Notes: generated by a model not told the origin, from the sequence alone. Numbered from the stretch's first letter, positions 1 to 64,000 are shown. The stretch is DNA of 64,000 nucleotides from Sphingomonas horti (GCF_009753715.1 NZ_WQMS01000016.1:1-64000), one strand, 5' to 3'. Made by a program: numbers and translations.

Positions 1-68
1 GCTTTGTGCTTCAGCACGGCGGCCTTGACCTCATCCTTTGTGAGGTTGAGGTTGATCGCTCTGCTCAT
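1..68 (-). CDS. Hypothetical small protein, N-terminal fragment (runs off window)
   Basis: Only the first 22 codons are present; the gene continues beyond position 1. The visible N-terminus starts MSRAINLNLTKDEVKAAVLK. It follows the 57-aa mini-gene by 25 bases on the same strand, and a GGAGA Shine-Dalgarno-like stretch lies a few bases before the ATG, so it looks like the last visible member of the mini-gene operon. I do not recognise a function. Small proteins with a similar start are, from memory, common hypothetical proteins in alphaproteobacteria. Confidence 0.5.
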   Translation of the reverse strand, partial: MSRAINLNLTKDEVKAAVLKHK

Positions 69-93
69 GGGTTCTCCGGGTTTAAGCGGGGAT

Positions 94-267
94 TCAAATC
101 GACGGCAGCGGCAGCGTCAGTTCTGCGCATTTGAGCATGACGACGCCGCGTGGGCGCCCAAGGCGGCTGGCAAGACTGCCGGGGGTCTCGCCACTTTTGG
201 CGAGCGTCCTCAGCACCACCAGATCACCGTGGGTCCAGCGACGCTGCGAATGGGATCGCCCACTCAT
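94..267 (-). CDS. 57-aa protein with SANT/HTH-like pattern
   Basis: A very small gene whose ATG overlaps the stop of the upstream mini-gene (ATGA, 264-267), which implies translational coupling. The product begins MSGRSHSQRRWTHGDLVVLR and has the pattern W-T-x(3)-L-x(2)-L-x(3)-G-x(5)-A-x(2)-L-x-R. This recalls the short Myb/SANT or helix-turn-helix modules found in many tiny alphaproteobacterial proteins. It ends LTLPLPSI. A DNA-binding role is inference from the pattern only. It is the fourth gene of the five-gene minus-strand chain. Confidence 0.6.
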   Translation of the reverse strand: MSGRSHSQRRWTHGDLVVLRTLAKSGETPGSLASRLGRPRGVVMLKCAELTLPLPSI

Positions 268-461
268 TGAGCCTCCGGCGCGCAGGCGCCCTTGGTTCCG
301 GTTGCACCAGGAACAAGTTGTATGCGCTCTCTGGCGATGAGGGCGCGCAACTCCGCTGCCCTCCCGAAGTGCAGCGCGATTTCAGCCGGGTCGAGAGTGC
401 GCATGCCGAGCCGGCGCTCCTCGAGTTCGTTCTGCCGATTGAGCGTTTCGGTGGGGCTCAT
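264..461 (-). CDS. 65-aa hypothetical protein in mini-gene operon
   Basis: The product starts MSPTETLNRQNELEERRLGM and is charged and probably mostly helical, without a signal peptide or membrane segment. Its start overlaps the stop of the upstream Rmf/CrpP-like gene by ATGA (458-461), and its own stop overlaps the next start in the same way. The double overlap is the main reason to call such a short frame real. No family is recognised. The C-terminal tail, rich in Gly, Ala and Thr with one Cys, looks unstructured. Confidence 0.6.
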   Translation of the reverse strand: MSPTETLNRQNELEERRLGMRTLDPAEIALHFGRAAELRALIARERIQLVPGATGTKGACAPEAQ

Positions 462-649
462 GCGCCCTTCTCCTGTCCGACCCGGAACTGGCGAGCCGCT
501 GCTCGTAACCGACCATAGTCCCAGCCCCGGAACCAGTTTCTGCCCTCAAAAAAGCTCGGCGGGAAAGGACAGCTCGACCGAGCGGCGCCTCGCGCAAAGG
601 CCTTCATGCCCAGACCGAATGGGTCGGAACGGGTCTCGGTGCTGCTCAT
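458..649 (-). CDS. Rmf/CrpP-like small protein (63 aa)
   Basis: The central part has the pattern of the ribosome modulation factor/CrpP family: a small-residue helix 'GMKAFARGAARSSCPFPP', then 'WFRGWDYGRLRAA'. The conserved elements are G-x(3)-A-x(2)-G, the Cys-Pro-[FY] turn, and a W-x(2)-G-W near the second helix. Known members include E. coli Rmf, which dimerises (hibernates) ribosomes, and the plasmid protein CrpP. Which role applies here cannot be told from sequence. Start and stop both overlap neighbouring genes by ATGA. Confidence 0.62.
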   Translation of the reverse strand: MSSTETRSDPFGLGMKAFARGAARSSCPFPPSFFEGRNWFRGWDYGRLRAAARQFRVGQEKGA

Positions 650-831
650 GCGAGCATCTCGAATACAAGGCGACGATGCGGATAGGTCGTAAGTCGCAGG
701 CTCGTCGCGAGGCCGGCTGCGATCGTCAGGTGGCGATCGCGCGCTTCCCTTGCAGGCGCGAAGCGGGCGCGGAGCAGAGAGACCTGCTCCTTAGCCAAAA
801 GTGAATTGATATCCAAAATACGCACTCCCAT
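646..831 (-). CDS. 61-aa hypothetical protein, first gene of mini-gene chain
   Basis: The product begins MGVRILDINSLLAKEQVSLL, is basic, and has no membrane segment. Its TGA overlaps the ATG of the Rmf/CrpP-like gene (646-649). No convincing Shine-Dalgarno precedes the ATG at 831, so the true start could differ slightly. It appears to be the promoter-proximal gene of the minus-strand chain running to position 1, with the divergent 99-aa gene starting about 100 bases away. No family is recognised. Confidence 0.5.
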   Translation of the reverse strand: MGVRILDINSLLAKEQVSLLRARFAPAREARDRHLTIAAGLATSLRLTTYPHRRLVFEMLA

Positions 832-935
832 GCAAAAGCGAGAGCAAAAAAGCCCCCTGGCACGAGAAGCGAGCTACCAGCTGCAGGTGATGGCTTCCTC
901 ATAGCACAGCCGGCCAAGATAAGGGTCATGAAATC

Positions 936-1235
936 GTGCAGCTGCGCAGTTATTTTTATTTCCGCCTAGGCGATGGCAATCAGAAACTTTATTTGTCCGG
1001 CCGGGATCATTTTTTGCCCGGCGCGTTGAGAGAAACTTCAGGCAAAAAAATCGAGGCGGCAGTGACCGAACGTATCGTGGCTGTCGCTCTGGTGACCGAG
1101 GCCGAACTCCAGTTGCTCGGCGAAGGCTTCAAACGAGCCTATCCCGTCGATGAAGCACCGTGCTCCGGCGGCCTTCTGCAAGCCATCGATGAAGCGGATC
1201 GCGCGTTCAGCGCGACGCTCCGACGTGACGACTAA
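936..1235 (+). CDS. Hypothetical protein (99 aa)
   Basis: This is a single small gene starting at GTG 936 after an AAGGG stretch at 921-925. The product is soluble, with a likely beta-rich N-terminal half (SYFYFRLGDGNQKLYLSGRD) and a helical C-terminal half ending in a 'GGLLQAIDEADRAF' helix. Codon choice fits the surrounding genes. I recall similar unnamed proteins in Sphingomonadales but cannot assign a function. It is divergent from the mini-gene chain and has no close partner downstream. Confidence 0.6.
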   Translation: MQLRSYFYFRLGDGNQKLYLSGRDHFLPGALRETSGKKIEAAVTERIVAVALVTEAELQLLGEGFKRAYPVDEAPCSGGLLQAIDEADRAFSATLRRDD

Positions 1236-1491
1236 GCCGCGACCGGGCCAAATTCGCAAACGACATCGCGCCAGGGGGCCGATGCTGCCTAATCGCGAAT
1301 GGCCGGTATAGAGCGTGGCAGAAGCTGCCGCTTCTGTCTGAGAAGGGCGCCAACTGGCCATCATTCCGGTGCGTAACGATATGCTTGGGAGACGCACTCT
1401 GGAGCAATTGCAACAGCGGGGACGTCGGACGTCACGAGGCAGCGGCAGCGGCTCGCAGCGTGCCGTTCGCCAGGACTGTGGTTCCACTGGG

Positions 1492-2466
1492 CTACTCTAC
1501 CGGATCGTGCTGAAAGCTGGCGCGATATTGCGCGGGCGAAATTCCGAGGCGATCGACAAAAACGATGCGCATGCGGTCCGCCGTGCCAAAGCCGCAATCG
1601 TAAGCAACACTCTTCAATGGCAGCCGCGTGCCTTCCAGCAGCATGCGGGCCGTGTCAACGCGCGCGCGCTCGACGAACTCGTGCGGCGTGATTCCTGTCT
1701 CCCGGACGAAATGCCGCGCGAGATTGCGAGCGCTCATGCCGACTTGCTCTGCGAGAGACTGGAGCGTGTGGCGCTCGCCCACATTTTCCATGACAAAGGT
1801 CTGGAGCCGCGCGATCGGCGACACCGGATCGGCGGGGGCCGAGAGGTACGGACTGAACTGGGACTGCCCGCCCTGACGCTGGGCGACGACCACAAGACGC
1901 TTCGCAACCGCAACGGCGACGTCCGGCCCGTGATGCTCCCTGATCAGCGCGAGGGCCAGGTCGATGCCGGCGGTCACCCCGGCGGAGGTGATCAGAGGTC
2001 CGTCGCGGACATATATCAGGTCAGGCTCGACCCGTGCCGCGGGAAAGCGAGCGGCGAGCTTCTGCGCGATCTGCCAATGCGTGGTCACCCGGCGCCCGTC
2101 GAGCAGACCGGCGTGTCCGAGAGCGAACGCCCCTGTGCAGATCGAGCCATGAACGGTCGATGTTGTCGCGATGGCCTGCAGCCAGTCCGTCATTGAGGAA
2201 TCCGGCTGCGCGTAAGGCAGCTCCGGTCCACCCGCCACCAAAACCAGATCGAACGGCTGATGCGCCTCGTCAAAGGCGAGATCAGCCACGAGCTGCATCT
2301 TGTTCGATGCCCGAAGCGGCGCGCGGGTTCGGGCGACCAGCAGGGTCTCGTAACGATCCTCTTCGGCGATGAAGGCATTGGCTTCGGCGAACACATCAAT
2401 CGGCCCGGCCACGTCCAGGGCCTGAACGCCGTCGTGAATAACCAGGGCTGCCTTGCGAGCCGGCAT
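1492..2466 (-). CDS. GlxA-family transcriptional regulator (DJ-1/PfpI domain + AraC HTH)
   Basis: A 324-aa two-domain regulator. Residues about 1-185 form a DJ-1/PfpI-like glutamine-amidotransferase fold, with 'DLVLVAGG' and the nucleophile-elbow motif 'GSICTGAFALGHAGLL' followed by 'VTTHW'. Residues about 225-315 are an AraC-type double helix-turn-helix, with 'SLAEQVGMSARNLARHFVRE' and 'SVAYDCGFGTADRMRIVF'. Members of this family usually sense a small molecule and control an adjacent operon. The gene is divergent from the HD/cupin/AhpD operon across a 207-base intergenic region, which makes that operon its likely target (inference). An AAGGA site precedes the ATG. Confidence 0.93.
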   Translation of the reverse strand: MPARKAALVIHDGVQALDVAGPIDVFAEANAFIAEEDRYETLLVARTRAPLRASNKMQLVADLAFDEAHQPFDLVLVAGGPELPYAQPDSSMTDWLQAIATTSTVHGSICTGAFALGHAGLLDGRRVTTHWQIAQKLAARFPAARVEPDLIYVRDGPLITSAGVTAGIDLALALIREHHGPDVAVAVAKRLVVVAQRQGGQSQFSPYLSAPADPVSPIARLQTFVMENVGERHTLQSLAEQVGMSARNLARHFVRETGITPHEFVERARVDTARMLLEGTRLPLKSVAYDCGFGTADRMRIVFVDRLGISPAQYRASFQHDPVE

Positions 2467-2673
2467 AGAGTCCTTGCTGCGCCTTCAGTGGCGGAAAACC
2501 ACGTGCGCTTGTCCTGATTTGCCGCCCCGGAGTCGTTGAGTCGAGATCAGCCAAACCCCAATACAGGTGCAGCGGAAGCGAATTCAGACGCGGCCGTGAC
2601 GTTAGATTGCAAACTGGAACGGCTTTGCGTGCTGGTTCGCGCCACGAGAGGCCGTGCCGATGAGGAGCTTGCG

Positions 2674-3315
2674 ATGATCCATTCGATTGCCGGCATCCGG
2701 ATTCCCGACAGCGTGATCGCCCGCGCCGCCACCGAGCTCGTCCGGGACACCGAGGACGACCTTCTCTACAACCACAGCCGCCGCGTATTTTTCTGGGGTG
2801 CACTCACCGGCGAGCGGCGATCCCTGGAGTACGATGCCGAGCTTCTCTATCTCGGCGCCATGTTCCACGACATGGGCCTGACCAAGGCCTATTCCAGCGC
2901 GGACCTGCGCTTCGAGGTCGACGGCGCGAATGCCGCTCGTGACTTCATGAAGAGCTATGGGGTTCCGGAACGCGACGTGGAGGACGTGTGGACCGCGATC
3001 GCGCTCCACACCACGCCCGGCATCCCTGAGCATATGCGTCCGACCATCGCCATGCTGACGGCGGGCGTTGAGATGGACGTGCTCGGCATCGGCTATGACG
3101 CCTTCACCGCGGAGCAGCGCGACCATGTCTGCGCGCACCACCCGCGCGAAGCGAACTTCAAAGAAAACATCATCGACCACTTCGCGGCGGGGATTGGCCA
3201 CAAGCCGCTGACGACCTTCGGCAACGTCAAGGCAGACGTGTTGGCGCTCAAGGACATGGCCTATGTTCGGCAGAATTTCTGCGCAATCATCCTCGGCTCG
3301 GCCTGGCCCCACTGA
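2674..3315 (+). CDS. HD-domain hydrolase, cyanamide-hydratase-like, paralogue 1
   Basis: A 213-aa protein with the metal-binding HD signature: His34 in 'NHSRRVFFWGA', His65-Asp66 in 'MFHDMGLT' and His112 in 'ALHTTPGIPEH'. The overall layout matches the HD family related to fungal cyanamide hydratase. The ATG at 2674 was preferred over longer forms because GAGGAG lies six bases before it, and the paralogues at 4287 and 4964 begin equivalently (IAG[IV]xxPDS). It is the first gene of the plus-strand operon divergent from the GlxA regulator. The substrate is unknown; hydration of a nitrile-like C-N group is only an inference from the family. Confidence 0.85.
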   Translation: MIHSIAGIRIPDSVIARAATELVRDTEDDLLYNHSRRVFFWGALTGERRSLEYDAELLYLGAMFHDMGLTKAYSSADLRFEVDGANAARDFMKSYGVPERDVEDVWTAIALHTTPGIPEHMRPTIAMLTAGVEMDVLGIGYDAFTAEQRDHVCAHHPREANFKENIIDHFAAGIGHKPLTTFGNVKADVLALKDMAYVRQNFCAIILGSAWPH

Positions 3316-3373
3316 TCGGCGCGAGGCCGACGATGCCCGCCCAACCAAAAGAGCCTCCACAAGGAGATTAGCA

Positions 3374-3781
3374 ATGAAATTCCGCACAGTTCTTGCCGCT
3401 GCAGTGGTCGTCGCCGCAGCGCCCGCGCTGGCGCACGGCGAAGGTGCCGAAACGGTTATTCCGCGGTTCGCGCAGGCGATCCCGACCATTCCCGGCAAGT
3501 CGCTGGTGGCGGTGGAGGTCGAATATGCGCCGGGAGCTGCGTCGCCGGCGCACACGCACGCAAAGTCGGCCTTCATCTACGCTTACGTGATTTCCGGCGA
3601 GATCGAGTCGAAAGTGAATGACGGCGCGGCGCGAATCTACAGGGCCGGCGAGAGCTGGTCGGAACCGCCGGGCGCCGTCCACTCGATCAGCCGCAATGCG
3701 AGCAAGACTGAGCCGGCGAAGCTGCTCGCGGTGTTCGTCGTCGACTCCGACGACAAAGCACTCACCACCCCCGTCAAATAG
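3374..3781 (+). CDS. Secreted cupin-domain protein
   Basis: A 135-aa protein with a clear signal peptide (MKFRTVLAAAVVVAAAPALA, cleavage near residue 20) followed by one small cupin barrel. Cupin motif 1 is seen as 'SPAHTHAKSAFIYAYVISG' and motif 2 as 'GESWSEPPGAVHSISRN', giving the usual His/His and His metal ligands. AAGGAG lies just before the ATG. It sits between the first HD gene and the AhpD-like gene in the same orientation, so a periplasmic role in the same pathway is likely. The reaction is unknown. Confidence 0.88.
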   Translation: MKFRTVLAAAVVVAAAPALAHGEGAETVIPRFAQAIPTIPGKSLVAVEVEYAPGAASPAHTHAKSAFIYAYVISGEIESKVNDGAARIYRAGESWSEPPGAVHSISRNASKTEPAKLLAVFVVDSDDKALTTPVK

Positions 3782-3800
3782 CATCGAAGGAACCAGGACA

Positions 3801-4256
3801 ATGACTCAGCGGCTCGACTACAACCAGGTTGCTCCGGCGGGAGCGAAAGCGCTCGGCGGCGTCTATGGCTATGTCGTTCAGAGCGGCTTGCCGGCCGAAC
3901 TGGTGAACCTTGTTTATCTGCGGGTCTCCCAGATCAACAACTGCGCCTACTGCCTCGACATGCACACCCGCGACCTCATCAAGATGGGTGTCGCAGTCGA
4001 GAAGCTTGCGCTGCTGCAGGCCTGGGCGGAAGGGGACAGCCTCTTCAGCGAGACCGAGCGCGCCGCGCTTGCCTGGTCAGAATGCGTGACGCGCGTCGCC
4101 GACACCGGCGTCCCGGACAGCGCGTATGAAGCCGCACGCAAGGTCTTCGATGAGAAGCAGCTGGTCGACCTCACGATCGCGATCAGCCTGATGAACAGCT
4201 ACAACCGCATGGCGATCAGCTTCCGGAATACGCCCCAGGCGGTCCGCGAGCGCTGA
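3801..4256 (+). CDS. AhpD-like / carboxymuconolactone decarboxylase family protein
   Basis: The 151-aa product belongs to the alkylhydroperoxidase D-like family. The core is 'LVYLRVSQINNCAYCLDMHT', whose C-x-x-C plus following His (CAYCLDMH) is the redox and proton-relay motif of AhpD. The start ATG at 3801 follows a GAAGGAACCAGGA stretch. It lies 19 bases after the cupin gene and 30 before the second HD gene, so it is cotranscribed with them. Proteins of this type reduce peroxides or act in detoxification; the specific role here is inferred from context. Confidence 0.9.
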   Translation: MTQRLDYNQVAPAGAKALGGVYGYVVQSGLPAELVNLVYLRVSQINNCAYCLDMHTRDLIKMGVAVEKLALLQAWAEGDSLFSETERAALAWSECVTRVADTGVPDSAYEAARKVFDEKQLVDLTIAISLMNSYNRMAISFRNTPQAVRER

Positions 4257-4286
4257 GCGCAAGCGCTGCACCTGAAAGGACAGGCC

Positions 4287-4967
4287 ATGACCCTGGACCA
4301 GATCGCCGGCGTGAAGATTCCTGACAGCAAGATCGCGCAGGAAGTGACGCAATTCATTAGGGACACCGAGAGCGACTTGCTGTTCGATCACTCCCGCCGC
4401 GTCTATTTCTGGGGTGCGTTGGCTGGGCAGCGCAAGGGGCTCAGGTTTGATCCAGAGCTCTTCTACACCGCTGCCATGTTCCACGACGTCGGTCTCACTT
4501 CCCGCTTCCGTGAAAGCCATGTGCGCTTCGAAGTCGATGGCGCCAATGCCGCGCGCGATTTCCTGCGGAGCCATGGCATTTCGGAAGCGGATATCGAGAA
4601 AGTCTGGCTCGCGATCGCGCTGCACACCACGCCCGGGATTTCAGAACATCTGCACCCGCTGATCGCGCTCACTGCAGAGGGGGTGATGATGGATCTGGTG
4701 GGCCTTGGCTACGACGCTTTCACCGATACGCAGCGCAAGGCCATTGAGGCCGCTTATCCTCATCCACCGGGGTTTGCCGAGCACGTGCTTCAGGCCTTGT
4801 ACGACGGTCTCGAACACCGGCCCGAGACAACCCAGGGCACCGGCCTTGCCGACGTTGTGGCTGAGAAGAATCCGCACTTCCACCGGCGGGACTTCTGCGG
4901 CCTGATGCGAAACGGCCGTTGGGCCGCCGGCGTCACGCGCGTTCATGCCGGAGGGATCGGGGAATGA
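4287..4967 (+). CDS. HD-domain hydrolase, cyanamide-hydratase-like, paralogue 2
   Basis: A 226-aa paralogue of the protein at 2674. It keeps all HD ligands: His in 'FDHSRRVYFWGAL', His-Asp in 'MFHDVGLTSRF' and His in 'ALHTTPGISEHL'. It also keeps the family block 'RFEVDGANAARDFL'. The C-terminus is extended by about 13 residues compared with the first copy (ending HAGGIGE), which lets its stop overlap the start of the third copy. A GAAAGGA site precedes the ATG. Divergence between copies is substantial, so they are not a recent duplication. Confidence 0.87.
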   Translation: MTLDQIAGVKIPDSKIAQEVTQFIRDTESDLLFDHSRRVYFWGALAGQRKGLRFDPELFYTAAMFHDVGLTSRFRESHVRFEVDGANAARDFLRSHGISEADIEKVWLAIALHTTPGISEHLHPLIALTAEGVMMDLVGLGYDAFTDTQRKAIEAAYPHPPGFAEHVLQALYDGLEHRPETTQGTGLADVVAEKNPHFHRRDFCGLMRNGRWAAGVTRVHAGGIGE

Positions 4968-5614
4968 CGCACGCCCTGACACGGATCGCCGGCGTGAGCC
5001 TTCCCGATAGCCGGCTTGCGCGCGAAGTGACCCAGTTCATTCGTGACACGGAAAGCGACCTGCTGTTCCATCACTCGGTGAGGGTCTATTTCTGGGGCGC
5101 GCTGAACGGGCATCGACTCGGACTGAGCTTCGACCCGGAACTGCTTTACGCGGCCGCGATGTTCCACGACCTTGGGCTCACCGAACGCTATCGGGACAGC
5201 CAGCTGCGTTTCGAGGTGAACGGCGCGAATGCAGCGCGCGATTTCCTGCGGACCCACGGCATTCCGGAGAGGGATATCCAGACTGTATGGAATGCCGTCG
5301 CGCTGCATACGACGCCAGGCATACCGGAGTTCATGGCGCCGGAGATCGCGTTGGTGCAGGCCGGCGCCGGCATGGACGTGGCCGGCCGCGGCTATGACGA
5401 ATTCACCGACGCCCAGCGCGACGCGGTTCTCGCCGCAGCTCCCAGAGAAGCCGATTTCAAGCACGCCATCATCGATGCCTTTTATCAGGGCATGAAACAC
5501 CGCCCCGGCAGCACGTTCGGGACCTTCAACGACGATGTCCTGGCCTTCAAGGATCCGGATTTCCGCCGGATCGACATGTGCAGCGTCATCCTCACCTCGG
5601 CCTGGAAGACCTGA
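4964..5614 (+). CDS. HD-domain hydrolase, cyanamide-hydratase-like, paralogue 3
   Basis: A 216-aa third paralogue whose ATG overlaps the stop of the second (ATGA at 4964-4967). The ligands are conserved: 'FHHSVRVYFWGAL' for the first His, 'MFHDLGLTERY' for the His-Asp pair and 'ALHTTPGIPEFM' for the third His. The 'RFEVNGANAARDFL' block is present with Asp replaced by Asn relative to the other two. Translational coupling suggests that equal amounts of the second and third proteins are made, perhaps for a hetero-oligomer (inference). Confidence 0.87.
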   Translation: MTHALTRIAGVSLPDSRLAREVTQFIRDTESDLLFHHSVRVYFWGALNGHRLGLSFDPELLYAAAMFHDLGLTERYRDSQLRFEVNGANAARDFLRTHGIPERDIQTVWNAVALHTTPGIPEFMAPEIALVQAGAGMDVAGRGYDEFTDAQRDAVLAAAPREADFKHAIIDAFYQGMKHRPGSTFGTFNDDVLAFKDPDFRRIDMCSVILTSAWKT

Positions 5615-5725
5615 CGCCGGTCACTGCCCGACGCGCGAACGCTTCCAGATTCCCATCAGGCCGCGGAGACGATCCGCTTGGCCAGGAGGCACCCTGCCTC
5701 GCAGCCCTATTTCAGTAAGGATTGA

Positions 5726-6448
5726 ATGATGATCAGGCGTACTTTTCTCGTGACCGGCGCCAGCAAGGGCATCGGTCGCGCAGTTTCAACCATGCTCGCG
5801 GACGCCGGACACAACGTGGTCGGCCTCGCCCGCGGACCTGACGCAGGATTCCCCGGCACCCTGGTTCCTATGGACCTAAGCGACACCCAGGTAGCAAAGG
5901 ACGGCTTGGAAGAGCTCGCCCACCGCTTCTCGTTCGATGGGTTGGTCAACAATGTGGGCCTGGTTAAGCTGGCGCCATTCGGAGAGATCGAACTGGGCGA
6001 TGTCGACGAGCTCTTTCGGATGAATGTGCACTCGGCCATTTTGGCCGGCCAAGCGGTCCTGCCAACGTTGCGCAAGAAGCGCTGGGGCCGCATCGTCAAC
6101 GTGACCAGCCTGGTGGTCACCGGTATCCCCCTGCGCGGCGCCTACGCCGCCGCGAAAGCCGCACTTAATAGTCTTACCCGCACCTGGGCCATGGAGTTGG
6201 CCGACACAGGAATCACGGTCAACGCCGTTGCACCCGGCCCGGTCGAGACGGAACTGTTCCGCCGAAACACGCCCGTGGGGAGCGAAGCCGAGGCAAGGTT
6301 CCTCTCCGCAATCCCGATGCACCGCCTGGGCAGACCGGACGAGATCGCGGCGGCGATCGCGTTTCTGCTGTCGGATGGCGCCGGGTTCATCACCGGTCAG
6401 ACCCTGTTCGTCGACGGCGGAGCGTCGATCGGAAGACAGGCGCTTTAG
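5726..6448 (+). CDS. Short-chain dehydrogenase/reductase
   Basis: A 240-aa classical SDR. The N-terminal cofactor motif is '[12 protein letters not shown]' (TGxxxGxG), the structural motif 'VNNVG' replaces the usual NNAG, and the catalytic Tyr-x(3)-Lys is in '[14 protein letters not shown]' with Ser upstream in 'VNVTSLV'. The C-terminus has the family's '[13 protein letters not shown]'. TAAGGA precedes the ATG. It lies 111 bases after the third HD gene in the same orientation and could be the last gene of the operon or a separate unit. Substrate not predictable. Confidence 0.88.
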
Positions 6449-6835
6449 GCCCGACGTTCTCGGCCTTCAGCACCGCTCAAGCGTACGGCTTCGGTGCTGA
6501 CGGTGATCCGAGCAGATGGCGAGATGTCGGGCGTAATCGTAGAATGCCGGCGGAGGGCCGGCTTCCACGGTAGCGGGCGCGAAAACCTGCTTTTCGACGT
6601 GCAGCTAATCCCCTCGCAATGACCATAGCGGACGCGAAACATGATGTTCGAACGGGGCTGCCGAACGTCAGCGGTGGGCCGCAAACTGCCGTTCAACGGC
6701 CGGTCCGCAAAGGTCCGCTAACCCGTTCGAGCGTGGGGGACCGACACGGCGGGTGTGGGCGCCAACCGGCCGACCAGCTCTGCCAAGCTCGCAAGCCAAG
6801 TTGAGCCCATCGGGGCGTGGCGCGAGCGTTCCAGC
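6449..6835. other. Intergenic stretch without a recognisable gene
   Basis: About 390 bases between the convergent SDR and groEL genes. I see no frame with coding character and no RNA gene. The short palindromic patches in it do not form an obvious terminator for the SDR gene. The stretch ends at the groEL terminator. Confidence 0.5.
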
Positions 6836-6868
6836 ACAAAAAGGGAGGCCCGGCGTCGCCGGGCCTCC
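6836..6868 (-). terminator. Rho-independent terminator of groESL
   Basis: A perfect 11-bp stem with a 3-base loop (GGAGGCCCGGC / GCCGGGCCTCC, 6844-6868) is followed on the minus strand, after two or three bases, by a run of five T (6838-6842 on the plus strand reads AAAAA). It begins immediately after the groEL stop codon. Confidence 0.9.
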
Positions 6869-6872
6869 ACGT

Positions 6873-8537
<1,665 letters not shown>

Positions 8538-8852
8538 TCAGGCGGCCTGCTTGAGCGGCACGACGTTGTCGATCACGCCGAGGATATCGCTTTCTTTCAT
8601 GATGAGCAGGTCCTCGCCGTCGATCTTGACCTCGGTGCCCGACCATTTGCCGAACAGGATGCGGTCGCCGGCCTTGACCGACAGCTCGACCAGCTTGCCA
8701 TTGTCGTCGCGGGCGCCGGGCCCGACCGCAAGGACCTCACCTTCCTGTGGCTTTTCCTTGGCTGTGTCGGGAATAATGATGCCGCCCGAGGTCTTCTCCT
8801 CGGCTACGATGCGGCGGACGACCACACGGTCGTGCAAGGGGCGGAAATGCAT
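8538..8852 (-). CDS. groES: Co-chaperonin GroES
   Basis: 104-aa heptameric lid of the chaperonin. It begins [15 protein letters not shown] and has the mobile-loop region '[18 protein letters not shown]', the conserved '[10 protein letters not shown]' and the C-terminal '[14 protein letters not shown]'. The start at 8852 is fixed by GGAGG six bases upstream on the minus strand. It is slightly longer than the typical 95-97 aa because of the C-terminal NVVPLKQAA tail. It is the first gene of the groESL operon downstream of a CIRCE-like operator. Confidence 0.96.
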
Positions 8853-8965
8853 GCATAACCTCCAGTTGCAAAACATGATGTGATGTCCCCGTGGTTCAGT
8901 CCGAACGACGGGTTCCGACGACCTAAGAAACCCGCTTTTCCGTTCAAGAGCCGGAACAAAAATTT

Positions 8966-8992
8966 TTGGCGCTGGTTGGCATGGAGTGCTAA
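8966..8992 (-). promoter_or_regulatory. CIRCE-like operator (HrcA site) of groESL
   Basis: Read on the minus strand the site is TTAGCACTC, nine bases, CAGCGCCAA. The left arm matches the CIRCE consensus TTAGCACTC-N9-GAGTGCTAA exactly; the right arm matches 6 of 9 positions and the spacer is exactly nine. It lies about 113 bases upstream of the groES start. HrcA repression is inferred. Confidence 0.75.
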
Positions 8993-9109
8993 ATTTGTCC
9001 GAGCCGGGCACCGTACTCTCTCTTGACGGTCGCCCCACTCGAGGGAAATTTGCACCCCGGTCATGCGGCCGATGAGAAAGGAGCGACGACAAGGAAAGGA
9101 GGACCGACC

Positions 9110-9349
9110 GTGTCGCAACCCGTCTCCCAGTTCCTTCATCCCTTCGACGTGGCGCGCCATCCCTCGCTCGAACCCGATCTCAAGCGCGCCATCCTCGCAT
9201 CGTGGGCATCCGACCGCGCCGCGGTCGAAGGACAGCCCTCATTGCGCAATCCGCCGGGAATCCGACGCCCCATTCCGGTCGATGATATCTTTGAGGCACT
9301 CCGCTCGATCGACCGCCAGGAGGGGGCCAGCGCGGCAAGTCTGCAATGA
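9110..9349 (+). CDS. 79-aa hypothetical protein, first gene of stress mini-operon
   Basis: Starts at GTG 9110, supported by an AAGGAGG site seven bases upstream. The product contains '[20 protein letters not shown]' followed by '[14 protein letters not shown]', then '[20 protein letters not shown]'. I recall similar unnamed proteins near stress genes in Sphingomonadales and Rhizobiales, but no function. Its stop overlaps the start of usg (ATGA, 9346-9349). It is transcribed divergently from groESL and shares that intergenic region, so heat or stress co-regulation is plausible (inference). Confidence 0.75.
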
Positions 9350-9615
9350 CCGATCGGGCCTTGATTGCCCAGCTTGGCGGCTATGGACTGACAACGGCCG
9401 AGATCCATTACTACCGGCCCGACGCCCCCTCGCTGTTGCAGCTGTTCGTCTGGCAGGAATATGACCTCGCGCCCGATTTCCCGGTGCTGTTCGATTTTCT
9501 CGATTTTTGGGGCCGGGAAATTAAAGCAGCCCTTCATTCGGTTCGCATCGCGCATGACCAGCTGATCCGACCCGCCGTGTGGCGGGCGGTCGACGGCATC
9601 ATCCCCCTCCAGTGA
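9346..9615 (+). CDS. usg: Usg family protein
   Basis: An 89-aa protein matching the alphaproteobacterial Usg family. The recognisable blocks are 'LGGYGLTTAEIHYYRPD', 'LLQLFVWQEYDLAPDFP' and 'FLDFWGREI', then 'LHSVRIAHDQLIRPAVWR'. Usg was named from a gene near trpF in other bacteria; its biochemical function is unknown. Start and stop both overlap neighbours (ATGA upstream, TGATG downstream), so it is the second gene of a tightly coupled mini-operon. Confidence 0.88.
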   Translation: MTDRALIAQLGGYGLTTAEIHYYRPDAPSLLQLFVWQEYDLAPDFPVLFDFLDFWGREIKAALHSVRIAHDQLIRPAVWRAVDGIIPLQ

Positions 9616-9821
9616 TGTGCGGCCCCCTTTGGCGCTGGCGGTAGCGGGGCCGCCGAACTATCCACGTCGCGCTGACGCGCGAGACCCTGATGGAATTTGC
9701 GTCGGCGCGGCTCGCGATTGCGCAGCACGAGCTGCCCGCGCGGCAAGGCGTGCCGACTTGGCCGATCCGGTGGTCGGTGCACGGGGTAGGCTTGACGCCC
9801 AAAAAGTCGATATCAAAATAG
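9615..9821 (+). pseudogene. Nonsense-interrupted mini-gene (69 codons, amber at codon 10)
   Basis: An ATG at 9615 overlaps the Usg stop (TGATG), continuing the coupling seen upstream. The frame reads nine codons, meets TAG at 9642-9644, then runs open for 58 more codons to TAG at 9819. The downstream part looks like real protein ('HVALTRETLMEFASARLAIA', 'LPARQGVPTWPIR'). A single CAG-to-TAG change would restore a 68-aa product. No family is recognised. It may instead be expressed from an internal ATG at 9690. Confidence 0.45.
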
Positions 9822-9877
9822 TTGTCGGCGATCGTGCCGATCGAAAGGAGTGACAGGTAAGAGGAGGCTGACAAACC

Positions 9878-10039
9878 ATGTCCATCTCCCGATACGATTA
9901 TCTGGATACGGCATCTTCGCGGCCTGCGCCCGAGCCAGAAGTTCGGCGCGCGATCATGGCGAAATGGGCCCTAGCTGAACGAGGACGCCGGCGGAAGGCA
10001 CGCACCTGCAGCGCCACAAGCGGAGGTGACCTTCAATGA
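9878..10039 (+). CDS. 53-aa hypothetical protein of stress mini-operon
   Basis: The ATG at 9878 has GAGGAGG about ten bases upstream, and its TGA overlaps the next ATG (10036-10039). The product starts MSISRYDYLDTASSRPAPEP and continues 'EVRRAIMAKWALAERGRRRK'. That second stretch resembles the '[16 protein letters not shown]' block of the 79-aa protein at 9110, suggesting a distant or truncated paralogue. No function is known. Confidence 0.6.
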   Translation: MSISRYDYLDTASSRPAPEPEVRRAIMAKWALAERGRRRKARTCSATSGGDLQ

Positions 10040-10218
10040 GCAACCGGTTCTTCGAGTATCTCGAGCGGGAGCACGCGCGTCTGGATGCGGCGATTCAGCA
10101 CGAACAGGCAAAGCTGCGTCCCGATGGCATTGAAATTGCCCGGCTGAAAAGGCTGAAGCTTGCGGTCAAGGATCAGCTGACCGCATGGCGACGCGACGAA
10201 ATCGGCGCCGTCGCCTGA
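10036..10218 (+). CDS. DUF465 / YdcH-like protein
   Basis: A 60-aa helical-hairpin protein. It starts MSNRFFEYLEREHARLDAAI and ends with 'IARLKRLKLAVKDQLTAWRR', which is the DUF465 pattern of short, charged, coiled-coil proteins. GGAGG lies nine bases upstream, and the ATG overlaps the stop of the 53-aa gene. It is the last gene of the divergent mini-operon. Function unknown for the family. Confidence 0.82.
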   Translation: MSNRFFEYLEREHARLDAAIQHEQAKLRPDGIEIARLKRLKLAVKDQLTAWRRDEIGAVA

Positions 10219-10701
10219 GCGAAATCTTCGCTGGACGGTGTCGGCGCGTGTTCTGCTTCGACATGGTGGAATGGGTCGGCGACAGCGCTTCTCGGGCTGT
10301 TCAAGCTAGGTCGCGTGCGACCCCTGCGTAAGATCCGATATCGTCATTGGCACTGAACCGCCCGAGGTCCGATTTCAACGCCCTGAGCGGACGCGCAGCA
10401 ATCATAACGCGTCCGGCAGATATGGGCGCTGAGTTGACGGTCGCCTGTAATGAGCGTGCCGCCATCTTGTTGGCACATTTGTGCTTGCGATTGTGCTTTC
10501 GGATGTGCCAAGCGGCGGCTTGCAGCCGCGGTTCGCGCGGCGCATGCGCAGTTTTCAGCCATTTTTGGCGGGCCGCGCTGGGGTCGGGAAGAATGGGTTG
10601 CGAATCCTCTCTCCCCGACCAACATCCTCTAAGCCGCTGCCCCCATCTGTCCGGCCGCGCCGGTCGGCCGTCGCAGCACCGGGTCCGTGACGCCGCCAGT
10701 G
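10219..10701. other. Intergenic stretch of about 480 bases, no clear gene
   Basis: I find no frame with coding character on either strand. At 10582-10620 an inverted repeat GGTCGGG/CCCGACC encloses GGTTGCGAATCC, followed by A. This resembles the T-arm and acceptor end of a tRNA but has an inserted G and no tRNA body upstream. It could be a decayed tRNA end or chance. Confidence 0.4.
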
Positions 10702-11088
10702 CTAGCTGGTCGCTGCCTTGCGGCCGGCGGGGCGGCTTTCGAGGATGGTCTGGATCAGGCTGCGCAGCACGCGCGCCGGGACCGGTTTGCTGATCCGCGG
10801 CACCTCCGCGTAGCGGTCCTGAATCGAGGCGCGGTCATAGCCGGTGGTGAAGGCGAAGGGCACGTCGCGCGCGATCAGCTCGTCGGCGATCGGATAGGCC
10901 CAGATCCCGCCCAGGTTGATGTCGACCAGCGCCGCGTCGATCGGCGTCGACCGGATCGCCGCCACGGCCTCCTCGACCGAGCCGCAGGGCCCGACCACCT
11001 CAAGGCCCAGATCGCCAACTTCCTCGCACATCTCTGCCGCGACCAGGAACTCGTCCTCAACCAGCAGGATGCGTTTGGGCCTTTCCAT
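10702..11088 (-). CDS. Single-domain response regulator
   Basis: 128 aa, a receiver domain only. It has 'RILLVEDEFLVAAEMCEE' with the acidic pair, 'ALVDINLGG' holding the phospho-acceptor Asp, 'PFAFTTGYD' with the conserved Thr, and Lys in 'PRISKPV'. There is no output domain. The start at ATG 11088 lies inside the 3' end of the kinase gene (32-base overlap), so it is cotranslated with the HWE kinase, its likely partner. Such stand-alone receivers commonly serve as phosphate sinks or HWE-kinase outputs in alphaproteobacteria. Confidence 0.9.
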   Translation of the reverse strand: MERPKRILLVEDEFLVAAEMCEEVGDLGLEVVGPCGSVEEAVAAIRSTPIDAALVDINLGGIWAYPIADELIARDVPFAFTTGYDRASIQDRYAEVPRISKPVPARVLRSLIQTILESRPAGRKAATS

Positions 11089-13018
11089 CCGGTTTCTCCC
11101 GTCCGATCGGAATCCGCAGCTCGCAGTGGATGCCGTCCTCTGCGAACCTGAAGTCCGTTTCCGCGCCAAGGTCGTAAGGCAGCGCCTGCTCGATCAGCTT
11201 GCGGCCGAAGCCGCGGCGGTCGCGCTGCGCCGCGCCATCCATCTCGACGCCGCTCTCGGTCCAGCGGATGACCAGCAGCTCGCGCCAGTCGGGCCTGGCC
11301 AGATCCCAGGAGATCGCCAATTGGCCGGAATGGTTGGCGAGCGCGCCATATTTGATCGCGTTGGTCGTCAGCTCGTGCAGCGCCAGCGTCAGCACCTGAA
11401 CCTCGCGCGCGGTCAGCGGCACTTCCGGCCCGGCGACGACGATGCGATCGCTGTCGAGCGGCGCGCCGTGCGCGTCCAGCTCGCCGCGGACGAGGTCGTC
11501 GACCTTCACTTCGTCCGCGCCGCTGGACAGCAGGCTCTGCACCCGGCTCAGCGCGGAAAGCCGGTCGCCGAATTCCTGCCCGAATTGATCCAGGCTGGCG
11601 CTCGACCGCAGCGTCTGCTGCGCGATCCCGCGCACGATCGCAAGCAGGTTGCGCGTGCGGTGCTGCAGCTCCGCAACCAGCGTCTGCTGCAGCTCCTCGT
11701 CGCGCTTGCGGCGGGAGATGTCGTTGAACAGGATCGCGACGCGGTGCTGGTCGGGGTCGCCCGCGCGCATCGCATAGACATCGTACCAGCGTCCATCCAG
11801 CGCCTTCGCCCGCTGCTCGAACCGGGCCGGCTCGCCGGTCAGCGCGACCCGCCCGTAAGTCTCGAACCAATGGTCCTCATGGCCCGGCGCCAGTTCGCGC
11901 ATCCTCTTGCCGACTGCGTCCTTCAGGCCCGTCTGCCGCTCGAACGCCGGATTCACCTCGACGAAGCGATAGTCGCGGCCCCGGCCCGCCTCGTCGAACA
12001 GCATCTCGACGATGCAGAAGCCCTGGTCGATCGACTTGAACAGCCGGCTGTAGCGCTCCTGGCTTTCCCGGAGCGCGGCCTCGGCGCGGGTGGTCGAGGT
12101 GACATCCAGAAAGGTCAGCACGGCGCCGGCGATGAAATTGTCGATGCTGCGATAGGGCAGGATCCGCGCGATGTAATTGCGTTCGCCGTCTGCCGACGTG
12201 ACCGCGCGCTCGCTGGTGCCCAGCGTCTTCAGCACCCGCCGGACGTCGTCCTGCAATTCCGCATAGGCGACGCGGCTCGCGACATGGTCGATCGGCCGGC
12301 CCAGATCGGTCTCGATCAGGTGGAAGATGTCGGTCGCGGCGGGCGTGAAGTTGCGCAGCCGCAGGTCGTTGTCGAGGAAGACGGTCGCGATCTGCGTCGA
12401 TTCGAGCAGGTTCTTCAGGTCCGAGTTGGTGCGCGCCAGCTCGCCGACCCGGTGCGCGAGCTCGCCGTTGACGGTCTGCAGTTCCTCGTTGACCGACTGC
12501 AGCTCCTCCTTGGAGGTCTCGAGCTCCTCGTTGGCGGACTGCAGCTCCTCGTTGATCGACTGATATTCCTCGTTGGAGGATTTCAGCTCCTCGTTGGTGC
12601 TTTCCAGCTCCTCGATCGTGGTCTGCAGCCGCTCCATGGTCAGCCGCAGCTCGGCCTCGATCTGCTGGACATGCTCGTCGCTGACCAGCTTCTGGTCGCC
12701 GCTCCATTCGCCCTCTTCCGGGGTCGGGCCCCCATCCTGGAACAGCACGACGAAGGCGGTCACTTCCCTGTCGTCCCCGATCGGCTCGACGATCAGGTTG
12801 GCGAGCGAAGCGGAGCCGTTCCGGCCCATCGGCACGCGCGCCATCTCGACCCGCTGCCGTTCCTCGGCGGCGCGATGCAGCGCGGACCTGAGGTCCAGCC
12901 GCAGATCGCGATGGACGAGCGCCAGCAGGTTCAGGCTGGCGGCCCCGGCTGCGGGTTCGAGGTAGCGGCCGGTCCGGCCCGAAAAGTGCAGCACGTCATA
13001 TTGCGGGTCGATGACCAC
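11057..13018 (-). CDS. PAS / HWE-type sensor histidine kinase, apparently split from CheBR
   Basis: 653 aa from GTG 13018. The order is a PAS-like segment, a long heptad coiled coil (about residues 110-200, with repeats such as 'ELESTNEELKSSNEEY'), two PAS domains, and a C-terminal HWE/HisKA_2 kinase. The kinase has the H-box 'AELQHRTRNLLAIVRG', the N-box 'LHELTTNAIKYGAL', 'IRWTESG' and the G-box 'RRGFGRKLIEQAL'. The frame stays open upstream to 13108 and reads 'GALTGTISRRAEAVAERYAP', which looks coding but has no good start. In related bacteria the CheB-CheR-PAS-kinase chain is often one polypeptide, so this is probably its C-terminal half, displaced by a -1 frameshift. Confidence 0.88.
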   Translation of the reverse strand: MVIDPQYDVLHFSGRTGRYLEPAAGAASLNLLALVHRDLRLDLRSALHRAAEERQRVEMARVPMGRNGSASLANLIVEPIGDDREVTAFVVLFQDGGPTPEEGEWSGDQKLVSDEHVQQIEAELRLTMERLQTTIEELESTNEELKSSNEEYQSINEELQSANEELETSKEELQSVNEELQTVNGELAHRVGELARTNSDLKNLLESTQIATVFLDNDLRLRNFTPAATDIFHLIETDLGRPIDHVASRVAYAELQDDVRRVLKTLGTSERAVTSADGERNYIARILPYRSIDNFIAGAVLTFLDVTSTTRAEAALRESQERYSRLFKSIDQGFCIVEMLFDEAGRGRDYRFVEVNPAFERQTGLKDAVGKRMRELAPGHEDHWFETYGRVALTGEPARFEQRAKALDGRWYDVYAMRAGDPDQHRVAILFNDISRRKRDEELQQTLVAELQHRTRNLLAIVRGIAQQTLRSSASLDQFGQEFGDRLSALSRVQSLLSSGADEVKVDDLVRGELDAHGAPLDSDRIVVAGPEVPLTAREVQVLTLALHELTTNAIKYGALANHSGQLAISWDLARPDWRELLVIRWTESGVEMDGAAQRDRRGFGRKLIEQALPYDLGAETDFRFAEDGIHCELRIPIGREKPDGKAQTHPAG

Positions 13019-13074
13019 GTAAGCGGGGGCGTAGCGCTCAGCGACCGCTTCGGCGCGCCGGCTGATCGTGCCGG

Positions 13075-14646
13075 TCAGCGCGCCGCCCTTGGCAGCGCGG
13101 GCATCGCTTCATGCGCGTCCGGCATCCGGTGCGCGCGCGGCGACAGCGGGAAATCGGGCAGGACGCGCGTCGCCGTATCCAGCCGGCGAAACACGCGGTT
13201 CTTGCGGTCGACCGGCGCGAACAGCTTCTGGTGGCGCGTGACGTTCTCCGAAGGACCGAGGAACAGCACGCCGCCCGGCCGTAGCGAGAAGTGAAAGATC
13301 GGGATCACCCGGTTCTGCAGGTCCGCGTTCAGGTAGATCAGCAGGTTGCGGCACGACAGCAGGTCGATCCGCGAAAAGGGCGCGTCCTTGACCAGATTGT
13401 GCGGCGAGAAGATGCACATCTCGCGCAGCTCCTTCGCCACGCAATAGGTATCGCCTTCCTTGACGAACCAGCGCGCCAGCCGCTCGGGCGTGACGTGTTC
13501 GGCGATCGATTCCGAATAGCGTCCCGCCCGCGCGATCGCGAGCGCGCGGGCGTCCAGGTCCGTTGCGAAGATCTGCACCTGCGGCGGCGTGTCGAGCGTC
13601 GCCATGTGCTCGCGCAGCAGCATCGCGATCGAATAGGCTTCCTCGCCGGTCGCGCAGCCCAGCACCCAGACCCGGAGATGATCGTCCGCGCCCTTTCCTT
13701 CAAAGAGGCGCGGCAGCTCCTGCTCCAGCGCGTCGAATTCCTGCGGGTCGCGGAAGAATTGGGTGACGCCGATCAGCAGGTCCTGGAACAGGTGGTGCAC
13801 TTCCTCGCGGTCGCCGCGCAGCCGGTCGATATAGGCGGCGATCTCCTGGATCTGCACCACCTGCATCCGGCGCTGGATGCGGCGCAGGAAGGTATTGCGC
13901 TTATAGCCGTGGAAATCATTGCCGGTGACGTTGCGCAGGATGGTGGCGATCTTGCCGATCTCGTCGGCCCGGCTTTCGGCCTCTTCCTCATCGCTCTGCC
14001 GCCCGGCGCCGACCTGGCGCAGGTTGCTGATATAAAGCGCGATCTGCTTCGGGATCAGCGCGATCGGCAGCAGCATGTCGACGACGCCGGCCGCGCTGGA
14101 GGCGGTCTGATCGGCCGGGTTGGGATCGCCGGGAACGGATTCGGCGATTGAAAGGCCGCCGAATTCCTTCGTCGCCGTCACGCCCGCCGTGCCGTCATTG
14201 CCAAGCCCGGTCAGCAGGACGCCGATGGCGCGGTCCTGCGCGTGCTCGGCCAGCGAGATCAGCATCGAATCCACGGTGGCGCGGTGCCCGACCGGATTGC
14301 CGGCGACACGCGTGCGGACATGGCCGTCCTCCAGCGTGATCAGGTCGTCGGGTCCGCACACATAGATCTGGTTGGCTTCCAGCGGCTCGCCGTTGGCGGC
14401 GAGCTTCACGCCGAAGCTGCCTGCACGCGACAGGGACTCGCAGACGGTTTCGACGCCCAGCCCTTCCTGCTGCCGGACGGCGACGATATAGGCAGCACCC
14501 AGTTCAGGGCCCAGGGCGGCGAACAGCTGCTCGAGCGAACGAAGCGAGGCGGCGCTGACGCCGATTCCGACGATCGCGGCGGGGCTGGTCGCCCGGCCTG
14601 CCTCTCGCTTGCGCGCGGGCTTCCGCTTGTCGTCCGAATCGCTCAC
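13075..14646 (-). CDS. CheB-CheR fusion (methylesterase-like + methyltransferase)
   Basis: 523 aa. Residues about 20-200 are a CheB-like domain: 'VGIGVSAASLRSLEQLF' keeps the Ser and 'VLLTGLGNDGTAG' the Asp. The catalytic His of the usual 'VQHL' motif is replaced ('IVAVRQQEG'), so esterase activity is doubtful. Residues about 230-490 are CheR, with 'DFHGYKRNTFLRRIQRRM', the SAM motif 'VWVLGCATGEEAYSIAML' and 'LLSCRNLLIYL'. The stop at 13075 overlaps the upstream-open frame of the kinase gene, and the last residues (PALPRAAR) look out of register. This is probably a frameshifted hybrid sensor, either natural or a base-calling error. Confidence 0.87.
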   Translation of the reverse strand: MSDSDDKRKPARKREAGRATSPAAIVGIGVSAASLRSLEQLFAALGPELGAAYIVAVRQQEGLGVETVCESLSRAGSFGVKLAANGEPLEANQIYVCGPDDLITLEDGHVRTRVAGNPVGHRATVDSMLISLAEHAQDRAIGVLLTGLGNDGTAGVTATKEFGGLSIAESVPGDPNPADQTASSAAGVVDMLLPIALIPKQIALYISNLRQVGAGRQSDEEEAESRADEIGKIATILRNVTGNDFHGYKRNTFLRRIQRRMQVVQIQEIAAYIDRLRGDREEVHHLFQDLLIGVTQFFRDPQEFDALEQELPRLFEGKGADDHLRVWVLGCATGEEAYSIAMLLREHMATLDTPPQVQIFATDLDARALAIARAGRYSESIAEHVTPERLARWFVKEGDTYCVAKELREMCIFSPHNLVKDAPFSRIDLLSCRNLLIYLNADLQNRVIPIFHFSLRPGGVLFLGPSENVTRHQKLFAPVDRKNRVFRRLDTATRVLPDFPLSPRAHRMPDAHEAMPALPRAAR

Positions 14647-14710
14647 TTCATGGCCCGCCTAGCTTTTTCCGCATCTTAATCGCATTGCGGCGCCGACAGA
14701 AGCAGCCGTG

Positions 14711-15721
14711 TCAAATCTCCTGGTCTCGCCGGGCGCGGCCCATCCGCCGCGACAGCGTCGCCGCCTCACGCAAGGTGCGGGCGTAGCGGCGATATTCCTC
14801 GGCGCGGGAGTCATACAGTTCGGCAACCGCCTGGCGGCCGGTGTCCCGGGCGTCGCGCGCCATCCGCTCGACCAGCGTCACGCGCTCCTCCATCACCCGC
14901 ATTGCGATCCGCATCGCCTCGTCCACCTCGTCGATCCGCGACGCCAGGATCTCCGCGGTGTAGGAATGGCCGATCTGGCACCGGTAGCGCAGCGGCCGCG
15001 CGTCGTTGACCTCCGAAAGCACACCGTGACAATCCGGGCAGGACAAGGGACTGGGTCTCGCTATACGTGCGAGATCGTCGCTGCCCAGCCTGCGTCCGGC
15101 TGCGATCTCGACTTCCAGCGCCAGCGACTCCGGGGGCGGCCGCTCGGGTCCGGCATCGCTCCGCGCAATGCCGGCGATCACGTCGGCCAGATCCACAGCC
15201 GCTGCGACATGGTCGGCCTCGACCGCCTCCAGCGCGGCCAGCGGCATCTGGTCCACTTCCGCGTCGAGCGGATGCTGGACCACGGCGGTGCCCCCCACCG
15301 ACTTGATCGCATGCAGGCCCGCCGCCCCATCGTTCAGCGCGCCCGTAAGGACGACGCCGACGGCGCGCGAACCGTAGGACAGGGCCGCCGACCGGAACAG
15401 CGGGTCGATCGCCGGCCGCACCATATTCTCGCGCGGGCCGTCGCCCAGGCGGATCGTGCCGTCGATCAGCAGCAGGTGCCGGTCGGGCACGGCGACATAG
15501 ACGCGGCCTTTTTCGATCGCCTGGCCGTCGGTCGCCTCCGATACCGGCAGGCTGTCCGACGTGCCGAGCGTCTCGGCGAGGTAGCCGCGTGAGTTGGATG
15601 GCACATGCGTGCTGATGAAGATGCTCGCCGGCAGGTCGCGCGGCAGGCCGCGCACGACTTCCCTCAGCACGGCGCCGCTGCCGGCGGAACCGCCGATCGC
15701 TATGATATCCCTGTTCGCCAT
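14711..15721 (-). CDS. CheB-type protein-glutamate methylesterase, stand-alone
   Basis: 336 aa. A CheB catalytic domain without a receiver: Ser in 'IGGSAGSGAVLREV', His in 'IFISTHVPSNS' and Asp in 'VVLTGALNDGAAGL' are all present. A C-terminal part with C-x-x-C and C-x(3)-H elements ('SCPDCHGVL', 'YRCQIGHSYT') may form a small zinc ribbon, followed by a helical tail. The start at ATG 15721 was chosen because homology begins there (MANRDIIAIGG). It lies 64 bases upstream of the CheBR gene in the same orientation, suggesting a non-chemotactic signalling operon. Confidence 0.88.
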   Translation of the reverse strand: MANRDIIAIGGSAGSGAVLREVVRGLPRDLPASIFISTHVPSNSRGYLAETLGTSDSLPVSEATDGQAIEKGRVYVAVPDRHLLLIDGTIRLGDGPRENMVRPAIDPLFRSAALSYGSRAVGVVLTGALNDGAAGLHAIKSVGGTAVVQHPLDAEVDQMPLAALEAVEADHVAAAVDLADVIAGIARSDAGPERPPPESLALEVEIAAGRRLGSDDLARIARPSPLSCPDCHGVLSEVNDARPLRYRCQIGHSYTAEILASRIDEVDEAMRIAMRVMEERVTLVERMARDARDTGRQAVAELYDSRAEEYRRYARTLREAATLSRRMGRARRDQEI

Positions 15722-15857
15722 GCATGTGGCCTTGTCTGCCGCTCCACCCCCCAACATCGCAGGAGCGATGCCAGTTCCGCTGGCGCTGCGCTTCGTGACC
15801 GCCCGGGCGGCATGCGCCGTCGTTGTCAGCGCCGGGCGGGCGTGACAGAAGGCGGGG

Positions 15858-17123
15858 GTGGCAGCCGATGGGTCGATCGGAGCGGACGCGCCGCGCAGCA
15901 TTCTCGCGGCGATCGGGCGGGGCTCGACCTCGCTGTCGGTCGTGCGCCGCGCGGCGGACCTTGCTCGCGCCTATCGCTGCCCGTGGGAAGCGGTGCACGT
16001 CGTCACCCCGGACGCGTTCGACAAGAATAGCGACCTCGATGCCGCCGAGGCGCTGACGGAAGCCGCCGAGCTCGGCGCCGCCGTCGCCCGCATTCCCGCT
16101 GCCTCGGTGGCGGACGGGCTGTGCGCCCATATCGAGGATGCGCACGTCACCGACATCGTGATGGGCACGCACCGGCGCAGCGGCTGGCGCGCGTTCGTGC
16201 AGCGGCGGCTGCCCGGCCAGCTGGTCGATCGCGGCGTCGCGGCCGATATCCACCTGGTCCCTTCGGCCGCCCGGCCGCTGCCGAAGCGCGGCAAGCGGGC
16301 GGTTCCGGCGCGCGATCCGGCCGCTCCCTATTGGAAGACGGCCGGCCTTACGGTGGCGACGGCGGCGGTCGCGATGGCGCTGTCGCCCTGGCTCAGCACC
16401 GGCGCGCTCAGCCTGTTGTTCCTGTTCCCGGTGATCGGCGCGGCGGCGCTGTTCGGCACGCGGCCGGGCCTGCTCAGCGCTGCGCTGGCGGTGCTGCTCA
16501 CCAATTTCCTGTTCGTCGAGCCGCACTTCGCGTTCAAGCCGTCGATGCCGCAGAGCTGGGTGCTGGCGGTGGTGCTGGGGCTGGCCGCGGCCCATACCGG
16601 CTTCGTCACGTCGGAGCTGAGGCGCCGGGTGGGCCTGAGCGACCGCAATGCGCGGGAGAATGCCAGCCTGGCCGGCTTCGCGCTCCAGCTGACGCGCGTC
16701 TCCGACTGGGCCGGCACCGCCCGCATCGTCTGCTCCGAGGTATCGAGCCTGATGGGCGGGCTGCAGACGGTGGTGGTCCGCGAGGTCGAAGGCGAGCTCA
16801 CATGCATCGCCGGCTTCCCGGGCGAGGCGATGTTCAGCCCGGTCGATACCACCGCGCTTGAATGGGCCTGGCAGAAGGGCGAGGAAGCCGGCAGCGGCAC
16901 GCGCATCCTGGCTGACGCCAATTGGCAGTTCCAGCCGCTCCGCACGTCGCTCGGCACGCTCGCGGTGCTGGGGCTGGCGAGCGAGGACGGGCGCGATCCG
17001 GTGCGCGCCGACCAGAAAGTGCTGCTCGCGACCTTGCTCGCCCAGGCCGCGCTCGCCCATGAACGCCTTCGCCTCGAGGACGAGATGCGCGCGGCCGCCG
17101 CCCCGAACGCGCCCGCAGCCTGA
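15858..17123 (+). CDS. KdpD-like sensor without kinase domain (USP + DUF4118 + GAF)
   Basis: 421 aa from GTG 15858. The N-terminal 150 residues resemble a universal stress protein ('ILAAIGRGSTSLSVVRRAAD', 'DIVMGTHRRSGWRAFVQRRL'). About residues 155-255 hold four closely spaced membrane helices as in the KdpD DUF4118 region ('LSLLFLFPVIGAAALFG', 'LLTNFLFVEPHFAF'). The rest is a GAF-like domain. The protein ends after GAF, with no dimerisation or ATPase domain, so it cannot autophosphorylate. It may be a sensor partner for the divergent CheB/CheR/HWE system (inference). Confidence 0.8.
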   Translation: MAADGSIGADAPRSILAAIGRGSTSLSVVRRAADLARAYRCPWEAVHVVTPDAFDKNSDLDAAEALTEAAELGAAVARIPAASVADGLCAHIEDAHVTDIVMGTHRRSGWRAFVQRRLPGQLVDRGVAADIHLVPSAARPLPKRGKRAVPARDPAAPYWKTAGLTVATAAVAMALSPWLSTGALSLLFLFPVIGAAALFGTRPGLLSAALAVLLTNFLFVEPHFAFKPSMPQSWVLAVVLGLAAAHTGFVTSELRRRVGLSDRNARENASLAGFALQLTRVSDWAGTARIVCSEVSSLMGGLQTVVVREVEGELTCIAGFPGEAMFSPVDTTALEWAWQKGEEAGSGTRILADANWQFQPLRTSLGTLAVLGLASEDGRDPVRADQKVLLATLLAQAALAHERLRLEDEMRAAAAPNAPAA

Positions 17124-17319
17124 TCCGCTGGCCCTATGCTCCCGCCCTCACGGCAGCTGGAGCTGTTCGGCAAGGTAATCGGCATCGTCGGGCTGCTTGC
17201 GTTCGGGCGCGCGATAGCGATCGCGCCGCGCGCCGCAACGGGGCGGATCGCGCGGGCCTCTTTCCAGGCAGCAAATCTTTTTCTGTCCTACATGAACCTA
17301 TATGGTTATAGAATCAGCG

Positions 17320-17976
17320 ATGACCGATTCGCACCTTCCCGATTCCGCCCTCGTCCCCGTGCGCGCCCGCCATGACGGCTGGACCCCCGAGCGCCAGCGC
17401 TCCTTCATCGAGCATCTGGCCGATACCGGCTGCGTGGCCGAGGCCGCGGCGCAGGTCGGCATGAGCGAGCAGAGCGCCTACCGCCTGCGCCGCCGCAGCG
17501 ATGCGGTCGCGTTCGACGCCGCCTGGGAAGCGGCACTGGAACGCGGCATCCAGAGGCTGACGGCGATCGCCTTCGACCGCGCCATCAACGGCACGCGCAA
17601 GCGCATCTATTATCATGGCGAGCTGGTCGCGGAGGAGCGCGTCCATTCGGACCGGCTGCTGATCCATCTTCTGAAGCAGGCGCGGGCGGGCCTGTCTCGC
17701 GCGCCCGAGCGCGCCCGGGTGCAGCACGATTGGGACGGCTGGATGCAGGCCCTCGAACGCGAGGACGAGGATGCCCCGCTCGGCGGCTTCCGCTTGTGGA
17801 CCGACGGGCAAGGGGATTGGTACACCAACCTGCCGCCGCCGGACGGGTTTCGGGGCCGGCAGTCTTTCCGGTTCGGCCACGCCCGCTATCGCCGTGCGCT
17901 CACGCGTGAGGAAGGCGAGCGGCTGCAGGAGCGCGGGCGCCTCCACATGACGCCACAGATCGACTGGATCACTTGA
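17320..17976 (+). CDS. HTH-containing hypothetical protein
   Basis: 218 aa. Residues about 20-60 read as a helix-turn-helix of the terminase-small-subunit/homeodomain-like kind ('GWTPERQRSFIEHLADTG', 'VAEAAAQVGMSEQSAYRLRR'). The rest is charged and rich in Arg, Trp and aromatic residues, without membrane segments. I chose the ATG at 17320 rather than the upstream GTG because the sequence MTDSHLPDS fits as a start; no strong Shine-Dalgarno is seen. No phage genes surround it, so a DNA-binding housekeeping role is as likely as a phage remnant. Confidence 0.7.
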   Translation: MTDSHLPDSALVPVRARHDGWTPERQRSFIEHLADTGCVAEAAAQVGMSEQSAYRLRRRSDAVAFDAAWEAALERGIQRLTAIAFDRAINGTRKRIYYHGELVAEERVHSDRLLIHLLKQARAGLSRAPERARVQHDWDGWMQALEREDEDAPLGGFRLWTDGQGDWYTNLPPPDGFRGRQSFRFGHARYRRALTREEGERLQERGRLHMTPQIDWIT

Positions 17977-18067
17977 AACGCCGGGATTGATCGACTGGAT
18001 TTTTTCCGCGCGCCGAACCTTCCTAACCTTCCGCGCCGAACTGGACCCGGCGGCGCGGCTCCACTAG

Positions 18068-19384
<1,317 letters not shown>

Positions 19385-19386
19385 CC

Positions 19387-19462
19387 GTCATCCCGGCCCT
19401 GAGCCGGGACCTACCTTCTTCAAACGAGGGACAGGTGGACCCCGGGTCGAGCCCGGGGTGAC
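19387..19462. repeat. REP-like palindromic element, family A copy 1
   Basis: A paired-hairpin element beginning GTCATCCCGGC and ending CCCGGGGTGAC, with an inner GGGACCTACCTTCTTC segment. Related copies occur at 29287, 33006, 49489 and 50843. It separates the convergent purA and cytochrome c genes. Confidence 0.85.
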
Positions 19463-19469
19463 GATCTGC

Positions 19470-20159
19470 CTACTTCTTCTCGACCGCCGGCATGTCGCCC
19501 CGCGTCGCAGCCCGCTCGGCGGCCGCGGGATCGACTGAGGGGGCGCCCGCCGCCGGGGTGCCGGGCACCGCGCCGGTGTCGGCCGCCTTCGCTTCCGGGC
19601 CGCCGGCCGTGTCGGCGGGCGCCGCTTCGGGCTTGGGCAGCGGATGCGGGCTGTCGCTCTGCTGGTTCAGATAGGCGATCACGTCGGCGCGGTCCGATCC
19701 CTTGGACAAGCCGGCGAACGTCATCTTGGTGCCGTCCGCGAACTTGCGCGGGCTCTGCAGCCATTTGTCGAGCGATTCGAAGTCCCAGGTGCCGCCCTTC
19801 GCCTTCAGCGCGTCGGAAAAGGCGAAGCCGCCCGCGCCCACCGCGATGCCTTCGCCGACCACGCCCCACAGGTTGGGGCCGACGCCGTTGGGGGCGCCCT
19901 TGCTGTCGTTATGGCAGGCCGCGCACTTCTGGAACACCTTGGCGCCGTTGGCCGGGTCGGCAGTCGCCAGCCGGTTCGCGATCGGCTCCTCGGCGGCCGC
20001 ACCGCCGCCTTCGCCGGCCTCGGCCACGCCTTCGATCGGATAGCCCATCTTCTCCGGGCGCTCGGCATGGAAATACTCGCTGGACACGATACCAGCGCCC
20101 AGCGCCACGATACCGGCGCCCAATACCCAGCCGGCGATCGTGTTGTTGCGGTCGTTCAT
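19470..20159 (-). CDS. Membrane-anchored cytochrome c (CycM/c552-like)
   Basis: 229 aa. An uncleaved N-terminal membrane helix (residues about 8-28, 'IAGWVLGAGIVALGAGIV') anchors a periplasmic class I cytochrome c domain. Haem attachment is at 'CAACH', and the axial Met is in 'DGTKMTFAG'. The domain resembles mitochondrial-type cytochrome c552/CycM, which carries electrons from the bc1 complex to an aa3 oxidase. A Pro/Ala-rich tail of about 50 residues follows and is probably disordered. Transcribed convergently to purA. Confidence 0.9.
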   Translation of the reverse strand: MNDRNNTIAGWVLGAGIVALGAGIVSSEYFHAERPEKMGYPIEGVAEAGEGGGAAAEEPIANRLATADPANGAKVFQKCAACHNDSKGAPNGVGPNLWGVVGEGIAVGAGGFAFSDALKAKGGTWDFESLDKWLQSPRKFADGTKMTFAGLSKGSDRADVIAYLNQQSDSPHPLPKPEAAPADTAGGPEAKAADTGAVPGTPAAGAPSVDPAAAERAATRGDMPAVEKK

Positions 20160-20294
20160 CCCAGATCCTCGAAAAGTCCCGGCCCGGACGCGGGCCTGCC
20201 CCTAAATCGCGCGCTTCCTTTAGGAACAGCCCGCGCGTCCCGCAAGTCGCGCGGGTTTCCTTGTCGGGCGAAAGACTCTAGGCGCGCCCCGGTC

Positions 20295-21179
20295 ATGCAG
20301 AATTACCCCGAACCCGCGCGGCGCCTGGTCGCGGAGATGATCGCCGCGGCCGAGCGCGAGCCGGCGCGCGCGGTCGCCTTCCAGGGCGCGCCCGGCGCCA
20401 ACTCGCACCGCGCGGTGATCGAGCAGTTTCCCGGCGGCCTTCCCTATCCCTGCTTCAGCTTCGAGGATGCGCTTGACGCGGTGAAGGAAGGGCGGGCCGG
20501 CCAGGCGATGATCCCGATCGAGAACTCGCTGCACGGGCGCGTCGCCGACATCCATTTCCTGCTGCCCGAATCGGGTCTCGCCATCGTCGGCGAGCATTTC
20601 CTGCCGATCGAGCCGTCGCTGATCGGCAAGGCCGGCCATCCCATTCGCGAAGTGATGAGCCACCCGCAGGCGCTGGGGCAGAGCCGCCACTGGCTGCGCA
20701 CGCGGGGGCTGCGCCCGGTCGCTTATGCCGACACTGCCGCCGCCGTCGCCGCAGTCGCCGAGCTGCGGGACTGGGGTATCGCGGCGATCGCGCCCGCCTT
20801 CGCCGCCGAGCTGTACGGCCTCGACGTGCTGGAGGAGGGGATTGCCGACGAAGCGCACAACATGACGCGCTTCATGATCCTGGCGCGGGAGCAGCGCCGC
20901 CCCGAATCGGGCGACCGGATGACGACCTTCACGTTCGAGGTGAAGAACATCCCCGCCGCGCTGTACAAGGCGATGGGCGGCTTCGCGACCAACGGCGTCA
21001 ACATGACGAAGCTGGAAAGCTATCAGCGCGGTGCCAGCTTCTCCGCCACCGAATTCTACGCCGATATCGAAGGTGCCCCCGGCGACCCCGCCGTCGACCG
21101 TGCGCTGGACGAGCTCAGGTTTCACTCGAAATGGGTGAACGTGCTTGGCGTCTACCAGCAGGCGAGAAAGCGCGGCTGA
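20295..21179 (+). CDS. pheA: Prephenate dehydratase
   Basis: 294 aa monofunctional enzyme that converts prephenate to phenylpyruvate in phenylalanine synthesis. The catalytic domain shows 'VAFQGAPGANSHRAV', 'MIPIENSLHGRV' and the Thr-Arg-Phe motif in 'HNMTRFMILAR'. The C-terminal ACT regulatory domain shows 'VKNIPAALYKAMGGFA' and 'NMTKLESY', implying feedback by phenylalanine. There is no chorismate mutase domain. The start ATG 20295 has no obvious Shine-Dalgarno. Confidence 0.96.
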   Translation: MQNYPEPARRLVAEMIAAAEREPARAVAFQGAPGANSHRAVIEQFPGGLPYPCFSFEDALDAVKEGRAGQAMIPIENSLHGRVADIHFLLPESGLAIVGEHFLPIEPSLIGKAGHPIREVMSHPQALGQSRHWLRTRGLRPVAYADTAAAVAAVAELRDWGIAAIAPAFAAELYGLDVLEEGIADEAHNMTRFMILAREQRRPESGDRMTTFTFEVKNIPAALYKAMGGFATNGVNMTKLESYQRGASFSATEFYADIEGAPGDPAVDRALDELRFHSKWVNVLGVYQQARKRG

Positions 21180-21200
21180 GTCCAGGGACGTGTCTCCGGA

Positions 21201-22079
21201 TTACGCCGCCTGCTCCAGCCACCAGCGAAACAGCGTGTGCGCGATCGCGTAATGGGGCGGCGCCAGGAACGGCGCTCCCGGCGCGCCGGCCAGGGCGGCT
21301 TCGACCCCCGCGCGGTCGACCCAGAACGCATCTTCCAGTTCTGTCGTGTCGATCGTCAGCGCCGCCTCGTCGGCGGTCGCCATGCAGGCCATCATCAGCG
21401 ACGATGGGAAGGGCCAGGGCTGGCTTACGACATAGCGCACGTCGCGAACCGTCAGCCCCGCTTCCTCGTGCAGCTCGCGCGCGACCGCTTCCTCGACCGA
21501 CTCGCCCGGCTCGACGAAGCCAGCCAGCGCCGAATAGCGGCCGGGCGGATAGCGATATTGCCGCCCGACCAGCACCTTGTCGCCATGCTCGGCAAGCATG
21601 ATCACGACCGGGTCGACGCGCGGAAAATGCTCGGCGCCGCAGCGGCCGCACTGCCGCCCCCAGCCGGCGCGGTGGATCACGGTGTCGCCATTGCCGCACT
21701 TGGCGCAGAAGCGGTGGCGCAAATGCCAGTCGATCAGGCTGCGCGCCCCGGCATAGGTCGAGGCTTCCTCCGGCGGCAGCAGGTCGAGCGTGCGGAAAAT
21801 GCCCATCGAGCGCGTCGCGCCTTCGGGCATGCCATAGTCGAGCGCGGCGAAGTGCGGCCGCCCGTCGATCAGGCCAAGCAGCAGCAGTTCGGCCCCTTCG
21901 TCCGCCTCCGCCAGGCTTCCCCAGCTCAGCCGCCCGTCCTCGCCCAGCACCGGGTCGATGCCGTCGAGCCTCAGCAGCCGGGCCCGCCAGTCCGATACGG
22001 CGGTCATGAAAGCGTCGGGGTCGTTGCGGAGCCTGTCGGCGCGGTCGAGCGGCGAGCCCGTGAAGCCGGGCCTCAGCAT
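21201..22079 (-). CDS. nudC: NAD+ diphosphatase (NUDIX, zinc ribbon)
   Basis: 292 aa. It hydrolyses NAD(H), and in E. coli also removes NAD caps from RNA. The zinc ribbon has two C-x-x-C pairs ('FCAKCGNGD', 'QCGRCGAEHFPRVDPV'). The Nudix box is 'GFVEPGESVEEAVARELHEE' with the following AG, and the NudC array 'YVVSQPWPFPSSLMMAC' (SQPWPFPxS) distinguishes it from other Nudix enzymes. Its first seven bases overlap the end of mutY, so the two repair and housekeeping genes are cotranslated. Confidence 0.96.
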   Translation of the reverse strand: MLRPGFTGSPLDRADRLRNDPDAFMTAVSDWRARLLRLDGIDPVLGEDGRLSWGSLAEADEGAELLLLGLIDGRPHFAALDYGMPEGATRSMGIFRTLDLLPPEEASTYAGARSLIDWHLRHRFCAKCGNGDTVIHRAGWGRQCGRCGAEHFPRVDPVVIMLAEHGDKVLVGRQYRYPPGRYSALAGFVEPGESVEEAVARELHEEAGLTVRDVRYVVSQPWPFPSSLMMACMATADEAALTIDTTELEDAFWVDRAGVEAALAGAPGAPFLAPPHYAIAHTLFRWWLEQAA

Positions 22080-23107
22080 GCGATGGCGGTCTCGGTCATC
22101 CGCTCCCTCAAGGCGAGCCGCGCGGCCTTGTCAAACAGCGTCGGCAGCCCGGCCTCACCGAGCCGCTCGATCGGCCACCATTCGCCGGCCGCCTCGTCGC
22201 GCCGCACCCGCGCGCAGGCGACGCTCAGGTCCAGCGAGAAGTGAGTGAAGACGTGGCGCACCGGCTCAGGCAGCAGCCGCCATTCGGCCGAGAGCGGCGC
22301 GTCGGCGAGGCTCGGCGCCGCGCCCCACGCGCCGGTCGGCAGCGCGCGCATGCCGCCGAGCAGCCCCTTGGCCGGCCGCGTCACCAGCAGCACGTGGCCG
22401 TCCGCCTCGGCCCAGTAGGCAAAGCCGCGCCGGTGTGGCCGCGCCGCCTTGGCCGGCCTGATCGGATAGGCCTCCTGCACGCCCAGCGCGAAGGCGCGGC
22501 AGTCGCTCCGCACCGGACAGATCGCGCAGGCGGGCCTCTTCGGCGTGCAGATGGTCGCCCCCAGGTCCATCATCGCCTGGGCATGGTCGCCGGGCCGCTC
22601 GGCCGGAGTCAGCGCCGCGGCCCGGGCGCGCACTGCCGGCTTGTTGTCCAGCGCGAACAGCCGCGACACCACCCGCTCGACATTGCCGTCGACGACCGCG
22701 GCCGGCTCGCCGAACGCGATCGCGGCAATCGCCCCGGCCGTATAGTCGCCGATACCGGGAAGCCTTCTCAGCTCGGCCGCGCTGCCGGGAAAGCGCCCGC
22801 CATGTTCGGCGACCAGCGTCCGTGCGCAGGCGAGCAGGTTGCGCGCGCGGCTGTAATAGCCAAGGCCGGCCCAGGCGGCCATCAGCTCGGCATTGTCGGC
22901 CGCGGCCAATGCCTCCACGCTCGGCCAGCGCGCGAGGAACCGCTCATAATAGGGCTTCACCGCCGCGACCGTCGTCTGCTGCAGCATCACTTCGGACAGC
23001 CAGACGCGATACGGGTCCGGCGGCGCCCCGCCGGGCGGGCTCCGCCACGGCAGCACGCGCGCGTGCCGGTCGTACCATTCGAGGAGTCGGGCAGCGATCA
23101 CGCGCAT
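22073..23107 (-). CDS. mutY: A/G-specific adenine glycosylase MutY
   Basis: 344 aa. It removes adenine mispaired with 8-oxoguanine. The HhH-GPD core is 'LPGIGDYTAGAIAAIAFG' with the catalytic Asp in 'AVVDGNVERVV'. The [4Fe-4S] loop follows as 'CTPKRPACAICPVRSDC'. The C-terminal 100 residues are the Nudix-like 8-oxoG recognition domain. The start ATG 23107 gives MRVIAARLLEWYDRHARVLPW, the typical N-terminus. The gene starts 30 bases from the divergent DUF721 gene. Confidence 0.96.
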   Translation of the reverse strand: MRVIAARLLEWYDRHARVLPWRSPPGGAPPDPYRVWLSEVMLQQTTVAAVKPYYERFLARWPSVEALAAADNAELMAAWAGLGYYSRARNLLACARTLVAEHGGRFPGSAAELRRLPGIGDYTAGAIAAIAFGEPAAVVDGNVERVVSRLFALDNKPAVRARAAALTPAERPGDHAQAMMDLGATICTPKRPACAICPVRSDCRAFALGVQEAYPIRPAKAARPHRRGFAYWAEADGHVLLVTRPAKGLLGGMRALPTGAWGAAPSLADAPLSAEWRLLPEPVRHVFTHFSLDLSVACARVRRDEAAGEWWPIERLGEAGLPTLFDKAARLALRERMTETAIAC

Positions 23108-23137
23108 CCCAATGGACGGTTCATGGGAGCTGTGGCA

Positions 23138-23671
23138 ATGACCGGTGCGATGAGCGGTCGCAAGGCGAAGCAGGATGAAACCCCGCGCGGCGGGCGCGCG
23201 CGCTCGGTCGCCGAGTTGCTGCCCGATGCCGGCCGCGCTTCGTTCCGCAAGTTCGGTTTCGTCCAGCATTCGATCGTCAGCCGCTGGGCGGAGATCGTCG
23301 GCAGCCGCTACGCCGGCGTGTCGGCGCCCGAATCGATCCGCTTCCCGCAGGGCAAGCGCGCCAACGGTACGCTGACGCTGACCGTGTCGGGCGCGCATGC
23401 TCCGATGATGCAGCATGTGCTGCCGGAAATCGTCGAGCGGGTGAACCGCTTCTTCGGCTATCCGGCGGTCGAGCGCGTCGCGATCCGCCAGGGCATTGTA
23501 ACCCGAGCAGCGCCGAAGCCGGCGCGCCCGGAGCTGAAGCCGGTGCCGGTGGAGCTCGGCGATTCGCTCCGCGCCGTCGGCGATCCGGAGCTGCGCGCGG
23601 TGCTCGAATCGCTCGCCCGCGGCATCGCCACCACCGAATCCATCCCCATTCTCGGGAGAGTGAAGGCGTGA
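23138..23671 (+). CDS. DUF721 / DciA-like protein
   Basis: 177 aa. The DUF721 core is 'FRKFGFVQHSIVSRWAEIVG' then 'LTLTVSGAHAPMMQHVLPEI', with 'RVNRFFGYPAVERVAIRQG'. DUF721 proteins include DciA, which loads the replicative helicase in bacteria lacking DnaC/DnaI; an equivalent role here is likely but not shown. Three in-frame ATGs are possible (23123, 23138, 23150); 23138 has GGGAG at a good distance. Its stop overlaps the GTG of the next gene. Confidence 0.85.
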   Translation: MTGAMSGRKAKQDETPRGGRARSVAELLPDAGRASFRKFGFVQHSIVSRWAEIVGSRYAGVSAPESIRFPQGKRANGTLTLTVSGAHAPMMQHVLPEIVERVNRFFGYPAVERVAIRQGIVTRAAPKPARPELKPVPVELGDSLRAVGDPELRAVLESLARGIATTESIPILGRVKA

Positions 23672-24330
23672 AGCCGTTGAAAATCGCCGTCGCCGCGCTG
23701 GGCGCGCTGGCGCTCGCCGGCGCGGCCGCGGCGGTCGACTGGATCCACAAGGTGACGCAGACTCCGGCCGGCGCGTTCGTGCTCGGCAATCCGGCGGCGA
23801 AGACGCGGCTGGTCGAATATGTCAGCTACACCTGCCCGCACTGCGCGCACTTCACCGGCGAGGCGAGCGCGCCATTGCGCAAATATGTGGCCAGCGGCGG
23901 CACCGCGGTCGAGATCCGGCACGCCGTGCGTGACGCGGTCGACCTCACCGCTACTCTGCTCGCCCGCTGCACCGGCCCGGCGCGCTTCTTCGCCGTCCAC
24001 GACAAATTGTTCGCCACGCAGCAGACCTGGTTCGAAGCGGCCGGCCGCTACATCGAGGCCAATCGCGACGCGCTCGACAAGGCGAAGCAGCCGCAGCAGC
24101 TGCAGATGGTCGCGAAGGGCGCCGGCCTGGGCTCGATCGTCGGCTTGAGCGACGCGCAGGTGAATGCCTGCCTGGCTGACACCGCCGCCGAACGGCCGGT
24201 GCTCGGGATGGCCGAGGAAGCATGGGGCATCCGCAAGATTCCGGGCACGCCCTATTTCATGATCAACGGCACTGGCGTCGATGCCACCACCAGCTGGGCG
24301 GCGCTGGAGCCGCACCTCAAACGGAACTGA
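23668..24330 (+). CDS. DsbA-family thiol:disulfide protein, periplasmic
   Basis: 220 aa from GTG 23668 (GTGA overlap with the DUF721 gene). A signal peptide of about 22 residues is followed by a thioredoxin fold with active site 'YTCPHCAHF' and the cis-Pro loop 'IRKIPGTPYFMING'. This matches the DsbA-like family with the CPHC dithiol, which introduces disulfides into exported proteins. It is directly followed by a second, lipoprotein form, suggesting a pair with divided roles. Confidence 0.92.
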   Translation: MKPLKIAVAALGALALAGAAAAVDWIHKVTQTPAGAFVLGNPAAKTRLVEYVSYTCPHCAHFTGEASAPLRKYVASGGTAVEIRHAVRDAVDLTATLLARCTGPARFFAVHDKLFATQQTWFEAAGRYIEANRDALDKAKQPQQLQMVAKGAGLGSIVGLSDAQVNACLADTAAERPVLGMAEEAWGIRKIPGTPYFMINGTGVDATTSWAALEPHLKRN

Positions 24331-24341
24331 CGGAGACTGGA

Positions 24342-25085
24342 ATGATCAAGGCCCATTTCCTGGCGCTGGGCGCCGCCGCGCTCGCGCTCGCCGCATGCGA
24401 CAAGGCTGCCGATAATGCGACGGCGGCCGCGAACGCCTCCGGTGCCGCCGCGGCGGTGCCGCCGCCGGCCGGCAAGGACTGGACGCAGGTTGTCACCATC
24501 ACGCCCGAGGGCGGCTTCCTGATGGGCAATCCCAATGCGAAGGTGAAGCTGATCGAATATCTGTCGCTCACCTGTCCGCACTGCAAGGAGTTCGAGGAAA
24601 AGGGCTTCCCCCCCTTGCGTGACCAATATGTGAAGAAGGGCACGGTCAGCCTCGAGGTCCGCAACTATGTCCGCGATTTCGTGGACATGACCGCGACGCT
24701 GGTCAGCCGCTGCGGCGGGGCCGATCCCTATTTCCCGATGACCCAGCAGATCATGGAGCAGCAGAACGAGATTTTCGAGAAGCTCCAGAACGTGCCCCCC
24801 GCCGAGCAGCAGCGGCTCCAGGGCCTGACCCCTGCCGAGCAGTTCAAGGCGGTCGCATCCCTGATCGGCATCGACCAGTTTGCGAAACAGCGCGGCATTA
24901 CCCAGGCGAAGCTCGACGCGTGCCTCAGCGACAAGGCCGCGGTCGATAAGCTGGTCGACATGCAGCAGAAGGCGAACACGATGCAGATCCCCGGCACGCC
25001 GGCCTTCTTCCTCAACGGCACGATGCTGCAGAATGTCGGCACCTGGGAGCAGCTGGAGCCGGAGCTGAAGGCGGCGGGGGCGTAG
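24342..25085 (+). CDS. DsbA-family lipoprotein
   Basis: 247 aa. The N-terminus is a lipoprotein signal (lipobox LALAAC, Cys at about residue 20) followed by a low-complexity Ala linker. The thioredoxin-like domain has active site 'SLTCPHCKEFEEKGFPPL' and cis-Pro loop 'IPGTPAFFLNGTM'. A helical insertion of about 40 residues ('IMEQQNEIFEKLQNVPPAEQ' onward) is longer than in the upstream paralogue. It lies 11 bases after that gene. Probably anchored in a membrane facing the periplasm. Confidence 0.92.
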   Translation: MIKAHFLALGAAALALAACDKAADNATAAANASGAAAAVPPPAGKDWTQVVTITPEGGFLMGNPNAKVKLIEYLSLTCPHCKEFEEKGFPPLRDQYVKKGTVSLEVRNYVRDFVDMTATLVSRCGGADPYFPMTQQIMEQQNEIFEKLQNVPPAEQQRLQGLTPAEQFKAVASLIGIDQFAKQRGITQAKLDACLSDKAAVDKLVDMQQKANTMQIPGTPAFFLNGTMLQNVGTWEQLEPELKAAGA

Positions 25086-25202
25086 CCACAACCACTGGAC
25101 TCATTTCCGCCTCCGTCCGCCTAAATCTTGGGGATAAGGGGCCTCGCGCCCCTTCCTCGCGCGCACGTGCGCGATAAAGTCGGGGCCGGAGGAGAACGCC
25201 AG

Positions 25203-28200
25203 TTGCGGTTCAAGCGGCTGAAGCTCAGCGGCTTCAAGAGCTTCGTCGATCCGACCGAGTTGCGGATCGAGCCGGGGCTGACCGGCGTCGTCGGCCCGAA
25301 TGGCTGCGGCAAGTCCAACCTGCTGGAAGCCTTGCGTTGGGTGATGGGCGAAGGCTCGGCCAAGTCACTGCGCGGCGGCGGTATGGAAGACGTGATCTTC
25401 GCCGGCACGGCCCAGCGTCCGGCGCGCGACTTCGCCGAAGTGCAATTGCTCGCGGAGACGGCCGACAATGACGATGGCGAGATCGAGGTCGTCCGCCGGA
25501 TCGAGCGCGGCGCCGGCTCCGCCTATCGGCTGAACGGCCGTGACGTGCGCGCCAAGGACGTCGCGCTGCTGTTCGCCGATGCCGCGACCGGCGCCCATTC
25601 GCCGGCGCTCGTCAGCCAGGGGCGGATCAGCGCGGTCATCGCCGCCAGGCCGACCGAGCGCCGCGCGATGCTGGAGGAAGCGGCGGGCATCGCCGGCCTC
25701 CATGTTCGCCGCAAGGACGCCGAGCAGAAGCTCCGCGCGACCGAGGCGAATCTGGCCCGGCTGGGCGAGCTGATCGGCGACATGGAGACGCGTTCCGGCC
25801 AGCTGAAGCGGCAGGCCCGCGCGGCCGAGCGCTACCGGGCGATCTCCGCCGAGATCAAGGTCGCCGAGGCGCGGCTGATCTTCGCCCGCTGGCGCGAGGC
25901 CGCGCAGGCGGCGGACGCCGCGAAGAAGGAAGCCGCCGCAGCCGATGAACGGGTCCACCAGCTCGCCGAGGCCCAGCGCGCCGCCGCCGCGTGGAATGCC
26001 GAGGCGACGAAGAAGCTCGGCCACGCCCGCGCCGCCGCTCAGGCTGCCCGCGATCGGGCGAGCGAGGCCGGGCACAAGCTCGCGACCGCGCGCGCGGAGC
26101 TGACGTCGGCCGAACGGCGGCTTGAGGAACTCGCCCAGGCGCGCGAGCGGCTCGCGTCCGATCGCGAACGTGAAGGTGCGCTGGCAAACGACGCCGCCGA
26201 GGCGATCGCGCGCCTTACGGCCGAGGCGAGGGCATTGGAATTACGCATCGCTGCGGCGGAAGCGGGTCGGCCCGCCCTCGCGGCGGAGCTGGCGGGCGCC
26301 GAAAGCGCGGCGCGCGATGCCGAGGTGGCGCTGGCCCAGGCCTTGTCGGCGCAGGCGCGCGAGCAGGCCGAGGCGCAGATCGCCCGCTCCGCCGCAAGCG
26401 CCGCCCAGGCGCGTCTCGCCCGCGCCCAGGCCGAGCTGGCCCGCGTCGAGGCCGACATCGCGCAGCTGGGTGGCGGCACCGATCTTGCGGCTGCCCGCGA
26501 GGAAGCGGCCTCCCGCCGTGGCGTGGCGGAGCAGGCTGCTGCCGCCGCCGCCCAGGCGATCGAGCGCGGCGAATCGGAGCGGGCCGAAGCCGCCGCCGAA
26601 CGCGAGCGCGCCGAGGCCGAGCTCGCCTCCGCCCGCGCCGTTCTCGCCGCGCTGCAAAGCGAAACGGCGGCGCTCGACAAGGCGCTGCAGCGCGCGTCGG
26701 GCGATCGGCTGATCGATCATGTCCGCGCCGCGCCCGGCTATGAACGCGCGCTCGCGGCGGCGTTTGGCGACGAACTGGAGACGGCGCTGGCGAGCTGGGC
26801 GGAGGTCGCGCCCGATCAGGCGATCGCGGGCAGCCTCGCCGCCCATGTCACCGCCCCGGCGGCGCTCGCGCGGCGGCTCGCGCAGATTGCGGTCGCTGAG
26901 GCCGACGACGGACGCGCTCTCGCTCCGGGCCAGCAGCTCGTCACGCTGGCTGGCGCGATGCGGCGCTGGGACGGCTTTGTCGCGGCGGATGCCGGTGCTG
27001 CCGCGGCCGAACGGCTGATCCGCGCCAACCGGCTCGATGCGCTCCGCGCCACGCTGCCCGCTACGGAAGCGGTGGTGGCGCAGGCACAGGGAGCGATGGA
27101 TGCGGCGTCGACTCGCCTCGCCGCTGCCCGCGCCGCTGCCGAGGACGCGCGGCGCGCCTTGGGCCAGGCTGAGGCCGACGCGCGCACTGCGCGGCGCGAG
27201 GAGGATTCCGCCGAGGCCGCGATCGAGCGCTTCACGGCGCGCAGGGCGGAGCTGGCGAGCAGGCACGAACGCGCGGCCGGCGAGCGCGACGAAGCTGCGC
27301 GCGAGGCGGAAGAGGCGAATGCGCGATCGGCCGCTTTGCCCGACGGTGCCGCCACCGCCCAGCTCGTCGCTTCCCTGTCTGCGCAAAACGAAGCCGCACG
27401 CGCGGCGGTATCGGAGAAGCGTGCGCTCGCGGCGACGCTTGAGCGCTCGATCGCGGCCGACCGCGAGCGGCAGGTCGCGGCGCAGGCTGAGGTCAAGGGC
27501 TGGCGCGCGCGCGCCGGCGAGGCGGCGAAGCGGATCGAGGAGATGGGCCGCCGCGAGCGCGCGGCCGAGGCCGAGCTTGCCGCGCTGACCGGCGCGCCAG
27601 GCGCGCTGCGCCAGGAGATCGCGGCGCTCGAATCACGTCAGGCCGAAGCGCGCGCCGAGGCCGAGTCGCTTGCCGCCGACGAGCGCGCGGCGGAGGCCGG
27701 CGTGCGTGAAGGCGAGGCAACCCTCGCTCATGCCGGCGAAGCTCTGGCACAGGCGCGCGAGCTCCGCGCCGGCGCCGCCGCCCGCGCCGAAGCCGCCGAT
27801 ACGCGGCGCGTGGAAATGGGCCGCGTCTCTGGTGAGCGGTTCGAATGCCCGCCGCCGGTGCTGCCGGAGCGGGTCGGTTTCGCGTCGGCCGAAGTCTGCG
27901 ACCCGGCCGAAGAATCGGCGCGCCACGACAAGCTGAACCTCGATCGCGAGCGGCTGGGCCCGGTCAATCTCGTCGCCGAGCAGGAATTGCGCGAGCTGGA
28001 GACCGAGCTCGAGCGTTCGATTGCCGAGCGTGACGAGCTGGCCCAGGCAGTCAACCGCCTGCGCGGCTCGATCGGCAGCCTGAACCGCGAAGGCCGCACG
28101 CGCCTGCTCGCCGCCTTCGAAGAAGTCGACCGTCAATTCCGCCGCTTGTTCTCCCGCCTGTTCGAAGGCGGCGAAGCCTATCTGCAGCTTGTCGATTCGG

Positions 28201-28580
28201 ACGATCCGCTCGAAGCGGGGCTGGAGATCATGGCGCAGCCGCCGGGCAAGAAGCTCGGCAGCCTTACCCTCCTGTCCGGCGGCGAGCAGGCGCTGACCGC
28301 GGTCGCGCTGATCTTCGGCCTGTTTCTGACCAACCCGGCGCCGATCTGCGTGCTCGACGAAGTCGATGCGCCGCTCGACGATGCCAATATCGAGCGCTTC
28401 TGCGACCTGCTCGACACGATGGTGACGGAAACCGACACCCGCTACCTGATCGTCACCCATAATGCGGTGACGATGAGCCGCATGCACCGCCTGTTCGGCG
28501 TGACGATGGTCGAACGGGGCGTCAGCCGCTTGGTCTCGGTCGACCTGGGCGGCGCAGAGCAGCTGCTGGCGGCGGAGTAA
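25203..28580 (+). CDS. smc: Chromosome segregation ATPase SMC
   Basis: 1125 aa condensin subunit that compacts and resolves chromosomes with ScpA/ScpB. The order is an N-terminal head with Walker A 'VVGPNGCGKSNLLEALRW', a coiled coil, a hinge region around residues 490-610 ('AAPGYERALAAAFGDELETA'), a second coiled coil, and a C-terminal head with signature 'LTLLSGGEQALTAVAL' and Walker B 'PICVLDEVDAPLDD'. No ATG fits the conserved start; TTG 25203 gives (M)RFKRLKLSGFKSF and has GGAGGAG upstream, so a TTG start is proposed. The coiled coils are unusually Ala/Arg/Glu rich, in line with the GC content. Confidence 0.96.
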   Translation: MRFKRLKLSGFKSFVDPTELRIEPGLTGVVGPNGCGKSNLLEALRWVMGEGSAKSLRGGGMEDVIFAGTAQRPARDFAEVQLLAETADNDDGEIEVVRRIERGAGSAYRLNGRDVRAKDVALLFADAATGAHSPALVSQGRISAVIAARPTERRAMLEEAAGIAGLHVRRKDAEQKLRATEANLARLGELIGDMETRSGQLKRQARAAERYRAISAEIKVAEARLIFARWREAAQAADAAKKEAAAADERVHQLAEAQRAAAAWNAEATKKLGHARAAAQAARDRASEAGHKLATARAELTSAERRLEELAQARERLASDREREGALANDAAEAIARLTAEARALELRIAAAEAGRPALAAELAGAESAARDAEVALAQALSAQAREQAEAQIARSAASAAQARLARAQAELARVEADIAQLGGGTDLAAAREEAASRRGVAEQAAAAAAQAIERGESERAEAAAERERAEAELASARAVLAALQSETAALDKALQRASGDRLIDHVRAAPGYERALAAAFGDELETALASWAEVAPDQAIAGSLAAHVTAPAALARRLAQIAVAEADDGRALAPGQQLVTLAGAMRRWDGFVAADAGAAAAERLIRANRLDALRATLPATEAVVAQAQGAMDAASTRLAAARAAAEDARRALGQAEADARTARREEDSAEAAIERFTARRAELASRHERAAGERDEAAREAEEANARSAALPDGAATAQLVASLSAQNEAARAAVSEKRALAATLERSIAADRERQVAAQAEVKGWRARAGEAAKRIEEMGRRERAAEAELAALTGAPGALRQEIAALESRQAEARAEAESLAADERAAEAGVREGEATLAHAGEALAQARELRAGAAARAEAADTRRVEMGRVSGERFECPPPVLPERVGFASAEVCDPAEESARHDKLNLDRERLGPVNLVAEQELRELETELERSIAERDELAQAVNRLRGSIGSLNREGRTRLLAAFEEVDRQFRRLFSRLFEGGEAYLQLVDSDDPLEAGLEIMAQPPGKKLGSLTLLSGGEQALTAVALIFGLFLTNPAPICVLDEVDAPLDDANIERFCDLLDTMVTETDTRYLIVTHNAVTMSRMHRLFGVTMVERGVSRLVSVDLGGAEQLLAAE

Positions 28581-28601
28581 GGAATGTCAACGGAGGTGTA
28601 G

Positions 28602-29303
28602 ATGGCCCAAATCTCCTTCCTCCTCTTTCCTCAGGTCACGCAGCTCGACCTAACCGGCCCGGCGCAGGTGCTGTCGCGCATGCCAGACGCAAAGATTGCG
28701 CTGGTCGCGAAGACGCTGGAGCCGGTGCCGACCGACGCTGGCTTCGCGCTGTTGCCGACCGCGACCTTCGAGTCCGCCGCCCCGCCGGACATCCTCTGCG
28801 TTCCCGGCGGGTTCGGCGTCACCGGCGCGATGGAGAACGAGGCGACGCTCGCCTGGCTGCGCCGCGCGGCCGAGGGCGCGGCGTGGGTGACCAGCGTCTG
28901 CACCGGCGTGCTGGTGCTGGGCGCGGCCGGGCTGCTCCGCGGCTATCGCGCGACCACGCATTGGGCCAGCCATGAATATCTGGCAGCGTTCGGCGCGATT
29001 CCGGTGAAGGAGCGGGTGGTGTTCGATCGCAACCGCGTCACCGGCGGCGGCGTGACGGCCGGCATCGATTTCGGCCTGGCGCTGGTCGCCGCGATCGAAG
29101 GCGAGGACTATGCGCGCTTCGTGCAGCTCAGCCTGGAGTATGATCCGGCGCCGCCACTCGATTCGGGGTCGCCCGGCAAGGCCGATGCGGCGACGCTGGA
29201 GCGCTATCGCGCGATGGTGGCGAAGTCCGCGTCAGATCGACCGGCGCGCTACCGCGCCGCCGCGGAGCGGCTGAACCGACCACCATCATCATCCCGGCCT
29301 TGA
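28602..29303 (+). CDS. DJ-1/PfpI protein, isonitrile-hydratase-like
   Basis: 233 aa with a single DJ-1/PfpI domain and no HTH. The nucleophile Cys is in 'WVTSVCTGVLVLGAAGLLRG', followed by 'YRATTHWASHEYL' and 'RVTGGGVTAGIDFGLAL'. The pattern is close to isonitrile hydratase (InhA) of Pseudomonas, which converts isonitriles to N-substituted formamides; other family members have unknown substrates. It sits 21 bases after smc, with an ACGGAGGTG site. The last residues (PPSSSRP) are encoded by a REP-like element, so the C-terminus has been re-made by the repeat. Confidence 0.82.
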   Translation: MAQISFLLFPQVTQLDLTGPAQVLSRMPDAKIALVAKTLEPVPTDAGFALLPTATFESAAPPDILCVPGGFGVTGAMENEATLAWLRRAAEGAAWVTSVCTGVLVLGAAGLLRGYRATTHWASHEYLAAFGAIPVKERVVFDRNRVTGGGVTAGIDFGLALVAAIEGEDYARFVQLSLEYDPAPPLDSGSPGKADAATLERYRAMVAKSASDRPARYRAAAERLNRPPSSSRP

Positions 29304-29360
29304 TCCGGGACCTGCCTGCTTCTGGCGAAGAAGGGCGGCCCCGGCTCAAGACCGGGTGAC
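29287..29360. repeat. REP-like palindromic element, family A copy 2
   Basis: A paired-hairpin element with ATCATCCCGGCC at one end and CCGGGTGAC at the other. It overlaps the 3' end of the isonitrile-hydratase-like gene and separates it from the convergent cold-shock gene. Confidence 0.82.
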
Positions 29361-29367
29361 GGGTTGA

Positions 29368-30114
29368 TCAAGACTGCAGCGGAACCAGATTCACTGCGGC
29401 GTATTTGCCGCGGCGGTCCACTTCCAGCTCGAATTCGAGCCGGTCGCCTTCGTTCAGGCTCGGCATGCCGGCCCGCTCGACGGCGGAGATGTGGACGAAC
29501 GCGTCCGGCTGTCCGTCGTCGCGCTGGATGAAACCGAAGCCCTTCATCGCGTTGAAGAACTTGACCGTGCCGCTGGCCTTTTCGCCGGTCAGCTGCCGCT
29601 GCGGGCCACCGCCGCGATCCTCGCGCGCGCCGCCGCCGCCGCCCGTCACCGGGAGCGGTTCGCCCTCGATCTTCAGGTCGGTGGCCGAGACGCGGCCGCC
29701 GCGATCGACCAGGGTGAAGCCGAGCGGCTGCCCTTCGGCGAGCCCGGTCAGACCGGCGCGCTCGACGGCGGAGATGTGGACGAACACGTCCTCCCCGCCA
29801 TCGTCGCGCACGACAAAGCCGAAGCCCTTCTGCGCGTTGAAGAATTTCACGACGCCGGTGCCTTCGCCGATCACCTGCTGGGGCATGCCGCCGCCGCGCG
29901 GGCCGCCGAAGCCCCCGCCACCGCCGCCGCCGAAGCCGCCACCGCGCGGGCCACCGAAGCCGCCGCCACCGCCGAAGCGGTCACCGCCGCCGAAGCCGCC
30001 GCCATAGCGGCCGCCGCCGGATTCGCTGTAGCCGCCGTAATTCTCGTCACCGAAACCGTCGCGCTTGTCTTTGCCGCCGCCGCGCTGACCCCGTCGTCCT
30101 CTATCGAAACCCAT
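29368..30114 (-). CDS. Double cold-shock-domain protein with Gly-rich N-terminus
   Basis: 248 aa. Residues about 1-80 are a low-complexity Gly/Arg/Phe/Tyr tract (GGFGG, GGGRYGG) like RGG-type RNA-binding regions. Two cold-shock domains follow, each with RNP1 and RNP2 motifs: 'KFFNAQKGFGFVV' and 'DVFVHISAVERAG', then 'KFFNAMKGFGFIQ' and 'DAFVHISAVERAG'. The start at ATG 30114 has GGAAGG upstream; longer forms would add an unlikely leader. It probably binds single-stranded RNA or DNA as a chaperone. The RGG-like tract may drive condensation (inference). Confidence 0.92.
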   Translation of the reverse strand: MGFDRGRRGQRGGGKDKRDGFGDENYGGYSESGGGRYGGGFGGGDRFGGGGGFGGPRGGGFGGGGGGGFGGPRGGGMPQQVIGEGTGVVKFFNAQKGFGFVVRDDGGEDVFVHISAVERAGLTGLAEGQPLGFTLVDRGGRVSATDLKIEGEPLPVTGGGGGAREDRGGGPQRQLTGEKASGTVKFFNAMKGFGFIQRDDGQPDAFVHISAVERAGMPSLNEGDRLEFELEVDRRGKYAAVNLVPLQS

Positions 30115-30321
30115 TCTTGCCTTCCGGTCGCCCACCTGTACTCTCGAACCTCGCACGCCGGGCGCGCACGCCAAGTCCTTGAGACGCATACCCCATAGTC
30201 GCGTCCACGATTCGTCATAGCCGAGTTTGGACAATCGGGCGAACGAAATAATCCACAGCCTGGGTCAATAGCTGCTTCGCCATTGAGCGTTCACGCCGGT
30301 CCGCCTATGCCCTGACGCGAT

Positions 30322-30939
30322 ATGGCCGTTCATTTCCATGAAGAAGACTTGCCCGCCGGTGCGCTCGCCGACGGCCCGGTCGCCGTCGATACCGAAACAA
30401 TGGGTCTCCAATCGCACCGCGACCGGCTCTGCCTGGTGCAGATTTCCGACGGGCGCGGCGACGAGCATCTGGTCCGTTTCGGCCCCGGCAGCCGCTACGA
30501 CGCGCCGAACCTGAAGGCGGCGCTCGCCGATCCGGCCAGGCTGAAGCTCTACCATTTCGCGCGTTTCGACCTGGCCGCGATCCAGCTCTATCTCGGCATC
30601 ACCGCGGCGCCGGTCTATTGCACGAAGATCGCGTCCCGGCTGGTCAGGACCTATACCGACCGCCACGGGTTGAAGGACCTGGTGCGCGAATTGCTCGGCC
30701 AGGAAATCTCGAAGCAGCAGCAAAGCTCCGATTGGGGCGGGCCGGTGCTGTCCGACGCGCAGAAGGACTATGCGGCCTCGGACGTGCGCTACCTCCACGC
30801 GCTGCGGGACGAGCTCGACCGCCGGCTGGCGCGCGAAGGGCGGACGGAGCTGGCCCAGGCCTGCTTCGATTTCCTGCCCGCCCGCGCGAAGCTGGACCTG
30901 GCGGGCTGGCCGGAGGTCGACATCTTCGCCCATGTCTGA
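30322..30939 (+). CDS. rnd: Ribonuclease D (short form, exonuclease domain only)
   Basis: 205 aa 3'-5' exoribonuclease with the DEDDy motifs: 'VAVDTETMGLQSHRDRL' (Asp, Glu), 'KLYHFARFDLAAI' (Asp) and 'YAASDVRYLHAL' (Tyr, Asp). The C-terminal HRDC domains of E. coli RNase D are absent, as in many alphaproteobacterial short forms. It overlaps lptC by eight bases and so is cotranscribed with the LPS-export genes. Confidence 0.92.
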   Translation: MAVHFHEEDLPAGALADGPVAVDTETMGLQSHRDRLCLVQISDGRGDEHLVRFGPGSRYDAPNLKAALADPARLKLYHFARFDLAAIQLYLGITAAPVYCTKIASRLVRTYTDRHGLKDLVRELLGQEISKQQQSSDWGGPVLSDAQKDYAASDVRYLHALRDELDRRLAREGRTELAQACFDFLPARAKLDLAGWPEVDIFAHV

Positions 30940-31579
30940 AGCGGCGATCCGCTCGCGCGACGCGCGCATGCGCTGGGCGATGCCCGGCAGCAGCCATGAT
31001 CGCGTGATCCGCTGGCTGCGCATGCTGCTTCCGATGGGAATCGGCGCGCTGGTGGCGTTCATGTCGATCGCGCCGATGACGATCGCCGGCGACATGAGCT
31101 TCGTTCTCGACAAGAACAAGGTGCAGGTCGCCAGGGAAAGGCTGCGCGTCACCGAAGCGCTGTACCGGGGCGAGGATTCAAAGGGCCAGCCGTTCGCGCT
31201 GCACGCGGGGTCGGCCGTCCAGGCGACGTCGAAAGAGCCGATCGTGCGCATGCAGGACCTATCCGCCAGCCTTGCGATGCGCGACGGGCCGGCGATGCTC
31301 CGCGCCGACCGCGCTCGCTACGACATGGACAAAGAACAGGTGCAGGTCGAAGGACCGGTCACCTACCAGTCGGCCGACGGCTACCGGCTGGTCACGCGCG
31401 ACGTCGATGTCGACTTGAAGACTCGGACCATGGCCAGCCAGGGCCCGGTCGAAGGGCGGATGCCGCTCGGCACGTTCAGCGGCGGGCATATTTCCGCCAA
31501 CCTGCCGGAGCGGGTGGTGCGGCTGACTGGCGGGGCGCGCTTGCACATCGTCCAGGGAGCCGCCAGAGGAACCCGATGA
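30932..31579 (+). CDS. lptC: LPS export protein LptC
   Basis: 215 aa inner-membrane bitopic protein. One membrane helix near residues 30-50 ('MLLPMGIGALVAFMSIAPM') is followed by a periplasmic beta-jellyroll ('DKNKVQVARERLRVTEALY', 'ATSKEPIVRMQDLSASLA'). It connects the LptBFG transporter with the LptA bridge. The start ATG 30932 lies within rnd and the stop overlaps lptA by ATGA, so the three are coupled. Confidence 0.88.
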   Translation: MSEAAIRSRDARMRWAMPGSSHDRVIRWLRMLLPMGIGALVAFMSIAPMTIAGDMSFVLDKNKVQVARERLRVTEALYRGEDSKGQPFALHAGSAVQATSKEPIVRMQDLSASLAMRDGPAMLRADRARYDMDKEQVQVEGPVTYQSADGYRLVTRDVDVDLKTRTMASQGPVEGRMPLGTFSGGHISANLPERVVRLTGGARLHIVQGAARGTR

Positions 31580-32109
31580 TCCGGCGGCTGATCCTGGGAA
31601 GCATCTTCGGCGGCGCAATGGCGCTGGCGGCGCCGCTCGTCGCCCAGGCGCTGCGCAGTCACAACACCAACGCGCCGGTGGACGTCACCGCCGATCGGAT
31701 CGAGGTGCAGGACCGCGCCGATCGCGCGATCTTCGCCGGCAACGTGCACGTGACCCAGGCGGAGCTGACGCTCGATGCCGCTCGCGTCACGGTTGCCTAT
31801 GACCGGTCGGGCGGCAACACCCAGATCGACCGGGTCGACGCCGCCGGCGGCGTCACCGTCAAGTCGCCATCCGAAACCGCGCGCGGCCAATTCGCGGTCT
31901 ATGACCTGAACCGCCGGCTGATCACGATGACCGGCGGCGTCGTGCTGAACCAGGGGCCAAACACGGTCCGCGGCGGGCGGCTGGTGATCGACCTCGACAG
32001 TGGCCGCGCCGTGGTCGATGGCTCGGCGGTCGGCGGCGCGCCTGGCACGCGCGGCCAGGGCGGCCGCGTCACCGGGCGCTTCTCGGTGCCGCAGCGCAAG
32101 GGCGGCTAG
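31576..32109 (+). CDS. lptA: LPS transport periplasmic protein LptA
   Basis: 177 aa with a signal peptide of about 25 residues and an OstA/LptA jellyroll ('PVDVTADRIEVQDRADRAIF', 'GNVHVTQAELTLDAARVTV', 'YDLNRRLITMTGGVVLNQG'). It forms the periplasmic bridge that carries lipopolysaccharide or, in sphingomonads, probably glycosphingolipid-related substrates (inference). It lies between lptC (4-base overlap) and lptB (about 100 bases). Confidence 0.92.
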   Translation: MIRRLILGSIFGGAMALAAPLVAQALRSHNTNAPVDVTADRIEVQDRADRAIFAGNVHVTQAELTLDAARVTVAYDRSGGNTQIDRVDAAGGVTVKSPSETARGQFAVYDLNRRLITMTGGVVLNQGPNTVRGGRLVIDLDSGRAVVDGSAVGGAPGTRGQGGRVTGRFSVPQRKGG

Positions 32110-32211
32110 GGGCAGCGGCGCCACGCTTCGTCGCATTGTCATGCACGAACCTTGCCAAATGCCTCTTGTTTACCGATCAATAACCCTGATCTGCGAGCAG
32201 CCGGAGCCGGC

Positions 32212-32991
32212 ATGAACGACGTCGTTACCTTGACCGCGCCCATCGCGCCCAGCCCGGAGCCGGAGGTCGGCGCCGGGCTCGCCGTCGTGTCGATCGCGAA
32301 ATCCTACGACAAGCGCGTGGTGCTGTCGGACGTGTCGCTCGCCGTCGGCCGCGGCGAAGTGGTCGGCCTGCTCGGCCCCAACGGCGCCGGCAAGACGACC
32401 TGCTTCTATTCGGTGATGGGGCTGGTGAAGCCCGATTCGGGCCGGATCATGCTCGACGGGCTCGATATCACCGGCCTTCCCATGTACCGCCGCGCGATCC
32501 TGGGGCTCGGCTATCTGCCGCAGGAAACCTCGATCTTCCGCGGCCTCACGGTCGAAAAGAACATCCTCGCGGTGCTGGAGCTCGCCGAGCCCGACCGCGC
32601 GGCGCGGGCGGACCGGCTCGAGCAACTGCTCGACGAATTCGGCCTGACGCGCCTCCGCGCCTCGCCGGCCATGGGCCTTTCGGGCGGCGAGCGGCGCCGC
32701 TGCGAAATCGCGCGCGCGCTCGCCGCCAATCCGTCGATCATCCTGATGGACGAGCCGTTCGCCGGCATCGACCCGATCTCGATCTCCGACATCCGTGACC
32801 TGATCTGCCAGCTGAAGAAGCGCGGCATCGGCGTGCTGATCACCGACCACAATGTCCGCGAGACGCTGGACATCGTCGACCGCGCCTGCATCATCTACGA
32901 CGGCCGCGTGCTGTTCGCCGGCAGCCCGGAAGCGCTGGTCGCCGACGAGAATGTCCGCCGCCTCTATCTCGGCGAGCATTTCGAGCTGTGA
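32212..32991 (+). CDS. lptB: LPS export ABC transporter ATPase LptB
   Basis: 259 aa ABC ATPase. Walker A is 'GLLGPNGAGKTTCFY', the Q-loop 'GYLPQETSIFRGLTVEKN', the signature 'LSGGERRRCEIARALA', Walker B 'SIILMDEPFAGIDP' and the switch His in 'VLITDHNVRETL'. An N-terminal extension of about 20 residues precedes the conserved 'AVVSIAKSYDKRVVL'. It powers LPS extraction with LptF/LptG, which are not in the window. A family A palindrome separates it from rpoN. Confidence 0.95.
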   Translation: MNDVVTLTAPIAPSPEPEVGAGLAVVSIAKSYDKRVVLSDVSLAVGRGEVVGLLGPNGAGKTTCFYSVMGLVKPDSGRIMLDGLDITGLPMYRRAILGLGYLPQETSIFRGLTVEKNILAVLELAEPDRAARADRLEQLLDEFGLTRLRASPAMGLSGGERRRCEIARALAANPSIILMDEPFAGIDPISISDIRDLICQLKKRGIGVLITDHNVRETLDIVDRACIIYDGRVLFAGSPEALVADENVRRLYLGEHFEL

Positions 32992-33005
32992 CGCTCGCCC
33001 TTTCT

Positions 33006-33091
33006 CATCATCCCCGCGAAATCGGGGACCCACCTTCTTCCCCCACTTGCCGCGCCCAAGGCAGGCGGGCCCCGGCTTTCGCCGGGGTGAC
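33006..33091. repeat. REP-like palindromic element, family A copy 3
   Basis: A longer member (about 86 bases) with outer sequences CATCATCCCCGC and GCCGGGGTGAC and an inner GGGACCCACCTTCTTC. It fills most of the gap between lptB and rpoN and ends about 15 bases before the rpoN GTG. Confidence 0.83.
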
Positions 33092-33106
33092 GACTATAGA
33101 CTAGCC

Positions 33107-34615
33107 GTGGCGAGTCTCGCGCCGCGCCTCGATCTTCGCCAGTCGCAATCGCTGGTGATGACGCCGCAGCTGCAGCAGGCGATCAAGCTGCTGGCGCTGT
33201 CGAACCTCGAGATCGAGGGCTTCATCGCCGAGGAGCTGGAGAAGAACCCGCTGCTCGAGACCGGCGGCGAAGAGCGCGGCCCGGCTGACGCGCCCGAGCC
33301 GGACGCCGAGCCGTGGGACGGCGACGAGCCGCCGGAGCCGGTGACAGCCGACCGGCTGGTCGAGCATGGCGACGCCGTCGCCGACGCGCCGCTCGACGTC
33401 GATTTCGTCGCGGAGACCTTCCACCACGACGGTCCGACCGAAAGCTATGGCCTGGACGGCTCGCTGGGTCTCGGCGCGGCGGCACCCGGCGGCGGCGAGG
33501 ACGCGATCGACTTCGACAGCTTCGCCAGCGCGCCTGAATCGCTGCAGGACCATCTGCTTGCCCAGGCGGGCGAGACCCTCGCCGGCCGCGACCATCTGAT
33601 CGCGGTTCAGCTGATCGGGCAGATCGACGAAGCCGGCTATCTGACAGCCGATGCCGCCGACGTGGCCCAGCGGCTCGGCGTCGTGCCGTGCGACGTCGAC
33701 CGCGTGCTGGGCGTGGTCCAGACCTTCGATCCCACCGGGGTTGGCGCACGGAGCCTCGCCGAATGCCTCGCGCTCCAGGCAAAGGAAGCCGATCGCTACG
33801 ATCCCTGCATGGTCCGCCTGATCGCCAATCTAGATCTGGTCGCGGCGGGCAAGCTCCAGCAGCTGAAGCGCATCTGCCAGGTCGACGACGAGGATCTGGC
33901 GGACATGATCCGCGAGCTCAGGAATTACGATCCCAAGCCCGGGCTCAGGTTCGGCGCGGTCCGCACCGAGACGGTCGTGCCCGACATCTTCGTCGCGAAG
34001 CGGCCGGGCGGCTGGGCGATCGAGCTCAACGCCGCGACGCTGCCGCGCCTGCTCGTCAACCGCACCTATTATGCGGAGCTCGCGTCCGGCCCGCAGGACA
34101 AGGCATCGAAGGCCTGGCTCGCCGATTGCCTGCAAAGCGCCAATTGGCTGATCAAGGCGCTTGACCAGCGCCAGCGCACGATCATCAAGGTCGCGGCCGA
34201 GATCGTGAAGCAGCAGGAAAGCTTCTTCCTGAAAGGGGTCGAGCATTTGAAGCCGCTGACGCTCCGCCAGGTCGCGGAAGCGATCGGCATGCACGAATCC
34301 ACGGTCAGCCGCGTCACATCGAACAAATATCTGAGCTGCGCGCGCGGGCTGTTCGAGCTCAAATATTTCTTCACCTCTGCGATCCAGGCGGCCGATGGCG
34401 GCGAGGCGGTGTCGGCGGAGGCGGTGAAAAGTGCGATCCGGTCGCTGATCGCGGCCGAGGACGCGACCGCGATCCTGTCCGACGACACGCTGGTGGACCT
34501 GCTGCGCGGCAAGGGATTCGACATCGCCCGGCGCACCGTCGCCAAGTATCGCGAGGCGATGGGGATCGGCTCGTCGGTCCAGCGCAGGAGACAGAAGGTG
34601 CTGCGCGTCGCCTGA
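33107..34615 (+). CDS. rpoN: RNA polymerase sigma-54 factor
   Basis: 502 aa from GTG 33107. Region I is Gln-rich ('[20 protein letters not shown]', '[15 protein letters not shown]'). A long acidic region II follows, then the core-binding domain, a helix-turn-helix ('[20 protein letters not shown]'), and the RpoN box '[14 protein letters not shown]' near the C-terminus. It recognises -24/-12 promoters with enhancer-binding activators. Position after lptB matches the order found in many proteobacteria. No clear Shine-Dalgarno is seen, because the REP element ends so close. Confidence 0.96.
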
Positions 34616-34688
34616 GCCGTTTTTAACAGCCTATCAACCCCTACCAACTATCGTTAACGAAACCGTCGTTCGCGGGCAGGGTAAGGTA

Positions 34689-35984
34689 ATGCATAAGCTT
34701 CGGAATTCGTGTGTTTTGAGCCTCGGACTCGCGCTCGCGGCCTGTGGCGGCGGTGGCGTTGGCTCTGCCGGCAGCACGCCCGCGCCCGCGCCGACTCCCA
34801 CTCCGACGCCGACGCCGACGCCGACTCCCACGCCGACGCCGACTCCCACGCCGACGCCGACTCCCACGCCCACGCCGACGCCGACGCCGACTCCCACGCC
34901 GACGCCGACTCCCACGCCGACGCCGACTCCGACGCCGACGCCGACGCCGACTCCCACGCCGACGCCGACGCCGACTCCCACGCCGACGCCGACGCCGACG
35001 CCGACTCCCACGCCGACGCCGACGCCGACGCCGACTCCCACGCCGACGCCGACTCCCACGCCGACGCCGACTCCCACGCCGACGCCGACGCCGACTCCCA
35101 CTCCGTCTCCGACTCCGACGCCGACTCCCACGCCGACGCCGACCAACACGAGCCTGGCTCCGCTGCTGTACAGCGAGACATTCGACGCGACCGGCGGCCG
35201 CACCTCGTCCACGGTGCTGCGCGCGGACGGAACGGCGTCCAATCTTGGCTTCGTCGCCAACGGGTTCGGCGAAGGGGTATCGCTCGCCTATGATGCGGCC
35301 ACCGGCGGCTACACGGTCAAGGATGCAAGCGGCGCCTCCGCGACTTTCCTGCCGCAGATGAAGGTGCCGTCGCAGAGCAACGACAGCGTGACGACCTTCG
35401 CCAAGGCCGCCGGCAACGTCGACGACCAGTTGACCTTGTTCAATCCGGGCGCGAACAACCCGACGCTCAAGCTCAGCTATGTGAGCTATGGGGCATGGCA
35501 GCGCGCCGTGGACAATGGCGCGACCATCGACTTCTCGCAGCAATTCTTTGTCTATGGCATCCGCCAAGCGGCGAACCAGCCGAGCACCGGCTCCGCCTCC
35601 TACACCACCACCGTCGACGGCATCTGGAGCACCGGCAGCGGCCTCTACAAATTGGCGGGAACCAGCGACTTCACGGCGAATTTCGGCAATATGACGGTCG
35701 CGACCACGCTGGACCTGCAAGGCACGAACGCGAGCGCTCCGCTTCAGCCGCCGAAGGACCTCGGCCGCTTTGCCGGCACCGGCAGCATCGCGGCGATGGG
35801 CGGCGGGTTCAGCGGAACCTTGGCGCACCAGGGAACGGATGCGTTCGGCAACACGCTGAACGGCACGTTCGCCGGCGCTTTCTTCGGACCCCAGGGCCAG
35901 GAAATGGGCTATACGTTCAGCCTGCGCGCGGCTGCAGGGTCAAGCGGAACCGCCGCGGGCGCGGTCGTCGGCAAGGCCCGCTAG
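34689..35984 (+). CDS. Surface lipoprotein with Thr-Pro repeat linker and TbpB-like barrel (probable Slam substrate)
   Basis: 431 aa. The N-terminus is a lipoprotein signal ([12 protein letters not shown], Cys at about residue 18). Residues about 36-155 are almost pure Pro-Thr dipeptide repeats. The C-terminal 270 residues form a beta-rich domain ending with '[20 protein letters not shown]'. That ending matches the G-x-F-x-G-x-F-F-G-P-x-(A/G)-x-E-x-G motif of transferrin-binding-protein-B-type barrels exported by Slam. The adjacent gene encodes Slam, supporting surface display. The bound ligand is unknown. The rigid Pro-Thr stalk probably holds the domain away from the membrane. Confidence 0.85.
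34795..35150 (+). repeat. Hexanucleotide tandem repeat encoding (Pro-Thr)n
   Basis: About 59 tandem copies of a six-base unit, mainly CCGACG with variants CCGACT and CCCACG, encode an uninterrupted Pro-Thr linker. The variants recur in longer 12-18 base patterns, which suggests past expansion by slippage or unequal exchange. Copy changes keep the reading frame, so length can vary without loss of function. Confidence 0.95.
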
Positions 35985-36016
35985 CCGCACTCCTCCTGGT
36001 TTCCGCGGAGGCGGTT

Positions 36017-37351
36017 CTGTTCGTTCGTGTCGCCTCCGTCATTCTGCTTGCCGCCTTCGCAGCACCGGCGGCGTTCGCCCAGGCGCAGGATTGCGATCCG
36101 GCAAAGGGCTGCGCGCAGGGGCTGACCGCGTCCCAGGTCTTCGGCATCGCCGAACGCTATGCGGCGGCGCGGCGCTTCGCCGATGCCGAGACATTGCTCA
36201 AAGGCCTCACCCGCGATCCCAATGCCGATTATCGAGCGGAAGCGCGCTTCCGCCTTGCGGCGCTGCGCGAAGCGCAAGGCGATCGCCAGGGTGCGATCGA
36301 ATGGCTGAAGGCCCTGCTCGACGAAAAGCCGAACGCCGGACGGCCCCGGCTCGAGCTGGCGCGGCTGCTGGCGGAGACCGGCGACGAATCCGGCGCCCGG
36401 CGGGAGCTGCGCCGCGCCGGCGCGGCCGGGCTGCCCGAGGACGTCGCGCGCGTGGTCGATCGGTTTGCGACGGCGCTCCGCTCCAGCCGGTCGATCGGCG
36501 GGTCGATCGAGATTGCGGTCGCGCCCGACAGCAACATCAACCGTGCCACCACGCAGGAACGGGTCGACACCGTCGTCGCGCCGCTGACGCTTAGCCGCGA
36601 TGCGCGCGCCACGTCCGGCATCGGCTTCTCCTTGTCGCTGCAGGGTTTCGCCCGTGGCGACATCACGGACAGCGTCGACCTGCTCAGCCGCGCCTCGATT
36701 CGCGCCGATCTGTACGGCAAGTCGCGCTTCAACGATGTGGTGATGACGCTCGCATCAGGCCCGGAATTCCGTATCGGCGGCGCGCGCGTGCGGCCGGCCG
36801 CGATCGCGCAGCGGCGCTGGTTCGGCGGCGATCTCTATTCGGAGAGCTATGGCGGCTCGCTGAACCTGCTGAAGCCGCTCGACCGCGTCAGCCAGATCGA
36901 AGGCGAACTGACCGTACTGCAGAGCAATTATGCGCACGTTCCGATCCAGGACGGCCTGCTGACAGACGTGAACATCGCCTATGACCGCGCGTTCAGCCCC
37001 CGCTTCAGCGCGCGCGTGAGCGTCCGCGCGACCCGCCAGGACGCCCAGGTCGATTTTTTGTCGACCGACAGTGTCGGCGTCGACCTGCTCGCCTCGCGCG
37101 CCTTCGGCAAGCAATTGGGCTTTATCCAGCTGAGCGGCTTCCGCCTCGGCGCGGATGGGCCCGATCCGCTGTTCGGGATGACGCGCGAGGACCGGCGTTT
37201 CGACGTCACCGCGGGGCTGATCCTGCGGCGCTTCACCTGGCGCGGCCTCGCGCCCCTGATCCGCGTGATCCACACCGAAAGCGATTCGACGATCCCGATC
37301 TACAACTTCCGGCGCACGCGCGTGGAGTTCGCGCTCAGCCGGGAATTCTAG
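36017..37351 (+). CDS. Surface lipoprotein assembly modifier (Slam family)
   Basis: 444 aa. A signal peptide (VRVASVILLAAFAAPAAFA) is followed by a TPR-like N-terminal domain of about 110 residues ('AERYAAARRFADAETLLKGL', 'ALREAQGDRQGAIEWLKALL'). The C-terminal outer-membrane barrel has alternating aromatic strands and ends in Phe ('RRTRVEFALSREF'). This is the Slam architecture, which translocates TbpB-like lipoproteins to the cell surface; the gene upstream is the obvious client. No ATG, GTG or TTG fits. A GGAGG at 36007-36011 points to CTG 36017 as the start, which is rare. Confidence 0.85.
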   Translation: MFVRVASVILLAAFAAPAAFAQAQDCDPAKGCAQGLTASQVFGIAERYAAARRFADAETLLKGLTRDPNADYRAEARFRLAALREAQGDRQGAIEWLKALLDEKPNAGRPRLELARLLAETGDESGARRELRRAGAAGLPEDVARVVDRFATALRSSRSIGGSIEIAVAPDSNINRATTQERVDTVVAPLTLSRDARATSGIGFSLSLQGFARGDITDSVDLLSRASIRADLYGKSRFNDVVMTLASGPEFRIGGARVRPAAIAQRRWFGGDLYSESYGGSLNLLKPLDRVSQIEGELTVLQSNYAHVPIQDGLLTDVNIAYDRAFSPRFSARVSVRATRQDAQVDFLSTDSVGVDLLASRAFGKQLGFIQLSGFRLGADGPDPLFGMTREDRRFDVTAGLILRRFTWRGLAPLIRVIHTESDSTIPIYNFRRTRVEFALSREF

Positions 37352-37650
37352 GGGGCGACGGCCGCCGCTTCGTCCTGCGTGCGCTCCGCATTGGGCTTGC
37401 CCGCGCCATCGGAATCGATCGCGGCGCGCACCATCCGTTCCCACACTGCCGCATCTCCGGCCGCCGCCATTTCCTCGTCCGGCTCGCGCAGCGTCCTCAG
37501 CACCGCGCGCGCGTCGTCCAGATGCTCGTGCCAGGCGCGGTCGACCACGTCGCCCGCCGACGGGTTCGACCCTTCCGCGTTCGAGCTCAGCCGCTGCCCC
37601 GCCAGCACCCGCGCGATCCGCTCGACCAGCGGCGTGTTCGAAATGTCCAT
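37348..37650 (-). CDS. Hypothetical protein (100 aa)
   Basis: A soluble acidic protein starting MDISNTPLVERIARVLAGQR, with a helical middle ('WHEHLDDARAVLRTLREPDE') and an Ala/Glu-rich tail. The start ATG 37650 has GGGAGTGAGG upstream. Its stop overlaps the last bases of the convergent Slam gene. Similar unnamed small proteins are, from memory, widespread in sphingomonads. No signal peptide. Function unknown. Confidence 0.72.
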   Translation of the reverse strand: MDISNTPLVERIARVLAGQRLSSNAEGSNPSAGDVVDRAWHEHLDDARAVLRTLREPDEEMAAAGDAAVWERMVRAAIDSDGAGKPNAERTQDEAAAVAP

Positions 37651-37834
37651 GACCTCACTCCCGATCCTGTCAGGAGCTAAACCGTTTCGCAGGCGGAGAG
37701 TTGCGGCGTCACGCCGCGCACTCTCGTCGACCCCTTGACCGCTCGCCGCCGCAATTGAGGGACGCCGACGTCGACCCACTTGGCCATTCTATGGGCGGTC
37801 GCTCCGCCGAAGTCCGCCTCGGCCGAGTTCCCGA

Positions 37835-38089
37835 TCAGCCTTCAACGCGGACGCCTTCCCTGGGCCAGTCCTTGTCGACATCGACGCCCTGCCTGGCCCA
37901 TTGCTCGCGAGTCCAGCACTTGACCTGTTCGATCAGGGTGCCGGTAAAGGGGGCGATCCACATGCAGTAGCGGGTTTCGGCAGTTCCGGGCGGCGCGGTT
38001 GCCGGCCTGGGCCGGTCCTCGGGGGCAGCCCAGGCCGGCGCCGCGGCGGCGAGCAGGCTCAACGCCCAAACCAGTTTCCTGTGCGCCAT
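37835..38089 (-). CDS. Small exported hypothetical protein (84 aa)
   Basis: Starts MAHRKLVWALSLLAAAAPAW and has a clear signal peptide (cleavage after AWA). The mature part is about 62 residues, with a Pro-rich start and two Cys ('TRYCMWIAPFTGTLIEQVKC') that could form a disulfide. AAGGAG precedes the ATG. It lies 61 bases after thiC on the same strand but seems unrelated in function. No family recognised. Confidence 0.72.
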   Translation of the reverse strand: MAHRKLVWALSLLAAAAPAWAAPEDRPRPATAPPGTAETRYCMWIAPFTGTLIEQVKCWTREQWARQGVDVDKDWPREGVRVEG

Positions 38090-38150
38090 GTCGTTTCTCC
38101 TTGGTAGAACGCTGGCGCGCCTTTTTACCATCGATGCGGACCGGATGCGA

Positions 38151-40177
<2,027 letters not shown>

Positions 40178-40291
40178 AATGGTCTTCCTCTACCCTGCTA
40201 TCGGACCGGACGGAAGGGGCTCGCGCCATCTGGCGGCGACGCTTCAGCGCGGCGATGGCTGCGCCGGGAACCGGATTTGCGGCCAGCGGCT

Positions 40292-41086
40292 TCAGCCGCT
40301 CACCGGCGCGAACGTCGCCTGTCCGTCCAGGAAATAGATTCTGGTACGGCCGGTAAATCCCGAATCGGCGCCGATCACCAGCCACAGGCGACCGTTGGCA
40401 TCGCTTATCAGCGTCGGCGCGCCGGCACCGGTGGTGAGCGTCTTTTCGGCATAGAGCGGCTGGTCGCAGGTGCCGGCCGGGGCGACCTGCGCGAAATTGC
40501 CGATCGCCGCGACGTCGGCTCCACCGGTCGCCTGATTGCCTTTGTCGAAATTGACGGTGACGCGGTTCAGCTGAGCGACGGGGGCAGGCTGGACCGCACT
40601 CGCGCCGGCCTTGATCGTCACGTTCTCGCCCGGATTGCCGGGGCAGTTCGGCGGAGCGTTGGTCGCAAAGCGCAAGCTGACCGTCACCTGATAGCGGGTG
40701 TTGGGTGCCAGCCCCGTGACGGGCTTCCAGATGAAGATGAACAGGTCGTTCGACGGATTGGGCGCGGAGATCGCGAATCCGGTGAGATTGGCGAGCGGCG
40801 CGGGCAGCGGCTCGATCTCGGCGCGGAACGCGATCACCGGCTCCTGCCCCGGCACATAGTCGGAATAATTGGCCTGGAAGCCGTTCATGTCGTTGAGGAA
40901 CGAGAAGTCGACGACCTTCGCGCCGAGCGTCGGCTTCGGGCCAGGCGTGGGCGCGGGAGTCGGCGTCGGTGTCGGCACGGGCGCAGGGGTCGGGCTCGGC
41001 TGCGGAATCGGGCCGGCGCCGTCGCCGCCGCAGGCAACGAGCAGCGCGAGAGCGGAAAGTCCGACAACAAAAGCAGAAGCACGCAT
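40292..41086 (-). CDS. Pro-rich lipoprotein, hypothetical
   Basis: 264 aa. A lipoprotein signal (SALALLVACGG) is followed by a short Pro-Thr/Ala-Pro linker and a 210-residue beta-rich domain ('AKVVDFSFLNDMNGFQANYS', 'NTRYQVTVSLRFATNAPPNC'). The linker style resembles that of the surface lipoprotein at 34689, but the domain is different and lacks the TbpB-like motif. The start ATG 41086 has GGGAG upstream. A secreted, membrane-anchored binding or structural role is the most that can be said. Confidence 0.8.
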   Translation of the reverse strand: MRASAFVVGLSALALLVACGGDGAGPIPQPSPTPAPVPTPTPTPAPTPGPKPTLGAKVVDFSFLNDMNGFQANYSDYVPGQEPVIAFRAEIEPLPAPLANLTGFAISAPNPSNDLFIFIWKPVTGLAPNTRYQVTVSLRFATNAPPNCPGNPGENVTIKAGASAVQPAPVAQLNRVTVNFDKGNQATGGADVAAIGNFAQVAPAGTCDQPLYAEKTLTTGAGAPTLISDANGRLWLVIGADSGFTGRTRIYFLDGQATFAPVSG

Positions 41087-41111
41087 AGGATTTCTCCCGG
41101 CGTCCGGTTGT

Positions 41112-41942
41112 TCAGAACGTATAGGCCAGTCCGAGCCCGCCATACCATTGGTCGCGGTCACCGGCGATCGCCACGATCGGCGAGCGGGCGTAGCGGCCGT
41201 GCACGCGGTAATAGCCGCCGCCGCCGACCAGCGAGAGGCCGCCGGTCAGGTCGCCGGTCAGCGACAGGTTGACGAGCGTGGTCGCGCCCCAGCCGAGCAT
41301 GCCTCCCTTGCGCGCGCTGAACGCGGGCAGGCCGCTCGCGACGGCCCCGGCGGGCGTGACCGTGAAGTAATAGTCGCCATAGTCCCTGCCGACATAATCG
41401 GCATAGCCGGAGACGAGCACATAGGCCTTGCGGCTCAGCGGCGTGCCGTAGGTGATGGCAGGCGTGATCTGGTAGCTGCCGTGGGCGCCGGCCACGTCGT
41501 GCGTGTAGGTGACGCTTGCCGAAAGCGTGTCATAGGCGCTGGTAATGACGCCGGTCTTGCCGATGCCGACATAGCCGCCGAGCTCGATCGCGGTGTCGAG
41601 CTTGCCGAGCGCTTTCACTTGCGCATCCTTGATTGACCGCGTGCGGTTCAGGTTGACGCCCGCGACCGGGCCCAGCTGAAAGTCGACCGCGTGCGGATCG
41701 CGGTTGCGGATCAGGTCGACGCTCGCCTCGGTGCCCCGGAATTGGAAGTTGAAGCCCGACACGCTGCCGCGCGCGCCCAGCGCCGGCGCCACCAGATAAT
41801 CGTCCGAGCCGACATAGGACGGGATGTACGCCGCGCCCGCCGCGATCGTCACCGTCTCCTTCAAGAGCGGGTCGGCGATCGCGGTCTGCGCGGCGGCGGG
41901 AGCGGCGGCGAGTGACGCAACGACGATCAGGACTGGCTTCAC
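41112..41942 (-). CDS. MipA/OmpV-family outer-membrane protein
   Basis: 276 aa from GTG 41942. A signal peptide (VKPVLIVVASLAAAPAAAQ) precedes a beta-barrel with family hallmarks: 'GAAYIPSYVGSDDYLVAPAL' near the N-terminus, a periodic aromatic/glycine pattern, and the C-terminal 'WYGGLGLAYTF' ending in Phe for BAM-dependent insertion. In other bacteria MipA scaffolds murein enzymes and OmpV is a porin. It follows the hydroxylase-type gene by ten bases. Confidence 0.87.
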   Translation of the reverse strand: MKPVLIVVASLAAAPAAAQTAIADPLLKETVTIAAGAAYIPSYVGSDDYLVAPALGARGSVSGFNFQFRGTEASVDLIRNRDPHAVDFQLGPVAGVNLNRTRSIKDAQVKALGKLDTAIELGGYVGIGKTGVITSAYDTLSASVTYTHDVAGAHGSYQITPAITYGTPLSRKAYVLVSGYADYVGRDYGDYYFTVTPAGAVASGLPAFSARKGGMLGWGATTLVNLSLTGDLTGGLSLVGGGGYYRVHGRYARSPIVAIAGDRDQWYGGLGLAYTF

Positions 41943-41952
41943 GAAACGACCC

Positions 41953-42714
41953 CTATGCTTCCGATACGGACGCGCAACGTACGGAACTGCGATCAGTTGC
42001 GTCGTCGAAGCGGCCAAGGCCATGATCGGTGCCGCACAGCCGGTCCCAGACACGAAAATAAAGGCCGTAATTGCAGCGATATCGGTCGTGGTGGCGCTGG
42101 TGGTGGCTGGCGGTGATGATCCAGCGGCCGACCGGGCCGCCGACGATCGCGCGCGGAAACATTTCCCAGCCCATATGGTTGGTGACGCCCATCACGGTCA
42201 TGATCGCGAGCACCAGGCCGAGCGTCGCGGCGTGGATCGGGATCAGGAAGACGAGCGCGGGGATCACGACCGCGCCGGTCAGAGCCTCCAGCGGCGAAAA
42301 GCTCATCGCGGCCCAGGCTGTCGGCGGCCGGCTGGCATGATGGACCGCATGGATGGCGCGGAACACCCGCGGTCGGTGCATCCAACGATGCGTCCAGTAG
42401 AACCATGTATCGTGGGCGGCGAGGTAGAGCAGGACGGAGACCGGCATCCACCACAGCGGATAAGCGACCGGATCGGTGTAGATCCGCGTCCAGCCCCGCG
42501 CCTGCCAGCCCCAGGCGACGATGCCGGCAGGAACGCCGTAGATCGCGGCGGAGGCGAGCGACCAGCCGATCTCCCTCCCGATCTGCGGACGGAGCTGGGA
42601 ATAGAGGCCCGGCCGCACCGTGCGCGTCGCGAATGCGAAGGCACCGCTCACCGCGAGATAGCGCACGCCGACGATCAGCGTCATCGCGAGGGCGGAGAGG
42701 AGGATCGCGGCCAC
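41953..42714 (-). CDS. Fatty acid hydroxylase / sterol desaturase superfamily membrane protein
   Basis: 253 aa, with four or five membrane helices and the eight-histidine di-iron pattern: 'HDTWFYWTHRWMH', 'HAVHHAS' and 'HHQRHHDRYRCNYG'. These enzymes hydroxylate or desaturate lipids with O2. Sphingomonads make hydroxylated sphingolipids and carotenoids, so a lipid substrate is plausible but not determined. It differs from CrtZ at 48958, which is shorter. Cotranscribed with the MipA gene. Confidence 0.86.
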   Translation of the reverse strand: MAAILLSALAMTLIVGVRYLAVSGAFAFATRTVRPGLYSQLRPQIGREIGWSLASAAIYGVPAGIVAWGWQARGWTRIYTDPVAYPLWWMPVSVLLYLAAHDTWFYWTHRWMHRPRVFRAIHAVHHASRPPTAWAAMSFSPLEALTGAVVIPALVFLIPIHAATLGLVLAIMTVMGVTNHMGWEMFPRAIVGGPVGRWIITASHHQRHHDRYRCNYGLYFRVWDRLCGTDHGLGRFDDATDRSSVRCASVSEA

Positions 42715-42841
42715 GGCTTGGCCTTAGAGGAAATCGAACCGATCCGGGAGGCGCTTACCTGCGCTCTTATGTCGCGAAACGACCCGTTGCGGACTTTCCC
42801 GCGCAACGAGATTGTCGCTGTTGCAATTCGGGAGAAGTTGA

Positions 42842-43030
42842 GTGGGGCAGTGGGAAAGGCGTGGGTTGCTGATTGTTTGGTCAGCATTCGTTGCGGTGGG
42901 CGTTCTGTTTGCGACCGGCTTTGCTGGAGGATGGCGTAACGCGTTTGCCGGCAACTGGCAGCTCTTGCTCTTTTTGGCTTCTCCCGCTGTTCCTCTAATG
43001 TGGTGGCTCCGGGGTCGCAAAAGAACCTAG
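42842..43030 (+). CDS. Small two-helix membrane protein
   Basis: 62 aa from GTG 42842 with GGAG upstream. Two hydrophobic helices ('LLIVWSAFVAVGVLFATGFA' and 'LLLFLASPAVPLMWWL') are separated by a short loop and followed by a basic tail RGRKRT. It is divergent from the hydroxylase gene and convergent to the FAD oxidase gene. No family recognised. Short but with convincing membrane topology. Confidence 0.55.
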   Translation: MGQWERRGLLIVWSAFVAVGVLFATGFAGGWRNAFAGNWQLLLFLASPAVPLMWWLRGRKRT

Positions 43031-43106
43031 GATCAGGATTCGGCTTACGCTGCTATTTCCGCTAGCCACCCTCATCGGACCCAAGGCTGCGGTTTGGGAA
43101 GTGAGA

Positions 43107-44833
43107 CTAGATTGCTCCACTCACGCAATTGTGGCCGGTGAACAGATTGGCCGGATCGTATTTGCGTTTGGCCGCCAGCAGGCGGGGGTAATTGTCGCCC
43201 CAATAGGCGCGTTGCCAGTCGCGGCGGAAATAGTCGGATTCGGACATGTAGCAGCCGGCATTCGGCACCAGCCTGCGGAACGGTGCCATCGCGCGGGTGA
43301 CGGCGGCGGCTTCCTTGCGGCCGGTCGCGGCATGGGTTCGTGGCCGGGAATGCCGGGCCAGGCGGGCTGCCCATCGGCGGAGCAGATCAGCAGCGCGAAG
43401 GCGTCGGCAACCTCAGGGTTCATCGCCGTCTCGCGCGCGGCGGCGATCGCTTGCGGAGCGCCGCCGGCGAGCCCTTTGTTGGTGTGAAGACTGAAGCTCC
43501 ATTCGGCCGACGCGGCGACGATCGCATCGACCAGCGCCGGCCGGCGCGCCGGCGAGAGCAGGTCCTTGGGCAGCCAGGCGGACTGATAGGCGTGGAGCAC
43601 CTGCCCCGCCTCGCCGCGATTGGTGGCCCAGAAGACATGGTCGGGCGAAGCGCCGGGACGGTCGTCAGGCAGCACCACGCCGGGCAACGCGCGGAGAAAT
43701 TTCGGGTCCCAGAAGCGGCGCGCATCCACGGCCAGCACCAGCGGCTCGCCGGTGAGCTTATAGTCCTGCGGCCGTTCCTTGAGCCATGACAGCAAGGGTG
43801 CCCAGGTTGCGCGGATCGCCGGCTCCCCGAGGCTGTGGCAGAGCATCGAGATGCTGAGCCGGCGGCCGGGGCTGAAGCCGATCTGCTCGCCCCATTCGGG
43901 CCGGAACAGCGCCTCGGCGTAGAAGGCCGTGGTCCGCGCAACGAGCGCACGCCAGGCGGCGTCGCTGTTCGCCTCGACCGAGAACAGGATCGCGCCGATC
44001 GTCGGCGGCAGCGGGTCGGTCCGCTGCGTGACGCGCGTGACGACGCCGAAGGTGCCGCCGCCTCCGCCGCGCAGCGCGAAGAACAGGTCCGGGTGGCGCC
44101 AGCGATTGACGATGCGGACCCGGCCGTCGGCGGTGACGATTTCAGCCTCCAGCAGATTGCCGGCGCCGGTGCCGAAGCTCTTCGACAGGCTGCCGAAGCC
44201 GCCGCCCTGCACGAAGCCGGCGACGCCGACCGTCAGGCAGCCGCCGCCCTGGACATAGCGCCCGCCCTCGACCGAGACGGTGCGGTACACGTCGCCCCAG
44301 ATCGCGCCGGCACCGATCGACACGGCCGGCTGCGGAGCGGTGTCGGCCGGAGCGCCGGAAGGCACGAACCCGTCATGCATCGCGACCGTGGTCATGCGGC
44401 GCGTCCAGACCAGCAGCGAGTTCGGCGCGTTCGAGTTGCCGAAATAGCTGTGGCCGCCGCCCTTCACGACCAGGCGGACGCCATGCGCGCGCGCGAAATC
44501 GACTGCGGCGGCGATATCGGCCGCGGATTCGGCCGCGACGGCGTAGTCGCTGGGACGAGAGGTCCAGGCGTCAGTCCAGCCGAGGGTCTGGGTCAGGCCC
44601 GGCTCGTCGCCCAGATAATAGGGGTTCTTCAGCTTGGCGAAGAGCGCGTCGGCACCCTGGCCACCGGATCTCGCGCATTCGGCCAACGGCGAGCGGACCA
44701 CCATCAGCCTGTCGCCCACGCGGCGGCGAAGCGCGTCCCAATCGGCGGGCGCTGGTCGGCCGAAGCCTGCCTTCGGGATTGCAGCCAGCGCGGGCGCCGC
44801 CGCCATCAGCTTCACGATCTGCCTGCGATCCAT
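43107..44833 (-). pseudogene. FAD-binding oxidoreductase (BBE-like), frameshifted near C-terminus
   Basis: The start ATG 44833 has GGGAGGAAAGG upstream and a twin-arginine-like signal (MDRRQIVKLMAAAPALAAIP). The FAD domain is clear ('VRLVVKGGGHSYFGNS', 'VQGGGFGSLSKSFGTGAGNL'), typical of oxidases with covalently bound FAD. Up to about 43335 the frame is good; beyond that it reads Pro/Ala nonsense to 43121. The -1 frame instead gives 'AATGRKEAAAVTRAMAPFRR' and ends with the family's 'KYDPANLFTGHN' at 43107. One missing base near GAACCCATG explains it. The gene is either inactivated or affected by a sequencing error. Confidence 0.8.
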
Positions 44834-44922
44834 GACCCCTTTCCTCCCGCGCACCTTGTCGCAGCGGCGGGGCGGCCGGGCAACAGTTTGGCGCGTCGCG
44901 CGGTTGCGGCTAGGGCTTCAGG

Positions 44923-46023
44923 GTGAGCGACCGGGCCGACATCACGATCCTCGGGGGCGGGCTGGCGGGCGGGCTGATCGCCTTTGCGCTGAGCCAACGC
45001 CGGCCAGACATGGGCGTGACGCTGGTCGAGCGGGAGCCAACGCTGGGCGGCAATCACATCTGGTCCTTCTTCGACACCGACATTGCCGAGGAGGATCGCT
45101 GGATCGTCGCGCCGTTCGTGTCGCATCGCTGGGACGGCTACGACGTGCGCTTCCCGGGGCACCGGCGAGTGCTTTCGACCGGATACAATTCTATCGAGTC
45201 GGGGCAGTTCGACCGCGTGTTGCGGTCGCGGCTGCCGGCGGTGCGGCTGAACGAGGACGGAGAGCCGGAGGGCGCGGCCATCGATGCACGGGGCGCGGGC
45301 GATCTCGGCACCTTGCAGCTCGGCTGGCAGAAATTCGTCGGGCAGGTGCTGCGGGTCGAAGGCGGGCACGGCCTCACGCGACCAGTGGTGATGGACGCGA
45401 CCGTCGAGCAGATCGACGGCTATCGCTTCGTCTATCTGCTGCCGTTCGATGCCGAGCGCGTGTTCGTGGAGGATACCTATTACAGCGACTCCGCCGCGCT
45501 GGACGTGGCGGCGATCGGCGCGCGGATCGAGGCCTATGCGGCAGCGCAGGGCTGGCGCGTCACCGCAACGCAGCGCGAGGAAACGGGCGTGCTGCCGGTA
45601 GTGATCGGCGGCGACTTCGACGCCTATTGGCGTTCGACCGGCGCAGGACTCGCGAAAGCGGGAATGCGCGCCGGACTGTTCCATCCGACGACCGGCTATT
45701 CGCTGCCCGACGCGGTGCGGCTTGCTTCAGCCATAGCGAAGGCCCCCGACCTGTCGGCGGAGGGGCTGGCGCGGCTTACGCGGGCTCATGCGGAGCGGAC
45801 GTGGCGGGCGCGCGGCTTTTATAGGCTGCTCGACGCGATGCTGTTCCGCGCGGCCGAACCGGCGCAGCGCTACCGTGTGCTGGAGCGCTTCTACCGGCTG
45901 CCGGAGCCGCTGATCGGGCGCTTCTATGGCGGGCGGAGCACCACCGCTGATATGATGCGCCTACTGATCGGCAAGCCGCCGGTGCCGATCGGGCGCGCGA
46001 TCGCCGCGGTGATGAAGCGATGA
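44923..46023 (+). CDS. crtY: Lycopene beta-cyclase CrtY
   Basis: 366 aa from GTG 44923. It forms beta-ionone rings on lycopene to give beta-carotene. The flavin motif 'DITILGGGLAGGLIAFAL' is at the N-terminus, with 'ERVFVEDTYYSD' and 'GLFHPTTGYSLPDAVRLA' characteristic of bacterial CrtY. Its stop overlaps crtI (ATGA, 46020-46023). First gene of the carotenoid operon. Confidence 0.96.
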   Translation: MSDRADITILGGGLAGGLIAFALSQRRPDMGVTLVEREPTLGGNHIWSFFDTDIAEEDRWIVAPFVSHRWDGYDVRFPGHRRVLSTGYNSIESGQFDRVLRSRLPAVRLNEDGEPEGAAIDARGAGDLGTLQLGWQKFVGQVLRVEGGHGLTRPVVMDATVEQIDGYRFVYLLPFDAERVFVEDTYYSDSAALDVAAIGARIEAYAAAQGWRVTATQREETGVLPVVIGGDFDAYWRSTGAGLAKAGMRAGLFHPTTGYSLPDAVRLASAIAKAPDLSAEGLARLTRAHAERTWRARGFYRLLDAMLFRAAEPAQRYRVLERFYRLPEPLIGRFYGGRSTTADMMRLLIGKPPVPIGRAIAAVMKR

Positions 46024-47504
46024 AGCACGCGGTGGTGATCGGCGCCGGGTTCGGCGGGCTGGCGCTGGCGATCCGGCTGCAATCGGCGGGCGTGCCGACG
46101 ACGGTGGTCGAAGCGCGCGACCGGCCGGGCGGACGCGCCTATGTCTGGGAAAAGGACGGCTTCACTTTCGATGCCGGGCCGACCGTCATCACCGATCCCG
46201 ACTGCCTGAAGGCGCTGTGGGCGCTCAGCGGCCGCGACATGGCCGAGGACGTGGAGCTGGTGCCGGTCTCGCCCTTCTACCGACTCACCTGGCCGGACGG
46301 GACGGTGTTCGACTATACGAACGACGACGCGACGCTGGCGGCCGAGATCGCGAGGCTGAACGCGGCCGATGTCGCGGGATACCGGCGCTTCCTCGACTAT
46401 GCGGCGGGCGTGTACCGCGAAGGCTATGTGAAGCTGGGGGCGGTGCCGTTCCTCGACTTCGCGTCGATGCTGAAGGCGGCGCCGGCGCTGGCGCGCTACC
46501 AGGCGTGGCGGTCGGTCTATTCGGTTGTGTCCGGCTTCGTCAAAGACGAGAAATTGCGCCAGGCGCTGAGCTTTCACACGTTGCTGGTCGGCGGCAATCC
46601 GATGACGACCAGCGCGATCTATGCACTGATCCACAAGCTCGAACGCGACGGCGGCGTCTGGTTTGCCAAAGGCGGTACCAACCGGCTGGTCGCGGGCATG
46701 GTGCGCCACTTCGAGCGGATCGGCGGAACGCTAAAGCTCGGGGACCCCGTCGTAGAGATCGAGAGCGAGGGCGAGCGCGTCACCGGCGTCCGGACGGCGA
46801 GCGGCTGGCGCGCCGATGCCGATGCTGTCGCGTCCAACGCGGACATCGTGCACAGCTATCGCGATTTGCTGAGCCACCGGCGCGGCGCGGCCGAGGCGCG
46901 GCGGCTGCAGAAGAAGCGATTCTCCCCTTCGCTGTTCCTGGTGCATTTCGGGGTGCGGGGGACCTTCCCTGAGCTGCCGCACCACATGATCCTGTTCGGC
47001 CCGCGCTATCGCGGGCTGCTCGACGAGATCTATCGCGGCGATGCGCTGCCGGAGGATTTCTCGCTCTACCTCCACCATCCGAGCGCGACCGATCCGGGGA
47101 TGGCGCCGGCAGGGCATTCGACCTTCTATGCGCTGGCGCCGGTCGGGCATCTCGGGCGGTTGCGGATCGACTGGGACGCCGAGGGGCCCCGCCTCGCAGA
47201 TCGCATCCTAGACGAAGTCGCACGGCGGATCGGCGTGCCGGACCTGAAGGAGCGGATCGTCACCCGCTTCCACTATGCCCCGCCCGATTTCGCGCGCGAC
47301 CTGAACGCGCATCTTGGCTCCGCCTTCAGCCTGGAGCCGGTGCTGACTCAGAGCGCCTGGTTCCGCACCCACAACCGGGACGATGTGGTCCTCAACCTCT
47401 ACTTCGTCGGCGCCGGCACCCATCCGGGCGCGGGGATTCCGGGTGTCGTCGCCAGCGCCAAGGCAACGGCGGCCTTGATGCTGGCGGATTTCAGGCGGGC
47501 TTAG
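46020..47504 (+). CDS. crtI: Phytoene desaturase CrtI
   Basis: 494 aa FAD enzyme that converts phytoene to lycopene. The Rossmann motif is 'AVVIGAGFGGLALAIRLQSA', and the C-terminal family signature is 'LYFVGAGTHPGAGIPGV' (a substrate/FAD-binding motif). Length and motifs match the four-step bacterial desaturases. Coupled to crtY by ATGA. A short palindromic stretch (47508-47540) follows before the LOG-family gene. Confidence 0.97.
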   Translation: MKHAVVIGAGFGGLALAIRLQSAGVPTTVVEARDRPGGRAYVWEKDGFTFDAGPTVITDPDCLKALWALSGRDMAEDVELVPVSPFYRLTWPDGTVFDYTNDDATLAAEIARLNAADVAGYRRFLDYAAGVYREGYVKLGAVPFLDFASMLKAAPALARYQAWRSVYSVVSGFVKDEKLRQALSFHTLLVGGNPMTTSAIYALIHKLERDGGVWFAKGGTNRLVAGMVRHFERIGGTLKLGDPVVEIESEGERVTGVRTASGWRADADAVASNADIVHSYRDLLSHRRGAAEARRLQKKRFSPSLFLVHFGVRGTFPELPHHMILFGPRYRGLLDEIYRGDALPEDFSLYLHHPSATDPGMAPAGHSTFYALAPVGHLGRLRIDWDAEGPRLADRILDEVARRIGVPDLKERIVTRFHYAPPDFARDLNAHLGSAFSLEPVLTQSAWFRTHNRDDVVLNLYFVGAGTHPGAGIPGVVASAKATAALMLADFRRA

Positions 47505-47551
47505 AGTCGCGCCCCTCGACTTCGCTCGGGACGAGCGGATAGGGAGCCTCA

Positions 47552-48133
47552 ATGAAACGACTTGCTGTCTATTGTGGCTCCGCCACGCCGGCCGATCCCT
47601 TCTATGTCGACCTTGCCCGGACCATCGGACGCACGCTTGCCGAGCGCGGAATCGGCGTCGTCTATGGCGGCGGCAAGCTCGGGCTGATGGGCGCGATCGC
47701 CGACTCGGCGCTGGCCGCAGGCGGCGAGGTGATCGGCGTGATCCCCGAAGCCCTGGTCAAGCCGGAGGTCGCGCATGGCGGCCTGACGCGGCTGCACACA
47801 GTGCAGACCATGCACCAGCGAAAGGCGCTGTTCACCGACCTCTCCGACGGCTTCCTGACCCTGCCGGGCGGCGTCGGCACGATGGACGAGCTGTGGGAAG
47901 CGGTCAGCTGGGCGCAGCTCGGCTATCACGAAAAGCCGGTCGGCCTGCTCAACGCCGGCGGCTTCTACGACCATCTGATCGCGTTCAACCGCCACATGGC
48001 GGAGGTCGGCTTCGTGCGGCCGCAGCATCGCGGCATCATCATCGTCGACGAGACGCTGGACGACCTGCTCGCGAAGATGGCGGCGTACGAGCCGCATCAG
48101 ACGATCTTCCGCATGACGCAGGATGAGCTCTAG
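47552..48133 (+). CDS. LOG-family protein (cytokinin riboside 5'-monophosphate phosphoribohydrolase-like)
   Basis: 193 aa. It contains the LOG signature 'TLPGGVGTMDELWEAVSW' (PGGxGTxxE) and the nucleotide-binding 'VVYGGGKLGLMGAIAD' stretch. Characterised members release free bases from nucleoside monophosphates such as cytokinin ribotides; many bacterial ones are general nucleotide hydrolases. It sits between crtI and crtB and its last 11 bases overlap crtB, so it is cotranslated with carotenoid genes. A direct role in pigment synthesis is not expected. Confidence 0.92.
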   Translation: MKRLAVYCGSATPADPFYVDLARTIGRTLAERGIGVVYGGGKLGLMGAIADSALAAGGEVIGVIPEALVKPEVAHGGLTRLHTVQTMHQRKALFTDLSDGFLTLPGGVGTMDELWEAVSWAQLGYHEKPVGLLNAGGFYDHLIAFNRHMAEVGFVRPQHRGIIIVDETLDDLLAKMAAYEPHQTIFRMTQDEL

Positions 48134-48983
48134 CCGGCCGAGTCGCGACGCGCTGGTCGCGACCGCGCGCGAGTCGATCGCGCGGGGGTCCAAGAGCTTC
48201 GGGCTGGCGAGCAGGTTGTTCGACCGGACGACCCGGGAGCGGGCGTGGCTGCTCTATGCCTGGTGCCGGGCGTGCGACGACCTGGCCGACGGGCAGGACC
48301 ATGGCGGGACGCTGCACGCGGTCGGCGATCCGGCGGCGCGGATCGCGGCGATCCGGTCGCTGACGGCGCGCGCGCTCGACGGCGAATGGGTCGGCGAGGC
48401 TTCGTTCGACGGGTTGCGCGTGCTGCTTTCCGATGTGCCGATCCCGCGCGCGCTGATCGAGGATCATATCGCGGGCTTCGCGCTCGACGCGGAAGGATGG
48501 CGGCCGCGGACCGAGGGGGACCTGATCCGCTATTGCTACCATGTCGCCGGAACGGTCGGGCGGATGATGGCGCTGCTGATGGACGTGGCGCCGGACGATG
48601 CCGACACGCTGGAGCGTGCCGAGCATCTCGGGCTGGCATTCCAGCTCGCCAACATCGCTCGTGACGTGCGCGAGGATGCCGAGGGCGGGCGATGTTACCT
48701 GCCGGGGGAATGGCTTGAAGAACATGACGGGGAAAGAGAGACGATCGCGATCCTCACCCGCCGCCTCGCCGGTCTCGCAGCCGGCTATGAGGCGAGCGCA
48801 CGAGTCGGCGCGCGGCGGCTGCCGTTCCGGTCGCGCTGGGCGGTGCTGGCGGCGGCGGGAATCTACGGCGATATCGCGCGCGAGGTTGCGCGGCGGGGCA
48901 CGGCGGCGCTCGATTCGCGGGTGGTGATCAGCAGGCGCGCGAAGCTGGCCTGGGTGGTCAGGGCGTTCCGGCAGGCGCTCTGA
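48123..48983 (+). CDS. crtB: Phytoene synthase CrtB
   Basis: 286 aa. It condenses two geranylgeranyl diphosphates to phytoene. The two Asp-rich motifs are visible: 'YAWCRACDDLADG' and 'LANIARDVREDAEGGRCYLP'. The start ATG 48123 lies inside the LOG gene. Its 3' end overlaps the convergent crtZ by 26 bases. With crtY and crtI it supplies beta-carotene. Confidence 0.97.
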   Translation: MSSSRPSRDALVATARESIARGSKSFGLASRLFDRTTRERAWLLYAWCRACDDLADGQDHGGTLHAVGDPAARIAAIRSLTARALDGEWVGEASFDGLRVLLSDVPIPRALIEDHIAGFALDAEGWRPRTEGDLIRYCYHVAGTVGRMMALLMDVAPDDADTLERAEHLGLAFQLANIARDVREDAEGGRCYLPGEWLEEHDGERETIAILTRRLAGLAAGYEASARVGARRLPFRSRWAVLAAAGIYGDIAREVARRGTAALDSRVVISRRAKLAWVVRAFRQAL

Positions 48984-49458
48984 GGCCGGCGCGGCCACGG
49001 CGATCGAGCTCGGCCTTCAGCACCTCCGGCCGCGGCGCAACCAGAAAGCCGAAGCTGACGGTGCCGTGCTTCGATTCGACCGCGTGGTGCAGCCGGTGCG
49101 CCTGGACGATCCGCTTCATGTAAGCGGAGCGCGGCACGTAACGGTGGGCGAGCCGCCGGTGCACGATCACGTCGTGAAAGCCGGCATAGATCGCGCCATA
49201 GCCGGCGATCCCGGCGCCAACCCACACGGCCCAGCCGCCCCAGCCGAGATGCACGCCTCCCAGGATCAGCAGGATCGAGGGGAGCGCGAAGATCACCGCG
49301 TAGAGGTCGTTCAGTTCCCACGCTCCGGTACGCGGTCGGTGATGGCTCTTGTGGAGGAACCAGCCGGGGCCATGCATCACCCAGCGATGCGCGGCATAGG
49401 CGACGCCTTCCATTGCGGCCACAGTCAGCAGGAAGAGGATCGGGCCGAGCCAGGGCAT
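48958..49458 (-). CDS. crtZ: Beta-carotene hydroxylase CrtZ
   Basis: 166 aa membrane di-iron enzyme that converts beta-carotene to zeaxanthin. The histidine motifs are complete: 'AHRWVMHGPGWFLHKSHHRP', 'FHDVIVHRRLAHRY' and 'AHRLHHAVESKHG'. About four membrane helices. It is transcribed toward crtB, and the two stop regions overlap, so sense-antisense transcription is expected. A family A palindrome lies upstream of it. Confidence 0.95.
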   Translation of the reverse strand: MPWLGPILFLLTVAAMEGVAYAAHRWVMHGPGWFLHKSHHRPRTGAWELNDLYAVIFALPSILLILGGVHLGWGGWAVWVGAGIAGYGAIYAGFHDVIVHRRLAHRYVPRSAYMKRIVQAHRLHHAVESKHGTVSFGFLVAPRPEVLKAELDRRGRAGLRAPAGTP

Positions 49459-49488
49459 GGTCGCGATATAGGCCTCACCCTCTCCCCA

Positions 49489-49558
49489 GTCATCCCGGGC
49501 GCGAGCTTGAACATCTGCCTTCGGAAGAAGGCGGGTCCCGGGTCAAGGCCGGGGTGAC
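49489..49558. repeat. REP-like palindromic element, family A copy 4
   Basis: A paired-hairpin element from GTCATCCCGGGC to CCGGGGTGAC with the inner GAAGAAGGCGGGTCCCGGG. It lies between the divergent crtZ and sucC genes. Confidence 0.82.
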
Positions 49559-49632
49559 GAAGGAGGGCGCGAATAACTTGGCAAGGCGGCCCTCGCATGC
49601 TTTAGGCCCTGTCCGAACGGAGAAGCGTCCCC

Positions 49633-50832
49633 ATGAACATCCACGAATATCAGGCCAAGGAATTGCTCGCGAAGTTCGGCGTGCCGGTCCCTGCGGGTTA
49701 CGCGGCAATGAGCGTCGAGGAAGCGGTCGAGGCGGCGAAGCGGCTGCCCGGGCCGCTCTATGTCGTGAAAGCGCAGATTCACGCCGGCGGCCGCGGCAAA
49801 GGCAAGTTCAAGGAGCTGGGCCCCGACGCCAAGGGCGGCGTCCGGCTGGCGAAGACGCTGGACGAAGTCCGCGCCCACGCGGCGGAGATGCTCGGGAATA
49901 CGCTGGTCACCGTGCAGACCGGCGAGGCCGGCAAGCAGGTGCAGCGCCTCTACATTACCGACGGGGTCGACATCGCCAAGGAATTCTACCTGGCGGTGCT
50001 GGTCGATCGCGGCACCGGCCGCATCGCGATGGTCGCGTCCACCGAAGGCGGCATGGACATCGAGACGGTCGCGCATGACACGCCGGAGAAGATCCACACG
50101 CTCGACATCGACCCGGCGACCGGCTTCATGCCGCATCACGGTCGCGCCGTCGCGGCGGCTTTGGGCCTGACCGGCGACCTCGCCAAGCAGGCGGCGAACG
50201 TTGCGTCCAAGCTGTACGACGCCTTCCTGGGCACCGACGCCAGCCAGATCGAGATCAACCCGCTCGCGGTCACCGAAGACGGCAAGCTGATGGTGTTGGA
50301 CGCGAAGGTGGGCTTCGATTCGAACGCGATGTTCCGCCACAAGGACCTGGCCGAGCTGCGCGACCTGACCGAAGAGGATGCGATGGAAGTCGAGGCGTCG
50401 AAATACGACCTCGCCTATATCAAGCTGGACGGCAATATCGGCTGCATGGTGAACGGCGCCGGCCTTGCCATGGCGACGATGGACATCATCAAGCTGAACG
50501 GCGCCTTCCCGGCCAACTTCCTCGATGTCGGCGGCGGCGCCTCGAAGGAGAAGGTGACGGCGGCGTTCAAGATCATCCTTTCCGATCCCGCCGTGAAGGG
50601 CATCCTGGTCAACATCTTCGGCGGGATCATGCGCTGCGACATCATCGCCGACGGCATCATCGCCGCGGCGAAGGAAGTGTCGCTCTCCGTGCCGCTGGTC
50701 GTGCGGCTGGAGGGCACCAACGTCGAGGAAGGCAAGCGCATCCTGGCCGATTCCGGCCTCGCGATCGTGCCGGCCAACGACCTGGGCGACGCCGCGCGCA
50801 AGATCGTCGCCGAGGTGAACAAGGCGGCGTGA
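49633..50832 (+). CDS. sucC: Succinyl-CoA ligase beta subunit
   Basis: 399 aa with an ATP-grasp N-terminal half ('[20 protein letters not shown]', '[20 protein letters not shown]') and a CoA-ligase C-terminal half ('[19 protein letters not shown]', '[15 protein letters not shown]'). TCA-cycle enzyme coupling succinyl-CoA hydrolysis to nucleotide triphosphate. The partner sucD does not follow; a repeat and etfBA do. A GGAGAAGCGTCCCC stretch precedes the ATG. Confidence 0.97.
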
Positions 50833-50842
50833 GTTTCAACCC

Positions 50843-50915
50843 GTCACCCCGGCCTAGAGCCGGGGCCTATCTGCCTTTGATGAGAAGGTGGGTCCCGGCT
50901 CAAGGCCGGGATGAC
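50843..50915. repeat. REP-like palindromic element, family A copy 5
   Basis: A paired-hairpin element from GTCACCCCGGCC to GGCCGGGATGAC. It fills the gap between sucC and etfB and ends about 20 bases before the etfB start. Confidence 0.83.
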
Positions 50916-50935
50916 GATGCAGGAAGGGTGGATCG

Positions 50936-51685
50936 ATGAAAATCCTCGTCCCCGTCAAACGGGTGATCGATTACAATGTGAAGCCGCGGGTGAAGCCCGA
51001 CGGCACCGGCGTCGACCTTGCCAACGTAAAGATGTCGATGAACCCGTTCGATGAGATCGCGGTCGAGGAAGCGATCCGGCTTAAGGAAAAGGGCGCGGCG
51101 ACCGAGATCGTCGCGGTTTCGATCGGGCCGGCCAAGGCGCAGGAGACGCTGCGCACCGCGCTGGCGATGGGCGCCGATCGCGCGATCCTGATCCAGACCG
51201 ACGACGAGGTCGAGCCGCTGGCCGTCGCCAAGCTGCTGAAGGCGGTCGCCGACGAGGAGCAGCCGGGGCTGGTCATTCTCGGCAAGCAGGCGATCGACGA
51301 CGACTCGAACCAGACCGGACAGATGCTGGCGGCGATGATGGGCCGGCCACAGGGCACGTTCGCGTCGAAGGTCGAGCTGTCGGGCGACACCGTGACCGTG
51401 ACCCGGGAAGTCGATGGCGGCCTCGAGACGGTGAGCCTGAAGACGCCGGCGATCGTCACGACCGACCTGCGCCTCAACGAGCCGCGCTACGCGTCACTGC
51501 CGAACATCATGAAGGCGAAGTCCAAGCCGCTCGCGCAGAAAACGCCGGCCGACTACGGCGTCGACACCGCGCCCAGGCTCAAGACGCTGAAGGTCGCCGA
51601 GCCGCCCAAGCGCTCCGCCGGCGTCAAGGTCGCCGATGTCGACGAACTCATCGCCAAGCTGACGAACCTGGGAGTGGTCGCATGA
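50936..51685 (+). CDS. etfB: Electron transfer flavoprotein beta subunit
   Basis: 249 aa. It pairs with EtfA to carry electrons from acyl-CoA and related dehydrogenases to ETF-ubiquinone oxidoreductase. N-terminus [20 protein letters not shown], the AMP-binding region '[18 protein letters not shown]' and the family signature '[20 protein letters not shown]' are present. Coupled to etfA by ATGA (51682-51685). Confidence 0.97.
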
Positions 51686-52617
51686 AGACGCTCGTTCTCG
51701 CCGATCACGACAACAAGGTGCTGAAGGACGCGACGCTGGCCGTCGTGACCGCGGCGGCAAAGCTGGGCGAGGTCCACATCCTCGTCGCCGGCACCAATTG
51801 CGAGCTGGTCGCCGATCATGCGGCAAAGGTCGCGGGCGTCAGCCTGGTGCTGCTGGCGGAAGACCCAGCCTATGAGCATGAGCTGGCCGAGAATGTCGCG
51901 CCGCTGATCGTCAACCTGATGGCCGACCGCGACGCGTTCCTCGCGCCCGCGACCTCCACCGGCAAGAATGTCGCGCCGCGCGTCGCCGCCCTGCTCGACG
52001 TCATGCAGGTGTCGGACATCCTCTCGGTCGAGGGACCTGACACATTCACGCGCCCGATCTATGCCGGCAATGCGATCGCGACCGTGCAGTCGTCGGATGC
52101 GAAGAAGGTGATCACCGTCCGCGGCACCGCGTTCGAGAAGGCGGCGCGCGAGGGCGGCAACGCCCAGGTCGAGAAGATCGGAACCACCGGCGATGCGGGC
52201 CTGTCGAACTTCGTCGGCGCGGAACTGTCCAAGTCGGAACGGCCGGAGCTGACCAGTGCCAAGGTGATCGTCTCGGGCGGCCGTGCGCTGCAGAATGGCG
52301 AGAATTTCCACGCGCTGATCGAGCCGCTCGCCGACAAGCTGAAGGCCGCGGTCGGCGCCAGCCGCGCGGCGGTGGATGCGGGCTATGTGCCCAACGATTA
52401 TCAGGTCGGCCAGACCGGCAAGATCGTCGCCCCCGAAGTCTATATCGCGATCGGCATTTCCGGCGCGATCCAGCACCTTGCCGGCATGAAGGATTCCAAG
52501 ACCATCATTGCCATCAACAAGGACGAGGACGCCCCGATCTTCCAGGTCGCGGACATCGGCCTGGTCGGCGACTTGTTCAAGGTGGTGCCGGAGCTGACGG
52601 AAAAGCTGCCAGGGTAA
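51682..52617 (+). CDS. etfA: Electron transfer flavoprotein alpha subunit
   Basis: 311 aa. The C-terminal FAD domain is typical: '[20 protein letters not shown]', '[20 protein letters not shown]' and '[20 protein letters not shown]'. Forms the heterodimer with EtfB. A palindrome-rich repeat follows immediately after the stop. Confidence 0.98.
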
Positions 52618-52620
52618 TCG

Positions 52621-52776
52621 ATCCTCCCCTCAGCTGCGCTGAGGGGAGGGGGACCGCTCGCGAAGCGAGTGGTGGAGGGGCCGGAGCGAAGCGGAGGATG
52701 AGTTCGGCAGCTGCGCTGCCGCCCCTCCACCATGCTTCGCATGGTCCCCCTCCCCTGCGAAGCAGGGGAGGATTTT
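52621..52776. repeat. Complex palindromic repeat, family B
   Basis: About 155 bases of nested inverted repeats: CCTCCCCT...AGGGGAGG at both ends, GGACCGCTCGCGAAGCGAG, GGTGGAGGGG paired with CCCCTCCACC, and CAGCTGCGCTG twice. The outer CCTCCCCT/AGGGGAGG ends pair across the element. It separates the convergent etfA and SDR genes. The sequence differs from family A. Confidence 0.85.
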
Positions 52777-53632
52777 AGCTCCCGACAATCTCTCCACCGT
52801 TCGGGTGCAGCACCTGGCCCGACATGTAGCTGGAATCCTCGCACGCGAGGAACAGGAAGGCGGGCGCGACTTCGTTGGGCTGGCCGGGGCGGCCCATCGG
52901 CGTGTTCTTGCCGAAATCCTTCAGCTTTTCGGGCGGCGCGCCGCCCATCGGATTCAGCGGTGTCCAGATCGGCCCCGGCGCGACCGCGTTCACGCGAATC
53001 CCGTCCTTGATCAGATTTTCGCTCAATGAGCGGGTAAAGGCCGTGATCGCGCCCTTGGTCGCCGAATAATCGAGCAGGCCGGACGAGCCCTTGTACATCG
53101 TCACGCTGGTGCAGTTGATGATCGCCGATCCCTTTTGCAGATGCTTCTGCGCGGCCTGGACCAGGTAGAACATCGCGAAGATGTTGGTTTGGAAAGTGCG
53201 CTTCAGCTGCTCCTCGGTGATGTCCTCGATATTCTTGTCAGGGTGCTGCTCGCCGGCATTGTTGACGAGGATGTCGAGCCCGCCCAGCTCGGCGACGGTG
53301 CGTTCCACCGCCTGTTTGCAGAAGTCCTTGTCGCCGACGTCGCCTGCGATGCGGATCGCGCGCCGGCCCTCGCTTTCGACGATTCCGCAGGTCTTCTGCG
53401 CATCGTCATGCTCGCGCAGATAGACGATTGCCACGTCGGCGCCTTCCCGGGCATAAAGCGCGGCGACCGCACGGCCGATGCCGCTGTCGCCGCCGGTGAC
53501 CAGCGCGACCTTGCCATGCAGCCGCCCCGATCCGGGATAGCGCGGCTGCCAGTCCGGCTTCGGCTCCAGCTGCGACTCGTGGCCCGGTTGCGGGTCTTCA
53601 TGGATCATCGGCTGGACGTCGGTGTCGCTCAT
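52775..53632 (-). CDS. SDR family oxidoreductase (YghA/general-stress type)
   Basis: 285 aa. An N-terminal extension of about 45 residues precedes the Rossmann motif '[18 protein letters not shown]'. The catalytic Ser is in '[12 protein letters not shown]' and the Tyr-x(3)-Lys in '[14 protein letters not shown]'. The extension and the '[13 protein letters not shown]' start resemble YghA-like aldehyde reductases and general stress proteins. The start ATG 53632 has GGAGTGAGG upstream. Stands alone, divergent from the GNAT gene. Confidence 0.92.
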
Positions 53633-53698
53633 CGCCTCACTCCTGCTTGAATTGCGTTTCAAACGCGCGACCCGCGGCGGCGTTCAGCGGAGGGACGA

Positions 53699-54283
53699 AT
53701 GGATTTGCGGGCGGAGAGACTGGCCTGGGGCCCGGTGGCGCTGGAGCCGATCGAGGAGCGACACCGCGAGCCGCTGCGCGCCGCCGCCAATGCCGATCCG
53801 GAGATCTGGCCGCTCTATCCCTATTCGATGGCCGACCCGCATTTCGACGGTTTCTGGGCCGGGCTCCGCGCACGCCAGGCGAGCGGCATCGCGCTGCCAT
53901 TCGCGGTCTCCCTGGAGGGCGAATGCGTCGGCATCAGCTGCTATCTGAACATCGACGCCGCGCAGGATAGCTGCGATATCGGCGGCACCTATTACCGGCC
54001 GGACGGACGCGGCGGCGTCGTCAACCCGGCGGCGAAGCTGCTGCTGCTCGGCCATGCCTTCGACAGCGGTGCGCGGCGGGTGGCGTTCAAGGTCGACGCG
54101 GTCAACGCCCGCTCCCGCGCGGCCGTGATGAAACTGGGCGCGGTGCAGGAGGGGATATTGCGGCAGGACCGCGTGGTCTGGACCGGGCGGGTGCGGGACA
54201 CGGTCGTGTTCTCGGTGCTGCGGGACGAGTGGCCGGCGGTTCAGCGTGGGCTGGAACAGCGACTCGCCACCGTCAGCCCCTAA
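53699..54283 (+). CDS. GNAT-family N-acetyltransferase
   Basis: 194 aa, of the RimJ/RimL-like GNAT subgroup ('LEPIEERHREPLRAAANADP', 'GGTYYRPDGRGGVVNPAAKL', 'RVAFKVDAVNARSRAAVMKL' and 'GAVQEGILRQDRV'). Such proteins acetylate N-termini, amines or antibiotics; no substrate can be read from the sequence. Single gene between SDR and cobT. Confidence 0.9.
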   Translation: MDLRAERLAWGPVALEPIEERHREPLRAAANADPEIWPLYPYSMADPHFDGFWAGLRARQASGIALPFAVSLEGECVGISCYLNIDAAQDSCDIGGTYYRPDGRGGVVNPAAKLLLLGHAFDSGARRVAFKVDAVNARSRAAVMKLGAVQEGILRQDRVVWTGRVRDTVVFSVLRDEWPAVQRGLEQRLATVSP

Positions 54284-54302
54284 GGGTTCGCGTGAACCGA
54301 AA

Positions 54303-56129
54303 TCAGGGCGCGTCGAACAGGCCCGCGAGTTGCTCGACCATCGTGCCGCCCAGTTGCTCGGCATCCATGATGGTGACCGCGCGCTGATAGTAACGCGTCA
54401 CGTCATGACCGATGCCGATCGCGGCGAGCTCGACCGGGGAGCGATTCTCGATCCAGGCGATCACCTGGCGCAGGTGCTTTTCAAGATAGGAGCCGCTGTT
54501 GACCGACAGCGTCGAATCATCGACCGGCGCGCCGTCGGAGATCACCATCAGGATCTTGCGCTCCTCGTGGCGCGCGATCAGCCGGTTGTGCGCCCACAGC
54601 AGCGCCTCGCCGTCGATATTCTCCTTCAACAGCCCTTCGCGCATCATCAGGCCCAGGCTCTTGCGCGCGCGGCGCCACGGCTCGTCGGCGCGCTTGTAGA
54701 CGATGTGGCGCAGGTCGTTGAGGCGGCCCGGGTGCGGCGGGCGTCCCTGCGCCAGCCAGTCCTCGCGCGCTTGCCCCCCCTTCCACGCGCGGGTGGTGAA
54801 GCCCAGGATCTCGGTCTTGACGCCGACTCGCTCCAGCGTGCGCGCCAGGATATCGGCGCTGATCGCCGCGATCGAGATCGGCCGCCCGCGCATCGACCCG
54901 GAATTGTCGAGCAGCAGGGTGACGACCGTGTCCTTGAATTCGGTGTCCTTCTCGATCTTGTAGCTGAGCGAATGGGTCGGGTTGACGATCACACGGGCCA
55001 GCCGCGCCGCGTCGAGCAGCCCTTCCTCCTGGTCGAAATCCCATGAGCGCGACTGCTGCGCCATCAGCCGCCGCTGAAGGCGATTGGCAAGCTTCGTCAC
55101 CGCGCCCTGCAGATGCACCAGCTGCTGGTCGAGATAGGCGCGCAGACGCCCCAGCTCGTCCTCGTCGCACAGCGCGCCCGCCTCGATCACCTCGTCGTGA
55201 CGCGTGGTCCAGACCTTATAGTCGAACTGCGGCGACAGGTCGGAGAAGGGGCGGTTGGGGCGGACGGGCAGCATGCCTTCGTCGCCGTCGTCGCCGGCCT
55301 GCGATTCGCCCTCGGCCTCGTAATCCTCTTCGGACTCGCCGCTCTCGGCGTCGCTGTCGTCGCCCTCCTGCCGCTCGGCGCGGGACTGGATCTCGCCGTC
55401 GGCGCCGGCCGAGCCCTCGTCCTCGTCGTCGCCTTGCTCGCCCTCCTCCGGCTCGTCGCCCTCGCCTTCCTCGCCTGCTTCCGGGTCCTCGGTCGGCTCG
55501 GCCTCGCCGTCGACGAGCTCAAGGTCCTCGAGCAGCTTGGTGGCGAGCTTCGCGAAGGCGGACTGGTCGTCGAGCGCCAGCGCGAGGCCGTCCAAGTCGG
55601 CCGACGCCTTGCCCTCGATCCAGGGCCGCACCAGCGCCAGCCCGGCCGCGGCGGCCTCGGGCGGCGCCTGCCCGGTCAGCCGCTCGCGCACCAGCAATTG
55701 CAGCGCCGTCGACAGCGGCACTTCGTCCGCCGAACGCGCGCGCGTGATCGGGTCGGAGCGCATCCGCATGTCGAGCGCGTGGCCCAGATTGGCGGCGATC
55801 CCTGCCATGCCCTTGGCGCCCAGCGCCTCGATCCGCGCGGTCTCGACCGCGTCGAACACGGCGCGCGCGACTGTGTCCGGCGGCGCGCCCTTCGCATGCA
55901 GGGCCGCATCATGATGCCGCAGACGCAGCGAGAAGCTGTCCGCGAAGCCGCGCGCCTCCGCGACCTGCTCGGGCGGCAGCGACCGCGCCGGCATCGGCAC
56001 GCGCATGTTCTTGCCCGATTGCGCCGGCGCATCGGCGGTGAAGGCAAGCTCGACCTCAGGCTCGTGCGCGATCGCGCGCGACGCGCCGGTCAGGACGGAG
56101 CGGAAGCGGTCGAGAGGGGAATCGGCCAT
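54303..56129 (-). CDS. cobT: CobT-type protein (cobaltochelatase subunit/VWA)
   Basis: 608 aa. The N-terminal 200 residues are helical, followed by a very acidic stretch of about 90 residues (repeated Glu/Asp/Gly), and a C-terminal von Willebrand A domain with the MIDAS-type '[17 protein letters not shown]' and '[14 protein letters not shown]'. CobT works with CobS and CobN in cobalt insertion for cobalamin. No other cobalamin gene is nearby, so a different chelatase or chaperone role is possible. The cobS gene lies about 700 bases upstream, on the same strand. Confidence 0.94.
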
Positions 56130-56246
56130 CGCCGCTCAATGTGGCCGGAGGCGGCCCGGTTGCAAGCGCGTAAACGGCGCCGCTGCCTAACCTTCGGTCA
56201 ACCTTCGCGGCGTAAGGACGGTCGAAACCGGATCGGGGGACGCAGA

Positions 56247-56846
56247 ATGACACGGCTTTGGTCGATTGTGGCGGCGGCGCTGGCCGCGAGCATGGCGGTG
56301 CCGGCGCAGGCCTGGGTCACGGTGCATGTGGAAACCTCGCCCGACCGGCAGGCAGCGATCGCGGCCAATTCCGTCGCTCTTGGCGAGTCCGGCGTTGCCG
56401 TGTCGTTCACCGGCCTCACCGCGCAAGCCGGCGGCGGCTATGCGACGACCGGCGGCAGCGCCAGCCTCAGGCTCGACCGCACCGCCGGCTATCTCAGCTT
56501 CCTCACCGGCGCCTTCGACGGCAACGACACGATCGAGCTGTTCAGCCACGGCCACAATCTCGGCTATCTGACGCTGGTCGACAGCGCCGCCGCGGCGGGC
56601 TTCGGCAGCGATCCCGCGCGCTACGGCGGGGTCTATCGCTATGTGAACTTCTTCGTCGACGAAGGCATCGACGAGATCCGCTTCAACCGCAAGGCCGGCA
56701 GCCTGGCCTTCAGCAACGTGCGGGTGGGCCAGCTGGCCGCCGTCACCGCGGTGCCGGAAGTGCAGACCTGGGCGATGCTGATCCTGGGCTTCGGCGTGAT
56801 GGGCACCGCCTTCCGCATGCAGCGGCGGCGGCTGCGGACCGCCTAG
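56247..56846 (+). CDS. PEPxxWAM-CTERM sorting-domain protein
   Basis: 199 aa. A signal peptide ([20 protein letters not shown]) precedes a beta-rich domain ('[20 protein letters not shown]', '[20 protein letters not shown]'). The C-terminus is a sorting signal: '[18 protein letters not shown]' followed by a basic tail (RRRLRTA). That matches the PEP-x-x-WAM class processed by exosortase-like systems in sphingomonads. It is on the opposite strand, between cobT and cobS, and overlaps the end of cobS by four bases. Probably a surface or extracellular-matrix protein. Confidence 0.85.
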
Positions 56847-57847
56847 GCTTTCCCGACCACGCTTTCCGGCAGGTCCTTGCCAAACACGCGCTGGTAATAT
56901 TCGGCGACCAGCGGGCGTTCGGCTTCGTCGCACTTGTTCAGGAACGAGAGGCGGAAAGCGAAGCCGACGTCGCCGAAGATGAGCGTGTTCTGCGCCCAGG
57001 TGATGACGGTGCGCGGGCTCATCACGGTCGAGATGTCGCCGGCGATGAAACCCTGGCGAGTCAGCTCGGCGACCTTGACCATGTCGTCCACCGTCTTCTT
57101 GCCCTCCGGCTGGTCGTACTCGCCGGACTTGGCGAGCACGATCTGCGCCTCGACCTGCGCGGGCAGGTAATTGAGCGTGACTACGATGTTCCAGCGATCC
57201 ATCTGGCCCTGGTTGATCTGCTGGGTGCCGTGATAAAGGCCGGTCGTATCGCCCAAGCCGACCGTGTTCGCCGTCGCGAACAGGCGGAAATAATGGTTCG
57301 GCCGGATCACCCGGTTCTGGTCGAGCAGGGTCAGCTTGCCCTCTGTCTCCAGCACGCGCTGGATCACGAACATCACGTCCGGCCGGCCCGCGTCATATTC
57401 GTCGAACACCAGCGCCACCGGGTGCTGCAGCGCCCAGGGCAGCAGGCCTTCGCGGAACTCCGTCACCTGCTGGCCGTCGCGCAGCACGATCGCGTCGCGG
57501 CCGACCAGGTCGATGCGGCTGATATGCGCGTCCAGGTTGATGCGGATGCAGGGCCAGTTAAGCCGCGCCGCGACCTGCTCGATATGGGTCGACTTGCCGG
57601 TGCCGTGATAGCCCTGGACCATTACCCGCCGGTTGTGCGCGAAGCCGGCCAGGATCGCGAGCGTCGTATCCGGATCGAACACATAGGCGGGATCGAGATC
57701 GGGCACCCGCTCGTCCGGCTCGCTGAAGGCCGGGCAGACCATGTCGGTTTCGATGCCGAACAGCTCGCGCACGCTGATCTGGCGATCGGGCGCAGCAAGG
57801 ATGGTACTGTCGCGGCTGTCGGGCTGGGTATTGGCGAGGTCGGTCAT
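56843..57847 (-). CDS. cobS: CobS-type AAA+ ATPase (cobaltochelatase subunit)
   Basis: 334 aa. Walker A '[20 protein letters not shown]', Walker B '[19 protein letters not shown]' and sensor region '[14 protein letters not shown]' define the MoxR/CobS AAA+ group. The N-terminus '[20 protein letters not shown]' is typical of CobS. With CobT it forms the ATPase ring of aerobic cobaltochelatase. CobN is not in the window. Confidence 0.95.
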
Positions 57848-57893
57848 GGCGGCTCTGCGTTAGGGGCGCGCGGCGCTCGCCGCAAGCCGCCCC

Positions 57894-58586
57894 TCAGATG
57901 AGCTTGGGCGGCAGCGGAAACAAGGTCACGAAGCGCTCGGCCAGGCTCCGGTTCCCTTCGATCGAGAGCACCCCGGCCTTTTCAAGTTCGGCGAGCGGGA
58001 CGCCGCCATAGACGGCGGCGGCAAGCACCGTCGGCATCGTTGTGAAGACCAGCTCGGCACCGGCGGCCTCGCCGCGCCGGATCGGGATCGCGCCGTCCGC
58101 GAGGTGCGCGCGGAATTCCTCCTCGCCGAAGCGAAAGCCGATCTGCGCGTCGATGCCTTCGGCCCGCCCAGCGTCCAGCATCGTGCGGAACGACAGCATG
58201 ACCGATGCGGCGGAAAGCGGCAGCGTCGGGTCGTGGAGCGGCGACTGGGCCGCCCAGCGCCCGAGCTCTTTCACCACCGTCTCCGCCGCGTAACCGAGGC
58301 GTGTCAGCTCATAAACCTGGACGGAAGCCGGCGGCGGGAGCTTGCGGCGAGTCAGCATGCCCGACGCTTCCATGCCTTCGAGTCGCTGCGTCAGCACATT
58401 GGCGCTGATGCCCGGCAGCCCGTTCCTCAGCTCGTTGAAGCGTCGGGGGCCGAACATCAGCTCGCGCACGATCAGCAGCGACCAGCGCTCGCCGACCAAT
58501 TCCAGCGCCATCGCTGTGCCGCAGGCGTCGTCATACCAGCGTTGCCGGGGCAGCTTTGGGCCAATAGTTCCTTTTTCTAACTTCAC
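57894..58586 (-). CDS. HxlR-type winged-helix transcriptional regulator
   Basis: 230 aa. The N-terminal 100 residues are an HxlR winged helix ('ALELVGERWSLLIVRELMFG', 'RFNELRNGLPGISANVLTQR'). The remaining 120 residues look like an SCP2/ligand-binding extension ('DAGRAEGIDAQIGFRFGEEE'), which is less usual. It is divergent from the DUF899-VOC-GST operon with only 75 bases between, so it is the probable regulator of that operon. Often such regulators sense electrophiles or quinones. Confidence 0.9.
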   Translation of the reverse strand: MKLEKGTIGPKLPRQRWYDDACGTAMALELVGERWSLLIVRELMFGPRRFNELRNGLPGISANVLTQRLEGMEASGMLTRRKLPPPASVQVYELTRLGYAAETVVKELGRWAAQSPLHDPTLPLSAASVMLSFRTMLDAGRAEGIDAQIGFRFGEEEFRAHLADGAIPIRRGEAAGAELVFTTMPTVLAAAVYGGVPLAELEKAGVLSIEGNRSLAERFVTLFPLPPKLI

Positions 58587-58661
58587 AGTTGCTTTTTGTA
58601 ACTGAGTCGCCCATCAAGATCAACAAGTGATTCGCTTCTGCCCCACAGAAAGGATGTGGAG

Positions 58662-59378
58662 ATGGCTGACACTGCGACATTGCCGCCGCTGGAGAAACTG
58701 AAGCGTGCGACCGACATGGCGGAAGCCAATCCGACGCGTTGGCCGGGCGAAAGCGCCGAGTATCGCCGCGCGCGGAGCGCGCTCCTGGCCGAGGAGATCG
58801 AGCTGCGCCGCCAGATCCAGCGCGTCGCCGAACATCGCCGCGCCCTTCCTCCCGGCCCGGTCGCCAAGGATTATCGATTCCGCGACAGGGACGGCGAGCT
58901 GACGCTGGCCGACCTGTTCGGCCGTCACGACACGCTGCTCACCTATTTCTGGATGTTCGGGCCGGAGCGGGAGCGGCCCTGCCCGATGTGCACCTCGTTT
59001 GTCGGATCGCTCGATATCCCCGCGCCGGACATCGAGCAGCGCCTGGCGCTGGCGATCATCGGCCGATCGCCAGTCGAGCGGCAGCTGGCCGTCGCCCGCG
59101 AGCGCGGCTGGGCGCATCTGAATTTCTACCAGACCATCGGCGAGGATTTCCCGCACGATCTTGGCCTGGTGATCGACGGCAACGAAGGCGCCGGCGTGTT
59201 CGTCTGGAGGCGCGATGGCGATACGGTGCGCCTGTTCTGGGCAGCCGAGGGCGGGCCCGAGACCGCGGACCCCGGCTTCGATCCGCACCTCGCGCCCGAT
59301 CCGACGCCGCTCTGGAACATCCTCGACATGACGCCGGAAGGCCGTGGCAAGGACTGGTACCCGTCGCTCGCCTACTGA
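58662..59378 (+). CDS. DUF899 thioredoxin-like protein
   Basis: 238 aa. The DUF899 family is recognised by 'DYRFRDRDGELTLADLFGRH' then 'DTLLTYFWMFGPERERPCPM' and the following 'CTSFVGSL', which includes a C-x-x-C pair (CPMC). The C-terminal part has 'HLNFYQTIGEDFPHDLGL'. Family members are thioredoxin-like and of unknown function. The start ATG 58662 has AAAGGA upstream. First gene of the operon divergent from the HxlR regulator. Confidence 0.88.
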   Translation: MADTATLPPLEKLKRATDMAEANPTRWPGESAEYRRARSALLAEEIELRRQIQRVAEHRRALPPGPVAKDYRFRDRDGELTLADLFGRHDTLLTYFWMFGPERERPCPMCTSFVGSLDIPAPDIEQRLALAIIGRSPVERQLAVARERGWAHLNFYQTIGEDFPHDLGLVIDGNEGAGVFVWRRDGDTVRLFWAAEGGPETADPGFDPHLAPDPTPLWNILDMTPEGRGKDWYPSLAY

Positions 59379-59403
59379 ACCGAAGCCGAAGGGGAGACAC
59401 GAA

Positions 59404-59832
59404 ATGGCCAAGATGATCTTCGTGAACCTGCCGGTCGAAAATCTCGACCGCTCGATCGCCTTCTACGAAGCGATCGGCTGCACAAGGGATCCGCGCTTCT
59501 CCAACGATCAGGCGGCGATGATGGTCTGGTCCGACGCGGTCAGCTTCATGCTGCTGACGCATGGCTTCTATCAGGGCTTCACATCGAAGCCGATCGCGGA
59601 CGCGCATGCGGTCAGCCAAGTGCTGCTGGCGCTGTCGTGCGACAGCCGCGCCGAGGTGGATGCGATGATGGAAGCCGCGATCGGTGCCGGCGGACGCGAA
59701 CATCATGCCGCCGAGGACCTGGGTTTCATGTATAGCTGCGCCTTTGAGGACCCGGACGGCCACGGCTTCGGACCAGTGTGGATGGACGTCGAGGCCGCAC
59801 CGTCCGCAATGCCTCGGCAGGATGCGGCCTGA
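59404..59832 (+). CDS. VOC-family protein (glyoxalase-like)
   Basis: 142 aa, a single vicinal-oxygen-chelate domain of two beta-alpha-beta-beta-beta modules ('MIFVNLPVENLDRSIAFYEA', 'FMYSCAFEDPDGHGFGPVWM'). The metal ligand positions are partly conserved (a Glu and a His are seen). The GGGGAGACACGAAATG stretch gives a good ribosome site. Second gene of the operon; substrate unknown. Confidence 0.88.
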   Translation: MAKMIFVNLPVENLDRSIAFYEAIGCTRDPRFSNDQAAMMVWSDAVSFMLLTHGFYQGFTSKPIADAHAVSQVLLALSCDSRAEVDAMMEAAIGAGGREHHAAEDLGFMYSCAFEDPDGHGFGPVWMDVEAAPSAMPRQDAA

Positions 59833-59911
59833 AACGGACGCGAGAGAAAAGCGCGCGCCGCCTTCCAACCAGCGGCCGGCGGACCGCGCCCACGAACAAG
59901 GGGAGGACAGC

Positions 59912-60640
59912 ATGACCTATGTCGAAGGATTTCTTGTCCCGGTGCCAGCGGACAAGAAGGATGCTTACCGTGCGCACGCGCGGGGCGCTGCGCCGCTGCT
60001 GCTCGAATTCGGTGCGCGCCGGATGGTCGAGAGCTGGGGCGACGACCTGCCCGACGGCAAGGTGACCGATTTCAAGCGCGCGGTGCAGGCTGAAGCCGGC
60101 GAAGCGGTGGTCTTTTCCTGGTTCGAATATCCATCGAAGGACGCGCGAGATGCTGCCAACCAGCGGATGATGAGCGATCCGCGGATGGAGCAACTCGCCA
60201 CTTCGGCACCCTTTGACGGCAAGCGCATGATCTTCGGCGGGTTCGAAGCGATCGTCGACGAGGGCGCCGGCCAGGGCAGCTATATCGACGGCTTCGTCGT
60301 GCCGGTCCTGCCCGGCAAAGGTGAGGCTTATCGCGCCATGGCCGCAAAGGCAGCGCCCGTCTTCCGGGAGCACGGTGCCCTACGCGTGATCGAGGCGATG
60401 GCCGACGATGTGCCGAAAGGTCGGGTCACCGATTTCTACCGCGCGGTGAAGGCGGAAGAGGGCGAGGCGATCGTTTTTTCCTTCATCGAATGGCCAGACA
60501 AGGCCACGCGCGACGCCGGCTGGCAGAAGATGATGGCGGACGAGCGGATGAAGCCGGAAGGCGACATGCCGTTCGCAGGGCCGCGCATGTTCTGGGGCGG
60601 GTTCGAGCCGATCCTCGACACCGCCAAGGTGTCGGCGTGA
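59912..60640 (+). CDS. Tandem DUF1428 protein (two fused domains)
   Basis: 242 aa made of two homologous halves of about 120 residues. The first starts 'MTYVEGFLVPVPADKKDAYR' and ends 'KRMIFGGFEAIVD'. The second starts 'SYIDGFVVPVLPGKGEAYRA' and ends 'PRMFWGGFEPILD'. Each half has the DUF1428 pattern (dimeric alpha-beta barrel, 'GKVTDFKRAV' / 'GRVTDFYRAV'). Usual family members have one domain and dimerise; the fusion makes the dimer intramolecular (inference). GGGGAGG precedes the ATG. Confidence 0.88.
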   Translation: MTYVEGFLVPVPADKKDAYRAHARGAAPLLLEFGARRMVESWGDDLPDGKVTDFKRAVQAEAGEAVVFSWFEYPSKDARDAANQRMMSDPRMEQLATSAPFDGKRMIFGGFEAIVDEGAGQGSYIDGFVVPVLPGKGEAYRAMAAKAAPVFREHGALRVIEAMADDVPKGRVTDFYRAVKAEEGEAIVFSFIEWPDKATRDAGWQKMMADERMKPEGDMPFAGPRMFWGGFEPILDTAKVSA

Positions 60641-60741
60641 CCACGGCGCGCACCTTGCTGATCGGTCTGGCCGGCTATCTGGTCACAGCCGTGGCCCTGC
60701 TGGGCCATAGCGCCATCGTCGGCACCCCGCCTTTCGCTTGA
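60637..60741 (+). CDS. 34-aa single-helix membrane micropeptide
   Basis: GTG 60637 overlaps the stop of the DUF1428 gene (GTGA), and the frame closes at 60741, ten bases before the next ATG. The product VTTARTLLIGLAGYLVTAVA plus LLGHSAIVGTPPFA is one hydrophobic helix. No known family. The tight fit between neighbours argues that it is translated. Confidence 0.4.
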   Translation: MTTARTLLIGLAGYLVTAVALLGHSAIVGTPPFA

Positions 60742-60751
60742 GGAGAGACGC

Positions 60752-61243
60752 ATGTCCAAGATCACCCCCACGCTCTGGTTCAACGGCGGCGTCGAGGAGG
60801 CAGCGGAATTCTATGTGTCGCTGCTTCCGGAGAGTCGGGTCGAGTCGATCAACCGCTCGCCGATCGACACGCCGTCTGGCCCCGAGGGCCAGGTGCTGAC
60901 CGCGATCATCACGCTGGCCGGCCAGCGCTTTTGCCTGCTGAATGGCGGGCCGATCTTTCCGCAGACCGAAGCGGTCTCGTTCATGATCGAGACCGACAGC
61001 CAGGAGGAAACCGACCGGCTGTGGAACGCGATCGTCAACAATGGCGGCAAGGAAAGCGCCTGCGGCTGGTGCAAGGACAAATGGGGCGTGTCGTGGCAGG
61101 TGACGCCCAGGCGGCTGCTCGAGCTCACCACCGACAAGGATACCGAGCGCGCGAAGCGGGCGATGGCGTCTATGATGACCATGCGCAAGATCGACATCGC
61201 GGCGATCGAGCGCGCGGCGGCGGGCGAAGGCGTCGATGCGTAG
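60752..61243 (+). CDS. VOC / PhnB-like protein
   Basis: 163 aa of the PhnB-like VOC subgroup ('ITPTLWFNGGVEEAAEFYVS', 'ITLAGQRFCLLNGGPIFPQT', 'WGVSWQVTPRRLLEL'). Members are often annotated as 3-demethylubiquinone methyltransferase-like, which is not well founded. A GAGGAGAGACGC site precedes the ATG. Its stop overlaps the next gene by eight bases. Confidence 0.88.
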   Translation: MSKITPTLWFNGGVEEAAEFYVSLLPESRVESINRSPIDTPSGPEGQVLTAIITLAGQRFCLLNGGPIFPQTEAVSFMIETDSQEETDRLWNAIVNNGGKESACGWCKDKWGVSWQVTPRRLLELTTDKDTERAKRAMASMMTMRKIDIAAIERAAAGEGVDA

Positions 61244-61901
61244 GATCCTGGGCGGCGTTTTCCAGTCGCTCGACGGCGTGATCCAGGCGCCGGGCGGTCC
61301 GAACGAAAACCCCACCGGCGGCTTCGCGCATGGCGGCTGGCTGCCCCAGTTCTTCGATGAAGAGGTCGGGCGCGAGATCGATCAGCTCTTCGCGCGCGAT
61401 TATGACCTGCTGCTCGGCCGGCGCACCTATGACATCTTCGCTGCCTATTGGCCTCATGTGGGGGGCGAGGCGGCGGCGATGGGCGAAGCCTTCACCCGTG
61501 CCGGCAAATATGTCCTGACCCGGGGGAACGCGCCGCTCAGTTGGGCGAACTCCCATCGTCTGGCCAGCATCGACGATCTGGCGACGCTGAAGGCAGGCAG
61601 CGGGCCCGACCTCCTGATCCAGGGCAGCAGCACGCTCTACCCGCAGCTGCTGGCGGCAGGGCTTCTCGACCAATTGGTGCTGATGACCTTCCCTCTGGTT
61701 CTGGGAGCCGGCAAGCGGCTGTTCGGCGACGGCACCCCAGGCAAGGTCTTCCGTCTGATCGAGCACAGGATCACGCCGAAAGGGGCCGTGATCGCCACCT
61801 ATGCGCCCGCAGGCGAGCTAACCTATGGCTGGGCTGGACCGCCGGTCGACAGCGAAAGCGAGCAGCAACGGCAGCGCCGGATGGCGGAAGGAACATGGTG
61901 A
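61236..61901 (+). CDS. Dihydrofolate reductase-family protein (RibD C-terminal-like)
   Basis: 221 aa. The fold pattern is 'GGVFQSLDGVIQAPGGPNEN', 'YDLLLGRRTYDIFAAYWP' and 'LVLMTFPLVLGAGKRLFGDG', as in the YyaP/YwjB-like reductases related to DHFR and the RibD reductase domain. It probably uses NADPH to reduce a heterocycle or carbonyl; the substrate is unknown. The stop TGA shares a base with the next ATG (TGATG). Confidence 0.87.
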   Translation: MRRILGGVFQSLDGVIQAPGGPNENPTGGFAHGGWLPQFFDEEVGREIDQLFARDYDLLLGRRTYDIFAAYWPHVGGEAAAMGEAFTRAGKYVLTRGNAPLSWANSHRLASIDDLATLKAGSGPDLLIQGSSTLYPQLLAAGLLDQLVLMTFPLVLGAGKRLFGDGTPGKVFRLIEHRITPKGAVIATYAPAGELTYGWAGPPVDSESEQQRQRRMAEGTW

Positions 61902-62554
61902 TGGAGCTCTTCGGGCATCTTTTCTCGTCCTACACCTGGAAGGCGCTGATCGCCTTTTATGAGAACGACATTCCCTTCGCCTTCCGCGCGCTGGGGCCCG
62001 ATCAGCCGGAAAACGGCGCGCGCTTCGCCGAGCTGTGGCCGATCGGCAAATTTCCGATGCTGGTCGACGGCGGCCGGACCGTCATGGAGTCGAGCACGAT
62101 CATCGAGCATCTCCAGCTGCACCATCCCGGCCCGGTCCGGCTGATCCCGGAAAGCCCGGAGCAGGCGATCGAGGTGCGGATGCTCGACCGGATTTCCGAC
62201 AATTACGTGATGGGCAACATGCAGCGCGTGGTCGCGAACGCCTTGCGTCCGCCCGAGCGGCGCGACCCCGTCGAGGTGGACCAGGCGAAAGCGGCGCTGG
62301 AGACCGCCTATCGCTGGCTCGACGGCTGGTTGGGCGGGCGCGAATGGGCGGCCTCCGGCCGGTTCAGCATGGCCGACTGCGCCTTTGGGCCCGCCCTGTT
62401 CTATGCCGACTGGGTGCACCGGATTCCGGACGAGCTGGCCAATGTGAAAGCCTATCGGGCGCGGCTGCTCGCTCGCCCGTCGATTTCGCGCTGTGTCGAG
62501 GAGGCGCGGCCCTACCGGCCGCTGTTCCCGCTCGGCGCGCCGGACCGCGATTGA
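61901..62554 (+). CDS. Glutathione S-transferase
   Basis: 217 aa with an N-terminal thioredoxin-like domain ('LFGHLFSSYTWKALIAFYEN', 'GKFPMLVDGGRTVMESSTII') and a helical C-terminal domain ('GRFSMADCAFGPALFYADWV' with the N-capping Asp). The catalytic Ser is likely in 'FSSYTWK'. The ATG 61901 was chosen over 61895 because GGAAGGA lies eight bases before it. It conjugates electrophiles to glutathione, consistent with a detoxification operon. Confidence 0.9.
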   Translation: MELFGHLFSSYTWKALIAFYENDIPFAFRALGPDQPENGARFAELWPIGKFPMLVDGGRTVMESSTIIEHLQLHHPGPVRLIPESPEQAIEVRMLDRISDNYVMGNMQRVVANALRPPERRDPVEVDQAKAALETAYRWLDGWLGGREWAASGRFSMADCAFGPALFYADWVHRIPDELANVKAYRARLLARPSISRCVEEARPYRPLFPLGAPDRD

Positions 62555-62570
62555 GGAAGAGGAGGCAAAT

Positions 62571-62987
62571 ATGGCGACCGAAGAACAAGGCCCGACCAGC
62601 GGCTTGACCCCGCATCTGACGATCGGCGGCGGCCGTGCTGCCGAGGCGATCGACTTCTACGCGCGCGCGTTCGGCGCGACCGAGCGGATGCGGATGCCGG
62701 CGGACGACGGCAAGCGGCTGATGCATGCCCATCTGCTCATCAACGGCAGCTCGCTGATGCTGAACGACGACTTCCCCGAATATCGCGGCGGCAGTGCAGA
62801 AGGAGCACCGGCAGGACTGACCCTGCACCTTCAGGTCGACGATGCCGATCGCTGGTTCGAGCGCGCCAAGCAGGCCGGCGCGACCGAGACGATGGCGCTG
62901 CAGGACATGTTCTGGGGCGACCGCTACGGCCAGGTCACCGATCCGTTCGGCTATCGCTGGTCGATCGCCCACGCGCTCAACAAATAG
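62571..62987 (+). CDS. VOC / PhnB-like protein
   Basis: 138 aa ('GLTPHLTIGGGRAAEAIDFY', 'MHAHLLINGSSLMLNDDFPE', 'FWGDRYGQVTDPFGYRWSIA'). Typical PhnB-like glyoxalase-fold protein that usually acts as a dimer. GAGGAGG lies close before the ATG. Third VOC protein in the operon; the three are only distantly alike. Confidence 0.88.
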   Translation: MATEEQGPTSGLTPHLTIGGGRAAEAIDFYARAFGATERMRMPADDGKRLMHAHLLINGSSLMLNDDFPEYRGGSAEGAPAGLTLHLQVDDADRWFERAKQAGATETMALQDMFWGDRYGQVTDPFGYRWSIAHALNK

Positions 62988-63001
62988 CCCGGGAGGCAGG
63001 G

Positions 63002-63460
63002 ATGAGCGACGAACTGGAGCTGTCGGTTACCCGTCTGATCGACGCGCCGCTGGACGTGGTGTGGCGGATCTTCACCGAGCGAACGAACGAATGGTTCTGC
63101 CCCAAGCCGTGGCGTGCGGAAGTCGATTGGGAGCTGCGCGCCGGCGGTCGCTCGTCGACCGTCATGTACGGCCCGAATGGCGAGGAGAACCGGATGGAAG
63201 GCATCATCCTCGAGGCCATTCCGGGCAAGCGCGTCGTCTTCACCGATACGTTCAAGGGTGACTGGGTGCCGCAGGGCCCGTTCATGGTCGGCTTCTTCGA
63301 GTTCGAGGAGGAGGACGGCAAGACCCGCTACACCGGCCGCGCCCGCCACTGGACCGAAGTCGCCAAGCAGCAGCACCAGGCGATGGGCTTCGCCGACGGC
63401 TGGGGCAAGGTCGCCGAGCAGCTGGCCGAGCTCGCCGAACATGCCAAGGCTGATGCCTGA
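63002..63460 (+). CDS. SRPBCC/AHSA1-domain protein
   Basis: 152 aa START-like protein ('LSVTRLIDAPLDVVWRIFTE', 'KPWRAEVDWELRAGGRSSTV', 'GWGKVAEQLAELAEHAK'), related to activator of Hsp90 ATPase domains. The family binds hydrophobic ligands in a cavity and often accompanies VOC and DUF1428 genes. GGGAGG precedes the ATG. Last gene of the operon, convergent with the DnaJ-domain gene. Confidence 0.9.
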   Translation: MSDELELSVTRLIDAPLDVVWRIFTERTNEWFCPKPWRAEVDWELRAGGRSSTVMYGPNGEENRMEGIILEAIPGKRVVFTDTFKGDWVPQGPFMVGFFEFEEEDGKTRYTGRARHWTEVAKQQHQAMGFADGWGKVAEQLAELAEHAKADA

Positions 63461-63475
63461 GGTGACTGCGCGACT

Positions 63476-64000
63476 TCAGGCGAACGCCGGCGCCTTCCTC
63501 AGCCGCTGATAGGCGTCGATCACCTGCTGCAGCCGGCCTTCATGGCTGCGGTCGCCGCCGTTGCGGTCGGGGTGGTAGCGACGGACCAGCTCCGTGTAGC
63601 GCTGGCGCAGTGCCTTGCGGTCGGCATCGGCCTCCAGGCCGAGCGTGTCGAGGTCGCGGCGGTTCTCGCCCGACAGCGGCTTGCCGTCGGCGCGCTGCTT
63701 CGGCGCAGCCCGCCGGAAACGGGCGCCGATCGCGTCCAGCGGGTCCGCGAAGTCGGCCCAGCGCGGCGGACGGTCGGCGCCGCTATGGGCGAAGGCCCGC
63801 GTCTCGCGGTCCCAGCCGGCATAGGGCCGCTGCGCCGCCTCGATCTGCTCCGCGCTCATGCCCGAGAAGAAGTTGTAGCCCGCGTTGAATTCGCGGACAT
63901 GATCCAGGCAGAGCCAGCGCCATTCGGGCGGCCGGTCGCCGGGGCGTCCTTCGTCGGGCGGCGGCGCGCGGAACTCGCCGGGCGCCTCGCAGCCGGGATG
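63476..64000 (-). CDS. DnaJ-domain protein, C-terminal part (5' end beyond window)
   Basis: The visible 174 codons run off the right end. The J domain is at the very C-terminus: 'LGLEADADRKALRQRYTEL' and 'VRRYHPDRNGGDRSHEGRL' with the HPD motif. The N-terminal visible part ('WRWLCLDHVREFNAGYNFFS') and the C-terminal J domain match the alphaproteobacterial DnaJ-like family often found near bolA or cobS. It stimulates Hsp70 ATPase activity. Start not seen. Confidence 0.92.
   Translation of the reverse strand, partial: HPGCEAPGEFRAPPPDEGRPGDRPPEWRWLCLDHVREFNAGYNFFSGMSAEQIEAAQRPYAGWDRETRAFAHSGADRPPRWADFADPLDAIGARFRRAAPKQRADGKPLSGENRRDLDTLGLEADADRKALRQRYTELVRRYHPDRNGGDRSHEGRLQQVIDAYQRLRKAPAFA

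Follow-up and report, generated by a model that had tools for sequence, protein, structure and literature searches.

The window analysed here, a stretch of 64,000 nucleotides from Sphingomonas horti (NZ_WQMS01000016.1), encodes at positions 1492-6448 a set of seven genes in which three HD-domain proteins related to the yeast cyanamide hydratase Ddi2 are accompanied by a cupin, an AhpD-like protein, a short-chain dehydrogenase (SDR) and a divergent GlxA-type regulator. This type of operon is real, conserved and modular, and apparently undescribed: no paper on an HD/GlxA/cupin/CMD operon was found in a literature search, and the term 'cyanamide hydratase' is applied in the literature almost always to fungal enzymes. 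The explanation that we favour, with middling confidence, is a chemically inducible, modular and horizontally assembled detoxification operon directed against a nitrile- or cyanamide-like compound.

Gene content and organization

All seven genes were found with the content and order originally predicted. Indeed, the window encodes a GlxA-type regulator composed of a DJ-1/PfpI domain and an AraC helix-turn-helix (1492-2466, minus strand; PF01965, 89 bits; HTH_18, 76 bits) and, on the plus strand, HD1, a Ddi2-like HD protein of the GlxA-linked subfamily A (2674-3315; PF01966, 34 bits; tree position), a small cupin whose N-terminal signal sequence is evident by eye (3374-3781; PF07883, 58 bits), an AhpD/CMD-family protein whose CxxCxxxH motif reads CAYCLDMH (3801-4256; PF02627, 60 bits), HD2, a member of subfamily B without signal sequence (4287-4967; Pfam HD and tree position), HD3, a member of the MocR/cupin/AhpD-linked subfamily C (4964-5614; Pfam HD, tree position and AlphaFold2 model) and an SDR of the NF005753 type (5726-6448; 315.1 bits for a cut-off of 310). 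The identities of the cupin, the AhpD-like protein and the SDR were upheld by both Pfam and NCBIfam. The AhpD/CMD-family protein scores above the cut-off of the core model TIGR00778 (55.7 versus 27.8 bits) and below that of the full AhpD model TIGR00777 (23.5 versus 191.95), and is classed from these profiles as AhpD-like, not AhpD proper.

From HD1 to the SDR, the intergenic gaps are 58, 19, 30, -4 and 111 bp, which makes a single transcription unit likely, with the SDR as its least certain member. The stop codon of HD2 and the start codon of HD3 overlap in an ATGA, as expected from the translational coupling that had been proposed for two of the HD genes. A scan for sigma-70-type promoters gave no match above chance.

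A contig begins with the window, and the genome to which it belongs (3.35 Mb) looks complete. The chaperonin pair adjoining the operon is a second groEL/groES: this genome has two full-length groEL matches, of which the copy in the window is the odd one, against a single match in each of the five other genomes of the genus. With this second, odd groEL copy adjoining the operon, the DNA at the left end of the window probably counts as accessory, although it is unremarkable in GC content.

Fold and metal site of the HD proteins

HD1, HD2 and HD3 share 58-61% pairwise identity and score 34.3, 35.8 and 36.8 bits against PF01966 (gathering cut-off 22). The cyanamide hydratase family TIGR03401 is the best NCBIfam match of all three, yet their scores (50.0, 56.6 and 53.4 bits) do not reach its cut-off of 109.85, and no protein above it is encoded by any of the 399 genomes sampled from the phylum. 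Yeast Ddi2 is the first solved structure retrieved with a profile of the HD family (E 4e-8). The AlphaFold2 model of HD3 (pLDDT 94.4) shares the full-length fold of Ddi2/Ddi3 (6DK9, 6DKA, 6DKC, 6DKD): the top 15 PDB matches found by Foldseek are all Ddi2, with TM scores of 0.71-0.79, and the next HD protein follows at 0.46. The HD proteins nevertheless differ from Ddi2 in being only about 16% identical to it and in belonging to bacterial multi-gene operons with several paralogous subfamilies, Ddi2 being a yeast enzyme.

Among 149 HD sequences, H37, R40, R82, E84 and D138 (HD3 numbering) are invariant (149/149), and H68, D69 and H115 are each kept in 148. Position 135, that of the second HD aspartate, is Ala or Val and never Asp or Thr, with Val in subfamilies A and D, mostly Ala in B and Ala in C. 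In HD3, H115 aligns with Ddi2 His137 and A135 with Ddi2 Thr157; the canonical 'ADRL' aspartate of Escherichia coli YedJ, in an alignment independent of that of Ddi2, also falls on A135, and the assignment of position 135 rests on these two alignments, the profile alignment with E. coli YfbR being too weak for use. Two positions distinguish the Ddi2 chains deposited in the PDB from one another, which fits a chain-numbering offset of 8 together with the H137N and T157V mutants; the pairing of H115 and A135 with Ddi2 residues follows this numbering. The metal site of Ddi2 consists of His55, His88 and Asp89, and Thr157, which replaces the usual second aspartate, is predicted to position the substrate or to tune the metal (PMC8177086). 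Judged from the alignments, the HD proteins have a metal site of the Ddi2 kind: the H...HD site without second aspartate, the counterpart of His137 and the FE..G motif are all present.

The HD di-iron oxygenases and phosphohydrolases of the wider superfamily use the second aspartate (H...HD...D; PMC8177086). That the three proteins are nucleotide phosphohydrolases or di-iron oxygenases would agree with a Pfam HD domain scoring above its cut-off; we consider this very improbable, since the final aspartate is missing from the oxygenase motif H...HD...H...H...D (MIOX, PhnZ), is replaced by Ala or Val in the phosphohydrolase motif H...HD...D (YfbR, YpgQ), and the fold similarity of the HD3 model to PhnZ, YfbR and YpgQ is low (TM 0.27-0.41, PhnZ 0.27). 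With a metal motif that does not fit, this reading was rejected. The predicted assignment of the HD proteins to single-metal hydratases or hydrolases is well supported as an enzyme class, and the cyanamide-hydratase-like character originally proposed for them is borne out by fold and metal site. They are not filed here as cyanamide hydratases: the position of Ddi2 Thr157 is always Val or Ala and the scores lie far below the TIGR03401 cut-off.

Three subfamilies and their genomic neighbours

In a tree of the 149 HD sequences, whose bootstrap support is not fully settled, HD1 falls in subfamily A, HD2 in B and HD3 in C. One B member (L031_4528) was left outside B by the subfamily census script because of rooting; the tree places it in B with a support of 100/100. 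The nearest relative of HD1 is a Bradyrhizobium protein (L097, 86% identical), that of HD2 comes from Sphingomonas sp. JC676 (L031, 79%), and HD3 is closest in the tree to Bradyrhizobium and Phyllobacterium proteins. Subfamily B is partly composed of proteins bearing a signal sequence (L007, L010, L048, L057); the sphingomonad members, HD2 included, are without one.

The three HD genes had been described as tandem paralogues, and redundant copies arising from a recent local duplication, of no functional meaning, would be in line with their adjacency and their 58-61% identity. This is hardly conceivable: each HD protein has closer relatives at other loci (79-86%) than among its neighbours, the three form separate clades, and the same subfamilies meet again elsewhere. 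Local duplication was accordingly discarded: by the tree, HD1, HD2 and HD3 are members of three old subfamilies and not local duplicates. Some ten other loci combine members of these subfamilies. The full trio of A, B and C is found in Microvirga (L007) and in Caballeronia (L057), and two of the three in L005, L006/L033 (near-identical), L010, L031, L039, L041, L048 and L144. Chance is a poor explanation for these meetings because the family is present in about 5% of genomes, mostly in one or two places.

Counted on stretches with full flanks, GlxA genes lie near subfamily A HD genes in 17 cases and far from them in one, MocR genes near subfamily C in 16 and far in one, and cupin genes near subfamily C in 15 and far in two. 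The recurring neighbours of HD genes are cupin, AhpD, SDR, NADP oxidoreductase, MocR and GlxA genes, with LysR and nitroreductase genes at some loci (neighbour families such as these being named by eye) and catalase in places. The co-occurrence of the HD genes with cupin, AhpD and SDR genes is found outside S. horti as well, and the original prediction, which would have failed had the HD genes never been found together elsewhere, passes this check. The conserved neighbours include no recognisable nitrilase, cyanase, urease or allophanate gene and, beyond the recurring genes just listed, none that would betray a substrate. Three further arrangements concern more distant HD proteins: an amidase gene adjoins a 34% relative in Sphingopyxis, as a single case; in Sinorhizobium medicae, cupin and SDR genes are found close to a 31% relative; and a fourth, distant HD gene of the S. 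horti genome (contig 12, L004) has genes for an exported cupin and an SDR-like protein as neighbours.

Distribution

At E <= 1e-30, the HD gene is present in 10 of 301 genomes of the bacterial family of S. horti and in none of five other genomes of the genus. Across the phylum, 21 of the 399 genomes sampled have it, and in GTDB genomes the confirmed places number at least 558. Matches were also obtained in 143 plasmid records, whose hosts include Rhizobium, Pantoea, Burkholderiaceae, Streptomyces and Staphylococcus; rhizobia and soil bacteria account for many of the hosts. The family had been called rare, which holds within its own bacterial family and not for the phylum or for plasmids; its occurrence is better described as patchy and mobile than as rare. 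Its members are annotated only as 'HD domain-containing protein' and are widespread in soil and plant-associated bacteria.

Origin of the gene set

The cupin, AhpD-like protein, HD2 and HD3 are near (74-87%) to those of Sphingomonas L031 and of Rhizobiales loci, which have a regulator of the MocR type; the cupin shares 74-79% identity with cupins of MocR-linked loci, and the AhpD-like protein 87% with its L031 homolog. GlxA and HD1, for their part, resemble Microvirga and Bradyrhizobium proteins, the best match of GlxA being that of Microvirga L007 (77%). The SDR shares 58-66% identity with SDRs encoded beside HD genes in L057, L051, L010, L147, L152 and L049, the closest (66%) being from Burkholderiales.

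Two loci are among the closest known counterparts of the gene set. In L031 (Sphingomonas sp. JC676: MocR, cupin, AhpD, HD-B, HD-C), the order cupin-AhpD-HD-HD is the same as in the window, with identities of 74-87%, but the regulator is MocR, and GlxA, HD-A and SDR genes were not seen in the L031 stretch. L007, located on a plasmid of Microvirga terrae (GlxA, HD-A, SDR, cupin, NADP oxidoreductase, HD-B, HD-C), has all three HD subfamilies, the GlxA closest to that of the window (77%) in divergent orientation to HD-A-led genes, and the operator described below; it differs in having no AhpD gene, in the position of HD-C on the other side of GlxA and in an HD-B that bears a signal sequence. The simplest account of the origin of the S. 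horti operon, suggested by these similarities, is that a cupin-AhpD-HD-B-HD-C module, normally under a MocR-type regulator, was joined to a GlxA/HD-A module and so placed under the GlxA/HD-A promoter.

GlxA regulator and putative operator

Of 25 divergent promoters between GlxA and subfamily A genes, 17 contain, on the strand that faces the HD gene, a direct repeat TGKC-N17-TGKC with a period of 21 bp; shuffled sequences gave at most 4/25, the other strand 1/25 and other spacings at most 3. In the window, the putative operator (2489-2518, plus strand) reads TGGCGGAAAACCACGTGCGCTTGTCCTGAT and contains the repeats TGGCGG (2489-2494) and TGTCCT (2510-2515), 21 bp apart. With a matrix built without the window, this site scores 13.9, compared with at most 7.4 in 300 shuffles, and a genome-wide search with a pattern drawn from the window and its closest relatives, allowing up to three mismatches, gave this site only. 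The closest relatives retain the repeat ahead of the HD gene even when GlxA is upstream in the same orientation (L083, L011, L144); the 21-bp repeat is not shared by promoters of subfamily D, where it was found in one of 19. The repeat fits AraC-type regulators, whose binding sites are direct repeats with a length of about 21 bp. The control of the operon by the divergent GlxA, as originally suggested, thus gains support from a conserved operator to which binding is predicted.

The window GlxA has the same domain architecture (DJ-1 plus AraC) as FtrA and as GbdR and CdhR, which are sensors of amine compounds, but it does not reach the equivalog cut-offs of FtrA and GbdR. Cys110 of its DJ-1 domain is invariant in 65/65 HD-linked GlxA proteins and Asp18 is kept in 64/65, a conservation that perhaps reflects a role of these residues in sensing.

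Proposed function

In the detoxification operon that we favour, GlxA would bind the direct repeat in the promoter common to GlxA and HD1; recognition of a ligand, perhaps via the DJ-1 domain and its invariant cysteine, would then cause it to switch on HD1-cupin-AhpD-HD2-HD3-SDR. The HD proteins would act as single-metal hydratases or hydrolases with the fold and the H...HD metal site of Ddi2, and the three subfamilies, which have different residues adjoining the metal site, would most probably hydrate either related small nitrogen compounds with C-N multiple bonds, nitrile- or cyanamide-like, or the products of successive steps. The nitrogen compounds originally suggested as substrates are plausible candidates. 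Dealing with the insult in the periplasm, and with its oxidative and carbonyl effects, would fall to the exported cupin, the AhpD-like thiol protein and the SDR. Against this explanation, an activity is unreported for any member of the HD family found, Ddi2 Thr157 is never Thr in these proteins, the TIGR03401 cut-off is not reached and the conserved neighbours include none of the nitrilase, cyanase, urease or allophanate genes mentioned above; furthermore, the accompanying oxidoreductases would suit electrophile or carbonyl stress equally.

An operon serving against electrophile or oxidative stress (carbonyl, quinone, peroxide), in which the HD proteins would hydrolyse a non-nitrile adduct or metabolite, is indeed a possibility that we hold for doubtful. 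AhpD, cupin, SDR and NADP-dependent oxidoreductase genes recur with the HD genes, in places with nitroreductase or catalase, but such enzymes are generic, the Ddi2 fold favours small C-N substrates, and the characterised GlxA-class regulators GbdR and CdhR sense amine compounds (PMC5806209).

Cyanamide itself could be the substrate, the HD proteins hydrating it to urea as a defence against plant cyanamide (from vetch, canavanine-derived) or agricultural cyanamide. Ddi2 is the sole solved relative at this level, its His137 and a metal site without second aspartate are shared, and many hosts are rhizobia and soil bacteria, cyanamide being a legume natural product (PMC4650597). This remains unlikely in view of the replacement of Thr157 by Val or Ala in all subfamilies and of scores below the TIGR03401 cut-off, which no protein of the 399 phylum genomes exceeds; moreover, three enzymes are unneeded for one substrate. 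Neither a urease alpha subunit nor a urea carboxylase above cut-off was found in the S. horti genome, which makes cyanamide an improbable growth or nitrogen source and speaks against the catabolic role raised in the original prediction.

It is likewise not very probable, in our estimation, that the three Ddi2-fold subfamilies cooperate, as a heteromer or in successive steps, to destroy a natural C-N compound in an undescribed, plasmid-spread bacterial pathway split between cytoplasm and periplasm. A nitrile, an isonitrile or a substituted cyanamide are examples of such compounds. A link with an isonitrile hydratase through the DJ-1 gene at 28602-29303 was dismissed: this gene, to which only PF01965 could be assigned, lies 22 kb from the operon and behind an SMC-type gene.

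Numerous bacteria that are not related to each other have parts of the gene set, in many cases on plasmids, and the detoxification operon proposed here probably guards against some small nitrogen-containing poison. If this is true, Ddi2, the only HD hydratase known, would gain a bacterial branch for which a regulator and a putative operator are in hand, and the substrate could be sought with a reporter placed on the GlxA promoter.

Gene neighbourhood of the HD operon

The operon of HD, cupin, AhpD and SDR genes is adjoined by a second groEL/groES pair on the reverse strand (6873-9092); full-length groEL matches number one per genome in other genomes of the genus, the copy in the window being the extra one. 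The reverse strand also carries genes for an HWE-type PAS histidine kinase and, after it, a response-regulator-like receiver protein (10702-13018), as well as a TPP riboswitch (40077-40184; 65.1 bits). A DJ-1/PfpI gene (28602-29303, forward strand), which the original prediction had mentioned alongside the operon, is unlinked to it: it stands alone behind an SMC-type gene.

HD genes and related gene sets at other loci

The source genome encodes a distant fourth HD gene (33%) on contig 12 (locus L004, 1462-3416), with an exported cupin gene and an SDR-like gene as its neighbours; this locus is a second copy, within the same genome, of the HD/cupin/SDR gene combination of the operon. Separately, on a conjugative Sphingopyxis plasmid (locus L186, 3256-5654), an amidase gene is directly followed by an HD relative (34%), the arrangement that a nitrile to amide to acid route would need.

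A TGKC-N16-TGKC spacing is present in 7 of the 19 GlxA/HD promoters of subfamily D and may be a variant operator. A LysR-type regulator, accompanied at several of these loci by a nitroreductase-like gene, lies close to some HD genes of subfamily C (loci L036, L039, L041, L042, L043, L046, L051 and L056) and constitutes a third regulatory context. HD is an optional member of the MocR-cupin-AhpD unit, because the unit on Sinorhizobium meliloti pSymA (L154, 4376-6812), adjoining ccoNOQP-type cytochrome oxidase genes, has no HD gene. Finally, N-terminal signal sequences were recognized by eye on the subfamily B HD proteins of loci L007, L010, L039, L041, L048, L057 and L144, and these proteins would therefore be exported HD enzymes.
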